DNA from: Sulfurimonas sp.
GTDB taxonomy: Bacteria; Campylobacterota; Campylobacteria; Campylobacterales; Sulfurimonadaceae
Direction of reading: 5' to 3'
Assembly (NCBI RefSeq): GCF_018698455.1
Contig: NZ_JABIOQ010000057.1
Coordinates: forward strand, 1-45,560
DNA: 45,560 nucleotides
Shown here: positions 1-45,560 of the stretch, piece by piece
Numbering within the stretch: position 1 is the first letter of the stretch
Layout: each line of letters begins with the position of its first letter
Made by a program: the position numbers and the translations under genes
The notes under the pieces: generated by a model
Seen by the model: only the letters and a program-made list of their open reading frames with translations
Databases searched by the model: none
What the model was told of the DNA's origin: nothing

Positions 1-581
1 AAGGGATTCGTGTATTTAATATCCAAAATAACTCTTTAAAAGAAGTTCTTCTTGCTTCTGTAGCATTTTATAGAGATGGCTACTGGAACATTAAAAATGC
101 AGATATTATAAAAAAACCAGATGATATGAGTTTTACATCTCTAGGAATTGAAGTTACAAAAGATGAGGATTTGAAGATTCTCAAAGGTTTTAGACCTAAG
201 GTTTTAGATCAAGTGTACGAGGGGAAAGTAAACTTTACGATCAAAAATGCAATAGATGCAATTATACTTTTAAATGAACAAAATATGAATACTAGTAGTA
301 TAAAAGGGGCATTATATAAGATTTTTGTCTATCCATTTTTTGTGCCCTGCCTGATTGTTATAATCTTCTTTTTTGTTCCAATTAGTGCCCGTTTTTTAAA
401 TGTATCTCTTTTTAGTTTTGGAGCAATTTTAGCTACACTACTTATATGGGGACTACTTTTTGTGCTTATAGAACTTACAAATACAAAGACAATTCCGAGT
501 GAAATAGGTGTTATAGCCCCTGTATTTATCCTCTTTCTTATAGCCTTTCGACAGTGGCGAAAATACCGAGTAGCTACTTAA
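1..581 (+). CDS. LptF/LptG (YjgP/YjgQ) family permease, C-terminal part
   Basis: This is the 3' part of a gene that begins before the window; the frame is open from base 3 to the stop at 579-581, so the ATG at 126 is internal. The tail has the look of an LptF/LptG permease: a soluble segment, then three hydrophobic stretches near the end (residues about 65-85, 91-115 and 125-143 counted from base 126), ending in a short basic tail. In this family, LptF and LptG form the inner-membrane part of the ABC machine that moves lipopolysaccharide to the outer membrane. Which of the two this is cannot be told from the tail. A 55-bp gap separates it from lysA on the same strand, so cotranscription is likely. 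Confidence 0.7.
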   Translation, partial: GIRVFNIQNNSLKEVLLASVAFYRDGYWNIKNADIIKKPDDMSFTSLGIEVTKDEDLKILKGFRPKVLDQVYEGKVNFTIKNAIDAIILLNEQNMNTSSIKGALYKIFVYPFFVPCLIVIIFFFVPISARFLNVSLFSFGAILATLLIWGLLFVLIELTNTKTIPSEIGVIAPVFILFLIAFRQWRKYRVAT

Positions 582-636
582 CTCCCTTATAAGCACACTT
601 TAGGTAAAATCACTTAAAAAAGAGTGCGGAAACTTT

Positions 637-1848
637 ATGATTGATTTTAAAAAACTTACAGAAAAATATCAAACACCACTTTATGTGTATAACTTTGACT
701 ATATGACAACACAGTATGAAGAACTTAAGTCTGCATTTAAAGGGAGAAAGTCTATTGTTGCATATGCAGTAAAAGCAAATTCTAACCTAAGTGTTGTAAA
801 ACACTTTGCTCGGATGGGAAGTGGTGCAGACTGTGTGTCTATTGGCGAAGTTAGACGTGCTTTTCTTGCAGGAATACCAGCGTACAAAATTCTTTTTTCA
901 GGTGTTGGTAAGCGCGATGAAGAGATTCGAGAAGCGATAGAAAAAGACATTTTATACATCAATGTTGAGAGTGAAGCTGAACTTGGCCGTGTTGAAATGA
1001 TAGCTAAAGAGTTAAAAATAAAATCTCGTATAAGCATACGTGTAAATCCTAATATAGACCCTAAGACACATCCATACATTTCAACTGGACTTCATGATAA
1101 TAAATTTGGCGTAGATTTAAATACAGCAAAACGTATGTATATCATGGCAAATAATTCTGAATTTTTAGATCCGGTAGGAATTCACTTTCACATTGGATCA
1201 CAACTCACAGAACTGGGACCAATCCGTGAATCAGCAGAGATTGTTGCTGACTTAGTTCGCTCACTGCAAAATATAAAGATAGAGCTAAAATTCTTTGATA
1301 TTGGTGGAGGAATAGGAGTCAAATATGATAATGAAACTACGATTAAGCCTTATGACTATGCACAAGCAATCTTAGGCACATTAACTGCACTTGATCTAAC
1401 AATTCTTTGTGAACCGGGGCGTTTTTTAACTGCTAACGCTGGTTACTTTGTTAGTAAAGTACTCTATGAGAAGCAAAATGGAGCTAAAAAGTTTGTAGTT
1501 GTTGATGGTGCTATGAATGACTTACTTCGTCCATCTCTTTATAATGCTTACCATAAGATAGAAGCTATTTCAGAATCAACATCTCAAGAACGTCCAGTAG
1601 ATATAGTTGGTCCAGTGTGTGAAAGTGGAGATTTTTTTGCAAAAGACTATCCTTTACCGGAATTAGCTCATAATGATTTAGTAATTGTACATAGTGCTGG
1701 TGCATATGGATTTGGAATGGGAAGTAACTATAATAGCCGTGGAAGAAGTGCTGAAGTGGCTTTAGAAAATGGCCAAGATCGACTTATCCGTAAACGCGAA
1801 ACTTTTGAAGACTTAATCGCGTTAGAGCAAGAGTTCTTAAAGGATTAA
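637..1848 (+). CDS. lysA: Diaminopimelate decarboxylase
   Basis: A 403-residue protein of normal length for LysA, the PLP enzyme that decarboxylates meso-diaminopimelate to L-lysine, the last step of lysine synthesis. It is a fold-III (alanine racemase-like) enzyme. The PLP lysine is K46 in AYAVKAN. HFHIGSQ, the glycine-rich DIGGGIG phosphate-binding loop, CEPGRF and the substrate-binding GPVCESGD are all present. The ATG at 637 follows a purine-rich GGAAA. The stop at 1846-1848 lies one base before the TTG start of the next gene, so the two genes are translationally close. Nothing suggests decay. Confidence 0.96.
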   Translation: MIDFKKLTEKYQTPLYVYNFDYMTTQYEELKSAFKGRKSIVAYAVKANSNLSVVKHFARMGSGADCVSIGEVRRAFLAGIPAYKILFSGVGKRDEEIREAIEKDILYINVESEAELGRVEMIAKELKIKSRISIRVNPNIDPKTHPYISTGLHDNKFGVDLNTAKRMYIMANNSEFLDPVGIHFHIGSQLTELGPIRESAEIVADLVRSLQNIKIELKFFDIGGGIGVKYDNETTIKPYDYAQAILGTLTALDLTILCEPGRFLTANAGYFVSKVLYEKQNGAKKFVVVDGAMNDLLRPSLYNAYHKIEAISESTSQERPVDIVGPVCESGDFFAKDYPLPELAHNDLVIVHSAGAYGFGMGSNYNSRGRSAEVALENGQDRLIRKRETFEDLIALEQEFLKD

Positions 1849-1849
1849 T

Positions 1850-2626
1850 TTGTACTTTATAGATGTTCAAGGTACCTTAATAAGTGATGAAGATAAATTC
1901 CCTATTCAGGGAAGTATAGCATTTATAGAAAAATTGAATAAAGAAAATATTCCTTATATGATTATCACGAATAATACAAAACAATCTTCTAAAGATTTTC
2001 ATACTTATTTGAATTCTGTAGGACTTAACTTTTCTTATGAAAAGTATCTTGATCCACTTATGTTACTCCAGTTAAGAGTTTCTCAAGAATCAGTAGCAGC
2101 CTATGGTGCAGCTGCTTTTTTGGAAACTCTTAAGTCTATGGGTTACACACTTAATTATGAAAAACCCCAAACAGTTTTAGTGGCAATAAAAGAGGATTTT
2201 TGTGCTGATGAATATGCACAAATGATCGACTTTTTGCTAGATGGTGCTTCATTAGTAGGAATGCATGAGACTTCCATATATGCAAAAAACTCAAAACGCT
2301 ATCCTGGAGTTGGGGCAATTTTAAAAATGCTTGAATTCTCAACTAGTAGTCCTTATAGTGTTATAGGAAAACCGAGTGTTGCATTTTATAAAGAAGCATT
2401 GAGTAAGTTACAAAAACAAGATTCAAATGCCTCTTATGAAGATATAGTGATGATAAGTGATGATGTGAAAGGTGATTTAGGTGGTGCAAAAGAGCTTGGA
2501 ATGAAAACTATTTTTGTTACAAGTGGAAAGTATAGAACCAAAGAAGAAATAGTCCCATTGTTAGATGAGAGATTAAAACCAGATTTTGTATATCAAGATA
2601 TGCAAGAAGTATTGGAGAAGATATGA
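1850..2626 (+). CDS. NagD-type HAD hydrolase with an altered first motif
   Basis: A 258-residue cytoplasmic HAD-superfamily protein with a C2-type cap in the middle, as in NagD and related sugar-phosphate or nucleotide phosphatases. It starts with TTG, one base after the lysA stop. Motif I is FIDVQGTL: the nucleophile Asp is present but the usual second Asp (DxD) is Gln. Motif II is ITNNTKQ, the motif III lysine is in IGKPS, and motif IV is MISDDVKGDLGGA. The gene overlaps pheA through an ATGA junction. Its place between lysA and pheA suggests housekeeping metabolism, but no substrate can be named. Confidence 0.8.
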   Translation: MYFIDVQGTLISDEDKFPIQGSIAFIEKLNKENIPYMIITNNTKQSSKDFHTYLNSVGLNFSYEKYLDPLMLLQLRVSQESVAAYGAAAFLETLKSMGYTLNYEKPQTVLVAIKEDFCADEYAQMIDFLLDGASLVGMHETSIYAKNSKRYPGVGAILKMLEFSTSSPYSVIGKPSVAFYKEALSKLQKQDSNASYEDIVMISDDVKGDLGGAKELGMKTIFVTSGKYRTKEEIVPLLDERLKPDFVYQDMQEVLEKI

Positions 2627-3735
2627 AAAGTAGTAATGACTGGAAGACTTTAGAAGATTGTAGAGATGCGATAGATAGTATTGATAGCGAGATGTTAGCT
2701 CTTTTAAATAAGCGTATGAATATTGTCCAAAGAGTTGGTGAGATAAAAAAAGATACAGGTGGTGCTATTTATAGACCTGAGCGTGAAAAAGCAATAGTTG
2801 AAAGACTTACGAAGTTAAGTGAAGAAAAGCAAGGCCTTTTAAATGCAAGTGCAATAGAAGCTATCTTTTTAGAGGTTTTTGCCGTTTCTCGTAATCTTGA
2901 ACTTCCTGAACGTATAGCCTACTTAGGCCCTGAAGGAAGCTTTACACACCAAGCTGCTGAAAGTCGTTTTGGTGCAATGAGTGACTACTTTTCACTTGGG
3001 TCTATTCATTCTGTATTTAAAACACTTGAAGCTTCTCGTGCAAAGTTTGGAGTTGTTCCTATTGAAAATTCAAGAGATGGAATCGTTGGAGAGACACTAG
3101 ACTTACTTTCTAAAAGTTCTGTAAAAATAGTGGCAGAACTTTATATGCCAATTCACATGTCATTTGCAACAAAGGCAAGGAAACTTGAGGATATAACAAA
3201 AATATATTCTAAAGATAAAGGCTTTGGTCAGTGTCGAGAGTTTTTAAATGAGCATGGTTTTGTAAATATAGAGCAGATACCAGTAGAGTCAACTGCAAAA
3301 GCAGCAATCTTAGCCGAAGCAGATGAGAGTGCAGCTGCAATATGTTCTCATATAGCAGCCAAGCTTTATGGTGTGCCCACTATGTTTGAAAACATCGAAG
3401 ACGAGCATGGAAGTGCTACTCGTTTTATTATTCTAAGTGACTTTAAAAATGCTATAAGTGGCGAAGATAAAACATCGATACTTGTCAGGTTGAAAGATGC
3501 AGTAGAAGCTGGTTCTCTTGTGCATTTTCTACAAGACTTTGATACACAAAATATTAATTTATCCAAAATTGAATCTCGCCCATCAAAAGACAAGGGTGGA
3601 TTTGGTTACTGGTTCTATATAGATTTTTATGGTCATATTGATGAGCCAAGAATTCAAAAAGTTTTAAAAACACACACAAATGAAGTTACATGGCTTGGTA
3701 GTTATGTAAAAGGTGAGGACTCAGATAATGGATAA
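2623..3735 (+). CDS. pheA: Bifunctional chorismate mutase / prephenate dehydratase (P-protein)
   Basis: A 370-residue fusion. Residues about 8-90 form an AroQ-type chorismate mutase (ALLNKRMNIVQRVGEIK, IYRPEREKAI). Residues about 97-275 form prephenate dehydratase (AYLGPEGSFTHQAA, VPIENSRDG, the catalytic SATRFI). A C-terminal ACT domain carries the phenylalanine-sensing ESRP motif. Together they convert chorismate to phenylpyruvate, with feedback inhibition by phenylalanine expected. The start overlaps the stop of the HAD gene. The last four residues (SDNG) appear to be recent, because a copy of the pheA tail lies just downstream (3742-3773) and ends in TGA directly after GED. Confidence 0.95.
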   Translation: MKSSNDWKTLEDCRDAIDSIDSEMLALLNKRMNIVQRVGEIKKDTGGAIYRPEREKAIVERLTKLSEEKQGLLNASAIEAIFLEVFAVSRNLELPERIAYLGPEGSFTHQAAESRFGAMSDYFSLGSIHSVFKTLEASRAKFGVVPIENSRDGIVGETLDLLSKSSVKIVAELYMPIHMSFATKARKLEDITKIYSKDKGFGQCREFLNEHGFVNIEQIPVESTAKAAILAEADESAAAICSHIAAKLYGVPTMFENIEDEHGSATRFIILSDFKNAISGEDKTSILVRLKDAVEAGSLVHFLQDFDTQNINLSKIESRPSKDKGGFGYWFYIDFYGHIDEPRIQKVLKTHTNEVTWLGSYVKGEDSDNG

Positions 3736-3773
3736 ATGCAGATGGCTTGGTAGTTATGTAAAAGGCGAGGACT
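3690..3773 (+). repeat. Tandem duplication of the pheA 3' end
   Basis: A 32-bp segment at 3690-3721, beginning ATGGCTTGG and ending GAGGACT, recurs at 3742-3773 with a single T-to-C difference (3713 versus 3765). The offset is 52 bp. The first copy codes for the pheA tail [10 protein letters not shown]. In the second copy the same frame would end in TGA right after GED, which looks like the ancestral end of pheA. The duplication therefore adds four residues to PheA and lengthens the gap to hisC. Confidence 0.85.
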
Positions 3774-3779
3774 GAAACA

Positions 3780-4874
3780 ATGAAATTTAATAAAAAATTA
3801 GAAAGTATAAAAACATATGAGGCTGGAAAGCCCATTGAACTTGTTGTTAGAGAATTTGGGATTGATCCTAAAGATATAATAAAACTAGCAAGTAACGAAA
3901 ACCCTTATGGATGTTCTCCTAAAGTGATAAAGTCAGTAAGTAAAATAGTCGCTAATATGGCACTTTACCCTGATGATAGTATGACAAAACTAAAGAATGG
4001 ATTACAGTCACGTTTTGAAGTGGAGGAGAATAATATAATCATTGGAAGTGGTAGTGATCAGGTAATTGAATTTATAATGCATGCAAAAGCAAATGCAAAC
4101 TCAAAAATACTTATGAACAGTGTTACTTTTGCCATGTATGAAATTTATGCAAAACACATAGGGGCAGTAGTGATTCGTACAACTTCGCAAAAACATGATT
4201 TAAATGAATTTTACGAGCTCTATAAAACAGAAAAACCAGATATTATCTTTTTATGTACTCCTAATAATCCAACTGGCGATGCTATAGATAGAGACGAAAT
4301 GATGGCATTCATTCAAAAGATTAATAAAGATACTTTAGTAGTTATTGATGGTGCATATATGGAATATACTATCTATAAGAACAAAGCTAAAAGTGTTACT
4401 CCAAAAGAACTTATCAAAAAGTATGATAACGTGATTTATTTAGGGACATTTTCTAAGGCTTATGGACTTGGTGGTATGAGAGTTGGATATGGAATTGCAG
4501 ACTCTAAAATAATTAAAGAACTTTATAAACTAAGACCACCTTTTAACATTACGACACTCTCGCTTGAAGCGGCATCTATTGCACTAGAAGATGAGGAATT
4601 TGTAAACAATTGTATCTCTTTGAATTTTGATGAGATGAAACGCTATGAAGAGTATGCAAAAAAGAAAAAAATAGATATAATAGAGAGTTATACAAACTTT
4701 GTTACATTATGTTTAAATGAGACACAGAACTCTACAAATTTAGCAAATCACTTACTTAAACGTGGAATGATTATACGTGATTTAAGTGGATATGGAATGA
4801 ACGCGATACGTGTAACAGTTGGAACTCCGGAACAAAATAGTCGCTTCTTTGAACTAACATCAGAATTATTATAA
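3780..4874 (+). CDS. hisC: Histidinol-phosphate aminotransferase
   Basis: A 364-residue fold-I PLP aminotransferase. It shows LASNENPYG near the N-terminus, [12 protein letters not shown], the PLP lysine in [12 protein letters not shown], and RVGYG. HisC makes L-histidinol phosphate from imidazole acetol phosphate; in this lineage the protein next to pheA may also transaminate aromatic keto acids, which is an inference from the neighbourhood. The start is the ATG at 3780, just after the duplicated pheA tail. Nineteen bases separate it from fliF. The pheA-hisC-fliF order matches that known in Campylobacter jejuni. Confidence 0.92.
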
Positions 4875-4893
4875 ATTTTAAAATGAGAGATTA

Positions 4894-6612
4894 ATGGATT
4901 TTAAAGCACTTTTTTCACAACTTGTTGTTTTATATGTAAAATTAACAAAACAACAGAAGATTATTATTACTGGGGCTATTTTTGGTATTGTCTCATTTTT
5001 GATATTTTTGGTTGTATTTACTTCAAGTCAAAATAAAAAAGAAAATTATGAAATACTTTTTGATGAATTAAGTTCATCTGATGCAGCAAAAGTAGTTGCA
5101 CAACTCGAAAAGGATGCAGTTCCCTATAAAATTGGTGCTAATAATATTATAAGAGTACCGAAGAATGTTGTCTATAAACAGAGAATAAACATAGCCTCTC
5201 TTGGAATTCCAAAAGAGAATGGGGTAGGATTTGAGCTTTTTGATAAACAAGAGTTTGGTGCTACGAGTTTTGATCAGAAAATAAAACACTTACGTGCTTT
5301 AGAAGGTGAGCTATCACGTACAATTAATGCACTCTCTCCTATAGAGAGTGCAACAGTAAGTCTAGCACTTCCTAAAGATACTTTGTTTGTTTCGAAGCAG
5401 GTTGCTCCAACAGCTTCTGTAATGGTTGAAATGATAGAAGGTAGAAATTTAAACTCTAAACAGATTAGAGGAATAAAAAATTTAGTTGCAGCTGCTGTTC
5501 CAAAACTTTCTTCATCCAATGTTATGCTTATAAGTAGTGATGGAGAGACTCTTGGCGATGAAGATGAAATGTCACAAATGGGAGACCTTTCTGTTGTTCA
5601 ACAAAAGTTTAAAGTTAAAGAAGAAAAAAAGAAACAAAGAAAGATAATGAGTGTTATCGCTCCCTTTGTTGGTGGTAAAGATAAGGTTGTTGCTCAAGTG
5701 ACAATTGAATTTGATTTTTCTATTATGAACTCTACATCAGAGACTTTTGATCCTGAAAATGTTGTGAGAAGCGAGCAGGTTAGTGAGGAGAAACGCGACG
5801 GTGGTTCTCCTGAACAAATTGGTGGTGTTCCTGGAACAGTTAGTAACATAGGCCCAGTACAAGGACTAAAAAGTAAGCAAACAAAAGAAACTTACCAAAA
5901 AAATAGTGGAACAACAAACTATGAAGTAGGTAAAACAGTAAGTACAACAAAGAGTCAGTTCGCTCGAGTCAAAAGAATTACTGCAGCTGTTGTGGTTGAT
6001 GGAAAATATAAGGTGAAATTAGATGCTAGTGGAACAGTAACTAAAGAGATAGAGTATATAGCACTTAGTGATAGTGACCTTGAGGCACTTGTATCACTTG
6101 TAAGTCGCTCTATTGGAATTAATGATGATAGAGGGGATGAAATAAGTGTTAAAAATTTACAGTTTGATAGAACAAGAAATGAAGTTACAGTTGATGGTGT
6201 TAGTAGAATTGTAAATATATCGCAAATATATCTTGCTCCTTTTTCCGGATTGTTTAAGTATTTAGCAGTTTCACTATTACTATTAATCCTTTATAAAAAG
6301 GTTATTTCTCCATTTGCAGCTAGAATGCTTGAAATATCTAAGGAAGATGAAGATATTAGTACTCCATTATTAAATATTGAAGATGATGAAGATGAAGACC
6401 TTGTTGAAAAAGCACAAATGATGCGCAAGAAAGTAGAAGATCAGCTTGGTGTAGGAAGTGGTTTAGATGAGGATGAAATGACATATGAAATAACTTTAGA
6501 AAAAGTAAAAAATTTGGTTGAAGATAGTCCAGATGCAATTGCATCACTTTTTGAAGCTCTTCTAGAAGAAGAAGAAGAAGGAAGTAATATGGCTAGAGCG
6601 GAAAAAAGGTAA
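4894..6612 (+). CDS. fliF: Flagellar MS-ring protein FliF
   Basis: A 572-residue MS-ring protein, the base on which the flagellar motor and export gate assemble. It has a first membrane segment at residues about 24-45, a periplasmic ring-building region (FDELSSSDAAKVVAQLE, then the characteristic RALEGELSRTI and ATVSLALP), a second membrane segment near residue 450, and an acidic cytoplasmic tail that in this family binds FliG. Length and order are normal. It heads a fliF-fliG-fliH run with 3-bp and 1-bp junctions, so the MS-ring, switch and export regulator proteins are made together. Confidence 0.96.
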   Translation: MDFKALFSQLVVLYVKLTKQQKIIITGAIFGIVSFLIFLVVFTSSQNKKENYEILFDELSSSDAAKVVAQLEKDAVPYKIGANNIIRVPKNVVYKQRINIASLGIPKENGVGFELFDKQEFGATSFDQKIKHLRALEGELSRTINALSPIESATVSLALPKDTLFVSKQVAPTASVMVEMIEGRNLNSKQIRGIKNLVAAAVPKLSSSNVMLISSDGETLGDEDEMSQMGDLSVVQQKFKVKEEKKKQRKIMSVIAPFVGGKDKVVAQVTIEFDFSIMNSTSETFDPENVVRSEQVSEEKRDGGSPEQIGGVPGTVSNIGPVQGLKSKQTKETYQKNSGTTNYEVGKTVSTTKSQFARVKRITAAVVVDGKYKVKLDASGTVTKEIEYIALSDSDLEALVSLVSRSIGINDDRGDEISVKNLQFDRTRNEVTVDGVSRIVNISQIYLAPFSGLFKYLAVSLLLLILYKKVISPFAARMLEISKEDEDISTPLLNIEDDEDEDLVEKAQMMRKKVEDQLGVGSGLDEDEMTYEITLEKVKNLVEDSPDAIASLFEALLEEEEEGSNMARAEKR

Positions 6613-6615
6613 AAT

Positions 6616-7644
6616 ATGTCAGAATTAAGTTCAGCACAGCAATCAACACTAAATGACATGGAAATGGGAGAAAAGATAGCTATACTTCTGTTACAGCTAG
6701 GGGATGACCTTACTGCAAGTATATTTTCAGCTATGAATATTGAGTCAATAACGGAAGTTTCAAAATTTATAGCAACTAATAAGACTGTCGATAGAGAGAC
6801 AGTCGTAGCAATTTTAGAAGAATTTCATGCAATATTTCAGTCTGGTAAGTATATGAGTTCTGGTGGTCTGGAATATGCAAGAGAGCTTCTGTATAGGACT
6901 CTTGGTACAGATGAAGCCAAACTTATTCTTGATAAATTATCGAAAAATATGGAAACAACTCAAAATTTTGCATATCTATCTAAAATTAAACCGCAGCAGC
7001 TTTCGGATTTTATTATAAATGAGCATCCCCAAACTATTGCACTTATACTAGCCCATATGGATGCAACAGAAGCTGCTGAAACACTTCAATACTTCCCGGA
7101 TGACATAAGAAGCGAAGTAGCAATGAGAATGGCAAGACTAGGAGATATATCTCCATCTGTGATTAAAAGAGTTTCTGCAGTTTTAGAATCTAAACTCGAG
7201 TCTTTAGCAACATACAAGGTTGAAGTTGGTGGACCTCGTGCAGTTGCTGATGTATTTAACAGACTTGGTGCAAAAAGTTCTAAAGCAACTTTAGCTAATA
7301 TTGAACAAGTGGATGAAGATCTCGCAAGTCTTATTAAAGAAATGATGTTTACTTTTGAAGATATTGTTTCACTTGATAAGAATGCAATTATTGAGACACT
7401 AAAAGTTCTTGATAAAAATGATCTAATGCTAGCGCTTAAATCCTCTCCTGAGGAATTAAAAGAAAAATTCTTCTCAGCTATGAGTGAGAGAGCTCGCGCT
7501 GCCTTTGAAGAAGAGATGCAATTCCTCGGGGCTGTTAAAATGAAAGATGTTGAAGTTGCACAAAGAAAAATTGTTGAAGTGGTTAATGGTCTTGCTGAGT
7601 CTGGTACAATTCAGATGGGTTCAACTGATGAGATGATTGAGTAA
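6616..7644 (+). CDS. fliG: Flagellar motor switch protein FliG
   Basis: A 342-residue FliG, the torque-generating switch-complex protein between the MS ring and FliM/FliN. The N-terminal domain starts near residue 18 (KIAILLLQLGDDL). The middle domain carries NEHPQTIALILAH and the EHPQ-type motif. The C-terminal domain keeps the charged helix expected to interact with the stator (MSERARAAFEEEMQFLG). The stop TAA shares a base with the ATG of fliH. No defects are seen. Confidence 0.96.
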   Translation: MSELSSAQQSTLNDMEMGEKIAILLLQLGDDLTASIFSAMNIESITEVSKFIATNKTVDRETVVAILEEFHAIFQSGKYMSSGGLEYARELLYRTLGTDEAKLILDKLSKNMETTQNFAYLSKIKPQQLSDFIINEHPQTIALILAHMDATEAAETLQYFPDDIRSEVAMRMARLGDISPSVIKRVSAVLESKLESLATYKVEVGGPRAVADVFNRLGAKSSKATLANIEQVDEDLASLIKEMMFTFEDIVSLDKNAIIETLKVLDKNDLMLALKSSPEELKEKFFSAMSERARAAFEEEMQFLGAVKMKDVEVAQRKIVEVVNGLAESGTIQMGSTDEMIE

Positions 7645-8429
7645 TGGCATCAATAATATCTGGAACCAATAGAGAAAAACATCGTATAGATAAATATAAC
7701 TTTAAAGTTATAGATTCTAAGGGAAATATTAGTACTAAAGAATCTTCTCCAGAAAAGATTTCCACTGAAGAAAATCATTCAAAAGCAAGGCCTTGTGATG
7801 TTGATTCTAGTGCATTAAGTATAAGTTCCAAAGACTCTCTAATAGAGTCTCTTATGCAAAAAACTGATGAAATGTCATCTAATTTCATTAAACTGCAAAT
7901 GAAGCTTGAGAGTAAAGAAGAAGAATACAAGACAGAAGTACAAAGTGCGAAAGAGCTTGCATTTGCCGAGGGTATTGAAGCGGGTATAGCAAAGGCACTT
8001 AAAGATGGTGATGATTTATTAAGTAAATCCCTTGCTCTGTTCTCTTCATCAGTAAGAAAGTTAGAAGAAAATGCGAGTGAATTTGAAAATGCTTTAGAGG
8101 GAATAAAGACAGAGTTAATTTCGGCAGCATTAGATATTTCAGCCGAAGTGATTCAAGTTGAACTTTCTGAGAACTCGAATGAGGTTGCAAAAAAATTGTC
8201 CAATACACTTATTAAAGAACTTCAATCTGCATCTAATATTACAATAAAAGTTAATCCAAATAACCATGGAACAATTTCAGAACACATAGGTAAACTAGAG
8301 CATGTAAATATAATATCTGATAGTGCAGTAAGTGAAGGTGGAGTAATTGTAATGAGCGATGCTGGAAATATAGATGCACAGATATCTAAAAGATTTGAGA
8401 GAGTGAAAAAAGCTGCATTAAGCGAGTAA
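7644..8429 (+). CDS. fliH: Flagellar export ATPase regulator FliH
   Basis: A 261-residue protein placed directly after fliG (TAATG overlap). It has a low-complexity Ser/Glu-rich N-terminus, a long helical middle (residues about 85-150) with AFAEGIEAGIAKA, and a C-terminal globular part (LDISAEVIQVEL, IKVNPNNHGTI, GGVIVMSDAGNIDAQI) typical of FliH. FliH is the stator-like partner of the flagellar ATPase FliI and tethers it to the export gate. Identity rests on both the C-terminal signature and the position. Confidence 0.9.
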   Translation: MASIISGTNREKHRIDKYNFKVIDSKGNISTKESSPEKISTEENHSKARPCDVDSSALSISSKDSLIESLMQKTDEMSSNFIKLQMKLESKEEEYKTEVQSAKELAFAEGIEAGIAKALKDGDDLLSKSLALFSSSVRKLEENASEFENALEGIKTELISAALDISAEVIQVELSENSNEVAKKLSNTLIKELQSASNITIKVNPNNHGTISEHIGKLEHVNIISDSAVSEGGVIVMSDAGNIDAQISKRFERVKKAALSE

Positions 8430-8435
8430 ATAAAT

Positions 8436-10247
8436 ATGAAAATTAAAGATAAATCAATAAAAGAACTAGAAATAGTATGTGCAGATATAAGAGAAGAGAT
8501 ACTAAGAGTTGTTAGTAAAAATGGTGGACACCTTAGTTCAACATTAGGAGCAACAGAACTTATTGTTGCAATGCATAAAGTTTTTGACTCTAAAAAAGAC
8601 CCATTTATATTTGATGTTTCACACCAGTCATATGCTCACAAGCTAGTAACTGGTCGCTGGAAGGAATTCGATACTCTTCGCCAATTTAATGGTTTGTGCG
8701 GTTATACAAAACCTAGTGAGAGTAATGATGATTATTTTGTTGCGGGACATAGTTCTACTTCTATATCATTGGGTGTAGGAGCTGCGAAAGCAATAGCCCT
8801 TAAAGGTGAAGAGAAAGAGCGTATCCCTGTTGTTATGATAGGAGATGGTTCAATGACTGCAGGTATGGTTTATGAGGCACTAAATGAACTCGGCGATAGA
8901 AAATATCCTATGATAATTATTCTTAATGATAATGAGATGAGTATAGCTAAACCCATAGGAGCTTTGAGCCGTATATTGAGTTCAGCAATGGCTTCCCCAT
9001 TTTACCAATCCTTTAAGAGAACGACAGAAAGTTTTGTGGATAACTTTGGCGAAGGGGCACACTATATAGCTAAAAGAATGGAAGAATCTTTAAAGCTGAT
9101 TACTCCAGGACTTATGTTTGAAGAAATGGGAATAAATTATATCGGTCCAGTGGATGGGCATAACCTTAGTCAGCTGATTGATATTATGCATACTGCAAGA
9201 AGTATGAAAAAACCTGTTATTATTCATGCCCAAACTCTTAAGGGTAAGGGCTACAACATTGCTGAAGGACAAGAAGAGAAGTGGCATGGTGTAGGTCCTT
9301 TTGATTTAGATAGTGGAGACTCGTCTAAGAAGAGTGGAGCCAAGAGTGCAACACAAATATATACAGAGATCTTACTTGACCTAGCTGCAAAAAATGATAA
9401 AATTGTTGGAGCAACTGCAGCTATGCCAGGTGGAACAGGCTTGGCTGAGCTTTTAGAAAAATATCCGACTAGATTTTGGGATGTAGCTATTGCTGAGCAA
9501 CATGCAGTAACATCAATGTCCGCATTAGCAAAGGAAGGATTTAAGCCTTTTTGTACTATTTATTCTACATTTTTACAACGTGGATTTGACCAAGTAATAC
9601 ACGATACTTGTTTGATGGATTTACCAGTTGTATTCGCACTTGATCGTGCTGGAATTGTAGGTGAAGATGGAGAAACTCATCAAGGTGCATTTGATATATC
9701 ATTTTTACGAGCAATACCAAACATGACACTTCTCGCACCTCGTGATGAGAAAAGTTTTCACCAAGCGATGGCATTTGCAAGTGAGTATAATCACCCCTGC
9801 TCTCTACGATATCCAAGAGGTGCATTTATCCCAACAGATTTAGCTGAATCTAGAACATTTGAATTAGGAAAGTCTCAACTCCTTCTCTCGAATAACTCAG
9901 AGATACTTTTCATAGGTTATGGGAATGGTGTCGGTCGTGCTTATGAAACTTCTAAGTTTATTGATAAACAAGTCAGTATATTAGACTTACGTTTTGTTAA
10001 ACCTCTACATGAAGAAATGCTCTTAAATATGGCAATAAAACATAAGAAGTGGTATATTTTTTCTGATAGTGCAAAAATGGGTGGTGTAGGATCAGCAATA
10101 TTAGAATTTCTAGCTAAGAATAGTATTTTAAATGTTAAGGTAACAAGTTTTGAGTATGAGGATGCATTTATTACACATGGAAACACTAAGCTTGTAGAAG
10201 AGTCTTTAGGCCTTTTACCAGAACAGTTAGCCAAAAAAATTATTTAA
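8436..10247 (+). CDS. dxs: 1-deoxy-D-xylulose-5-phosphate synthase
   Basis: A 603-residue thiamine-diphosphate enzyme that condenses pyruvate and glyceraldehyde 3-phosphate in the first step of the MEP isoprenoid pathway. The N-terminal part has FDVSHQSYAHK, the cofactor motif GDGSMTAGMVYEALN and ILNDNEMSI. The middle has the transketolase pyrimidine-domain signature with catalytic Glu in DVAIAEQHAV and DRAGIVGEDGETHQG. The C-terminal domain follows. It starts 6 bp after fliH, the last gene of the run, and a hairpin follows its stop. The fliH-dxs neighbourhood is the one known in Campylobacter. Confidence 0.96.
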   Translation: MKIKDKSIKELEIVCADIREEILRVVSKNGGHLSSTLGATELIVAMHKVFDSKKDPFIFDVSHQSYAHKLVTGRWKEFDTLRQFNGLCGYTKPSESNDDYFVAGHSSTSISLGVGAAKAIALKGEEKERIPVVMIGDGSMTAGMVYEALNELGDRKYPMIIILNDNEMSIAKPIGALSRILSSAMASPFYQSFKRTTESFVDNFGEGAHYIAKRMEESLKLITPGLMFEEMGINYIGPVDGHNLSQLIDIMHTARSMKKPVIIHAQTLKGKGYNIAEGQEEKWHGVGPFDLDSGDSSKKSGAKSATQIYTEILLDLAAKNDKIVGATAAMPGGTGLAELLEKYPTRFWDVAIAEQHAVTSMSALAKEGFKPFCTIYSTFLQRGFDQVIHDTCLMDLPVVFALDRAGIVGEDGETHQGAFDISFLRAIPNMTLLAPRDEKSFHQAMAFASEYNHPCSLRYPRGAFIPTDLAESRTFELGKSQLLLSNNSEILFIGYGNGVGRAYETSKFIDKQVSILDLRFVKPLHEEMLLNMAIKHKKWYIFSDSAKMGGVGSAILEFLAKNSILNVKVTSFEYEDAFITHGNTKLVEESLGLLPEQLAKKII

Positions 10248-10253
10248 TACCAT

Positions 10254-10290
10254 AGTAAACAACTAAGTTTACTTGACTTTGTTTTTAATA
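10254..10290 (+). terminator. Probable terminator after dxs
   Basis: A 7-bp inverted repeat AGTAAAC (10254-10260) and GTTTACT (10267-10273) with a 6-base loop lies just after the dxs stop and is followed by a T-rich run. The stem is short and AT-rich, so it is a modest call. The right arm touches a TTGACT that may be the -35 of the next operon. Confidence 0.45.
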
Positions 10291-10301
10291 TCTAATATTA
10301 T
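10273..10301 (+). promoter_or_regulatory. Possible promoter for the DUF4395-Rrf2 pair
   Basis: TTGACT at 10273-10278 and TATTAT at 10296-10301 are spaced by 17 bases and sit 28 bases before the ATG of the membrane protein gene. The AT-rich spacer would also be a natural place for an Rrf2-type operator, but no clear dyad can be shown. Confidence 0.35.
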
Positions 10302-10328
10302 TACACAAATATAATAAGAGGTTATCTA

Positions 10329-10763
10329 ATGAGAAATAGATCTTGTCCCGTTTCATTTATAAGCATAGATGGAAATATAACTAGAATTAGTTCATTTTAT
10401 TTTGGATTGATTTTCACAGTGTATCTTTTTAGAATGTACGATATTATCATATACTTTTTAATTATTGACTTTATGGTGAGACTCTTCATTGGACAAAAAT
10501 ATAGTTTACTTATTATGTTGTCTACTCAAACAAAAAATATTTTGCATATACAAGAGCATTTAGTTGATTCTGGAGCTAAAAGACTCGCAGCATTGTTCGG
10601 ATTTCTCTTTCTTGTAATAATTTCTATCTCAAGTATACTAGGCTTAGATATGTTGTTATATATATTCAGTGCTATATTACTGGCCTGTATTATTATGGAA
10701 GTAACAATATCGTACTGTGTTGGCTGTGAAATATATTATCTATATATGAAATACATAGTATAA
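10329..10763 (+). CDS. DUF4395-type integral membrane protein
   Basis: A 144-residue protein with an N-terminal RSCPVSF segment containing a cysteine, four hydrophobic stretches (residues about 22-52, 56-66, 88-106, 108-125) and a C-terminal SYCVGCEIYYLY motif. The Cys-Pro-Val start, the four membrane segments and the C-x-x-C near the end match DUF4395 as I know it; members often lie near thioredoxins or sulfur-transfer genes, and no function is proven. The downstream Rrf2 gene starts at the base after its stop codon, so the pair must be cotranscribed. The ATG follows AAGAGG, a good ribosome-binding site. Confidence 0.65.
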   Translation: MRNRSCPVSFISIDGNITRISSFYFGLIFTVYLFRMYDIIIYFLIIDFMVRLFIGQKYSLLIMLSTQTKNILHIQEHLVDSGAKRLAALFGFLFLVIISISSILGLDMLLYIFSAILLACIIMEVTISYCVGCEIYYLYMKYIV

Positions 10764-11168
10764 ATGGTAGGTATCTCTACAAAGGGTACATATGCTATTG
10801 CTGCAATGCATGTTCTGGAGCATTCTACAAATAATGAATTGATGCAGATACGAGAAATATCCGCACTCACTCAAATTTCACATGGATATTTAGAACAGAT
10901 TTTAGCTACACTTAGGAAGTCTGGATTTGTGACAAGTGTACGTGGTGCCAATGGTGGCTATAAACTGTCTCGTAGTCCTGACGACATAATAGTATTAGAT
11001 GTTATAGAATCTTTAGAAGGCGAACTTTTTACTCCTTATGAAGAACCCGGTGCAAGTGTTGTTCTAACGGCATTTTGGAGTGATACTCAGTCTCAAATTC
11101 GTGAAGTCTTTAATATTAAACTTTCAGATTTAGATAAGGCATTTGAAGTATACTATTATCAAATTTAA
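10764..11168 (+). CDS. Rrf2-family transcriptional regulator lacking cysteines
   Basis: A 134-residue winged-helix protein with the Rrf2 hallmark: STKGTYAIAAMHVLEH at the N-terminus, the recognition region ISHGYLEQILATLRKSGFV, and the wing VRGANGGYKLSRSP. It contains no cysteine at all, so it cannot carry the [2Fe-2S] cluster of IscR or NsrR and is closer in kind to cluster-free members such as CymR. It begins immediately after the DUF4395 stop. It probably controls its own operon or nearby sulfur genes, but the ligand is unknown. Confidence 0.85.
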   Translation: MVGISTKGTYAIAAMHVLEHSTNNELMQIREISALTQISHGYLEQILATLRKSGFVTSVRGANGGYKLSRSPDDIIVLDVIESLEGELFTPYEEPGASVVLTAFWSDTQSQIREVFNIKLSDLDKAFEVYYYQI

Positions 11169-11172
11169 TTCA

Positions 11173-11901
11173 TTAATTATTTAGATAGATTACCCCTGCA
11201 AACCTGCCATTGTCCTTTTTATGTCGATAAGAAAAATATTTATCTTTCTTGCATAATGTACACTCGTTAGATTCTTCAATATTTTTTTCATCTATGCCAG
11301 CAAGTAAAAGTTGTTTCTTTAAAATTGCATTGATATTTAAGAGATATTTATTGTCTCTTGGCTGCAGAGCATACCCTAGCCCAAGTAACATTGCCTCATC
11401 ATATATTTCGCTGCCTACTTCATAACAACAGGAATGAATATTCGCTCCAATAGCGACATAAATATTATCTATGGAAGAATTAAAATCATTGATAAATGAG
11501 GAAAGTGTAGTTTGCACTATATTTTGAAATACCCCAGATCTTCCTGCATGTGCAACTGCAATAACCTTTTTTATATCATCATAAAATAAGATGGGAGCAC
11601 AATCTGCAACCATCACCATTAGTGGAGTATGTATTTTATTTGTTATAAGTGCATCACAAGTTGGAGGGCTTAAGTAATTATCTTGTTCTGTAAGGATTTG
11701 AATTTTATTTGAATGAACCTGTTTCATATGTACAAGTTTATTTTTGTCGTAATTTAATTTTTTGGCTAAGTCTTGATGATTTTTATTGACTAAGTCGATG
11801 TCATCGTTTACATGGAATGCTAGATTCCCATCATTCTTAGATGTAAAGGAGTATGTGATATTTGTAAATTGCTTTAATATGCTTATTTGATTAATTTTCA
11901 T
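11173..11901 (-). CDS. pgeF: PgeF/YfiH-family multicopper-type hydrolase
   Basis: A 242-residue cytoplasmic protein of the YfiH/YlmD (laccase-domain) family. The metal and nucleophile motifs MVADCAPILFYD and VAHAGRSGVFQNIV and the central SCCYEVGSEIYDEA are intact. Family members have purine nucleoside phosphorylase/adenosine deaminase activity, and E. coli PgeF edits peptidoglycan precursors carrying L-Ser. I start it at the ATG complementary to 11899-11901; an upstream in-frame ATG (11931) would add ten residues and run almost into the ovoA start. It converges on the Rrf2 gene with only 4 bp between stops. Confidence 0.88.
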   Translation of the reverse strand: MKINQISILKQFTNITYSFTSKNDGNLAFHVNDDIDLVNKNHQDLAKKLNYDKNKLVHMKQVHSNKIQILTEQDNYLSPPTCDALITNKIHTPLMVMVADCAPILFYDDIKKVIAVAHAGRSGVFQNIVQTTLSSFINDFNSSIDNIYVAIGANIHSCCYEVGSEIYDEAMLLGLGYALQPRDNKYLLNINAILKKQLLLAGIDEKNIEESNECTLCKKDKYFSYRHKKDNGRFAGVIYLNN

Positions 11902-11935
11902 ATAATAATTATAACAAAAATAAAAGGTCATTTTC

Positions 11936-14035
11936 TTGAGTAAACAAAGTTTGTATAGTGTGACACTGAATGGTGAAAGCGTAGAGAGTAAACGCCATGA
12001 GATAAAAGAGTATTTCGATTCTACATTTTCTCTTTTTGAGAGTGTGTTTGAGGTACTTAAAGATGATGAAGTTTTTTATCAAAAGTCTGAGTTGACACGC
12101 CATCCAATGATTTTTTATTTTGGACATACTGCAACTTTTTTTATAAATAAATTAATGTATATGAAGATAATCACTCAAAGAATCAACCCTGACTTTGAAT
12201 CACTTTTTGCTGTAGGTGTTGATGAAATGTCATGGGATAATATGGGTCATGTAAGAGATAAATGGCCTGAATTAGATGAGCTTAGAAAATATAGACAATC
12301 AGTAAAAGAATTAGTGAGTAAACTTATATTTGAACTTCCCTTAACTCTTCCAATACAAAAAGATTCTCCAATGTGGATAGTACTTATGGGTATAGAGCAT
12401 GAAAGAATCCATATAGAGACATCTTTAGTGCTTCATAGACAGATGCCTTTAGAATTAGTAAAAGAAACAGAAAAATTTCAAATTAATCAAGAAAGTGGAA
12501 AGGCTCCAAAGAATTCTATGATTGAGATAGCGGCTTCTGACATACAACTGGGAGTAGATGATTCTCATAATTTGTACTCTTGGGATAATGAATATGGCAG
12601 TTATGAAGAATGTCTACCCACCTTTTCTGCATCAAAATACTTAGTTAGTAATGGAGAATTTTTAAAATTTGTTAATGATGGTGGGTACAGCAATCTTGAG
12701 TACTGGGATGAAGAGGGCTTAGAGTTTTTAGAAAAGACAAAAGCAAAATACCCTCATTTTTGGATACTAAAAGATGGGGTATATAGTTATAGAACACTTA
12801 ACTCTGAAATAGAGATGCCTTATGACTGGCCAGTAGATGTTAATGCTCTTGAAGCAGAGGCATTCTGTCGTTACAAGTCAGATAAAGAAGGAATTACCTA
12901 CCAGCTTCCAAGTGAAAGTGAGTATCGAGCTATCTATGAGTATGCTTTACTTAAAGATGTCCCCGAGTTTCAAAGTGAAAATGCCAATGTTGACTTTGCT
13001 CATTATGCTAGTTCAGTACCTGTAAATAAATTTAGTTTTAATGGTATTTATGATGTTGTAGGAAATGTTTGGCAATGGAGTAGAACAGCTATTTTTAGTT
13101 TTAAAGGTTTTGAAGTGCATGAGGCTTACGATGATTTCTCTGTACCAACTTTTGATAATAAACATGCACTTGTTCTTGGCTCTTCATGGGCAAGTAGTGG
13201 TAACTTGATAGCGAAAAATTCTCGTTACGCATTTAGAAAGCACTTCTTTCAAAATGCAGGTTTTAGATATGTAATAACAGATAAAAAGGATAAAGAAATG
13301 GCAGATATTTATGAAAGTGATGAGTTAGTTTCACAATATTGTGAATTCCAATATGGGAATACACATTTTGGAGTAGAAAATTTTTCAATAGAAACAGCAA
13401 AAATATCTTCAAAATATGCGATAAATAAAGGCAAGGCTCTTGATTTAGGTTGTGCAACAGGACGAGCGAGTTATGAACTCGCTCGAGAATTTGATAAAGT
13501 TGAGGGTATAGATTTCTCTGTACGTTTTGTACAAGTTGGAGCAAAGTTAAAGTCAGATGGATATGTTGCGTTTAGTAGTAAAGAAGAGGGTGAGTTAGTA
13601 ACTAGCAAAAAAGTAAGCATAGATGAACTAGGTTATGAAATACTTGCAGAGAAGGTTTCCTTTTGGCAAGGTGATGCATGTAACTTAAATCAAGAGTTTA
13701 CAGGTTATGATTTAGTGATGGCAACAAATTTAATAGACAGACTATATGATCCAAGATTATTCCTAGATACAATAGATGAACGTTTAAATACAGATGGTAT
13801 TTTAGTCATTACATCTCCTTACACATGGCAAGAAAGCTCTACAAAAAAAGAATTTTGGTTGGGTGGATTTACTGATACAAATGGGAAAGATGTGAGAACA
13901 ATAGAAAGTTTACAAAACATATTGGGCGATAAGTTTGCACTTATGCATAAAGAAGATGTAGATTTTGTTATAAAAGAGACAGCTAGAAAATATCAGCATA
14001 CTATATCGGAGTTGAGTGTTTGGAAAAAAAAGTAA
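11936..14035 (+). CDS. ovoA: 5-histidylcysteine sulfoxide synthase / methyltransferase (OvoA)
   Basis: A 699-residue three-part protein. Residues about 1-170 are a DinB-like domain with candidate iron ligands H64 (FGHTATFF) and H155/H159 (IEHERIHIE). Residues about 190-445 are an FGE-sulfatase-like domain (GNVWQWSRTAIF, LGSSWASSGN, NAGFRYV). Residues about 495-699 are a SAM-dependent methyltransferase (ALDLGCATGRASYELA, GIDFS). This order is that of OvoA, the non-haem iron enzyme that joins cysteine to histidine at C5 as a sulfoxide; the methyltransferase later methylates 5-thiohistidine to ovothiol. The start is TTG with AAAAGG 8 bases upstream. It overlaps the PLP enzyme gene by 16 bp. Confidence 0.92.
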   Translation: MSKQSLYSVTLNGESVESKRHEIKEYFDSTFSLFESVFEVLKDDEVFYQKSELTRHPMIFYFGHTATFFINKLMYMKIITQRINPDFESLFAVGVDEMSWDNMGHVRDKWPELDELRKYRQSVKELVSKLIFELPLTLPIQKDSPMWIVLMGIEHERIHIETSLVLHRQMPLELVKETEKFQINQESGKAPKNSMIEIAASDIQLGVDDSHNLYSWDNEYGSYEECLPTFSASKYLVSNGEFLKFVNDGGYSNLEYWDEEGLEFLEKTKAKYPHFWILKDGVYSYRTLNSEIEMPYDWPVDVNALEAEAFCRYKSDKEGITYQLPSESEYRAIYEYALLKDVPEFQSENANVDFAHYASSVPVNKFSFNGIYDVVGNVWQWSRTAIFSFKGFEVHEAYDDFSVPTFDNKHALVLGSSWASSGNLIAKNSRYAFRKHFFQNAGFRYVITDKKDKEMADIYESDELVSQYCEFQYGNTHFGVENFSIETAKISSKYAINKGKALDLGCATGRASYELAREFDKVEGIDFSVRFVQVGAKLKSDGYVAFSSKEEGELVTSKKVSIDELGYEILAEKVSFWQGDACNLNQEFTGYDLVMATNLIDRLYDPRLFLDTIDERLNTDGILVITSPYTWQESSTKKEFWLGGFTDTNGKDVRTIESLQNILGDKFALMHKEDVDFVIKETARKYQHTISELSVWKKK

Positions 14036-15225
14036 GTTACGATTTCTCTCACGGTAGTTGCAGAAAAGATACAAATGCAGAGAAATATACTTTAAGAAAA
14101 GAGCTCTTTGGAACGGATGATGTAGAACCTGTATGGGTTGCAGATATGGACATTGATACACCAGAATTTGTTTTAAATGCAGTATCAAATAGACTTAAAC
14201 ATCCTATAATCGGGTATGAAGAAGTTCCTAAATCTGCAATTAAAGCTCAAATTAAGTGGATGAAGAAAGAGCATGGTGTGCTATTCGAAATAGAAGACAT
14301 ATTTTACTCTCATTCTGTAGTTGCGTCTATGTCTGCAGCTATTGAAGCTTTTACCAAAAAAGGCGAGGGTGTAATAGTACAGACTCCTGTTTATCCTCCT
14401 TTTTTCAAGAGTGTGTTAAGACTTGAAAGAAGACTAGTAAAAAATCCATTGAAAGTAGATAAAAATGGTATGTACACTTTTGATATAGAGGGATTGAAGT
14501 CTCAAATAGATGAAGAGACAAAGCTATTATTACTATGTTCCCCACATAACCCTGTTGGTCGCGTTTGGAGAAGAGAAGAACTTAAAGAGATTTTAAAAGT
14601 ATGTTTAGAAAATAATATTGTTGTATTTAGTGATGAAGTTCATTGTGACTTAATCTATAAAGGACATAAACATATTCCATTTGCGTCTTTATCCGAAGAT
14701 GCTAGAAATATTACTATGACTGCTATTGGAGTTGGTAAAACATTTAACATGGCTGGATTTGCTATAAGTACAATCGCAATTCCAAATAAAGAGTTAAGAG
14801 AAAGATTTCAGGTTATATATGACAGAATACATTTCGCCGAGGGAAGTGTTTTATCTCATGTCGCATTTGAGAGTGCATATACTAACGGAAAAGAGTGGAT
14901 AAAAGAACTAAAAGTACATCTTTATAAGAACTATACAGATCTTAGGTTATTATGTAAAAAATACTCTGAATATATAGAATTAACTCCCATTGAAGGGACA
15001 TATTTAGCATGGCTAAACTGTCGAGGAATGATGATTAGTGACAAGGAATTACGTCGTTTTTTTGTGGAAGAGGCAAGACTAGGACTGAATGCAGGTTTGA
15101 GCTTTTCACGAGAAGGAAGTGGCTTTATGCGCTTGAATTTTGCTGTATCTTCAGCTAAAATGTCAGAAATATTAGAGAGACTAGAGGATGCTCTTAAAAG
15201 TAGAAGGAGTACTAATGGGTATTAG
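14020..15225 (+). CDS. ovoB: PLP-dependent C-S lyase, probable OvoB
   Basis: A 401-residue fold-I PLP enzyme of the MalY/PatB (cystathionine beta-lyase-like) class: VWVADMDIDTPEFV, the cofactor region LCSPHNPVGRVW, SDEVHCDL and the PLP lysine in GVGKTFNMAGF (about K240). Starting with TTG inside the end of ovoA (16-bp overlap), it is the expected partner that cleaves the histidylcysteine sulfoxide to 5-thiohistidine, the role shown for OvoB. By sequence alone it could be a general cystathionine beta-lyase; the overlap with ovoA is the reason for the OvoB call. Confidence 0.75.
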   Translation: MEKKVSYDFSHGSCRKDTNAEKYTLRKELFGTDDVEPVWVADMDIDTPEFVLNAVSNRLKHPIIGYEEVPKSAIKAQIKWMKKEHGVLFEIEDIFYSHSVVASMSAAIEAFTKKGEGVIVQTPVYPPFFKSVLRLERRLVKNPLKVDKNGMYTFDIEGLKSQIDEETKLLLLCSPHNPVGRVWRREELKEILKVCLENNIVVFSDEVHCDLIYKGHKHIPFASLSEDARNITMTAIGVGKTFNMAGFAISTIAIPNKELRERFQVIYDRIHFAEGSVLSHVAFESAYTNGKEWIKELKVHLYKNYTDLRLLCKKYSEYIELTPIEGTYLAWLNCRGMMISDKELRRFFVEEARLGLNAGLSFSREGSGFMRLNFAVSSAKMSEILERLEDALKSRRSTNGY

Positions 15226-15424
15226 TTGGGAAGAGTATAAAGAGTATAAAAATAGTAGTGTATATAGTGATAATTTTGAAATCTTATTAGATTTTATGAA
15301 AAGCTACTATGGTATAAGAAGTGTAAATCAGATGTTTACAGTTTTAAATGAAGATGATACAGCAAAGATGATGCTTAGTAAACGTGAGATAAAAAGTGCT
15401 GTTGATTTAGAAGAGTATCTATAG
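15215..15424 (+). CDS. Small protein of unknown function after ovoB
   Basis: A 69-residue, mostly polar protein that I do not recognise. I start it at the ATG at 15215, which has AAGGAG 5 bases upstream; the longer form from 15188 is less likely. It overlaps the 3' end of ovoB by 11 bp, so it is translated from the same message. The sequence is rich in Tyr, Glu and Lys with no cysteine or membrane segment (MGISWEEYKEYKN at the start, AVDLEEYL at the end), and looks helical. A link to ovothiol synthesis is suggested only by position. Confidence 0.6.
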   Translation: MGISWEEYKEYKNSSVYSDNFEILLDFMKSYYGIRSVNQMFTVLNEDDTAKMMLSKREIKSAVDLEEYL

Positions 15425-15430
15425 TGTTAA

Positions 15431-15604
15431 TTATTTGAGATTAGCCTTTTGCTCATACATGGAGCATTCAACTCCACTACTTTGAAATACCACCATAGAT
15501 GGAATCTGGGATGATTTAAACCCATAGGCTTTACATCCATGAGGTTTAGTCTTCTCCCATGTTACATAATAGTGTTCACACTTTCTACAATTAAGTCTTT
15601 TCAT
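15431..15604 (-). CDS. Short cysteine-motif protein (57 residues)
   Basis: A short reading frame on the minus strand: it begins MKRLNCRKCEHYYVTWEK, continues KPHGCKAYGFKS and ends VECSMYEQKANLK. It has four cysteines spaced C-x2-C...C...C, so a small zinc- or iron-binding fold is plausible. A purine-rich GAGAGA lies a few bases before the ATG (15602-15604). Similar tiny proteins occur in other Campylobacterota as far as I remember, often misnamed. It converges on the ovo operon with 6 bp between stops. Function unknown. Confidence 0.7.
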   Translation of the reverse strand: MKRLNCRKCEHYYVTWEKTKPHGCKAYGFKSSQIPSMVVFQSSGVECSMYEQKANLK

Positions 15605-15695
15605 ATATCTCTCTCTTTTTAAGTATGAAATATTACCATATTAGATAAAATAAACAAAATATATTTTTATAAATAGAATTATAAAAGGCGAGAAT

Positions 15696-16385
15696 ATGGA
15701 CAAAATTTTACTAATGCTACAATTACAAAATCAACTTAATGAAGCAACTAATGGTTATAAATGGACAGATGGAATAACTAAAAATGGAAAAACTATAAAT
15801 TGGAGACGCTGCATTTATATGGAATGTGCTGAAATGGTTGATAGTTTTTCTTGGAAGCATTGGAAGAGCCTAGATAAAGAACCAGATTGGGATAACCATC
15901 AGATAGAAGTTGTAGATGTTTGGCATTTCATCATGAGTTTGGCTATAGAAGAGTATTCAAAAAACTTAAGAGGTGGTGTTGAAGACTTGGGAATTAGTAT
16001 TGCACAATATCTTAACTTTGATGCTATAGATACGAATAAAGAGAATTTTGCTAAACAAGAAGATGTAATAGAACAAGTTGAAAATATAATACGCTTGAGT
16101 ATTAATGATGGAGAGCTAAATTTAGAAATACTTATTGCAGATTTCTTTAACTTAGTGATCATGAGCGGACTTAATTTAGATACTCTTTATAAATTATATA
16201 TTGGGAAAAATGTACTTAACCAGTTCCGTCAAGACCATGGATATAAAGATGGTACATACATAAAAATTTGGAATGGCGAAGAAGATAATGTTGTTATGAA
16301 AAGAGTCTGGGAAGATGATAGTAATATTAAACCTGACAATCTTTATAAAGAATTAGCGAAAGTATATCTCTCTTTAAAGGCATAA
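15696..16385 (+). CDS. dut: Dimeric all-alpha dUTPase
   Basis: A 229-residue protein of the all-alpha NTP pyrophosphohydrolase type, like the dimeric dUTPases of Campylobacter and trypanosomatids rather than the trimeric beta form. Substrate-binding and magnesium-binding features are seen in NGYKWTDGITKNGK, RCIYMECAEMVDSFSWKHWK (ExxE and the SWKHWK loop) and EVVDVWHFIMSL (ExxD). It hydrolyses dUTP to dUMP and pyrophosphate, keeping uracil out of DNA. GGCGAG precedes the ATG. The ABC ATPase gene follows with 3 bp between. Confidence 0.9.
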   Translation: MDKILLMLQLQNQLNEATNGYKWTDGITKNGKTINWRRCIYMECAEMVDSFSWKHWKSLDKEPDWDNHQIEVVDVWHFIMSLAIEEYSKNLRGGVEDLGISIAQYLNFDAIDTNKENFAKQEDVIEQVENIIRLSINDGELNLEILIADFFNLVIMSGLNLDTLYKLYIGKNVLNQFRQDHGYKDGTYIKIWNGEEDNVVMKRVWEDDSNIKPDNLYKELAKVYLSLKA

Positions 16386-16388
16386 ATA

Positions 16389-16958
16389 TTGGAGAACCTT
16401 TTAGAAGTTAAAAACCTTTCATTTGGATACACCAAAGAGAGACTACTCTTTAAGGATTTTTCAATCACTTTAAAAAAAGGTGAGATTAAAGGGATAGTTG
16501 GGGAGAGTGGTGCTGGAAAAAGTACACTTTTTGATTTGATTTTGGGAGAATTAAAGCCACTAAGTGGCGAAATAAAAACTTGTAGAATCTCTGAAGTTTT
16601 TCAAGATCCATATAGCTCTTTTCACCCAAGCTATTCACTTTTGAATCAAATAAAAGATGTAGCATCACTTGAAGATATTCAAAACTATCTCAAAGTAATA
16701 AATTTAGATAGTAAGCTTTTAGAAAAACTTCCACATGAATTATCAGGAGGAGAACTCCAACGTGCTTCTATACTAAGAGCTATTTTAATGAAACCAGATC
16801 TTCTGCTCCTAGATGAACCAACATCAGCACTTGATAATGTAACACAATTAGAAGTTATGAAAATGCTTCTAAAGAATTTAGATTCAATGGCGATGCTTTT
16901 AATTACACATGATATAGATTTGGCAGAGTGGTGTTGTGATGAGATAATTAATGTTTAA
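16389..16958 (+). CDS. Small ABC transporter ATP-binding protein
   Basis: A 189-residue nucleotide-binding domain with Walker A GESGAGKST, Q-loop in VFQDPYSSFHPSYSL, signature LSGGELQRA, Walker B LLLLDEP and the switch histidine in LITHD. The Q-loop wording (FQDPYSSFHP) is that of the Dpp/Opp/Nik peptide-nickel importer class, but at 189 residues it lacks the C-terminal extension of those proteins and no permease or binding protein is adjacent. The start is TTG at 16389 directly after dut. Its stop overlaps the stop of the convergent crcB by 11 bp. Confidence 0.8.
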   Translation: MENLLEVKNLSFGYTKERLLFKDFSITLKKGEIKGIVGESGAGKSTLFDLILGELKPLSGEIKTCRISEVFQDPYSSFHPSYSLLNQIKDVASLEDIQNYLKVINLDSKLLEKLPHELSGGELQRASILRAILMKPDLLLLDEPTSALDNVTQLEVMKMLLKNLDSMAMLLITHDIDLAEWCCDEIINV

Positions 16959-17340
16959 TAAAAGTATTTAGAAGATAATAGCCACTTCCTGCCATAAAAA
17001 TACTGCCAAAGGCATTGAGTGATATGTTAGCAAGTGCTAAGAAAATACTACCACCATGAAGTAATAAAAAACTCTCAATAGCAAAGGTAGAGTACGTTGT
17101 AAGTGCCCCTAGTAATCCTGTTGTTAAAAATGACTTCATATATACTGAAAAAATTGTTGTATGCATAAAATATGCTATTAAAGTTCCCATTATAAAACTA
17201 CCAATTAGGTTTACTCCCAGGGTACCAAATGGCAAGATGTGTGAAACACGATGAGAAATTAATCCATTAATATATACTCTTAAAACTGCTCCAATAAAGC
17301 CACCGCTACCTATAGCTAAAATCGTTTGCCAACTCATCAT
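16948..17340 (-). CDS. crcB: Fluoride channel CrcB/Fluc
   Basis: A 130-residue four-helix membrane protein with the Fluc signatures GSGGFIGAVLRVYI, FGTLGVNLIGSFIMG and LGALTTYSTFAIE. Fluc proteins work as dual-topology dimers that let fluoride leave the cell. A single full-length gene is present, as expected for a homodimer. The start ATG-ATG (17340) lies within the end of plsC (35-bp overlap) and it is the last gene of the minus-strand operon. No fluoride riboswitch can be recognised before the operon. Confidence 0.93.
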   Translation of the reverse strand: MMSWQTILAIGSGGFIGAVLRVYINGLISHRVSHILPFGTLGVNLIGSFIMGTLIAYFMHTTIFSVYMKSFLTTGLLGALTTYSTFAIESFLLLHGGSIFLALANISLNAFGSIFMAGSGYYLLNTFIKH

Positions 17341-18004
17341 CGTATACCTTTTGCATTTTATCTTTTAACTTATTAAGCCATTCCGGATCACTTTTATCTG
17401 CAATGAAAGAATCCATATAGATAACCTTTATAGTTTTTGGTACATATAAAAACTTTTTAATATCATAACAGCTAAGTGTATCAATTAGCACGATAGGCTG
17501 TACTTTCAAGATATACTTATCTGCAACAAATTTAGCACCTGATTTAAAATGTAACATCCTCCCATTCTTGGAGCGAGTTCCTTCTGGAAACATTGCAATA
17601 GTTCGTTTTTTCTCAATTCTATCTTTAGTCGCACGAAGGAGTTTGATCAGTGATGTTTTACTCTCTCGTTCTATTTCTATATCTTCAGGTAGACTCATTG
17701 CTAGACCCAAGAAAGGAACATCGAATAAAGCTTTTTTTGCGACCCAAGCTAAATCTTTTTTTGTACTTGTTTCTAAAACACCAATATCAAGGTCACTTTG
17801 ATGGTTTATTAGAAACATTTGAGCTTCTGGGTCTTCTTGACCAATTATCTCTGTTGAGAAAAAAGTTGTGAGTCTAATAAACCAGGTCGAAATCTTCCTA
17901 GGGTAAGGACGCGGTAAAAAAGGAAATAATAGTATTGATAATGCAATGGCTGTGAACATTATAGTTGTTGATAAGAACCAGCTAATATGTGATAATATCT
18001 TCAT
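17306..18004 (-). CDS. plsC: 1-acyl-sn-glycerol-3-phosphate acyltransferase
   Basis: A 232-residue membrane-bound acyltransferase. An N-terminal hydrophobic segment (residues 7-30) is followed by the catalytic NHQSDLD (HX4D motif), the substrate-binding FPEGTRSKNG and the later VQPIVLID. It acylates lysophosphatidic acid to phosphatidic acid in phospholipid synthesis. It overlaps the upstream BatD-like gene by 23 bp and the downstream crcB by 35 bp, so all three are probably translationally coupled. Confidence 0.9.
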   Translation of the reverse strand: MKILSHISWFLSTTIMFTAIALSILLFPFLPRPYPRKISTWFIRLTTFFSTEIIGQEDPEAQMFLINHQSDLDIGVLETSTKKDLAWVAKKALFDVPFLGLAMSLPEDIEIERESKTSLIKLLRATKDRIEKKRTIAMFPEGTRSKNGRMLHFKSGAKFVADKYILKVQPIVLIDTLSCYDIKKFLYVPKTIKVIYMDSFIADKSDPEWLNKLKDKMQKVYDDELANDFSYR

Positions 18005-19028
18005 TTCTGACCCACCCTATTTTCTCATTTTTTAGTTTTACTTTTACATACTTATCTATGCTTCCTTCTTTTAAAAGGGTTCTTTTATGTCTTGTTGTCT
18101 CAAAAATAGTGCTATTGTTGACTGGAAGTAAGTATATATTTGTGCCGGCTTTGATAACTATCTTCTTTTCCGGCAGTAATAATAAAAGTATATACACAAG
18201 GGGAATCATTATAAAAACTAGATAGATGTATTTCTTTCTTAGTAAAATAAGTATAGTTAGTACACCGGTAACTGTTATAGCTATCCATATTTTAATTCTT
18301 TCATGAGATTGATCTCTCGGTTTTAAATCACTTTGTGTTGCTACGCTGTCATCTTCAACTATTATTGGGATACTAACAAGGGAGAAATTATTTTTTAAGA
18401 GATTAAAGTAAGAAAATGAAAAGTTATTAATTTTTTTATCAATAACTAGGAAGTAAGTTACTCTTGACTCTGTATAAGATTCAATAATTGATTCAATACC
18501 CTGTCTAGATATATTCTTAAACTTTATCTCTTTTATATCACAGTTTATGGCAGAGGCAACAAAGACTATTATATTGCTCTTGTTGTCAAAGCTTATTGTC
18601 TTATAATCAATAATCTCAAAACTATTTGCAATTAAGTTAGAGAAGTTTTCTTGTGGATTGAGTGTTATGATATTGATATTTTCACCATAAATTTTAGTCG
18701 CAGGATACTCCTGTGAAGCGATTAAAATAGCTTTTACATCAGGAAGTTTGGCCTTGTTTTTTGTACTTAAAAGATAAAAGGTATCGTAGAAATATTTTCC
18801 TCTTTGTGTATGCTCTGGTCTTGGTGTTAATATCTCAAGACCATCGTGATTTGAGAAAGTATAGAGTATGTCTTGATATGATTTTACAGTGGAAAGATAT
18901 TTTAGAGTGATTGGAAAAATTTCTCCTTTTACTACTCTTTTTGGTACTTCATCATAACTAAGATAGACAACTTTATTTGCATAGAGTGATGAGAAGAATA
19001 AAAAAGTGAGTAAAAGAAGTTTTAGCAC
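17982..19028 (-). CDS. Secreted/membrane protein with BatD-like and SH3-like regions
   Basis: A 348-residue protein with a signal peptide ([17 protein letters not shown]), a periplasmic region of about 220 residues resembling the BatD immunoglobulin-like fold (VKGEIFPITLKY), two hydrophobic segments near residues 246-262 and 266-286, and a C-terminal part of about 60 residues (NIYLLPVNNSTIF, KVKLKNEKIGWV) that looks like a bacterial SH3 domain. The usual bat partners (AAA ATPase, VWA proteins) are not next to it. The start overlaps the end of purQ by 7 bp. Its role is unknown; envelope sensing or anchoring fits the domains. Confidence 0.6.
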   Translation of the reverse strand: MLKLLLLTFLFFSSLYANKVVYLSYDEVPKRVVKGEIFPITLKYLSTVKSYQDILYTFSNHDGLEILTPRPEHTQRGKYFYDTFYLLSTKNKAKLPDVKAILIASQEYPATKIYGENINIITLNPQENFSNLIANSFEIIDYKTISFDNKSNIIVFVASAINCDIKEIKFKNISRQGIESIIESYTESRVTYFLVIDKKINNFSFSYFNLLKNNFSLVSIPIIVEDDSVATQSDLKPRDQSHERIKIWIAITVTGVLTILILLRKKYIYLVFIMIPLVYILLLLLPEKKIVIKAGTNIYLLPVNNSTIFETTRHKRTLLKEGSIDKYVKVKLKNEKIGWVRNEDIITY

Positions 19029-19699
19029 GATTCTAAAAAGCCTTCAAGCATTTTTATCCCATGATCTGAGCCAAGTATAAGTTCCATCGCACGTTCAGGA
19101 TGTGGCATAAGCCCAAAAACATTTTTTTCTTTATTACAAATGCCAGCAATAGAATCAACACTTCCATTAGGGTTTTGAATATTACCTTTTTCATCAGAGT
19201 AAGTGAGTAAAACTTGATTATTATCATGAAGCTCTTTAAGACCATCAGAATCAATAAAATAGTTTCCATCATGGTGGGCAATAGGAATATTTACTACATC
19301 CCCATTATTTAATTTTTTGAGAAAAATATTATCATTGTTTTCTACTTTTAAAGAGTGATGCTTAGATATAAAATGTAATCCATCGTTGCGTTTAAGAGCA
19401 CCTGGAAGAAGACCTGCTTCTGTAAGAACTTGAAAACCATTACAGATACCAAGAACTTTTCCACCAGCATTTGCATACTCGGTTACTGCTTTCATAACAG
19501 GACTAAATCGAGCAATTGCCCCACTTCTTAGATAGTCTCCATAGGAGAACCCTCCAGCAACAACAAGTAAGTCTGTATCACTTGGAAGAGTTTCTGCCTT
19601 ATGCCAAACTATTTGAGTATCTGCCCCTAATTCTTTAAAGGCATGCTCTGTGTCATATTCACAGTTTGTACCAGGAAATTGAAGTATTGTTACTTTCAT
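19022..19699 (-). CDS. purQ: Phosphoribosylformylglycinamidine synthase, glutaminase subunit
   Basis: A 225-residue class-I glutamine amidotransferase. The nucleophile cysteine is in [10 protein letters not shown], the oxyanion region is in [15 protein letters not shown], and the His/Glu pair is in [11 protein letters not shown]. PurQ supplies ammonia to PurL for the fourth step of purine synthesis, with PurS as the bridging subunit. The ATG shares a base with the stop of purS. purL itself is not in the window. Confidence 0.96.
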
Positions 19700-19941
19700 T
19701 AGATTAGCTCTATCTTGTAGTCTTCAATTACAGTGTTCGCTAGAATTTCTTCACACATTTTTTCTACTTCAGCCATAGCTGTAGTTTTGTCATCAGTTGC
19801 TAGTTTTAAAATTATTTGTTTTCCAACACGAACATCTTCTACACCTTTAAAGTGAAGAGAGTCTAGTGCATGATGCACTGCTTTACCTTGAGAGTCTAAA
19901 ACACCTGCTTTGAGAGATATATTTACTATTGCTGTTGTCAT
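19699..19941 (-). CDS. purS: Phosphoribosylformylglycinamidine synthase, PurS subunit
   Basis: An 80-residue protein of the expected PurS size, with the typical start (TTAIVNISLKAGVLDSQGKAV), HHALDSLHFKGVEDVRVGK and a final VIEDYKIEL. PurS forms a dimer that docks PurQ onto the small-type PurL. It lies 2 bp after purC and overlaps purQ by one base, which fits the three-subunit FGAM synthase found outside the large-PurL bacteria. Confidence 0.95.
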   Translation of the reverse strand: MTTAIVNISLKAGVLDSQGKAVHHALDSLHFKGVEDVRVGKQIILKLATDDKTTAMAEVEKMCEEILANTVIEDYKIELI

Positions 19942-19943
19942 TT

Positions 19944-20657
19944 TTATTTTCCTAATATTCTATTTAATACTTGCTCGTAAGCTACTGTTAATCCACCAAG
20001 ACCCTGTCTAAATCTATCTTTATCCATTTTTTCTCCAGACTCAATGTCCCAAAAGCGACAGTTGTCAGGTGAAATCTCATCTATTAAAATAATATTTCCA
20101 TTTATATCTTTACCAAACTCGAGTTTAAAGTCCACAAGGTTAAGGCCTTTATCTGCAAAGTATGGCTTTAGAATATCATTTACTTGACGAGCCATACGAC
20201 GAAGTTTATCAAGTTCATCTTGATGCTCAACTAGCCCTAGTATAAGTGCATGTTGGTCATTAAGTTTTGGATCACCTAAGTCATCATCTTTATAATCAAA
20301 TTCAACAAGAGTAAAAGGAAGAACTTTTCCATCTTCTATACCAAGGTTACGTGAAAGAGAACCAGTTGCAATGTTTCGAACAATGACTTCTATAAGAATA
20401 ACGTCAACTTTAGTATGAAGCATATGGTTGTCATCAATCATTTCAACAAAGTGAGTCTGGATGCCATTTGCTTCTAAAAGTTTAAAAAGTTCTGTAGAAA
20501 TTTTATTATTAAGTGCACCTTTCCCAGCTTCACTTGATTTCTTTTCACCATTAAATGCAGTCAGATCATCTTTAAATTCTGAAATTACAAGATTTTCATC
20601 ATCTGTGAGAAAAAGTCTTTTTGCTTTTCCTTCATAAAGTAATTCTCTTTTTTCCAT
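19944..20657 (-). CDS. purC: SAICAR synthetase
   Basis: A 237-residue enzyme that joins aspartate to CAIR in an ATP-dependent step of purine synthesis. Family features are [11 protein letters not shown] at the start, the FNGEKK loop, [22 protein letters not shown] and [14 protein letters not shown]. It lies 5 bp after the S41 protease gene and 2 bp before purS. Normal length and no defects. Confidence 0.96.
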
Positions 20658-20662
20658 GCTTC

Positions 20663-21976
20663 CTATTTTCCTTGTGTTATGATTAATGCTTTGAGTATAT
20701 CGACAGCAGATTTTAGTTGAATATCTTTGTTCAACATTTCTAGTGTAATTATATCTTTATTTGTGTCTTTATCTTCTTTTGTCTTTTGTTTTTTACCATC
20801 AACTTTTTCTAACTCTTGAGTAAGGTGTTTTTTTAGATCAGCTTCTTTTATGGCAAATTCATTTTTCAGTGTCTTGACCTCTCCTGGTGCCACTTTAATA
20901 TCAGGTTTAACTCCTACAGCTTGGATAGTTCGGCCACTTGGAAGGTAGTATCTTGCTATTGTAAGTTTTATTGCTTCATCATCTGTTATGGGAAGTACTA
21001 CTTGTACACTTCCCTTCCCAAAAGTATTTTCTCCGACCAAAATAGCACGTTTTTGATCTTGAAGTGCACCACTTACAATTTCAGAAGCACTAGCACTTCC
21101 TCCATTAATTAATACAACTAGCGGGATATCAGTCATTGTACTAGTGTAGCCAGCAGAGTAGACCTTGTCATCACTTGCATTACGCCCTTTTTGAGAAACT
21201 ATATCTCCACTGCTAACAAAGAGGTCAACTAGTGCAACAGCTTGATCTAGTAGTCCACCTGGATTATTTCTTAAATCTAAAATAATTCCCTTAGTACTCT
21301 TTTTCTTCTTTTGGAATTCTTTTTTTACATCAGTAGCGACTTTCTGATCAAAACTTGCCACTCTAATATATAGAGTATCATCAGAAATGGTTCTTGAATG
21401 AACAGACTCTATTGTGATAATACCTCGAATTATATGGACAAGAATAGGTTTGAGTTCACCTTTTCTGACAATTGTTACATTAATGGGTGCACCAACTTTA
21501 CCTCTCATAAGTGAAACAGCTTCATCGATAGTCATTCCAATGGTTGACATTTCATTTATTTTGAGGATAATATCTCCAGACTTTAGACCAGCTTTATCAG
21601 CAGGAGTTCCATCAATTGGAGCGATGACTGTGAGCGCCCCATTTTTCATGCCTACTGTGATACCTAGACCACCAAATTCACCAGCAGTTTGTACCTTGAG
21701 GCGTTTATAGTCTTTTTGTGTTAGGTAGTTAGAATGTGCATCAAGATTTTTCATCATCCCATCAAGGGCTTTATCCATAAGTTCTTCAATATTTACATCA
21801 TCAACATTGTATTTTTCTACGATACTGATTACTTTTGTAAACTTTGCTAGAGATTGAAGTCTTGAAGTTTCATTGTTCTCTTGTGTAGCTTGTGCAAAAA
21901 GGCTTGAGTTCAGAAGAAGACTGATTGATAACCCCATTGAAATAAAGCCGAAAGTTATAAATTTTTTGTTTTTCAT
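20663..21976 (-). CDS. ctpA: Carboxy-terminal processing protease (S41), CtpA type
   Basis: A 437-residue periplasmic serine protease. It has an N-terminal signal or anchor (residues 5-28), a PDZ domain around residues 100-180 ([23 protein letters not shown]) and an S41 catalytic domain with the nucleophile serine in [14 protein letters not shown] and the general-base lysine in [11 protein letters not shown]. Such proteases trim periplasmic proteins from the C-terminus. A Lys/Glu-rich stretch near residue 390 is a probable linker. It heads the minus-strand operon with the purine genes, an unusual but presumably passive linkage. Confidence 0.9.
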
Positions 21977-22013
21977 TATTAACCTATTTATATAGTCTGT
22001 TTTAAAAGAAGAT

Positions 22014-22019
22014 ATTATA
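22014..22019 (-). promoter_or_regulatory. Possible -10 box for the ctpA operon
   Basis: TATAAT on the minus strand (complement of ATTATA) lies 38 bases before the ctpA start, preceded on its own strand by GGG and an A-rich stretch. There is no good -35 box; sigma-70 promoters in Campylobacterota often lack one. Confidence 0.35.
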
Positions 22020-22060
22020 CCCTTTGTTGTTAAATTTTGGTTGAATTAATGGTACTTCAA

Positions 22061-22087
22061 TTGAAAATTATTATTTTTCTATATAAT
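22061..22087 (+). promoter_or_regulatory. Possible promoter for aroK
   Basis: TTGAAA at 22061-22066 and TATAAT at 22082-22087 lie about 45 bases before the aroK ATG with a short 15-base spacer rich in T. The -10 box is a good match, the -35 weak, as is usual in this phylum. AAGG before the ATG is the ribosome-binding site. Confidence 0.4.
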
Positions 22088-22131
22088 GTCATAATAATTT
22101 TTATATTCGTGTATTAAGGTAAAATAATTTT

Positions 22132-22647
22132 ATGTCAAATATTGTATTAATCGGTTTTATGGGTGTTGGTAAAGGAAGTGTAGCCAGAGAAGTAGTAAAA
22201 AACTCTAGCTATATCGCTATTGATACTGATGATTTGATTGAGAGTATGGAAAATAAAAAAATAAAAAATATTTTTGATGAGATTGGTGAAGCATATTTTA
22301 GAGACTTAGAAAAGAATGTTGCACATTGGCTGGAAAAAAGTGTAGATAATACATTGATTTCAACTGGTGGGGGATTCTATAAACAGAAAAATATTAATAA
22401 GATAGGTACTGTAGTATTGCTTGACTCCTCATTTAAAGAGATTATAAAACGTATAAAAGAACATCCAAATGCGAAGAAAAAACTGAAAAAACGCCCACTA
22501 TTAGCTGACTTGAAGATGGCAGAAAAGCTTTACAATGAAAGACTTCCTGAGTATAAGAAACTAGCTGATATTGTTGTGGATGTGACCCATAAAACAGCAC
22601 AAGAGTGTTCAAAAGAAATATTAAAAAAGGTGAAAAAATATGTTTAA
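22132..22647 (+). CDS. aroK: Shikimate kinase
   Basis: A 171-residue P-loop kinase that phosphorylates shikimate. The Walker A is GFMGVGKGSVAREV, where Gly replaces the usual Ser/Thr right after the lysine and Ser follows one place later. The shikimate-binding Asp is in DTDDLIE, with FRDLE and the STGGGFY loop, and the lid arginine is in KRPLLADL. Apart from the P-loop variation it is a normal AroK. It overlaps the next gene by 8 bp. Confidence 0.92.
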   Translation: MSNIVLIGFMGVGKGSVAREVVKNSSYIAIDTDDLIESMENKKIKNIFDEIGEAYFRDLEKNVAHWLEKSVDNTLISTGGGFYKQKNINKIGTVVLLDSSFKEIIKRIKEHPNAKKKLKKRPLLADLKMAEKLYNERLPEYKKLADIVVDVTHKTAQECSKEILKKVKKYV

Positions 22648-23587
22648 AATTTTTATATTGCTGATCTTGCTATTCTCTTCATCTTTATTCTCTAAAATAT
22701 ATACTACAACTGGAGAATATATAGGGAATTCAGTACCTGAGGCATGTAAAAAAGCATTATCGTATTGTAAGCAAGAAGCTATGGAAGAAGCAGGTACATT
22801 TGTTATGAGTGACTTTAAACTATCGAGTAGTGACAGTAACGGAGTAGTTGATGAAAAAACAAAAAAGATAGTCAGAACATTATCTACGGGTGTTTTGAAA
22901 CTAGAAAATAAAAAACAAACTTACACTTTTGAGAATAATGGACAAATTAGATGTAAAATGATTGCGAGTTTTAATATAAACGAACAGGAAATTAAAAATA
23001 ATATTGAAGATATGATTTCAAAGGAAGAGAAAGATAAAAAGTATAATGCAAAAGTAACTTTAGAAATAGATGAAATTAAAAAGCAACTGGAAAGCATATC
23101 TAATAATAATAAAGAAAAAAATGTAAATCAAATCAATCAACAAAGTATAAATGAAAGACCTATATCTACTACTAAGACTATGTCTTATCAAGTGCCAAAA
23201 GTTGACAATAGATCAATAAACTGGGAAAAAGACTTTGACTCAGCAATCATAAAGGCAAAAGCAGAGAATAAAGCAATAATGTTTGTATCCTCTCGACATA
23301 CTTGTAAATACTGTGTTATTTTGGAGAAAACAACATTTTCTGATAATGTAGTCATAGAGTCACTTAATAAAGATTTCATTTCTGTTGTCGCATATAGTGA
23401 TGAGAATGATTTTATACCAAAAGAGTTGTGGAGTCCAGGAACACCAGCGATATGGTTTTTGAAGCCTGATGGAAAAGCAATGTATAGACCATTAATGGGT
23501 GCTATTGACAAAACAATGTTTTTAAAAGGACTAGGTATCGTTAAAATAGAGTTTGATAAAATAAAAAAGAGAGTAAATACAAAATGA
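22640..23587 (+). CDS. Secreted protein with a C-terminal thioredoxin-like domain
   Basis: A 315-residue protein with a signal peptide (residues 1-18, ending LFSKIY). Residues about 19-125 form a region I do not recognise, containing two cysteines (ACKKALSYCKQEA) and a resemblance to LPP20/FlgT-type small envelope domains. A charged coiled linker (about 125-185) follows. Residues about 195-300 form a thioredoxin fold with an active-site C-K-Y-C in SRHTCKYCVILEK and the cis-proline region SPGTPAIWFLKPDGK. It is therefore probably a periplasmic thiol-disulfide protein. The gene sits between aroK and hisD with overlaps at both ends. Confidence 0.75.
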   Translation: MFKIFILLILLFSSSLFSKIYTTTGEYIGNSVPEACKKALSYCKQEAMEEAGTFVMSDFKLSSSDSNGVVDEKTKKIVRTLSTGVLKLENKKQTYTFENNGQIRCKMIASFNINEQEIKNNIEDMISKEEKDKKYNAKVTLEIDEIKKQLESISNNNKEKNVNQINQQSINERPISTTKTMSYQVPKVDNRSINWEKDFDSAIIKAKAENKAIMFVSSRHTCKYCVILEKTTFSDNVVIESLNKDFISVVAYSDENDFIPKELWSPGTPAIWFLKPDGKAMYRPLMGAIDKTMFLKGLGIVKIEFDKIKKRVNTK

Positions 23588-24873
23588 TGTTTATAAATGC
23601 AAAAGATATAAAATTTAATGAAAACTTTGAAGAATTATTAGGTCGAGGAACGATGGATATTGCAAATGTTAGTGCTATCGTCGGTGGCATGATTAATGAA
23701 ATAAGAATAGATAAAAACAGTGCTTTAAAATCTCATATAGCAAAGTTTGATAACTGGACACCAACTTCTGATGAAGATTTAAAAATATCTACAGAGTCAA
23801 TGGAGCATGCATATAATAATATAGATGATAAACTAAAGTCTGCACTACACCTAGCATACGATAGAATTAAAAAATATCATGAAAAGCAAAAGCCAAAATC
23901 ATGGTTTGATACAGAAGATAACGGAACTATTCTAGGTCAAAAAGTGACAGCTGTTGATAGTGCAGGGCTCTATATCCCAGGTGGAAAAGCAGCATACCCA
24001 TCTTCACTTTTGATGAATGTTATTCCTGCCCAAGTTGCAGGTGTCCAAGAGATTGTTATATGTACACCAACTCCAGATAATGAACCAAATGAACTTCTCC
24101 TCGCCGCTTGTCATTTATGTGGTGTTGATCAAGTTTATAAAGTAGGTGGAGCGAGTGCAATTGCCGCTATGGCATATGGTACAGAGACTATTCCTAAGGT
24201 TGATGTAATCACTGGACCTGGTAATATTTTTGTTGCAACAGCGAAAAAAATGGTTTTTGGTGATGTAAATATTGATATGATAGCAGGCCCTAGTGAGATA
24301 GGAATTTTAGCTGATGATAGTGCAAATGCAAATCATTTAGCAATAGATTTATTATCTCAGGCAGAGCATGATGAAATGGCAAGTTCGATTTTAATTACTC
24401 CTTCTCAAAAATTAGCAGATGCTGTTAAAATTGAACTTGAAAATTGGTTAGTAAAACTTCCTCGTCAAGAGATAGCGAGAAAGTCTATTGAAGAACGCGG
24501 TGCAATTATTGTCACACAAGATATGGAAGAGGCGATAAAATTAATGAATGATATCGCTCCTGAACACCTAGAAGTAGCTACTTTGTCACCTTTTGAATTA
24601 CTACCTTTTATTAAACATGCTGGTGCAATCTTTTTAGGGCACAACACTCCAGAAGCAATAGGTGATTATGTTGCTGGACCAAACCATACACTGCCTACAG
24701 GTGGAACAGCAAAATTTTATTCTCCACTTGGAGTTGAGAATTTTATGAAAAAAACTTCTATAATTTCGTTTAGTTCACAAGCAATTAACGAGATTGGTGA
24801 AGAGTGTGCACTTATAGCAAATTCAGAGGGTCTAACAGCCCATGAACAATCCGTAAGAGTTAGATTAAAATAA
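23584..24873 (+). CDS. hisD: Histidinol dehydrogenase
   Basis: A 429-residue zinc enzyme that oxidises L-histidinol to L-histidine in two NAD-dependent steps. Recognised segments are GLYIPGGKAAYPSSLLMN, the long KVDVITGPGNIF signature, IDMIAGPSEIGI, LLSQAEHDEMASS, the catalytic EHLE pair (APEHLEVA) and the zinc-site PNHTLPTGGTAKF. The start is one of two consecutive ATGs at 23584/23587; the first overlaps the stop of the preceding gene (ATGA). A terminator hairpin covers its stop codon. Confidence 0.96.
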   Translation: MMFINAKDIKFNENFEELLGRGTMDIANVSAIVGGMINEIRIDKNSALKSHIAKFDNWTPTSDEDLKISTESMEHAYNNIDDKLKSALHLAYDRIKKYHEKQKPKSWFDTEDNGTILGQKVTAVDSAGLYIPGGKAAYPSSLLMNVIPAQVAGVQEIVICTPTPDNEPNELLLAACHLCGVDQVYKVGGASAIAAMAYGTETIPKVDVITGPGNIFVATAKKMVFGDVNIDMIAGPSEIGILADDSANANHLAIDLLSQAEHDEMASSILITPSQKLADAVKIELENWLVKLPRQEIARKSIEERGAIIVTQDMEEAIKLMNDIAPEHLEVATLSPFELLPFIKHAGAIFLGHNTPEAIGDYVAGPNHTLPTGGTAKFYSPLGVENFMKKTSIISFSSQAINEIGEECALIANSEGLTAHEQSVRVRLK

Positions 24874-24890
24874 CTCTTACGTCCTCTTTT
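24852..24890 (+). terminator. Terminator overlapping the hisD stop
   Basis: CGTAAGAGTTA (24852-24862) and TAACTCTTACG (24871-24881) form a perfect 11-bp stem with an 8-base loop, followed by a pyrimidine-rich CCTCTTTTCT. The hisD TAA is the first three bases of the right arm. Confidence 0.75.
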
Positions 24891-25076
24891 CTAAAACTAC
24901 ACAGTGATATATAATTAACCATAAATAAAGAAGATTTTTATAATGTATTTAAGAATACTTAGCTAGTATTGTAATAGTATAAAAGCCTTACATTTAATAT
25001 ATAGGTGCTTTTTGATATTAATTAGTTAAAGTAATGAATCTTATAAAAAAGCCTTAAAAGGCAAAAAGGAGAATAT
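24874..25076 (+). other. Intergenic region before the molybdoenzyme operon
   Basis: This 203-bp AT-rich stretch carries the promoter of the following operon. TATAAT boxes are seen at about 24939-24944 and 24910-24915 but no convincing -35. GCCTT-AA-AAGGC (25051-25062) is a small hairpin just before the strong AAGGAGA ribosome-binding site of the ferredoxin subunit gene. I see no FNR-type dyad. Confidence 0.5.
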
Positions 25077-25715
25077 ATGCAATTAGGTTTCCTAGTTGAT
25101 TTACACCTATGTATGGGTTGTAAAGGTTGTGAGATCGCATGTAAAGTGGAGAATGAAGTTCCATTGAGTACATGGAGACTCCGTGTTAAATATGTGGATG
25201 TTGGTACATTTCCAGAAACTAAAAGAACATTTACACCTCTAAGATGTAATCACTGCGAGAATGCTCCTTGTGAGAGAATTTGTCCAGTATCTGCATTACA
25301 TTATCTTGATAACGGTATTGTAAATATTGATAAAGAACGTTGTATTGGTTGTGCTGGTTGTGTTATGGCTTGTCCTTATGGAGCTATTTATATAGATCCT
25401 CAAACACAAACTGCTGATAAATGTACATACTGTGCACACCGTATCGCATCTTCAATGATGCCAGCTTGTGTTGTTGCATGTCCAGTTGAAGCAAATATTT
25501 TTGGTGACTTAGATGATGCAAAATCAAATATATCTAAGTATATTCAGTCTAATCAATCTAATGTACAAGTTCGTAAACCAGAGAAGGGAACTAACCCTCA
25601 TCACTATTATGTAGGTGGTGGAAATGTTAGTCTTAATCCTCTAGCTTCACATAGAGTTGATGGTGATTCACTATTTGGTAAAATCACGACACTTCCTGTA
25701 GGAGGGCACCACTAA
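25077..25715 (+). CDS. Four-cluster ferredoxin subunit of a molybdopterin oxidoreductase
   Basis: A 212-residue PsrB/NrfC/DmsB-type electron-transfer subunit. Sixteen cysteines form four [4Fe-4S] sites: CMGCKGCEIAC (C12, C15, C18, C22), CNHCENAPCERIC, CIGCAGCVMAC, and CTYC with a distant CVVAC. It has no signal of its own, so it would be exported with the Tat-marked catalytic subunit or stay with it on one membrane side. It passes electrons between the NrfD-type quinone-site subunit and the molybdenum subunit encoded downstream. The next ATG overlaps its stop by one base. Confidence 0.93.
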   Translation: MQLGFLVDLHLCMGCKGCEIACKVENEVPLSTWRLRVKYVDVGTFPETKRTFTPLRCNHCENAPCERICPVSALHYLDNGIVNIDKERCIGCAGCVMACPYGAIYIDPQTQTADKCTYCAHRIASSMMPACVVACPVEANIFGDLDDAKSNISKYIQSNQSNVQVRKPEKGTNPHHYYVGGGNVSLNPLASHRVDGDSLFGKITTLPVGGHH

Positions 25716-26617
25716 TGGCAGCACATGAGATTTTAGCAGCTACAAACGCTGTAGTAACTTTAGATGTAGCAATTCCAGGTATCGTTTGGCCTTGGTTAGT
25801 TACAGTTAATATGTGGGCAAAAAGTATTGGTACAGGTGTAATTTTTATGCTTTTCATGCTTCAGAGAACACATCCCAATTCAGTAAGTAATTTAAGATTA
25901 CCAATTGCTATTACTGCATTTGTATTTATCAATATTTTCTTATTGTTTACATTAGCGGACTTGCACCAACCATTTAGAATGTGGCATATTTTCTTTCACC
26001 CGCATTGGACATCAGCTATTACAGTTGGTTCTTTTATGGCATCAGCTTTCTTAGGTCTTTTAACACTTTTAGTGTTTCTAGCTTGGAAGAAGAATGATGA
26101 AACATATGATAAAGTTCTTTTATGGACGGCTATCTTAGCTATTCCAGTTACTCTTTATACTGCAGCTCTTATGGCTCAGTGTACCGCACGTGAACTATGG
26201 CAAATGCCAACAGAGTCAGCACAAATGATTTTAGCAGCGACACTATCTGGTTCAGCTACTATGATATTACTTGGTGGAAATAAGCTTTCTTATGAAGCTA
26301 AAAAATCACTAGGTGTTGTTTTAGGACTAAGTGCTTTAATGGCATTCATTATTTATATGTCAGAGTATGTCTTTGGTCCAATGAAAGCAGAAGAAGTTGC
26401 CGCCGTAATGGAATACATCAAAGGTGATGGACCATATACTGTTATGTTCTGGTTAGGACAATGGATGACATATATTTTACCTATGCTTCTTATTCTATTA
26501 AGTCGTTCAAGCAAATCTGAGTCAATTTTAAAACTAGCAGCAATTTTAGCTCTAGTTGGTTTAGCAATCGTAAAGCACGTTTGGCTAATCATTCCACAAT
26601 TATTACCAATGAGTTAG
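25715..26617 (+). CDS. NrfD/PsrC-type quinone-interacting membrane subunit
   Basis: A 300-residue integral membrane protein with about eight to nine hydrophobic segments and the NrfD-family pattern: PWLVTVNMWAKSIGTG in the first helices, LFTLADLHQPFRMWHIFFHPHWTS and the ALMAQCTARELW region. NrfD proteins bind quinone and give or take electrons from the four-cluster ferredoxin subunit without haem. It lies between the ferredoxin and the catalytic genes (B-C-A order). A menaquinone partner is likely in this phylum. Confidence 0.93.
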   Translation: MAAHEILAATNAVVTLDVAIPGIVWPWLVTVNMWAKSIGTGVIFMLFMLQRTHPNSVSNLRLPIAITAFVFINIFLLFTLADLHQPFRMWHIFFHPHWTSAITVGSFMASAFLGLLTLLVFLAWKKNDETYDKVLLWTAILAIPVTLYTAALMAQCTARELWQMPTESAQMILAATLSGSATMILLGGNKLSYEAKKSLGVVLGLSALMAFIIYMSEYVFGPMKAEEVAAVMEYIKGDGPYTVMFWLGQWMTYILPMLLILLSRSSKSESILKLAAILALVGLAIVKHVWLIIPQLLPMS

Positions 26618-26630
26618 GGAGAAACTATAA

Positions 26631-29600
26631 ATGTATTTACAAAGTAGAAGAACATTTTTAAAAGGTGCCGCATTTAGTGTTGCTGGTGCTGCAATTGCAA
26701 AAGGCGTATTTACTGCTGATGCTATGGCTGAATCTATTGAGGAGAGTAAGTTTACTGATACTCCAGATTCATTATCATTTTATCCTCCAATGGAAGAATG
26801 GGCTGATTTTAAAGAATTAGATGGAAACGACTGGAAACGTGGTGGTCTTGAGCGTAAAGGTGTTAGAAGTGAATCTAACCCTGATGGAATTGAAGTTAAC
26901 GATTATACTATCGTTCCTACAGCATGTTCTAACTGTGAAGCGTCTTGTGGTCTAACAGCTTGGATTGACAAGAAAACTTTCACAGTTAAAAAGTACATGG
27001 GTAACCCACTTCATGCAGGTTCTCGTGGTAGAAACTGTGCAAAAGGTTATGCTACTCAAAGTCAAATGTACGATCCAGATCGTATAGCATTTCCACTTAA
27101 ACGTGCTCCGGGTTCTGCTCGTGGTGAAGGTAAGTGGATTCGTACTACTTGGGACGAAGCAATGACTACTATTGGTAACAAAATGCATGATGCTATTAAA
27201 GGCGATGATGAGTTATCTAAAAAGTCTTGCATGTTCCATGTTGGTCGCCCAAATGAGAATGGTTTTACAGGTAAAGTATGGCAAACAATCGGTCAAGATT
27301 GTTTTAACTCTCATACAAATATCTGTTCATCTGGTGGTCGTACTCCGACTATTCAGTGGGCAAATGATGATAGAAGTTCACCGGATTGGGCAAATGCGAA
27401 GTTAATCTTTCTTAACTCCTCTCATGCTGCTGATGCTGGTCACTACTTCCAGCAAGCTGCGGGACATATCGCTGACGCAAGAGCTAAAGGTGCTAAACTA
27501 GTAGTTATGGATCCTCGTATGTCAAACTCTGCTGGTATGGCGGACTTATGGATTGCTTGTTGGCCAGGTACAGAACCTACTTTATACCTTTATCTAGTTC
27601 AGCGTATGCTAAATGAAGATAAAGTGAATAAAACTTTTGTTAAAAAGTGGTTCAACTGGGAAGTAATGATGGATAACACTGACTACCTTAAGTTTATGGT
27701 AGAAAAAGGTTATATCTCTAAAGTTCCAGAGAACAATACATTTGAAGATTTTATGGCTATGCTTAAAGAGTTATATGCTCCATATACACTTGAATATGCT
27801 GTTAAAGAAACACATGTTCCAGCATACAAAATAGAAGAGCTTTATGACATGTTCATTTGGGCTGACACTTCTATTTCATCATACTTCTGGCGTGCTTCTG
27901 CTGCCGGTAATCTTGGTGGCTGGACTAGTGGTCGTACTGGTTTTCTAGCATTAGGTATGCGTGGTGCAATCGGACCAGAAGGTGGAACATTCTTCCACCA
28001 CTGGCATGTTATTTCTGTTGCTGGTAAAGGTGGTAGTTCAACTGTAGGTCAAGGTAAGCGTGGAGCTGATGTTCCTAAGATTGACGTATATAATGAACTT
28101 TCATGGCCACCAGAATGGCCTCTATCTACATATGAAATGTCATACTTACTTCCTCACCTTTTAGCTGATGAAGAGTGGCAAGGTAAGTGGAATAAAAAAG
28201 GTCTTAATGTGCCTAAAAAACTTTCAGTTTGGATTCCACGTATGTACAACCCAGTTTGGATTAATCCTGATGGTTTCAGATGGATAGATACGATTAAAGA
28301 TGAATCTAAGATGGAACTTACATTTAATCTTTCTCCTACATGGAGTGAGACTAACTGGTATGTTGATTATGTTCTTCCTGTTGGTTTAGCTGGTGAAAGA
28401 CATGATCAGCATTCTGAAGCTACAATGCCAGCACGTTGGACATCTTTTCGTCAACCTGTTATGCGTGTTGCTTTAGAAAAATCTGGATGGAAACCTAAAA
28501 ACCCTAACCGTGCTACACTTGAAGCTCACATTAAAGCTGGTCTTGGTGAAGTTTGGGAAGAGAATGAGTTCTGGTTTGACATGTGTGTTAACTATATTGA
28601 CCCTAAGGGTGAAATATTCCTTGATGCTGCTAAAACTAAAACTATTAAGTCTATGTGGGAATCTAAAAAGAATCCTGGTGTACCAGTTACTATTTCTGAG
28701 TGGTATGATGCTGCATTTGGTGACAACTTACCAAATCTTAAAGAACTTGCTACAACGGATGATAGATATAAAGATGCAGAGTATCCTGTGTATGAATATA
28801 TGAGAGATCACGGGGCATGGTTAGAAGAGAATAAAATTTATTCTCCACAAGAACGTGAAATCAAAGATGATGGAAAGAATTATATTTCTCATGGTCATAA
28901 ATATGATAAAAAACATGTTCATACAGACAAGCGTACTGGTGTAATGACTGCTAAAAGCCACGGGAAAGAAAAGTCTATCGGTATTGAAATCGATGGTGTT
29001 AAAATGGAAGGTTTTGCGACATTAGATAAAAAGCTCGACTTCTTCTGTGATTGGTTAGCTGACGACTGGAAGTGGCCAGAATACTCTATCCCTTTCTATC
29101 CAAGAAATGATAAAGAGAAAAAAGAGATGAAAGAAATTGTATCTCATGTAAATCATATGTATATGGAAGAAGAGAACTCGTATGCTCTTAATACAGTTTT
29201 TCGTTTACCATACAATATTCATACTCGTTCTGCAAATTCTAAGCATCTTATGGAGATTTCACAAAATCACGATCCAATTTGGATTTCAACTCCAGATGCT
29301 AAGAAGCAAGGCTTTAAGCGCGGTGATGCAATTCGTGTAAATATTACAGATAGTATTACAGGTTTAGATTCTGGTTACTTCGTAGCTATGGCTGTTCCAA
29401 CTGAGGGTGTTCTTCCAGGAACTCTTGCTTGTTCTCACCACGGTGGACGTTGGAAACTTGTAAACTCAGTTTCAATTCCTAATGGTGTTACTGATGGAAA
29501 AATTGATTCTCAACCTGTTACTAGAAATATGAATGATCCTAAATTTATGGCTCACTCTCCTGAAAATGCAGGAAAAGAGGGTGGACAGATTAAGATTGAA

Positions 29601-30047
29601 AATTATAATGGTACTAGTGGTATTAACAGCTTTGGTGTTCCAACTGCTGAATTACAGATGGATGGAAAAGAAGGTAAACTTACGTATGTAGAGGGTATTA
29701 AACCTTTCCATACTGAAAGATTTGCTGACTACAATAGAGACTCTGGTAATATTTGGTGGGATGGACTAAGTGGTTCGTGGCAAAATGCTGTTGCTGCAGC
29801 TCATCCTGATCCTATTTCTGGTATGCATTGTTGGCACCAGAAAGTTATTTTATCAGCTGCTGAAGCTGGTGATAAAATTGGTGACATTTATGTTAACTAC
29901 GAAAATAACTTTAAAATTTATCAAGGTTGGAGAGATATATTAACTCGTCCTCTTAACTCTAGTGATAAACTACGTCGTCCACAACATATTAAACGTCCGT
30001 GGGTTCCACTTTCAGACAAGGCTTATGCTGTAAAAATTACAGACTAA
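26631..30047 (+). CDS. Tat-exported molybdopterin oxidoreductase catalytic subunit
   Basis: A 1138-residue DMSO-reductase-family subunit. It has a Tat signal (SRRTFLKG at residues 5-12, then AAFSVAGAAIAKG), an N-terminal [4Fe-4S] motif (C99, C102, C106, C136), and SHTNICSSGGRT, where C232 is the likely molybdenum ligand. The HTNIC wording resembles tetrathionate reductase and sulfite dehydrogenase SoeA, and the operon type resembles polysulfide reductase; the substrate is probably a sulfur compound but cannot be fixed from sequence. At 1138 residues it is longer than typical PsrA. Strong ribosome-binding sites and a smooth codon choice suggest high expression. A terminator follows. Confidence 0.88.
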   Translation: MYLQSRRTFLKGAAFSVAGAAIAKGVFTADAMAESIEESKFTDTPDSLSFYPPMEEWADFKELDGNDWKRGGLERKGVRSESNPDGIEVNDYTIVPTACSNCEASCGLTAWIDKKTFTVKKYMGNPLHAGSRGRNCAKGYATQSQMYDPDRIAFPLKRAPGSARGEGKWIRTTWDEAMTTIGNKMHDAIKGDDELSKKSCMFHVGRPNENGFTGKVWQTIGQDCFNSHTNICSSGGRTPTIQWANDDRSSPDWANAKLIFLNSSHAADAGHYFQQAAGHIADARAKGAKLVVMDPRMSNSAGMADLWIACWPGTEPTLYLYLVQRMLNEDKVNKTFVKKWFNWEVMMDNTDYLKFMVEKGYISKVPENNTFEDFMAMLKELYAPYTLEYAVKETHVPAYKIEELYDMFIWADTSISSYFWRASAAGNLGGWTSGRTGFLALGMRGAIGPEGGTFFHHWHVISVAGKGGSSTVGQGKRGADVPKIDVYNELSWPPEWPLSTYEMSYLLPHLLADEEWQGKWNKKGLNVPKKLSVWIPRMYNPVWINPDGFRWIDTIKDESKMELTFNLSPTWSETNWYVDYVLPVGLAGERHDQHSEATMPARWTSFRQPVMRVALEKSGWKPKNPNRATLEAHIKAGLGEVWEENEFWFDMCVNYIDPKGEIFLDAAKTKTIKSMWESKKNPGVPVTISEWYDAAFGDNLPNLKELATTDDRYKDAEYPVYEYMRDHGAWLEENKIYSPQEREIKDDGKNYISHGHKYDKKHVHTDKRTGVMTAKSHGKEKSIGIEIDGVKMEGFATLDKKLDFFCDWLADDWKWPEYSIPFYPRNDKEKKEMKEIVSHVNHMYMEEENSYALNTVFRLPYNIHTRSANSKHLMEISQNHDPIWISTPDAKKQGFKRGDAIRVNITDSITGLDSGYFVAMAVPTEGVLPGTLACSHHGGRWKLVNSVSIPNGVTDGKIDSQPVTRNMNDPKFMAHSPENAGKEGGQIKIENYNGTSGINSFGVPTAELQMDGKEGKLTYVEGIKPFHTERFADYNRDSGNIWWDGLSGSWQNAVAAAHPDPISGMHCWHQKVILSAAEAGDKIGDIYVNYENNFKIYQGWRDILTRPLNSSDKLRRPQHIKRPWVPLSDKAYAVKITD

Positions 30048-30061
30048 GACTTTTCTTCTTT

Positions 30062-30087
30062 ATGAGAGAGAGTATTTTCTCTCTCAT
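30062..30087. terminator. Bidirectional terminator between the molybdoenzyme and thioredoxin genes
   Basis: ATGAGAGAGA (30062-30071) and TCTCTCTCAT (30078-30087) form a perfect 10-bp stem with a 6-base loop. AT-rich sequence flanks both sides (TTTCTTCTTT before, ATTTATATTATATTT after), so it can end transcription from both convergent genes. Confidence 0.8.
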
Positions 30088-30102
30088 ATTTATATTATAT
30101 TT

Positions 30103-30573
30103 CTAGAAACTACTCCAAATCATTCGTAAGAACAATCCAATACTACTGGTATAACCAACCTCACTAAAAACCAAATTTCTATCTTTGTCGTATATAAATG
30201 TACTAGGATAGGCATTAACATTTAATTCTTGTGCAAGTTTTCCATTTATATCATTTATAAATTTAAAATCTAAATTATTTTCTTTCATATATTTTTCAAT
30301 AGATGTATCATCCCCTGAGTTAACAGCGATAGTTATAACTGCATAATACTCAGATACTCTTTGAATATTATCTGCCTCAGCTTTACATATAGGACACCAT
30401 ACAGCCCAGACATGAACTAATATAGGTTTGTTTACAGGTTTTATAATCTGCAAGGAGAGAACATCATTATTTAAGTTTTGACTTTTATAAATACTAATTA
30501 CATTTGCAAATATAGTTATTACAAGAATAAACAAAGAAATCTCTTTTGCATAGTGTTTAAGTTTTTCTTTCAT
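30103..30573 (-). CDS. TlpA/ResA-like membrane-anchored thioredoxin
   Basis: A 156-residue protein with an N-terminal membrane anchor (residues 12-27) and a periplasmic thioredoxin fold. The active site is C-P-I-C in VHVWAVWCPICKAEAD, and the cis-proline is in NVNAYPSTFIYDKD. It lies convergent to the molybdoenzyme operon. TlpA-like proteins reduce disulfides or help cofactor assembly on exported proteins; a role in maturing the periplasmic sulfur enzyme is possible but not shown. Confidence 0.88.
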   Translation of the reverse strand: MKEKLKHYAKEISLFILVITIFANVISIYKSQNLNNDVLSLQIIKPVNKPILVHVWAVWCPICKAEADNIQRVSEYYAVITIAVNSGDDTSIEKYMKENNLDFKFINDINGKLAQELNVNAYPSTFIYDKDRNLVFSEVGYTSSIGLFLRMIWSSF

Positions 30574-30627
30574 CCTTTGATTGTACTTGTCTAATATTTA
30601 ATTAGGCTTAATTATATCTAGGAGTCA

Positions 30628-30650
30628 GTCGGAATCTAGATAAATCCGAC
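30628..30650. repeat. Small GC-richer hairpin upstream of the broken fusion gene
   Basis: GTCGGA (30628-30633) and TCCGAC (30645-30650) form a 6-bp stem with an 11-base loop in a locally GC-richer stretch. It could be an element end or a leftover of a regulatory site; a short T-run does not follow, so it is not a good terminator. Confidence 0.35.
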
Positions 30651-30681
30651 GAGATTTAGGCTCAAAAATTGCTTAAATTGA

Positions 30682-32005
30682 TGTAAAAGTCAAAAGCATA
30701 AAACTATCCAAATTCCTATAATCTCTTTCTTTTTAACTCTATCAACTCTTATCTTTAGTGCTGTAGTATCCATAAAGATTATTGGATGGATTTTATCGAG
30801 TGGACAACTTAATTTCATAAATAATATTTTTCCACTAAAAATCATCGGGAAAAAAGAAACTATATCTATTCTCGACTTAGAGCTATTTGATATAGATGCA
30901 AAAGTAGATACTGGAGCGGATTCAAATGCTCTGCATTGCGATAATATAGAGATAGATAAGCATGGTTTTGTTCACTTTCACTTATTAGATGAAGTTCATC
31001 CATCTTATCATGGCAAAAGAATAAGTATGCCTTTGTACAAAGTTAAAAAGGTTAGAAGCTCAAACGGTGAACTTCAAGAAAGGCCATCCATAAAAGTGAG
31101 TGTAGAGTTTTTTGGAAAAAGATATGAAACTGTTGTATCTTTAACAAATAGGGCAGATATGAAATATCCTATGCTAATAGGAAGACACTTTTTAAGTGGT
31201 AAGTTTTTAGTAGATGTGTCCCAAGAGTATTTAGCAAATAACAAAAAAGGAGAATGGATGAACGTATATATATTACCAAGAAATAAAGAGTTGTATTCAA
31301 CAAAAAGATTAGTCGAAGCGGCTGTAGCTAAAGGTTGGGAAGTTAGAGTAATTGATTACTTAAAATGTTCTATAGAAATAATGAAAGGTGAACTTCATAT
31401 TAACTATTTAGGGGAACAGTTACCTGTTCCGGATGCAATTATTCCTAGAATTGGCGCTAGCCGAACTTTTTACGGTACGGCGATGGTAAGACACTTTGAG
31501 TGGTGGAACACCATTGATCTTGAAAATATTGGAAGGAACTCAAGGAGTAGGCGTTGTTTTGGTAGATACTGAAAAAGCGGCAAAGTCGGTTCTTGATGCA
31601 TTTTATGGAATGGATGTAAGCTTACTCGTGCAAGAGTTTATTAAAGAAACGGGTGGTGCTGATATTAGAGCATTAATCGTCGGTGGAGAAGTTGTAGGTG
31701 CTATGAAACACCAAGGTGCCGAAGGTGATTTTAGATCAAACCTTCATCAAGGTGGAAGTGCTACGGCTCATAAACTAACTCGTAAAGAGAAATCAACGGC
31801 ACTTGCAGCCGCTAAAGCTATGGGCCTTGGAGTTTGTGGCGTTGATATGATTGAGTCCGCTCGTGGACCGCTTGTTATGGAAGTAAATTCATCCCCTGGT
31901 TTAGAGGGTATTGAAAAATCAACAAAGCTAGACATAGCCGGGAAAATTATGGATTACATAGAAAAAAATGTTACTCCAAAATCAGATACGACGGCTAAAA
32001 AGTAG
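30682..32005 (+). pseudogene. Broken membrane-anchored RimB-type protease / RimK ligase fusion
   Basis: One open frame runs from 30682 to 31572: a hydrophobic anchor (IISFFLTLSTLIFSAVVSI), a retropepsin-like 'ATP-dependent zinc protease' domain (AKVDTGADSNALHC, LIGRHFLSGKFLVDVS), then the RimK pre-ATP-grasp segment ending TAMVRHFE. The ATP-grasp half ([32 protein letters not shown]) continues in another frame at 31496-32005. About 50 residues that RimK proteins carry between MVRHFE and GG(A/T)PLI are missing, so a deletion of roughly 155 bp with frame change is inferred. No ATG, GTG or TTG start exists in frame before 31027; an ATG one base out of frame at 30681 may be the old start. Confidence 0.8.
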
Positions 32006-32016
32006 AAAAATCACCG

Positions 32017-32364
32017 GTGTATATTAAGTTTTTTATTGCACTGTTCCTTCTCTTGTTAGTCAAAGATTTTAGTGCTATTAATAGTTTTTCTAAACTTGCA
32101 GTTGTTTTGCTTGAATTTATTATTATCCTTGAATTGATACGAATGCTCATAGGTTTTTTATTTAGTGATGAAAATCGTATTAAATTACGATTTATGATAG
32201 ATTCCACTATAGTTTTTTTTATTCGTGACATTATGCTTATTGTAAACGACAAATTTGATATTCAAAAGATAGTATCACTTCTTGGTGTTATTGGAGTTCT
32301 TTTTATATTTAGAATTTTGTCAATGAAATATAGCCCATCTATAATGGAAAAATCAAAAAATTGA
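32017..32364 (+). CDS. PsiE-like small membrane protein
   Basis: A 115-residue hydrophobic protein with four predicted membrane segments (residues about 2-14, 26-50, 63-76, 85-101) and the pattern of PsiE family proteins (VLLEFIIILELIRMLIGF, IDSTIVFFIRDIMLIV). PsiE is a phosphate-starvation-inducible protein of unknown action. The start is GTG at 32017, 11 bp after the stop of the broken RimK gene. Its stop overlaps the 3' end of the convergent glutaminase gene by 12 bp. Confidence 0.7.
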   Translation: MYIKFFIALFLLLLVKDFSAINSFSKLAVVLLEFIIILELIRMLIGFLFSDENRIKLRFMIDSTIVFFIRDIMLIVNDKFDIQKIVSLLGVIGVLFIFRILSMKYSPSIMEKSKN

Positions 32365-33276
32365 CAGTCCTGTTTTACTTGTAAATAATTTAAGAGCCAT
32401 GGTTCCTACTAATGAATTACCATTGGCATTTAAACCAGGAGCCCAGACAGATATACCCATCAACTTCGGAACAACGGCTACTATGCCACCTCCAACACCA
32501 CTTTTTCCAGGTAAACCTACATGATAAGCAAAATCACCGGAAGCATCATAATGACCACATGTTAACATTACCGCGTTTATACGTTTAGCTTGAGATTCTC
32601 TAATATATATTTTGTCAGTAATAGGATCGGTTCCATGATTTGCCAAATAGAGCATAGCACGAGAGAGCATATTGGTGCTCATTTCAACAGAACAATGTTT
32701 AAAATACATTTGAACCACATCACTAACTTCATTATCAAGATTATTAAAACTTTTCATTAAGTTTGCTAATGCCATATTTCTATACCCATGCTCCATTTCT
32801 GAAGTAGCGACTACTTCATTGCAAGTAATTAAATCATTATTAGATATTGAACGAATAAAATTTAAAACTTCTTTGTAAGCAATATCACTACCTCCATAAT
32901 AATTAATAAGAGCATCAGTAACATTAATCGCACCTGCATTAATAAAGGGGTTCCTTGGCTTTCCATGTTCATACTCAAGTTGGACAAGAGAGTTAAAAGG
33001 ATTTCCTGATGGCTCATGCCCAATACGTTTATACAAATTACTACGGTAAAATTTCAGTGCCAATGTAAATGTAAAAACTTTTGAAATACTCTGAATGGAG
33101 AATAAAGTATCGGCTTGTCCTACAGTAAACTGAGTTCCATCAAACATTGTAATGCTCATAGCAAATTGCTCAGGATCTACATTTTCTAATGCTGGTATAT
33201 AGTCTGCTACTTTCCCATCTTTTAAAAATGGAGTGACTTCTTGTATAATTTCATTTAATATTGATTGATAATCCAT
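32353..33276 (-). CDS. glsA: Glutaminase A
   Basis: A 307-residue glutaminase of the serine beta-lactamase-like fold, hydrolysing glutamine to glutamate and ammonia. The active-site S63-x-x-K66 is in FSIQSISKVF. Other family blocks are RIGHEPSGNPFNS, KPRNPFINAGAI, EMEHGYRNMALA and LPGKSGVGGGIVAV. The gene is full length and intact, unlike its neighbours. It overlaps the PsiE-like gene at the 3' end and is preceded by tetR on the same strand with 84 bp between. Confidence 0.95.
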   Translation of the reverse strand: MDYQSILNEIIQEVTPFLKDGKVADYIPALENVDPEQFAMSITMFDGTQFTVGQADTLFSIQSISKVFTFTLALKFYRSNLYKRIGHEPSGNPFNSLVQLEYEHGKPRNPFINAGAINVTDALINYYGGSDIAYKEVLNFIRSISNNDLITCNEVVATSEMEHGYRNMALANLMKSFNNLDNEVSDVVQMYFKHCSVEMSTNMLSRAMLYLANHGTDPITDKIYIRESQAKRINAVMLTCGHYDASGDFAYHVGLPGKSGVGGGIVAVVPKLMGISVWAPGLNANGNSLVGTMALKLFTSKTGLSIF

Positions 33277-33360
33277 TTTACTGCCTTTTTCCTATATTGA
33301 GAAAGTCTATAATACAATTGAAGTATTTGCATTAGGTTTATTTTCATAATCTTTTATAAA

Positions 33361-33945
33361 TCAACTCTTAGTAATTCCATTAAAGAAAAGGCTTACAGTA
33401 TCATCTATAGCATTAGTTGTATCAAACTTTTTTATCATATAGCTCTCAGTATAAGCATCTGCTAATTTCTTAAACAACACAGCTATATGGTAGTAATCTA
33501 AAGTATCATCTTTAATAATCTCTTTGAATTGTTTCTCAAGATACTTATAAAGTCCATCCAGCGGCTGAGAATCGTTTGTATTAAGGTTATGAAAAAAGAA
33601 CGGGTCATTTTCTCGCGAAATATTAACTTCCTCACCATTTTTATTCTTGATGAAAGGTTCGTAAGTATTATGTAAAAAAAGCTTAAGGTTCGACATTGAG
33701 TCATCGGTTGAACTCTCTTCTAGTCTTTCAACAAAACTTCTCAATTGATGTAAAACATGTTCAGAATATAAATTTGCTTTTGTTTCAAAGGTTTTATAAA
33801 AAGTTCCCACTGAAATATCCAATGATTCTGCTATGTCCGATACAGTCGTATTTTCATATCCAACTTCTTCAAACAACTCAGCCGAAGCTTCTAAATAAAG
33901 CTCCTTTTTCATATTTTCTAATTTTTCTGATATTCTTTTTGCCAT
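33361..33945 (-). CDS. TetR-family transcriptional regulator
   Basis: A 194-residue regulator with an N-terminal TetR helix-turn-helix (ELFEEVGYENTTVSDIAES, then DISVGTFYKTFETKANLY) and an unrecognised ligand-binding C-terminal domain. It lies directly upstream of glsA on the same strand. The ligand is unknown. Its upstream region runs into the IS element at 34049, so the original divergent target gene may have been replaced. Confidence 0.9.
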   Translation of the reverse strand: MAKRISEKLENMKKELYLEASAELFEEVGYENTTVSDIAESLDISVGTFYKTFETKANLYSEHVLHQLRSFVERLEESSTDDSMSNLKLFLHNTYEPFIKNKNGEEVNISRENDPFFFHNLNTNDSQPLDGLYKYLEKQFKEIIKDDTLDYYHIAVLFKKLADAYTESYMIKKFDTTNAIDDTVSLFFNGITKS

Positions 33946-34048
33946 TGAAAATTATAGCATAACTTCACATAATGAATAGTATTCTAAATATATAACTTAA
34001 TTCATAATAAAATATAGTATAATTCTATTTAAATATTATTATAAATAA
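33946..34048. other. tetR upstream region truncated by an IS
   Basis: 103 bp of very AT-rich DNA between the tetR start and the left end of the IS. It holds several TATAAT-like words (for example GTATAATTC near 34018) and no gene. A tetR promoter and operator would be expected here. Confidence 0.45.
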
Positions 34049-35237
34049 TAACTGACCTTACACACCTTCAACAAACCTTATGCTTCTGTAATTCTAAATA
34101 AGCGATTTGATTAGCCTTAACTAATAGTTTAGCCCGGAGAGCAAAGTGATTCATTTTGTTTTTTATTTTCAAACATTCGAGTTTGAAAAATGCTAAAACA
34201 GATAAAAAGATATGATTGCTCTGTGTTCTAACTGTCTTTGTTGGTGACTTCGCCAAATCAACATTATGTTTGAGCGACTTATGATACTCTTCAACTTTCC
34301 ATCGTTTTTCATAGATTGTTGAAATTTCATTTCCATCAAGTTTAATGTCACTAGATACCAAATTCAAGATGCCTATACTTGCCGTGAGCAATAGCGAGGA
34401 AATACTCTTGGGGTGCCGTCTTTGTTTGTAAAGACTCGGCGGACAATAACAATTTCTTTGTCATATCCCTTTAAATTGCCTCGTATAGACTCTTTATACC
34501 CTCAAGGGGCACCCCGTCTGATAATTCTAGTTCATCTACTCTGACGAATTTCCCTGCATGCTTATTCTCTAAACTTGTTGCGAATAGTCGATTGCTTTTT
34601 AAAGCTGCTATAAACTCTTTATTTTTCTTGGTAATAAATTCAAAATTTTCTTTAGCTCCAAACCATGTATCCATGAGAATATATTTGAATTTTAGTTGAT
34701 TATTGATAGATGTTTGTATCATATCTCTCATCAACTCATTTTTTGCGATATCGGATTTTCTTTTTACTTGTCGTGTTTTGATATCACTAAACTGTATGGA
34801 TTTTTCTACTATCTCAAATGCTACTGGTATTGATGCTTCACCACTATAATATAAAGCATTCAACATATTGATACCTCTTACAGATTTACCAACAGTATGA
34901 TCAAAGTGCCAACACATAATATCACTCTCATCCGTCCATTTTTTCTCTTGAACTGTATCATCGAAAATCAAACATGCATCATCTTTTTCTACTTCTCGTA
35001 CAGTCCTTTTAACTTGAGCCCATAGGTCTTTAGAGTTAAATTCATTTTTAGACAAGAAACGAGTTATTTGATCATGACTCACTTCACCATCTAGCATTGA
35101 TGATAATCCAGTCGCTGTCGCATAACCATTTCCACTAATCAAATAATCCGTATAAAGCTCTATGTAGTCTGTTTGTTTTCTCATTATTTGTTTTACTATA
35201 TTTTTCTCTTTTTTCAAAAAGTCCGTAAGGTCAGTTA
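34049..35237 (-). mobile_element. IS4/IS701-like insertion sequence, 1189 bp
   Basis: Perfect 13-bp terminal inverted repeats TAACTGACCTTAC (34049-34061) and GTAAGGTCAGTTA (35225-35237) bound a DDE transposase gene on the minus strand. ATAA flanks both ends (34045-34048 and 35238-35241), which fits a 4-bp target duplication but could be chance in AT-rich DNA. The right end cuts a glutathione synthetase gene; no matching gene half is found at the left end, so a deletion or rearrangement probably followed insertion. Confidence 0.85.
34068..35184 (-). pseudogene. Frameshifted IS4/IS701-like DDE transposase
   Basis: The start is the ATG at 35182-35184 (MRKQTDYIELYTDYL). The N-terminal and middle parts carry the first catalytic Asp in CLIFDDTVQEKK (D75/D76) and the second in LMDTWFGAKENFEF, and the C-terminal part the YREK-type YEKRWKVEEYHKSLK with the Glu. 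The frame stops at 34471 and resumes as NLKGYDKEIVIVRRVF in another frame, then shifts again before LVSSDIKLDGNEIS (34391 onward). With at least two frame breaks it should be inactive unless supplied in trans. Confidence 0.85.
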
Positions 35238-35811
35238 ATAAAACAATTGAAGAATCAGAACAAGACAAGATGATACTTAAACCATTGGATGGTTCTGGTG
35301 GTCGTGGAGTTATAGTTCTAGAAAAAAATGCCCGCTCGAATATCAATTCTTTACTTGATTTTTATATTGATGAACTGGGGATAATTATGTAATTCTTCAA
35401 GAATATATTGAGGGAGTAGAAAACGGTGATGTTAGAGTATTGATGTTAAATGGTAAATTCATTGGAGCATATAACCGTAAACCTGCTGATGGAGAGATAC
35501 GAGCTAATATACAAGCTGGTGGAACAGTACATAAATATATAATGATAGAAAGTCAAAAGAAAGTATGTAAAAAAATAGGTACTAAACTTGTATCTAGTGG
35601 TTTATATTTTGTCGGTCTGGATATGATAGGCGATAAAATATTAGAAGTTAATGTATTAAATCCTGGCGGGATAACTAATATAAATAAACTTGAAAAACTA
35701 AAATTACAAAAACAAGTAGTAGATTTTTTAGAAGATAAAGTTGATGCAAAAGCTGAAAAAAGAGTAGAACTTGAATATTTACTAAAAAGATTTAGTGGAT
35801 TAAGAGAATAA
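35238..35811 (+). pseudogene. gshB: Glutathione synthetase, 5'-truncated and frameshifted
   Basis: The C-terminal half of a GshB-type ATP-grasp enzyme (gamma-glutamylcysteine plus glycine to glutathione). Right after the IS end the frame reads EESEQDKMILKPLDGSGGRG, the ATP-grasp start, then breaks near 35380 in a GGGG run and continues one frame over as GDNYVILQEYIEGVENGDVR, with VGLDMIGDKILEVNVLNPGG to the stop at 35811. The break is explained by loss of one G. The N-terminal 120 or so residues are absent from the window. Both faults make it nonfunctional, unless the G-run is a sequencing error, when it would still lack its start. Confidence 0.85.
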
Positions 35812-36308
35812 AAGATAGGAAAAGTAATAAAAAATATCCAAAATGTAATAATAAAGCATTTTTTGAAAGAACTTCTAAAGGAAGGTTATATAAAAAGAAT
35901 TGCAATAAAGATTGGTAGTACGGAATGGGTGATTAGTTTGAAATTGGTAAGTTTTTATTACAAAGTGTTTCAAAGTTCATACCTTTTAGGTATTCGCCAA
36001 ATATTGCTACACTTGTTCTTGGTGTTAGTTTTTCAGTAGTTGTCTCAATTTGAAATTTTAAGATTGTTTGTGACATAATTCATCCGTGGTAATAGAAGAA
36101 GTTGCACTAAATGGGTGAAACAATTTAGGTATCTCTTCTTCGTTTAAAGTGCCTAATTACAGAGCAATTTAGCTTGTTGTCTAATTCGGTATGGATTTAT
36201 TAGGGTTATGCAGTTAAATAAAAACTAATAATATATGGTACAATACATATACAACTTAAGTGAATGATAATAGAATTTATTATTGAAAAATATAAAGGAA
36301 TATTAGTA
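35812..36308. other. Gene-poor scar region with transposase debris
   Basis: About 500 bp between gshB and the secretion operon. Besides the IS1380-like fragment (35933-36076) it has a short zinc-ribbon-like frame without a start at about 35811-35918 and GAAGAAG/CTTCTTC arms near 36097 and 36136. Near the right end TACAAT (36239-36244) is a possible -10 box for the secretion operon, and AAAGGA precedes the first gene. No intact gene is seen. Confidence 0.55.
35933..36076 (-). pseudogene. N-terminal fragment of an IS1380-like transposase
   Basis: A 47-residue minus-strand frame beginning MSQTILKFQIETTTEKLTP and continuing SVAIFGEYLKGMNFETL and NKNLPISN, then a stop. The pattern of a hydrophobic 'LxF' start, 'TPRT/A', 'A-x-FGE(F/Y)' and 'LP' is how IS1380-family transposases begin. 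The remaining 400 or so residues are gone. I saw no convincing terminal repeats. Confidence 0.55.
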
Positions 36309-38198
36309 ATGAATAAACTAGGAATACTTTTCTTCTTACCTCTCTCTCTAATAGCATTAAGTATGAAAGAAATGGTTCAAGTTACTCTGGATAAAAATCC
36401 AAATATGCAAAAAGAGATTAGTAACTATCGTGCTATTAACTATGATCTTGATAAAGCAAAATCTGGATGGAAACCTAATGTAGATTTTAATGCTGACATA
36501 GGCCTTGAACATAATAAACGTGATTATAGTGGAAATAGTGGAGGACTAAACGAAGATGCCACTAACCTAGTCCGTACGACAGCTGGTATCGTGGCAACAG
36601 AAAATCTATTTGAAGGTTTTGCAACTGATGAAGATATTAAAGAAAAAAAGTCTCGTATTACTTCGTCAAGATACCAAGTACTTCAAAGTGCTAATACATT
36701 AGCCCTAAAATCGAGTGAAGTTTATATAGAAGTGCTTCGACAAAAATCTATACTTGACCTGGCCGAAGAAAATGTTAAAGCACATGAGCGTATTTACACC
36801 ATTATCCGTGAAAGAACAGAAGCTGGTAGTGGTTTAAGAAGTGATGTTGAACAAGCTGAAGGACGATTAGCTCTATCAAATTCAAACTATATCTCTCAGT
36901 TAAATAATTATCAAGACTCTATTATTAACTTTGAGCGAGTGTATGGGAAAATATATACGGCATCTTCTTTAGAAACACCTGAATCACCGGCCCTTCCTGG
37001 AAGTACATATGAAGAGTTATGGCGTTTAGCACAAAAGTATAATCCTACACTATTACTAGAGCGCTCAAACATTAATGTACAAGAGTCACGTTTAGCAAAA
37101 GATAAAAGTAATTTTTATCCAACTGTTGACTTAGAACTTTCTGCTGATATGGCTAATAATGTTCAAGGATATAAAGGGACAAATACCGGTGCTCGGGGAC
37201 TTGTAAAAATTTCTTACAATCTCTACCGAGGTGGAAATGATGAGTTAGCGAGACTTCAAAATTTAGAGTACATTACAGTACAGAAAGAATCTTTGAATGA
37301 ACAGCAACGTGCGGTAAGAGAAAAATTGAAACTAGCATGGTATGCTAAAGAGATTACTTATAGACAGATTCGTTGTATCCGCTTACATGTTAAGTATACA
37401 AAGATGACTCTTAATTCTTACACGGAGGAGTATCAGTTAGGCCGAAGAAGTATTATAGATTTACTAAATGGAGAACTAGAGCATAATGAGGCAAAAACAC
37501 AACTGGCAAATGCACAAAGTGATGTTTTATTTGCTCATTATCGTGTTTTAGAGGCTATGGGACTTTTAACATTTTCGCTCAAAACTGATATATCTAAACA
37601 CATAGATATAGAGACTCCAAAAGATCTTAGTATAACTCTCTCTGAGTCTAATGTTTTAGATGTATATGGTGCAGATGAAAATAGCATAGAACTATCTAAA
37701 GTTTGTAGGGGCAATCCTAAACCTTTAAAGATTGAGCAAGTTATCCCTGAGATTGAAGAGATAGTTGTTGCTGTATCATCAGATACAATAGCAGTCGAGG
37801 AAGTTGTGGAATATATGAAAGAGGATTCTAAACCTGTTATTATGAACTCATTAACCTTTAAATTTCGTTCAAACGAACTCTCAAAAGAAGGTGTCGCTTA
37901 TCTTCATCAAATTGCTGAAGATATTAAAAAAGATGGTGACTATATCGTAGAAATTTCAGGACATACTGATAGTAAAGGAAGTAATGCCTATAATCAAGTA
38001 CTCTCTGAAAAAAGAGCTAATGCTGCAAAACAAGTGCTAATACAAGAAGGTGTTAAACTTGAACTTATAGTTGCAATTGGAGATGGTGAACTTAAGCCAA
38101 TCGCATCAAACAAGACACAAGCAGGTCGTGCTAAAAATAGACGTATAGAAATGAAACTCGTAAAAAAAGATCTCTATAAGCTAAATGAAAAAGAATAA
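36309..38198 (+). CDS. TolC-type outer-membrane factor fused to an OmpA-like domain
   Basis: I start it at the ATG at 36309 (AAAGGA 9 bases upstream), which gives a signal peptide (MNKLGILFFLPLSLIALS); the longer form from 36264 would bury it. Residues about 20-440 are a TolC/LapE-type outer-membrane efflux protein with two repeats (VEQAEGRLALSNSNYISQ and IDLLNGELEHNEAKTQLA). Residues about 514-629 are an OmpA-C domain with ISGHTDSKGSNAYNQ and AGRAKNRRIEMKL, the peptidoglycan-binding Asp and Arg. So the export duct appears tethered to the cell wall. It overlaps the ABC gene by 14 bp and is followed by HlyD, a complete type I secretion system. Confidence 0.88.
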   Translation: MNKLGILFFLPLSLIALSMKEMVQVTLDKNPNMQKEISNYRAINYDLDKAKSGWKPNVDFNADIGLEHNKRDYSGNSGGLNEDATNLVRTTAGIVATENLFEGFATDEDIKEKKSRITSSRYQVLQSANTLALKSSEVYIEVLRQKSILDLAEENVKAHERIYTIIRERTEAGSGLRSDVEQAEGRLALSNSNYISQLNNYQDSIINFERVYGKIYTASSLETPESPALPGSTYEELWRLAQKYNPTLLLERSNINVQESRLAKDKSNFYPTVDLELSADMANNVQGYKGTNTGARGLVKISYNLYRGGNDELARLQNLEYITVQKESLNEQQRAVREKLKLAWYAKEITYRQIRCIRLHVKYTKMTLNSYTEEYQLGRRSIIDLLNGELEHNEAKTQLANAQSDVLFAHYRVLEAMGLLTFSLKTDISKHIDIETPKDLSITLSESNVLDVYGADENSIELSKVCRGNPKPLKIEQVIPEIEEIVVAVSSDTIAVEEVVEYMKEDSKPVIMNSLTFKFRSNELSKEGVAYLHQIAEDIKKDGDYIVEISGHTDSKGSNAYNQVLSEKRANAAKQVLIQEGVKLELIVAIGDGELKPIASNKTQAGRAKNRRIEMKLVKKDLYKLNEKE

Positions 38199-40332
38199 AA
38201 AAAATGATCCATTGCTGGAGTGTCTTGTTCTTCTTAGTAAATTGGAAAATCGTCCCACAAGTGTTGCGACACTTATAGCAGGACTTCCACTTAAAGAGGG
38301 AGAAAGCTCTCCTTCTTTATTTGATGCAAAAACATCTAAGTCTCTTTTTACTAGAGCAGCTAGTCGAGCCGGATTTAGTGCTAAGTTAGTACAAAGAGAG
38401 TTAGATGACATAAGTGAGCTAGTTCTTCCAGTTATTCTAGTTCTAAAAAATAGAGGTGCTTGTGTTTTAGAGGCGATTGATTACGAAAAGGGCGAAGCAA
38501 AAATTATCTTAGATGAACTGGATGAAGGTGATATTCTTGTCTCATTAGAGGTGCTAAAAAAAGAATATATAGGTTTTTGTTACTATATTAAAAAATTACA
38601 TAAGTTTGAACAGAAGCAAAGAAAGAGAGTTAATACCGCTAAAAAGCATTGGTTTTTTGATTCGCTGAAAATATCTAAGAAAATCTATAGAGATGTGATT
38701 ATTGCATCTTTTATTATTAACCTTTTTGTTTTAGCTGCACCACTCTTTACTATGAATGTCTATGATAGAGTTGTTCCCAATTCTGCTATTGAGACAATGT
38801 GGGTTTTAGCTATTGGTATTTTAGTTGTATATATTTTAGACCTTATCTTGAAACTTTTACGTACTCAACTTTTAGAACTGGCTGGAAAAAAGAGTGATAT
38901 TATTATCTCCTCTCTTTTATTTGAGAAGGTTATGAATCTTAAACTTATTCAAACTCCAAAATCAGTTGGATCCTTTGCAAACAATCTCAAAGAATTTGAG
39001 ACAATTCGTAACTTTTTAACATCCGCTACTCTTGCATCTATTATTGACCTTCCTTTTGTGATTCTTTTTATTGCAGTTACATACTCTATTGGTGGAACAT
39101 TAGTATTTGTCCCCTTAAGTGTTTTAGTCCTGATTCTTCTTTATTCATGGATTGTCAAGAAACCTTTAAAGCGTAGTATAGAAGCAACTTATGAAGCAAG
39201 TGCATATAAGAGTGGTGTTTTAATTGAATCTCTTATTAACTTAGAAACTATAAAGGTTTTAGGAGCTAGTGGACATGCCCAGTGGAAGTGGGAAGAATCA
39301 AATGCTGACATAGCACAAAAAGGTTTTGCATCTAAAATCCTTTCTGCATCCATAGGAAGTGTCACTGCATTTATGGTGCAACTAAATACAGTTGTTATTC
39401 TTATAGTTGGTGTTTACATGATAGAGCAGATGAATCTGACTATGGGTGGGCTTATCGCATCCGTGATTCTAAGTTCTCGTATTATTCAACCAATGGGACA
39501 GATTGCATCATTACTCTCAAATTATGAACATACAAAAACAGCATATATCGCACTTGATGAGATTATGAAACTAGAAGAAGAAAGACCCGAATCTCAAGAA
39601 TTTATTCATAGTGAGACATTAGGTGGAAATATTGAATTTAAAGATGTCTGTTTCTCTTATGGAGAAGGTGAAAACAATGCATTAAAAGGTATAAACCTTT
39701 CTATAAAAGAGGGTGAGAAAGTAGCAATAATTGGTAAAATAGGTTCAGGAAAATCAACACTTGCAAAAATACTTTTAAAACTTTATGAGCCAACTTCTGG
39801 GGCTGTTTTATTTGATAATATAGACCTTGCTCAAATAGATCCATCTAAATTAAGAAAAGAGATAAACTATGTAGCACAAGAATCTGTACTCTTTAATGAT
39901 ACACTTAGAGCAAATATTTTATATAAAAAAGCAAATTCTGATAACGAGGCACTTGTAAATGCAGCTCATATAGGTTTAGTGAGTGAGTTTATAAACAAAC
40001 ACCCTAAGGGATTTGATATGTCTATAGGAGAGCAAGGTCGTGGGCTCTCTGGTGGGCAGAGACAATCTGTAAGTATTGCACGCGCATTTATTGGTGAAGC
40101 TCCAATTATCCTCCTTGATGAGCCAAGTAGTTCTATGGATAACTCATCTGAAGTACTTCTTCTACAAAGACTCAAAGTAGCGAGTGAGGGGAAAACAACT
40201 ATCTTAATGACTCATAAACAATCAATGTTATCTTTGGTGGATAGAGTAATTGTTATGGATGAAGGCCGTATAGTTTTAGATGGAAAAAAAGAAGATATTT
40301 TAAAGAAACTACAAGGGGGTAATAATGCATAG
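38185..40332 (+). CDS. Type I secretion ABC exporter (LapB/HlyB type)
   Basis: A 715-residue exporter. Residues about 5-135 are a C39-peptidase-like domain in which the catalytic cysteine is missing (CLVLLSKLENRPTSVATLI), as in HlyB/LapB exporters that do not process their substrate. Residues about 160-440 are the membrane domain, and residues about 490-710 the ATPase with Walker A GKIGSGKST, signature LSGGQRQSV, Walker B IILLDEP and the switch in MTHKQS. It drives export through the TolC-OmpA channel with the HlyD adaptor that follows (8-bp overlap). The likely cargo is the giant adhesin at 42221. Confidence 0.93.
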   Translation: MKKNKKNDPLLECLVLLSKLENRPTSVATLIAGLPLKEGESSPSLFDAKTSKSLFTRAASRAGFSAKLVQRELDDISELVLPVILVLKNRGACVLEAIDYEKGEAKIILDELDEGDILVSLEVLKKEYIGFCYYIKKLHKFEQKQRKRVNTAKKHWFFDSLKISKKIYRDVIIASFIINLFVLAAPLFTMNVYDRVVPNSAIETMWVLAIGILVVYILDLILKLLRTQLLELAGKKSDIIISSLLFEKVMNLKLIQTPKSVGSFANNLKEFETIRNFLTSATLASIIDLPFVILFIAVTYSIGGTLVFVPLSVLVLILLYSWIVKKPLKRSIEATYEASAYKSGVLIESLINLETIKVLGASGHAQWKWEESNADIAQKGFASKILSASIGSVTAFMVQLNTVVILIVGVYMIEQMNLTMGGLIASVILSSRIIQPMGQIASLLSNYEHTKTAYIALDEIMKLEEERPESQEFIHSETLGGNIEFKDVCFSYGEGENNALKGINLSIKEGEKVAIIGKIGSGKSTLAKILLKLYEPTSGAVLFDNIDLAQIDPSKLRKEINYVAQESVLFNDTLRANILYKKANSDNEALVNAAHIGLVSEFINKHPKGFDMSIGEQGRGLSGGQRQSVSIARAFIGEAPIILLDEPSSSMDNSSEVLLLQRLKVASEGKTTILMTHKQSMLSLVDRVIVMDEGRIVLDGKKEDILKKLQGGNNA

Positions 40333-41653
40333 TCCTCAACATATAAAAGAAGATCTAGAGTATATGTCTTCACTCTCTCAAGCTGTTCTACAAAAAACTC
40401 CCTTTGTTTCAAAGATGATAATTTGGGCAGTATTTATTTCTATCTTTTGGTTGATATTATGGGCATACTTTGCTGAAGTTGATGAATTGGCACGTGGAGA
40501 GGGAAAGGTTATACCATCTAAGCATGTACAGCTTATTCAAAATTTAGAAGGTGGTATCGTCTCAGAGATTTTAGTAGAAGAGGGTGAGGTAGTCCAAAAG
40601 AATCAGATACTCTTAAAAATAAACGATACATCTTTTTCTTCTTCATATGAAGAGACACACTTACGTTTTCTTGAATTGCAAGCAAAAAATATGCGTCTTG
40701 ATGTTGAATCTCAAGATGGAGTATGTAACATAGAGGGTATAAAAAATAAAGAACTTATGCCTTTTTTAGAACAAGAAGAAGTGCTTTGTGAATTAAATAA
40801 AAAGCAGTTAGAACAGAAAATAGGTATTTTACAAGAACATGTTAACCAACGAAAACTAGAGCTAGAAGAAGCAAAACTAGAGTATGAACAGCTAAAAAGT
40901 GAGTATACCCTTATAAATCAAGAGGTGAATATTACTCGACCTCTTGTGAAAAAGGGGATAGTGTCTCAAGTGGAATTTTTACAACTATCTCGTCAGGCTT
41001 CAAGTCTTAAGGGAAAAGTAAATGCAGTGGAGCTTACTTTTACCAAGTTGAGTTCTAAAATTTTAGAAGCAAAGAGGGAAATAGCAGAGGCAAAAACAGA
41101 GTATATTCGTGATGCAAAAAAAGAGTTAAATGATGTAAAGTCTGAAATGAGTCGTATTGTGGAATCTTCTGAAGCACTTGAAGATAGAGTCGATCGTACA
41201 GCAGTTCGTTCTCCTGTTAAAGGAATAGTTCAGCGTTTACTTGTAAATACTGTAAATGGGGTTGTTCAACCAGGTAAAGATATTGTAGAAATTATTCCAC
41301 TTGATGACAATCTTTTGGTTGAAACAAAAATCAAACCCTCAGATATCGCATATCTATTTGCTGGGCAAAATGCGATGGTAAAATTTACTGCTTATGATTT
41401 TTCTATATATGGGGCATTAAAAGGGAAGGTTACTCATATTAGTGCAGACACTATAACGGATGATGATGGAAATAGCTTTTACCTTGTAAGGATTAAAACT
41501 AACAAAAGTTATCTTGAATTTGGTGGAGAAAAATATGATTTACTCATTGGGATGATAGCAAGTGTAGATATTATTACTGGTAAAAAAAGTGTTTTAGACT
41601 TTTTACTTAAACCAATACTTAAAGTTCAACAAGCTGCATTGAGAGAACGATGA
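40325..41653 (+). CDS. HlyD-family membrane fusion protein
   Basis: A 442-residue type I secretion adaptor. One N-terminal membrane segment (residues about 32-50, IWAVFISIFWLILWAYF) is followed by a lipoyl half-domain (VIPSKHVQLIQNLEGGIV), a long coiled coil (residues about 120-290), the second lipoyl half (VRSPVKGIVQRLL) and a beta-barrel region with the HlyD signature near DITDDDGNSFYLVRIKT. It links the ABC exporter to the outer-membrane factor. Its last base is the first of the LuxR start (ATGA overlap). Confidence 0.93.
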   Translation: MHSPQHIKEDLEYMSSLSQAVLQKTPFVSKMIIWAVFISIFWLILWAYFAEVDELARGEGKVIPSKHVQLIQNLEGGIVSEILVEEGEVVQKNQILLKINDTSFSSSYEETHLRFLELQAKNMRLDVESQDGVCNIEGIKNKELMPFLEQEEVLCELNKKQLEQKIGILQEHVNQRKLELEEAKLEYEQLKSEYTLINQEVNITRPLVKKGIVSQVEFLQLSRQASSLKGKVNAVELTFTKLSSKILEAKREIAEAKTEYIRDAKKELNDVKSEMSRIVESSEALEDRVDRTAVRSPVKGIVQRLLVNTVNGVVQPGKDIVEIIPLDDNLLVETKIKPSDIAYLFAGQNAMVKFTAYDFSIYGALKGKVTHISADTITDDDGNSFYLVRIKTNKSYLEFGGEKYDLLIGMIASVDIITGKKSVLDFLLKPILKVQQAALRER

Positions 41654-42210
41654 TAGCAATTATAAGCAATAATGAATCTTTTTTAGAACATATTAAACCC
41701 TTAGAAGAAGAATATACTGTTTTTTGTGATGAAGCAGAACTTATAGAGGAATATGAAGTACTTATTGTTGAAGACAAAAACATCGCTTTAGAGAAAATAT
41801 TTACTAAATACAAAACACTTGTTTTAAGCGAACTTCCTGAGTTTCATGAGGCTATGAATTTATTAAACCAAGGTTCAAGAGGTTATGGAAATACTTATAT
41901 GTCTTTAGTCCATTTAACGCAAGCAATCTCGACGATAAAAAATGATGTAATATGGCTTCAGCCTACAATAATGAGCTCTCTCATAGTACACGGTTCACAA
42001 GTAAGTAAAAATAAAGAACCTGAATGTATAGAGTGTCTTAGTATGAGAGAAAAAGAAGTTGCATTAGAAATACAAGAGGGTAAAACGAATAAAGAGATAG
42101 CAATTTCTTTAGGAATTACACAAAGGACTGTTAAGGCACATCTTTCTCATATATTTGAGAAACTTGAAGTGCATGACAGATTGAGTTTAGCTATATTTTT
42201 AAGAGCATAA
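41650..42210 (+). CDS. LuxR-family regulator with a degenerate receiver-like N-terminus
   Basis: A 186-residue protein, the last gene of the secretion operon. Residues about 120-186 are a LuxR/GerE helix-turn-helix (LSMREKEVALEIQEGKTNKEIA, TQRTVKAHLSHIFEKL). Residues 1-115 have the alternating pattern of a response-regulator receiver but lack a clear phosphoacceptor Asp set (VLIVEDKNIALEKIF, LVLSELPEFHEAM), so it may act without phosphorylation. Being cotranscribed with the exporter, it may control the secretion operon or the convergent adhesin gene. Confidence 0.85.
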   Translation: MIAIISNNESFLEHIKPLEEEYTVFCDEAELIEEYEVLIVEDKNIALEKIFTKYKTLVLSELPEFHEAMNLLNQGSRGYGNTYMSLVHLTQAISTIKNDVIWLQPTIMSSLIVHGSQVSKNKEPECIECLSMREKEVALEIQEGKTNKEIAISLGITQRTVKAHLSHIFEKLEVHDRLSLAIFLRA

Positions 42211-42240
42211 GAAATAGTAGTTATGAAACTACTATTTCTT
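42209..42240. terminator. Bidirectional hairpin over both convergent stop codons
   Basis: AAGAAATAGTAGTT (42209-42222) and AACTACTATTTCTT (42227-42240) form a perfect 14-bp stem with a 4-base loop. The TAA of the LuxR gene (42208-42210) and the TAA of the adhesin gene (complement of 42221-42223) lie in or at the edge of the left arm. It is AT-rich and ends in T-rich runs on both strands, so it fits a shared terminator. Confidence 0.8.
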
Positions 42241-45200
42241 GTTCTATGTTGAGTGTAACAGTGTTGTTTACATCACTATAAACATCAAAAGTTTTTCCAT
42301 CCGCATCGATTATAGTTGTATTATCTTTCGAGAGGGCAGCATCTAGTGTTATGTTGTCTTGAGCCTCTCCATATATAAAGAGTTCATTATCTGTATCTGT
42401 CATACCAATAATATCATTGACATCTAAGTTTTTAATAGTGTTATCTCCCGTACCCATATCAATAGCCCCTATATTCCCAATATTTGAAATACTATCAAAG
42501 TCTAGGGTCTGTGAGCCACTAAGGATAAGAGTATCAAAACCATCCCCTCCATCTACACCATTCGCATCATAAGCAAGATTTTCATCTTGGGTAGTTTGAA
42601 GGTGAATATAGATGGAATTCGTTTGACTCACCCCATCGTCATCTGTAGCACTTACATCTATTCGCTCTTCTAGACCAGCAACATTATCTTTGTAGTCTAT
42701 AGTATAAGTGTATGAGCCATCATCAAAGTTTACTTTGAGAGTACCACCTAATGAAGTTGTAATTGATTGTGATGGATTGTTAACATCATAGTTAACAATT
42801 TGTGTAATATTTCCTGCTTGATCATAAAGAGATAGTTGAGTAATCTGTCCCCCGTCTGCACCTAAGTTAATAGCTACACCATCTGGGTCAAAACTTGTTA
42901 ATTCCCCTGTAATAATTGTAGTATTAACTGTGCTAATAAGAGTACTATTGAGATCTGTAATAGAATTAATAATAAGTGTTTCGCCGTTATCATTACCGAT
43001 CTTTTCAAGTTCTCCTAGGTTTACATCATTCCCAACACCAATAGCATATGTTTTATCTATCGGAGAGTTTGTGACATAATTGTTCCAAGCAATTTGTTCT
43101 GTTGAAGTTAATCCTCCGCCACTATTTGGTACACCATCAGATATAAAGTAGTACTGAGTAGTATTTGCATCAGGATAAGCATTGAGTGGATTTTGTTCTG
43201 CTTTGGCAATGGCTGTGTCATACATAGTCCCACCATCTGCAGTAAGAGAATGAATATATGCTTTTGCATCAGCAGCATTAAGCATATTTGATGCAGTTGA
43301 TGTACCTGAAAAAGTAATAACTTGAATATTTACATCTCCAATTTCTGCATATTTGTCAATAAGATTTTGGAGAGCTTCTTTTGCAAGAGCGAGACGGTTT
43401 GTACTAGGATCATAATCATTAATCCATTCCCTGTTCCAGAAATAACCACTGTAGTGCCCATCTCCCGGTGCATCACCTTCTGCATCCCAGTTCATACTTC
43501 CTGAAACATCAAGAGTTAAGATGAGGTTAGTGCTATAGTTAGATGTGTCAGACGAGAGGTATTTATCTACAACACCATTTTCCATAACTACATCATCAGT
43601 AATTGAAATACTAAGAGTAGAGCTATTGCTGTTTCCTGCTGTATCTTCAAGAGTATATTCAAAATCATCAGATAAAGCATCTGATGCATTTTGGAGAACA
43701 TAAGTATAATCTCCAGCTGTATAATTTACTCCGTCATGAACAGTATCTGCTGTTGCAATAAAAAGAGTACCACTACTAGTAGTAAGTGTTAATATATTAC
43801 TATTTTCACTCAATACTGTCGCCTCTTGCCCATTAGCACTAAATGAACTTATAGTAGAGTTTCCTATATCTGAATCATTTGTAAGAATATTACCAGAAGT
43901 TGTTACACTTGATGATGATGTAGCCGTACCAGTTGAGAGACCTGACTCATGAACGGGAGATGCTGGTGTATCAGTGTTAAGTGTTCCTACACTTAAATCG
44001 ACTGTAGTCGTTTGTGTATTTGAGTCTGTAAGGTTTCCAGCTTTGTCCGCTACAACTTGAGCAGTGATAGAAAGTGAAGAGTTATCCGTAAGAGTATTTA
44101 TAATAATATATGTATCATATGTACCATCTGCTTTTGCAACAATGGCATTGCCATTAGAGTTTTGTGTAATAACTTCTCCAGTAGATGTAACAAAGCTTAT
44201 CACCGTTCCTTCAACTGCAGTTGTTGTTCCACTTACTCTAAGTCCAGATGTAGCTTCATCGCTATTTATAAAACCATCGCCAACTGTACTTAGTGTGATA
44301 GTCGCATCATGTCCATTGTCTCCTGTTCCCGTTCCTTCATCTATTACATTACTATTTGATCTATCTAGGGTTACATTTTCAGTATCAGAGTAAATTGTTC
44401 CATTGGTTGCTGTAACTGTTGCTTTGAGATTATAAACACCATCCGTATAAGAGACGAAAGTATCTGCAGGAATGCTAATACTAAATGTTCCATTAGCGGT
44501 AACAACTGCTGTTACAGGGGTCCCGTTTATTGCAAGAGGTGAGTCATTAAGTTTGAAGCTTACTATCTCTCCAATTTCTGTACTTACTCCTGTAATCTCG
44601 AGATTACTTGTTGCTTCTTCAAAGTTAATGAAGTTATCACTAATCTCATTAAGGTTAATTACCCCTAAGTCAGTGCTATCTACTATCTGAATATTTTGAG
44701 TAGCTACTTCATAGTTTCCTGCAGTATCTTTTATGCTTGCTGTGACTGTGTATTGACCTTGTTCAAGAGTTATGTTTTCAAGGTTTAAACTCCAAGTATT
44801 TCCACTAGTAGTAAGCTCCGTTGAACTTATATTATAAACAGTACTATCTAGTTTTAGAGTAAGACTATTTTCATCTTCTGAATTAAATGTTCCTGTGATT
44901 ATAAGAGTACTATCTGCTGTAATGAAGTCATCACTACCTGTATCCTCACTAATAGCATCTATTGTAATATTTGCACCCGTATAGTCACTACCACTATCAA
45001 GTGTAGTATCTAGTGTCACTACTTTTGTATCTGAAACACTGTTACCTGATGTATCTGTAACAATAGTAGCTGTAACGGTATATTCTCCATCAGGAAATGC
45101 TGCAATTTGAGTTGTACTGACATTTACATTATATGTACCATTTGCAGCAACTGTTGCAGTTGTAAAGGAGTTGTCATTAAGTGTTATGAGAACTTCTGCT

Positions 45201-45560
45201 CCAATTACATTTGATGTACCATTAAGAGTTAAGATATTTCCTGCTTCATTTGCATTTAAGTAGTTGTCGTCACTGATGTTATTTAAAGTAATTGTTGCAT
45301 CTACGGTACTTCCAGAGCCTGTACCATCATCCGTATCTGCTTTTGTATCAATTGTTATATTTTTTGTAATAGTCTCTGTATTTCCGGCAGTATCACTCAG
45401 CACTACACTTAGTGTATTATCTCCATCAGTAAGTGGATCAAGAGTAACTTCCCATGTTGTACCATTTACAGTTGGAAAATATGTTTTACCGGCAATTGTT
45501 ACTTCTAATGTATTTCCACCAGAGTTGTCATAAGTACCTTGAACAAGTAAAGTATTGTCA
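42221..45560 (-). CDS. Giant type I-secreted adhesin with Ig-like and VWA domains (C-terminal part)
   Basis: The frame is open to the window edge, so the 1112 residues seen are the C-terminal end. From the N-side: four and a half Ig-like repeats of about 100 residues (45560 to about 43985; each opens like ATITLNNISDDNYLNANEA), a VCBS-like block (to about 43590), a von Willebrand A domain with MIDAS residues DVSGS (about 43500), TADGGT and FISDGVPN, another VCBS-like block, and a C-terminal secretion region with one half-RTX GGDGFDTL and the final EQEIVVS. LapA-like adhesins have this plan. Export by the convergent tolC-ABC-hlyD genes is inferred. Acidic, Thr/Ser/Asn-rich and nearly Cys-free, as usual for such surface proteins. 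Confidence 0.88.
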   Translation of the reverse strand, partial: DNTLLVQGTYDNSGGNTLEVTIAGKTYFPTVNGTTWEVTLDPLTDGDNTLSVVLSDTAGNTETITKNITIDTKADTDDGTGSGSTVDATITLNNISDDNYLNANEAGNILTLNGTSNVIGAEVLITLNDNSFTTATVAANGTYNVNVSTTQIAAFPDGEYTVTATIVTDTSGNSVSDTKVVTLDTTLDSGSDYTGANITIDAISEDTGSDDFITADSTLIITGTFNSEDENSLTLKLDSTVYNISSTELTTSGNTWSLNLENITLEQGQYTVTASIKDTAGNYEVATQNIQIVDSTDLGVINLNEISDNFINFEEATSNLEITGVSTEIGEIVSFKLNDSPLAINGTPVTAVVTANGTFSISIPADTFVSYTDGVYNLKATVTATNGTIYSDTENVTLDRSNSNVIDEGTGTGDNGHDATITLSTVGDGFINSDEATSGLRVSGTTTAVEGTVISFVTSTGEVITQNSNGNAIVAKADGTYDTYIIINTLTDNSSLSITAQVVADKAGNLTDSNTQTTTVDLSVGTLNTDTPASPVHESGLSTGTATSSSSVTTSGNILTNDSDIGNSTISSFSANGQEATVLSENSNILTLTTSSGTLFIATADTVHDGVNYTAGDYTYVLQNASDALSDDFEYTLEDTAGNSNSSTLSISITDDVVMENGVVDKYLSSDTSNYSTNLILTLDVSGSMNWDAEGDAPGDGHYSGYFWNREWINDYDPSTNRLALAKEALQNLIDKYAEIGDVNIQVITFSGTSTASNMLNAADAKAYIHSLTADGGTMYDTAIAKAEQNPLNAYPDANTTQYYFISDGVPNSGGGLTSTEQIAWNNYVTNSPIDKTYAIGVGNDVNLGELEKIGNDNGETLIINSITDLNSTLISTVNTTIITGELTSFDPDGVAINLGADGGQITQLSLYDQAGNITQIVNYDVNNPSQSITTSLGGTLKVNFDDGSYTYTIDYKDNVAGLEERIDVSATDDDGVSQTNSIYIHLQTTQDENLAYDANGVDGGDGFDTLILSGSQTLDFDSISNIGNIGAIDMGTGDNTIKNLDVNDIIGMTDTDNELFIYGEAQDNITLDAALSKDNTTIIDADGKTFDVYSDVNNTVTLNIEQEIVVS
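43985..45560 (-). repeat. Ig-like repeat array in the adhesin
   Basis: Four complete repeats of roughly 85-110 residues and one cut by the window end. They share the frame '(A/V)(T/N)I(T/N)L..(I/V)(S/G)D..(L/I)N..EA' at the start and 'DTAGN' or 'DTSGN' or 'DKAGN' near the end. The copies are clearly diverged (no long identical runs seen), so the array is old rather than freshly expanded. Confidence 0.75.

Follow-up and report, generated by a model that had tools for sequence, protein, structure and literature searches.

Three overlapping genes on a contig of Sulfurimonas sp. raise the question of whether this sulfur-oxidising marine bacterium encodes a route to the antioxidant ovothiol, and whether the short third gene has any part in it. 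The stretch of DNA analysed (45,560 nt, hereafter the window) belongs to a 2.23-Mb genome in 76 contigs, rated 98.1% complete. The three open reading frames, together with the 16-nt and 11-nt overlaps between them, were recovered as described in an earlier, sequence-only reading of this DNA (Table 1), and the observations made on ovoA, the lyase gene and the small gene (coordinates, scores, motifs and relatives) are not a product of chance. A longer, 78-residue form of the small gene starting at 15188 also figures among the predicted open reading frames; relatives favour the 69-residue start. Operon evidence was not provided by the scans for signals, promoter-like sites being fewer than in shuffled sequences and the one terminator site lying outside the operon. 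The window yielded no Rfam matches and no tRNAs.

Table 1. Genes of the ovo locus and its immediate surroundings in the window.
Feature	Coordinates	Strand	Remarks
pgeF, divergent from ovoA	11173..11931	-	TIGR00726 182.1 bits, cut-off 141.15; synteny
ovoA, sulfoxide synthase fused to 5-thiohistidine N-methyltransferase	11936..14035	+	699 aa, TTG start
PatB-family PLP C-S lyase, proposed ovoB	14020..15225	+	401 aa, TTG start; 16-nt overlap with ovoA
Small third gene, five-helix protein (predicted)	15215..15424	+	69 aa, ATG start; 11-nt overlap with the lyase gene
57-aa cysteine-containing protein, convergent	15431..15604	-	Directly after the small gene here; synteny
dUTPase	15696..16385	+	NF049964 256.5 bits (below cut-off 300), PF08761 112.3 bits; synteny

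The locus has recognizable borders, pgeF marking its upstream edge in most relatives and the dUTPase gene the downstream edge of the conserved neighbourhood. Gene order in the relatives is ovoA, lyase, small gene and yhbP, with yhbP lying between the small gene and the gene for the 57-residue protein. Among named records, the OvoA loci nearest by identity (74% at most) mostly carry Sulfurimonas labels. Two minor members of the neighbourhood deserve mention. The 57-residue protein contains several cysteines and is kept at the site in most relatives; searches of Pfam and NCBIfam gave no match to it. An Rrf2-type regulator (CymR/IscR-like, 10764-11168) devoid of cysteine has its gene near ovoA in the window, an arrangement shared by only some of the relatives.

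The first gene product consists of DinB_2, FGE-sulfatase and methyltransferase domains, and exceeds the cut-offs of both curated models for the enzyme, namely TIGR04344 for the N-terminal sulfoxide synthase (616.9 bits, cut-off 400) and TIGR04345 for the C-terminal methyltransferase (312.5 bits, cut-off 170). Residues 9-698 of its 699 align to the solved OvoA 8khq (E 1.3e-236), a 5-histidylcysteine sulfoxide synthase/methyltransferase with the same three-domain layout and the same histidine motifs, so that only sequence divergence separates the two proteins. We take 8khq to come from Hydrogenimonas thermophila, which shares its phylum with the host. His64, His155 and His159, presumably the iron ligands, lie in the motifs FGHTA and EHERIHIE and are identical in 8khq. 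The three-domain OvoA with an intact histidine triad proposed by the sequence-only reading is thus borne out by the two curated models, the end-to-end alignment and the identical histidines. Models of related enzymes scored far below their cut-offs on this protein (EgtB, 164.1 bits against 360; SenA, 146.7 bits against 420), and solved OvsA chains reached 61-62 bits against it, compared with 790 for OvoA. By these scores, the 699-residue protein is an OvoA rather than EgtB, SenA or OvsA. The idea that residue 405 of 8khq is a tyrosine that determines regioselectivity was dropped, the aligned letter at that position, in the chain's own count, being isoleucine.

Judged by these matches, the assignment of ovothiol genes is sound, and it is ordinary for the host's family, in which OvoA is near universal (201 of 228 genomes, and 133 of the 139 good ones). 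OvoA requires oxygen. The host genome holds two COX1-family genes, which indicate that oxygen is probably used by the cell and thus plausibly available to the enzyme.

The second gene product scores 519.4 bits with TIGR04350 (PatB C-S lyase, cut-off 340) and has a GVGKTF motif around the expected PLP lysine, for which we take the lysine of the motif. This model found five matches in the host genome, the lyase being the only one over the cut-off. The solved structures nearest to the protein are C-S lyases of PatB type, among them a cystathionine beta-lyase named PatB and also a cysteine-S-conjugate beta-lyase. Since lyases of this type have broad substrate ranges, adjacency to ovoA is no proof of OvoB activity, and the protein could be a beta-lyase of general function, acting on cystathionine or cysteine conjugates, and a mere neighbour of ovoA. 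We consider this very unlikely, given that the order of ovoA and lyase is kept in most relatives, that the two genes move jointly, and that an enzyme of direct sulfhydrylation is present for homocysteine. Two strong Cys/Met-metabolism PLP genes occur elsewhere in the host genome; one exceeds the cut-off of the O-acetylhomoserine sulfhydrylase model (572.6 bits against 495.1), and the nearest model of the other is the same, at 343.3 bits, below the cut-off. The former suggests that homocysteine would be made by direct sulfhydrylation, for which the lyase would not be needed. As the sole PatB gene over the cut-off, located directly behind ovoA in most relatives and moving with it, the lyase gene is therefore supported as the best candidate for ovoB. 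The earlier assignment to OvoB holds with respect to family, linkage and joint movement with ovoA, and cleavage of histidylcysteine sulfoxide stays a putative activity. In excerpts of a review (PMC9103826), OvoB of Erwinia tasmaniensis is described as the PLP-dependent C-S lyase in the ovothiol pathway; that enzyme and the lyase of the window, a member of the PatB family TIGR04350, are likened here by description only, both being C-S lyases encoded with ovoA.

Linkage of the two genes was assessed in two sets of OvoA loci that share species and are not independent. Among 80 named loci, the lyase gene lies within 200 nt in 63 and at a greater distance downstream, 0.95-4.3 kb on the same strand, in 11; three loci end at a contig edge, and three have no lyase gene. 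The second set of 39 loci is part of a class sample in which 49 of 249 genomes matched over the cut-off and 40 regions were taken, of which one lacks ovoA and another represents a second, sub-cut-off copy. In the 15 loci of this set that come from the family, the lyase gene is found within 200 nt in 11, further down in three and nowhere near in one; for the 24 loci from other families of the order the corresponding figures are 13, none and 11 (no contig edges in either group). Adjacency of ovoA and the lyase gene is therefore not universal. The 16-nt overlap itself occurs in 23 of 55 loci, a figure that depends on starts chosen by a rough motif rule and is not counted as evidence.

Movement of the pair is best seen in genome G379. 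There, ovoA is located on contig C1 at 737753, a place equated by contig position with the named locus L124, in which ovoA and the lyase gene are the only marker genes seen; at the ancestral site on contig C2 (L171), the small gene, yhbP, the 57-residue protein gene and the dUTPase gene remain. Locus L128 likewise has ovoA and the lyase gene without their usual neighbours. These loci argue that ovoA and the lyase gene form a two-gene unit and relocate as one; this joint movement, like the enzyme families, the intact motifs and the gene overlap, can be read from the DNA itself.

Two further features of these loci were recorded. In several relatives, foreign genes stand between ovoA and the lyase gene (L047:7590-8501, L051:8706-12463, L050:7616-8932), which overlap elsewhere, and the gaps of L047 and L051 contain a cytosine DNA methyltransferase gene. 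Also, a record labelled Arcobacteraceae (L142:5968-10576) encodes an OvoA about 71% identical to that of the Sulfurimonas group, with the lyase gene 1.3 kb downstream, suggesting either transfer or a mislabelled record.

The reading we prefer, and regard as very probable, is that OvoA and the lyase, acting as OvoB, constitute the standard pathway to ovothiol A, and that the small gene is a dispensable operon neighbour. With iron and oxygen, OvoA would attach cysteine, as a sulfoxide, to the C5 position of histidine, the PLP lyase encoded by the overlapping gene would cleave the sulfoxide to 5-thiohistidine, and the C-terminal domain of OvoA would methylate the latter to ovothiol A. The small helical protein would be co-transcribed, judging by position only, and would be historically paired with the lyase and yhbP but not needed for the pathway. 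The substrate of the lyase, the ovothiol product and its physiological role are what we infer from the genes, and a benefit of ovothiol in sulfide- and oxygen-rich habitats, as put forward in the earlier reading, may be supposed on the same footing.

In order to follow the small gene, a profile was built from a 12-member alignment. It found the gene in 136 of 228 family genomes (86 of the 139 good ones) and in 12 of 18 genera. A search over 298 genomes of the class gave 16 members inside the family; four marginal matches outside it (20-23 bits, two with internal stops) were judged to be chance. The relatives are 43-58% identical, with 15 positions invariant in 12 sequences, which indicates that the 69-residue open reading frame is a real gene; family members measure about 73-80 residues. 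The protein that the earlier reading had left unassigned, overlapping the lyase gene, thus belongs to a family without a convincing member outside the host's own family.

Neighbours were sorted for one locus per copy, in all 136 cases, allowing 500 nt on the same strand for the lyase gene and 300 nt for yhbP. Most copies have the lyase gene before and yhbP behind (108/136), and 14 have the lyase gene before but no adjacent yhbP. The rest have yhbP behind and another or no marker gene before (6), a contig end before and yhbP behind (2), neither gene adjacent (5), or another gene before and a contig end behind (1). In total, the small gene stands behind the lyase gene in 122 copies and directly ahead of yhbP in 116. 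A Sir2-type deacetylase gene follows it at two loci (L177, L180), and at three others (L182, L183, L184) it lies among unrelated genes.

These counts bear on two further proposals. According to the first, the small gene is itself an ovothiol gene, whose product helps by binding or stabilising one of the two enzymes, OvoA or the lyase, or by handling the thiol. The 122 copies within 500 nt behind the lyase gene on the same strand exceed what an unrelated passenger should show, and lyase-linked copies that lack a neighbouring yhbP, those of the window, L179, L252, L266 and L276 among them, fit the same idea. Co-occurrence with OvoA says little, however, OvoA being near universal, and the association is broken in both directions. 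Loci with ovoA and the lyase gene but without the small gene were found (L057, L058, L060, L293, L295, L297, L298, L299), and members of genus g5 and several Sulfurimonas do without it while possessing both ovothiol genes. Conversely, genome G010, rated 100% complete, has the small gene and yhbP beside pgeF and no ovoA match, and in G379 the small gene was left behind with ovoA and the lyase gene elsewhere. Several less complete genomes in which the small gene was found but ovoA was not were left out of this count, as was G389, which missed the OvoA threshold but has a fragment of the gene at a contig start. We therefore hold a helper role to be unlikely. Retention of the small gene with ovoA and the lyase gene is not strict, as it is absent from many loci and persists without ovoA, and its place as a functional part of the ovothiol operon was not upheld. 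Its separation from the pair suggests that it is probably not needed for ovothiol.

The second proposal pairs the small gene with the PNPOx-like protein YhbP as its partner, the ovo genes having been placed ahead of these two. YhbP (UPF0306, NF002900) is the product of the gene that follows the small gene in relatives, scoring 109.4 bits, below the cut-off of 176. The 116 copies directly ahead of yhbP speak for such a partnership, and so do L055, L167, L168, L171, L178 and L229, in which yhbP adjoins and the lyase gene is not adjacent. On the other hand, the host has the small gene and no yhbP, which is absent from the window and gave no match in the host genome with a query that finds it in 203 relatives. 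At L179, L252, L266, L276, L100 and L144, as in the window, the gene for the 57-residue protein follows the small gene directly. Moreover, yhbP is far commoner (203/228 family genomes, 134 of the 139 good ones) than the small gene (136/228), and the 14 copies that keep the lyase gene but no adjacent yhbP indicate that the bond of the small gene to the lyase gene is as tight as that to yhbP. A partnership with YhbP is possible, though on balance doubtful. A literature search found no paper on YhbP/UPF0306 function.

The small protein itself was modelled from a 73-member alignment, drawn from the 95 sequences left after near copies among the 136 had been removed. The model has five helices (mean pLDDT 95.8, pTM 0.82). 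Cysteine is absent in 120 of the 136 members, a composition that speaks against a role based on thiols or clusters. The protein of the window had no Pfam or NCBIfam match; among the 73 members, no Pfam family was matched by more than three (best E 0.0011 among the 25 families shown). A profile search of the PDB gave nothing usable (best E 0.064), Foldseek comparison of the model with solved structures returned no matches at E up to 10, and a second structure comparison yielded no match reaching Z 2. The lack of a structural match to the model does not prove a new fold in a helical protein of such small size. Weak matches, for instance to Cas1 or TusE/DsrC (E 0.06-0.8), were taken as chance. 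Excerpts of one account describe the ovothiol pathway and state that proteins sensing or using 5-thiohistidines are almost unknown (PMC12631010). That the small protein founds a family tied to 5-thiohistidine chemistry, steering OvoA and the lyase or acting with YhbP on their product, seems quite unlikely.

Ovothiol genes in bacteria of this kind are already implied in print, as far as excerpts of PMC9103826 extend: OvoA/OvoB are reported there in Proteobacteria, about 2% of the species coming from vents, and the description of Sulfurimonas hongkongensis is cited for one of two anaerobic species. What is new is the near universality of ovoA within this sulfur-oxidising family, its mobility with the lyase gene as a pair, and a small protein family without a name that rides behind the pair, apparently not required. 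Provided that the thiol is indeed produced, these bacteria would lend themselves well to studying what ovothiol does in sulfur-oxidising cells.

Elsewhere in the window, two stretches look disrupted. A C-terminal remnant of a glutathione synthetase gene (35255-35811, in two frames) abuts an IS701-type element with terminal inverted repeats at 34046-34068 and 35218-35240, whose transposase is encoded on the minus strand (NF049921, 229.4 bits, just below the cut-off of 250); element and remnant together occupy 34046-35811. As this remnant is the best match to the glutathione-synthetase domain in the genome (121.6 bits), glutathione synthesis may have been lost in the host, and the question of ovothiol in sulfur oxidisers becomes the more pointed. 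A stretch encoding a RimB/RloA-like aspartic peptidase and a RimK-like ligase (31027-32005) is split over two overlapping frames, suggesting that rimK is broken or frameshifted there.
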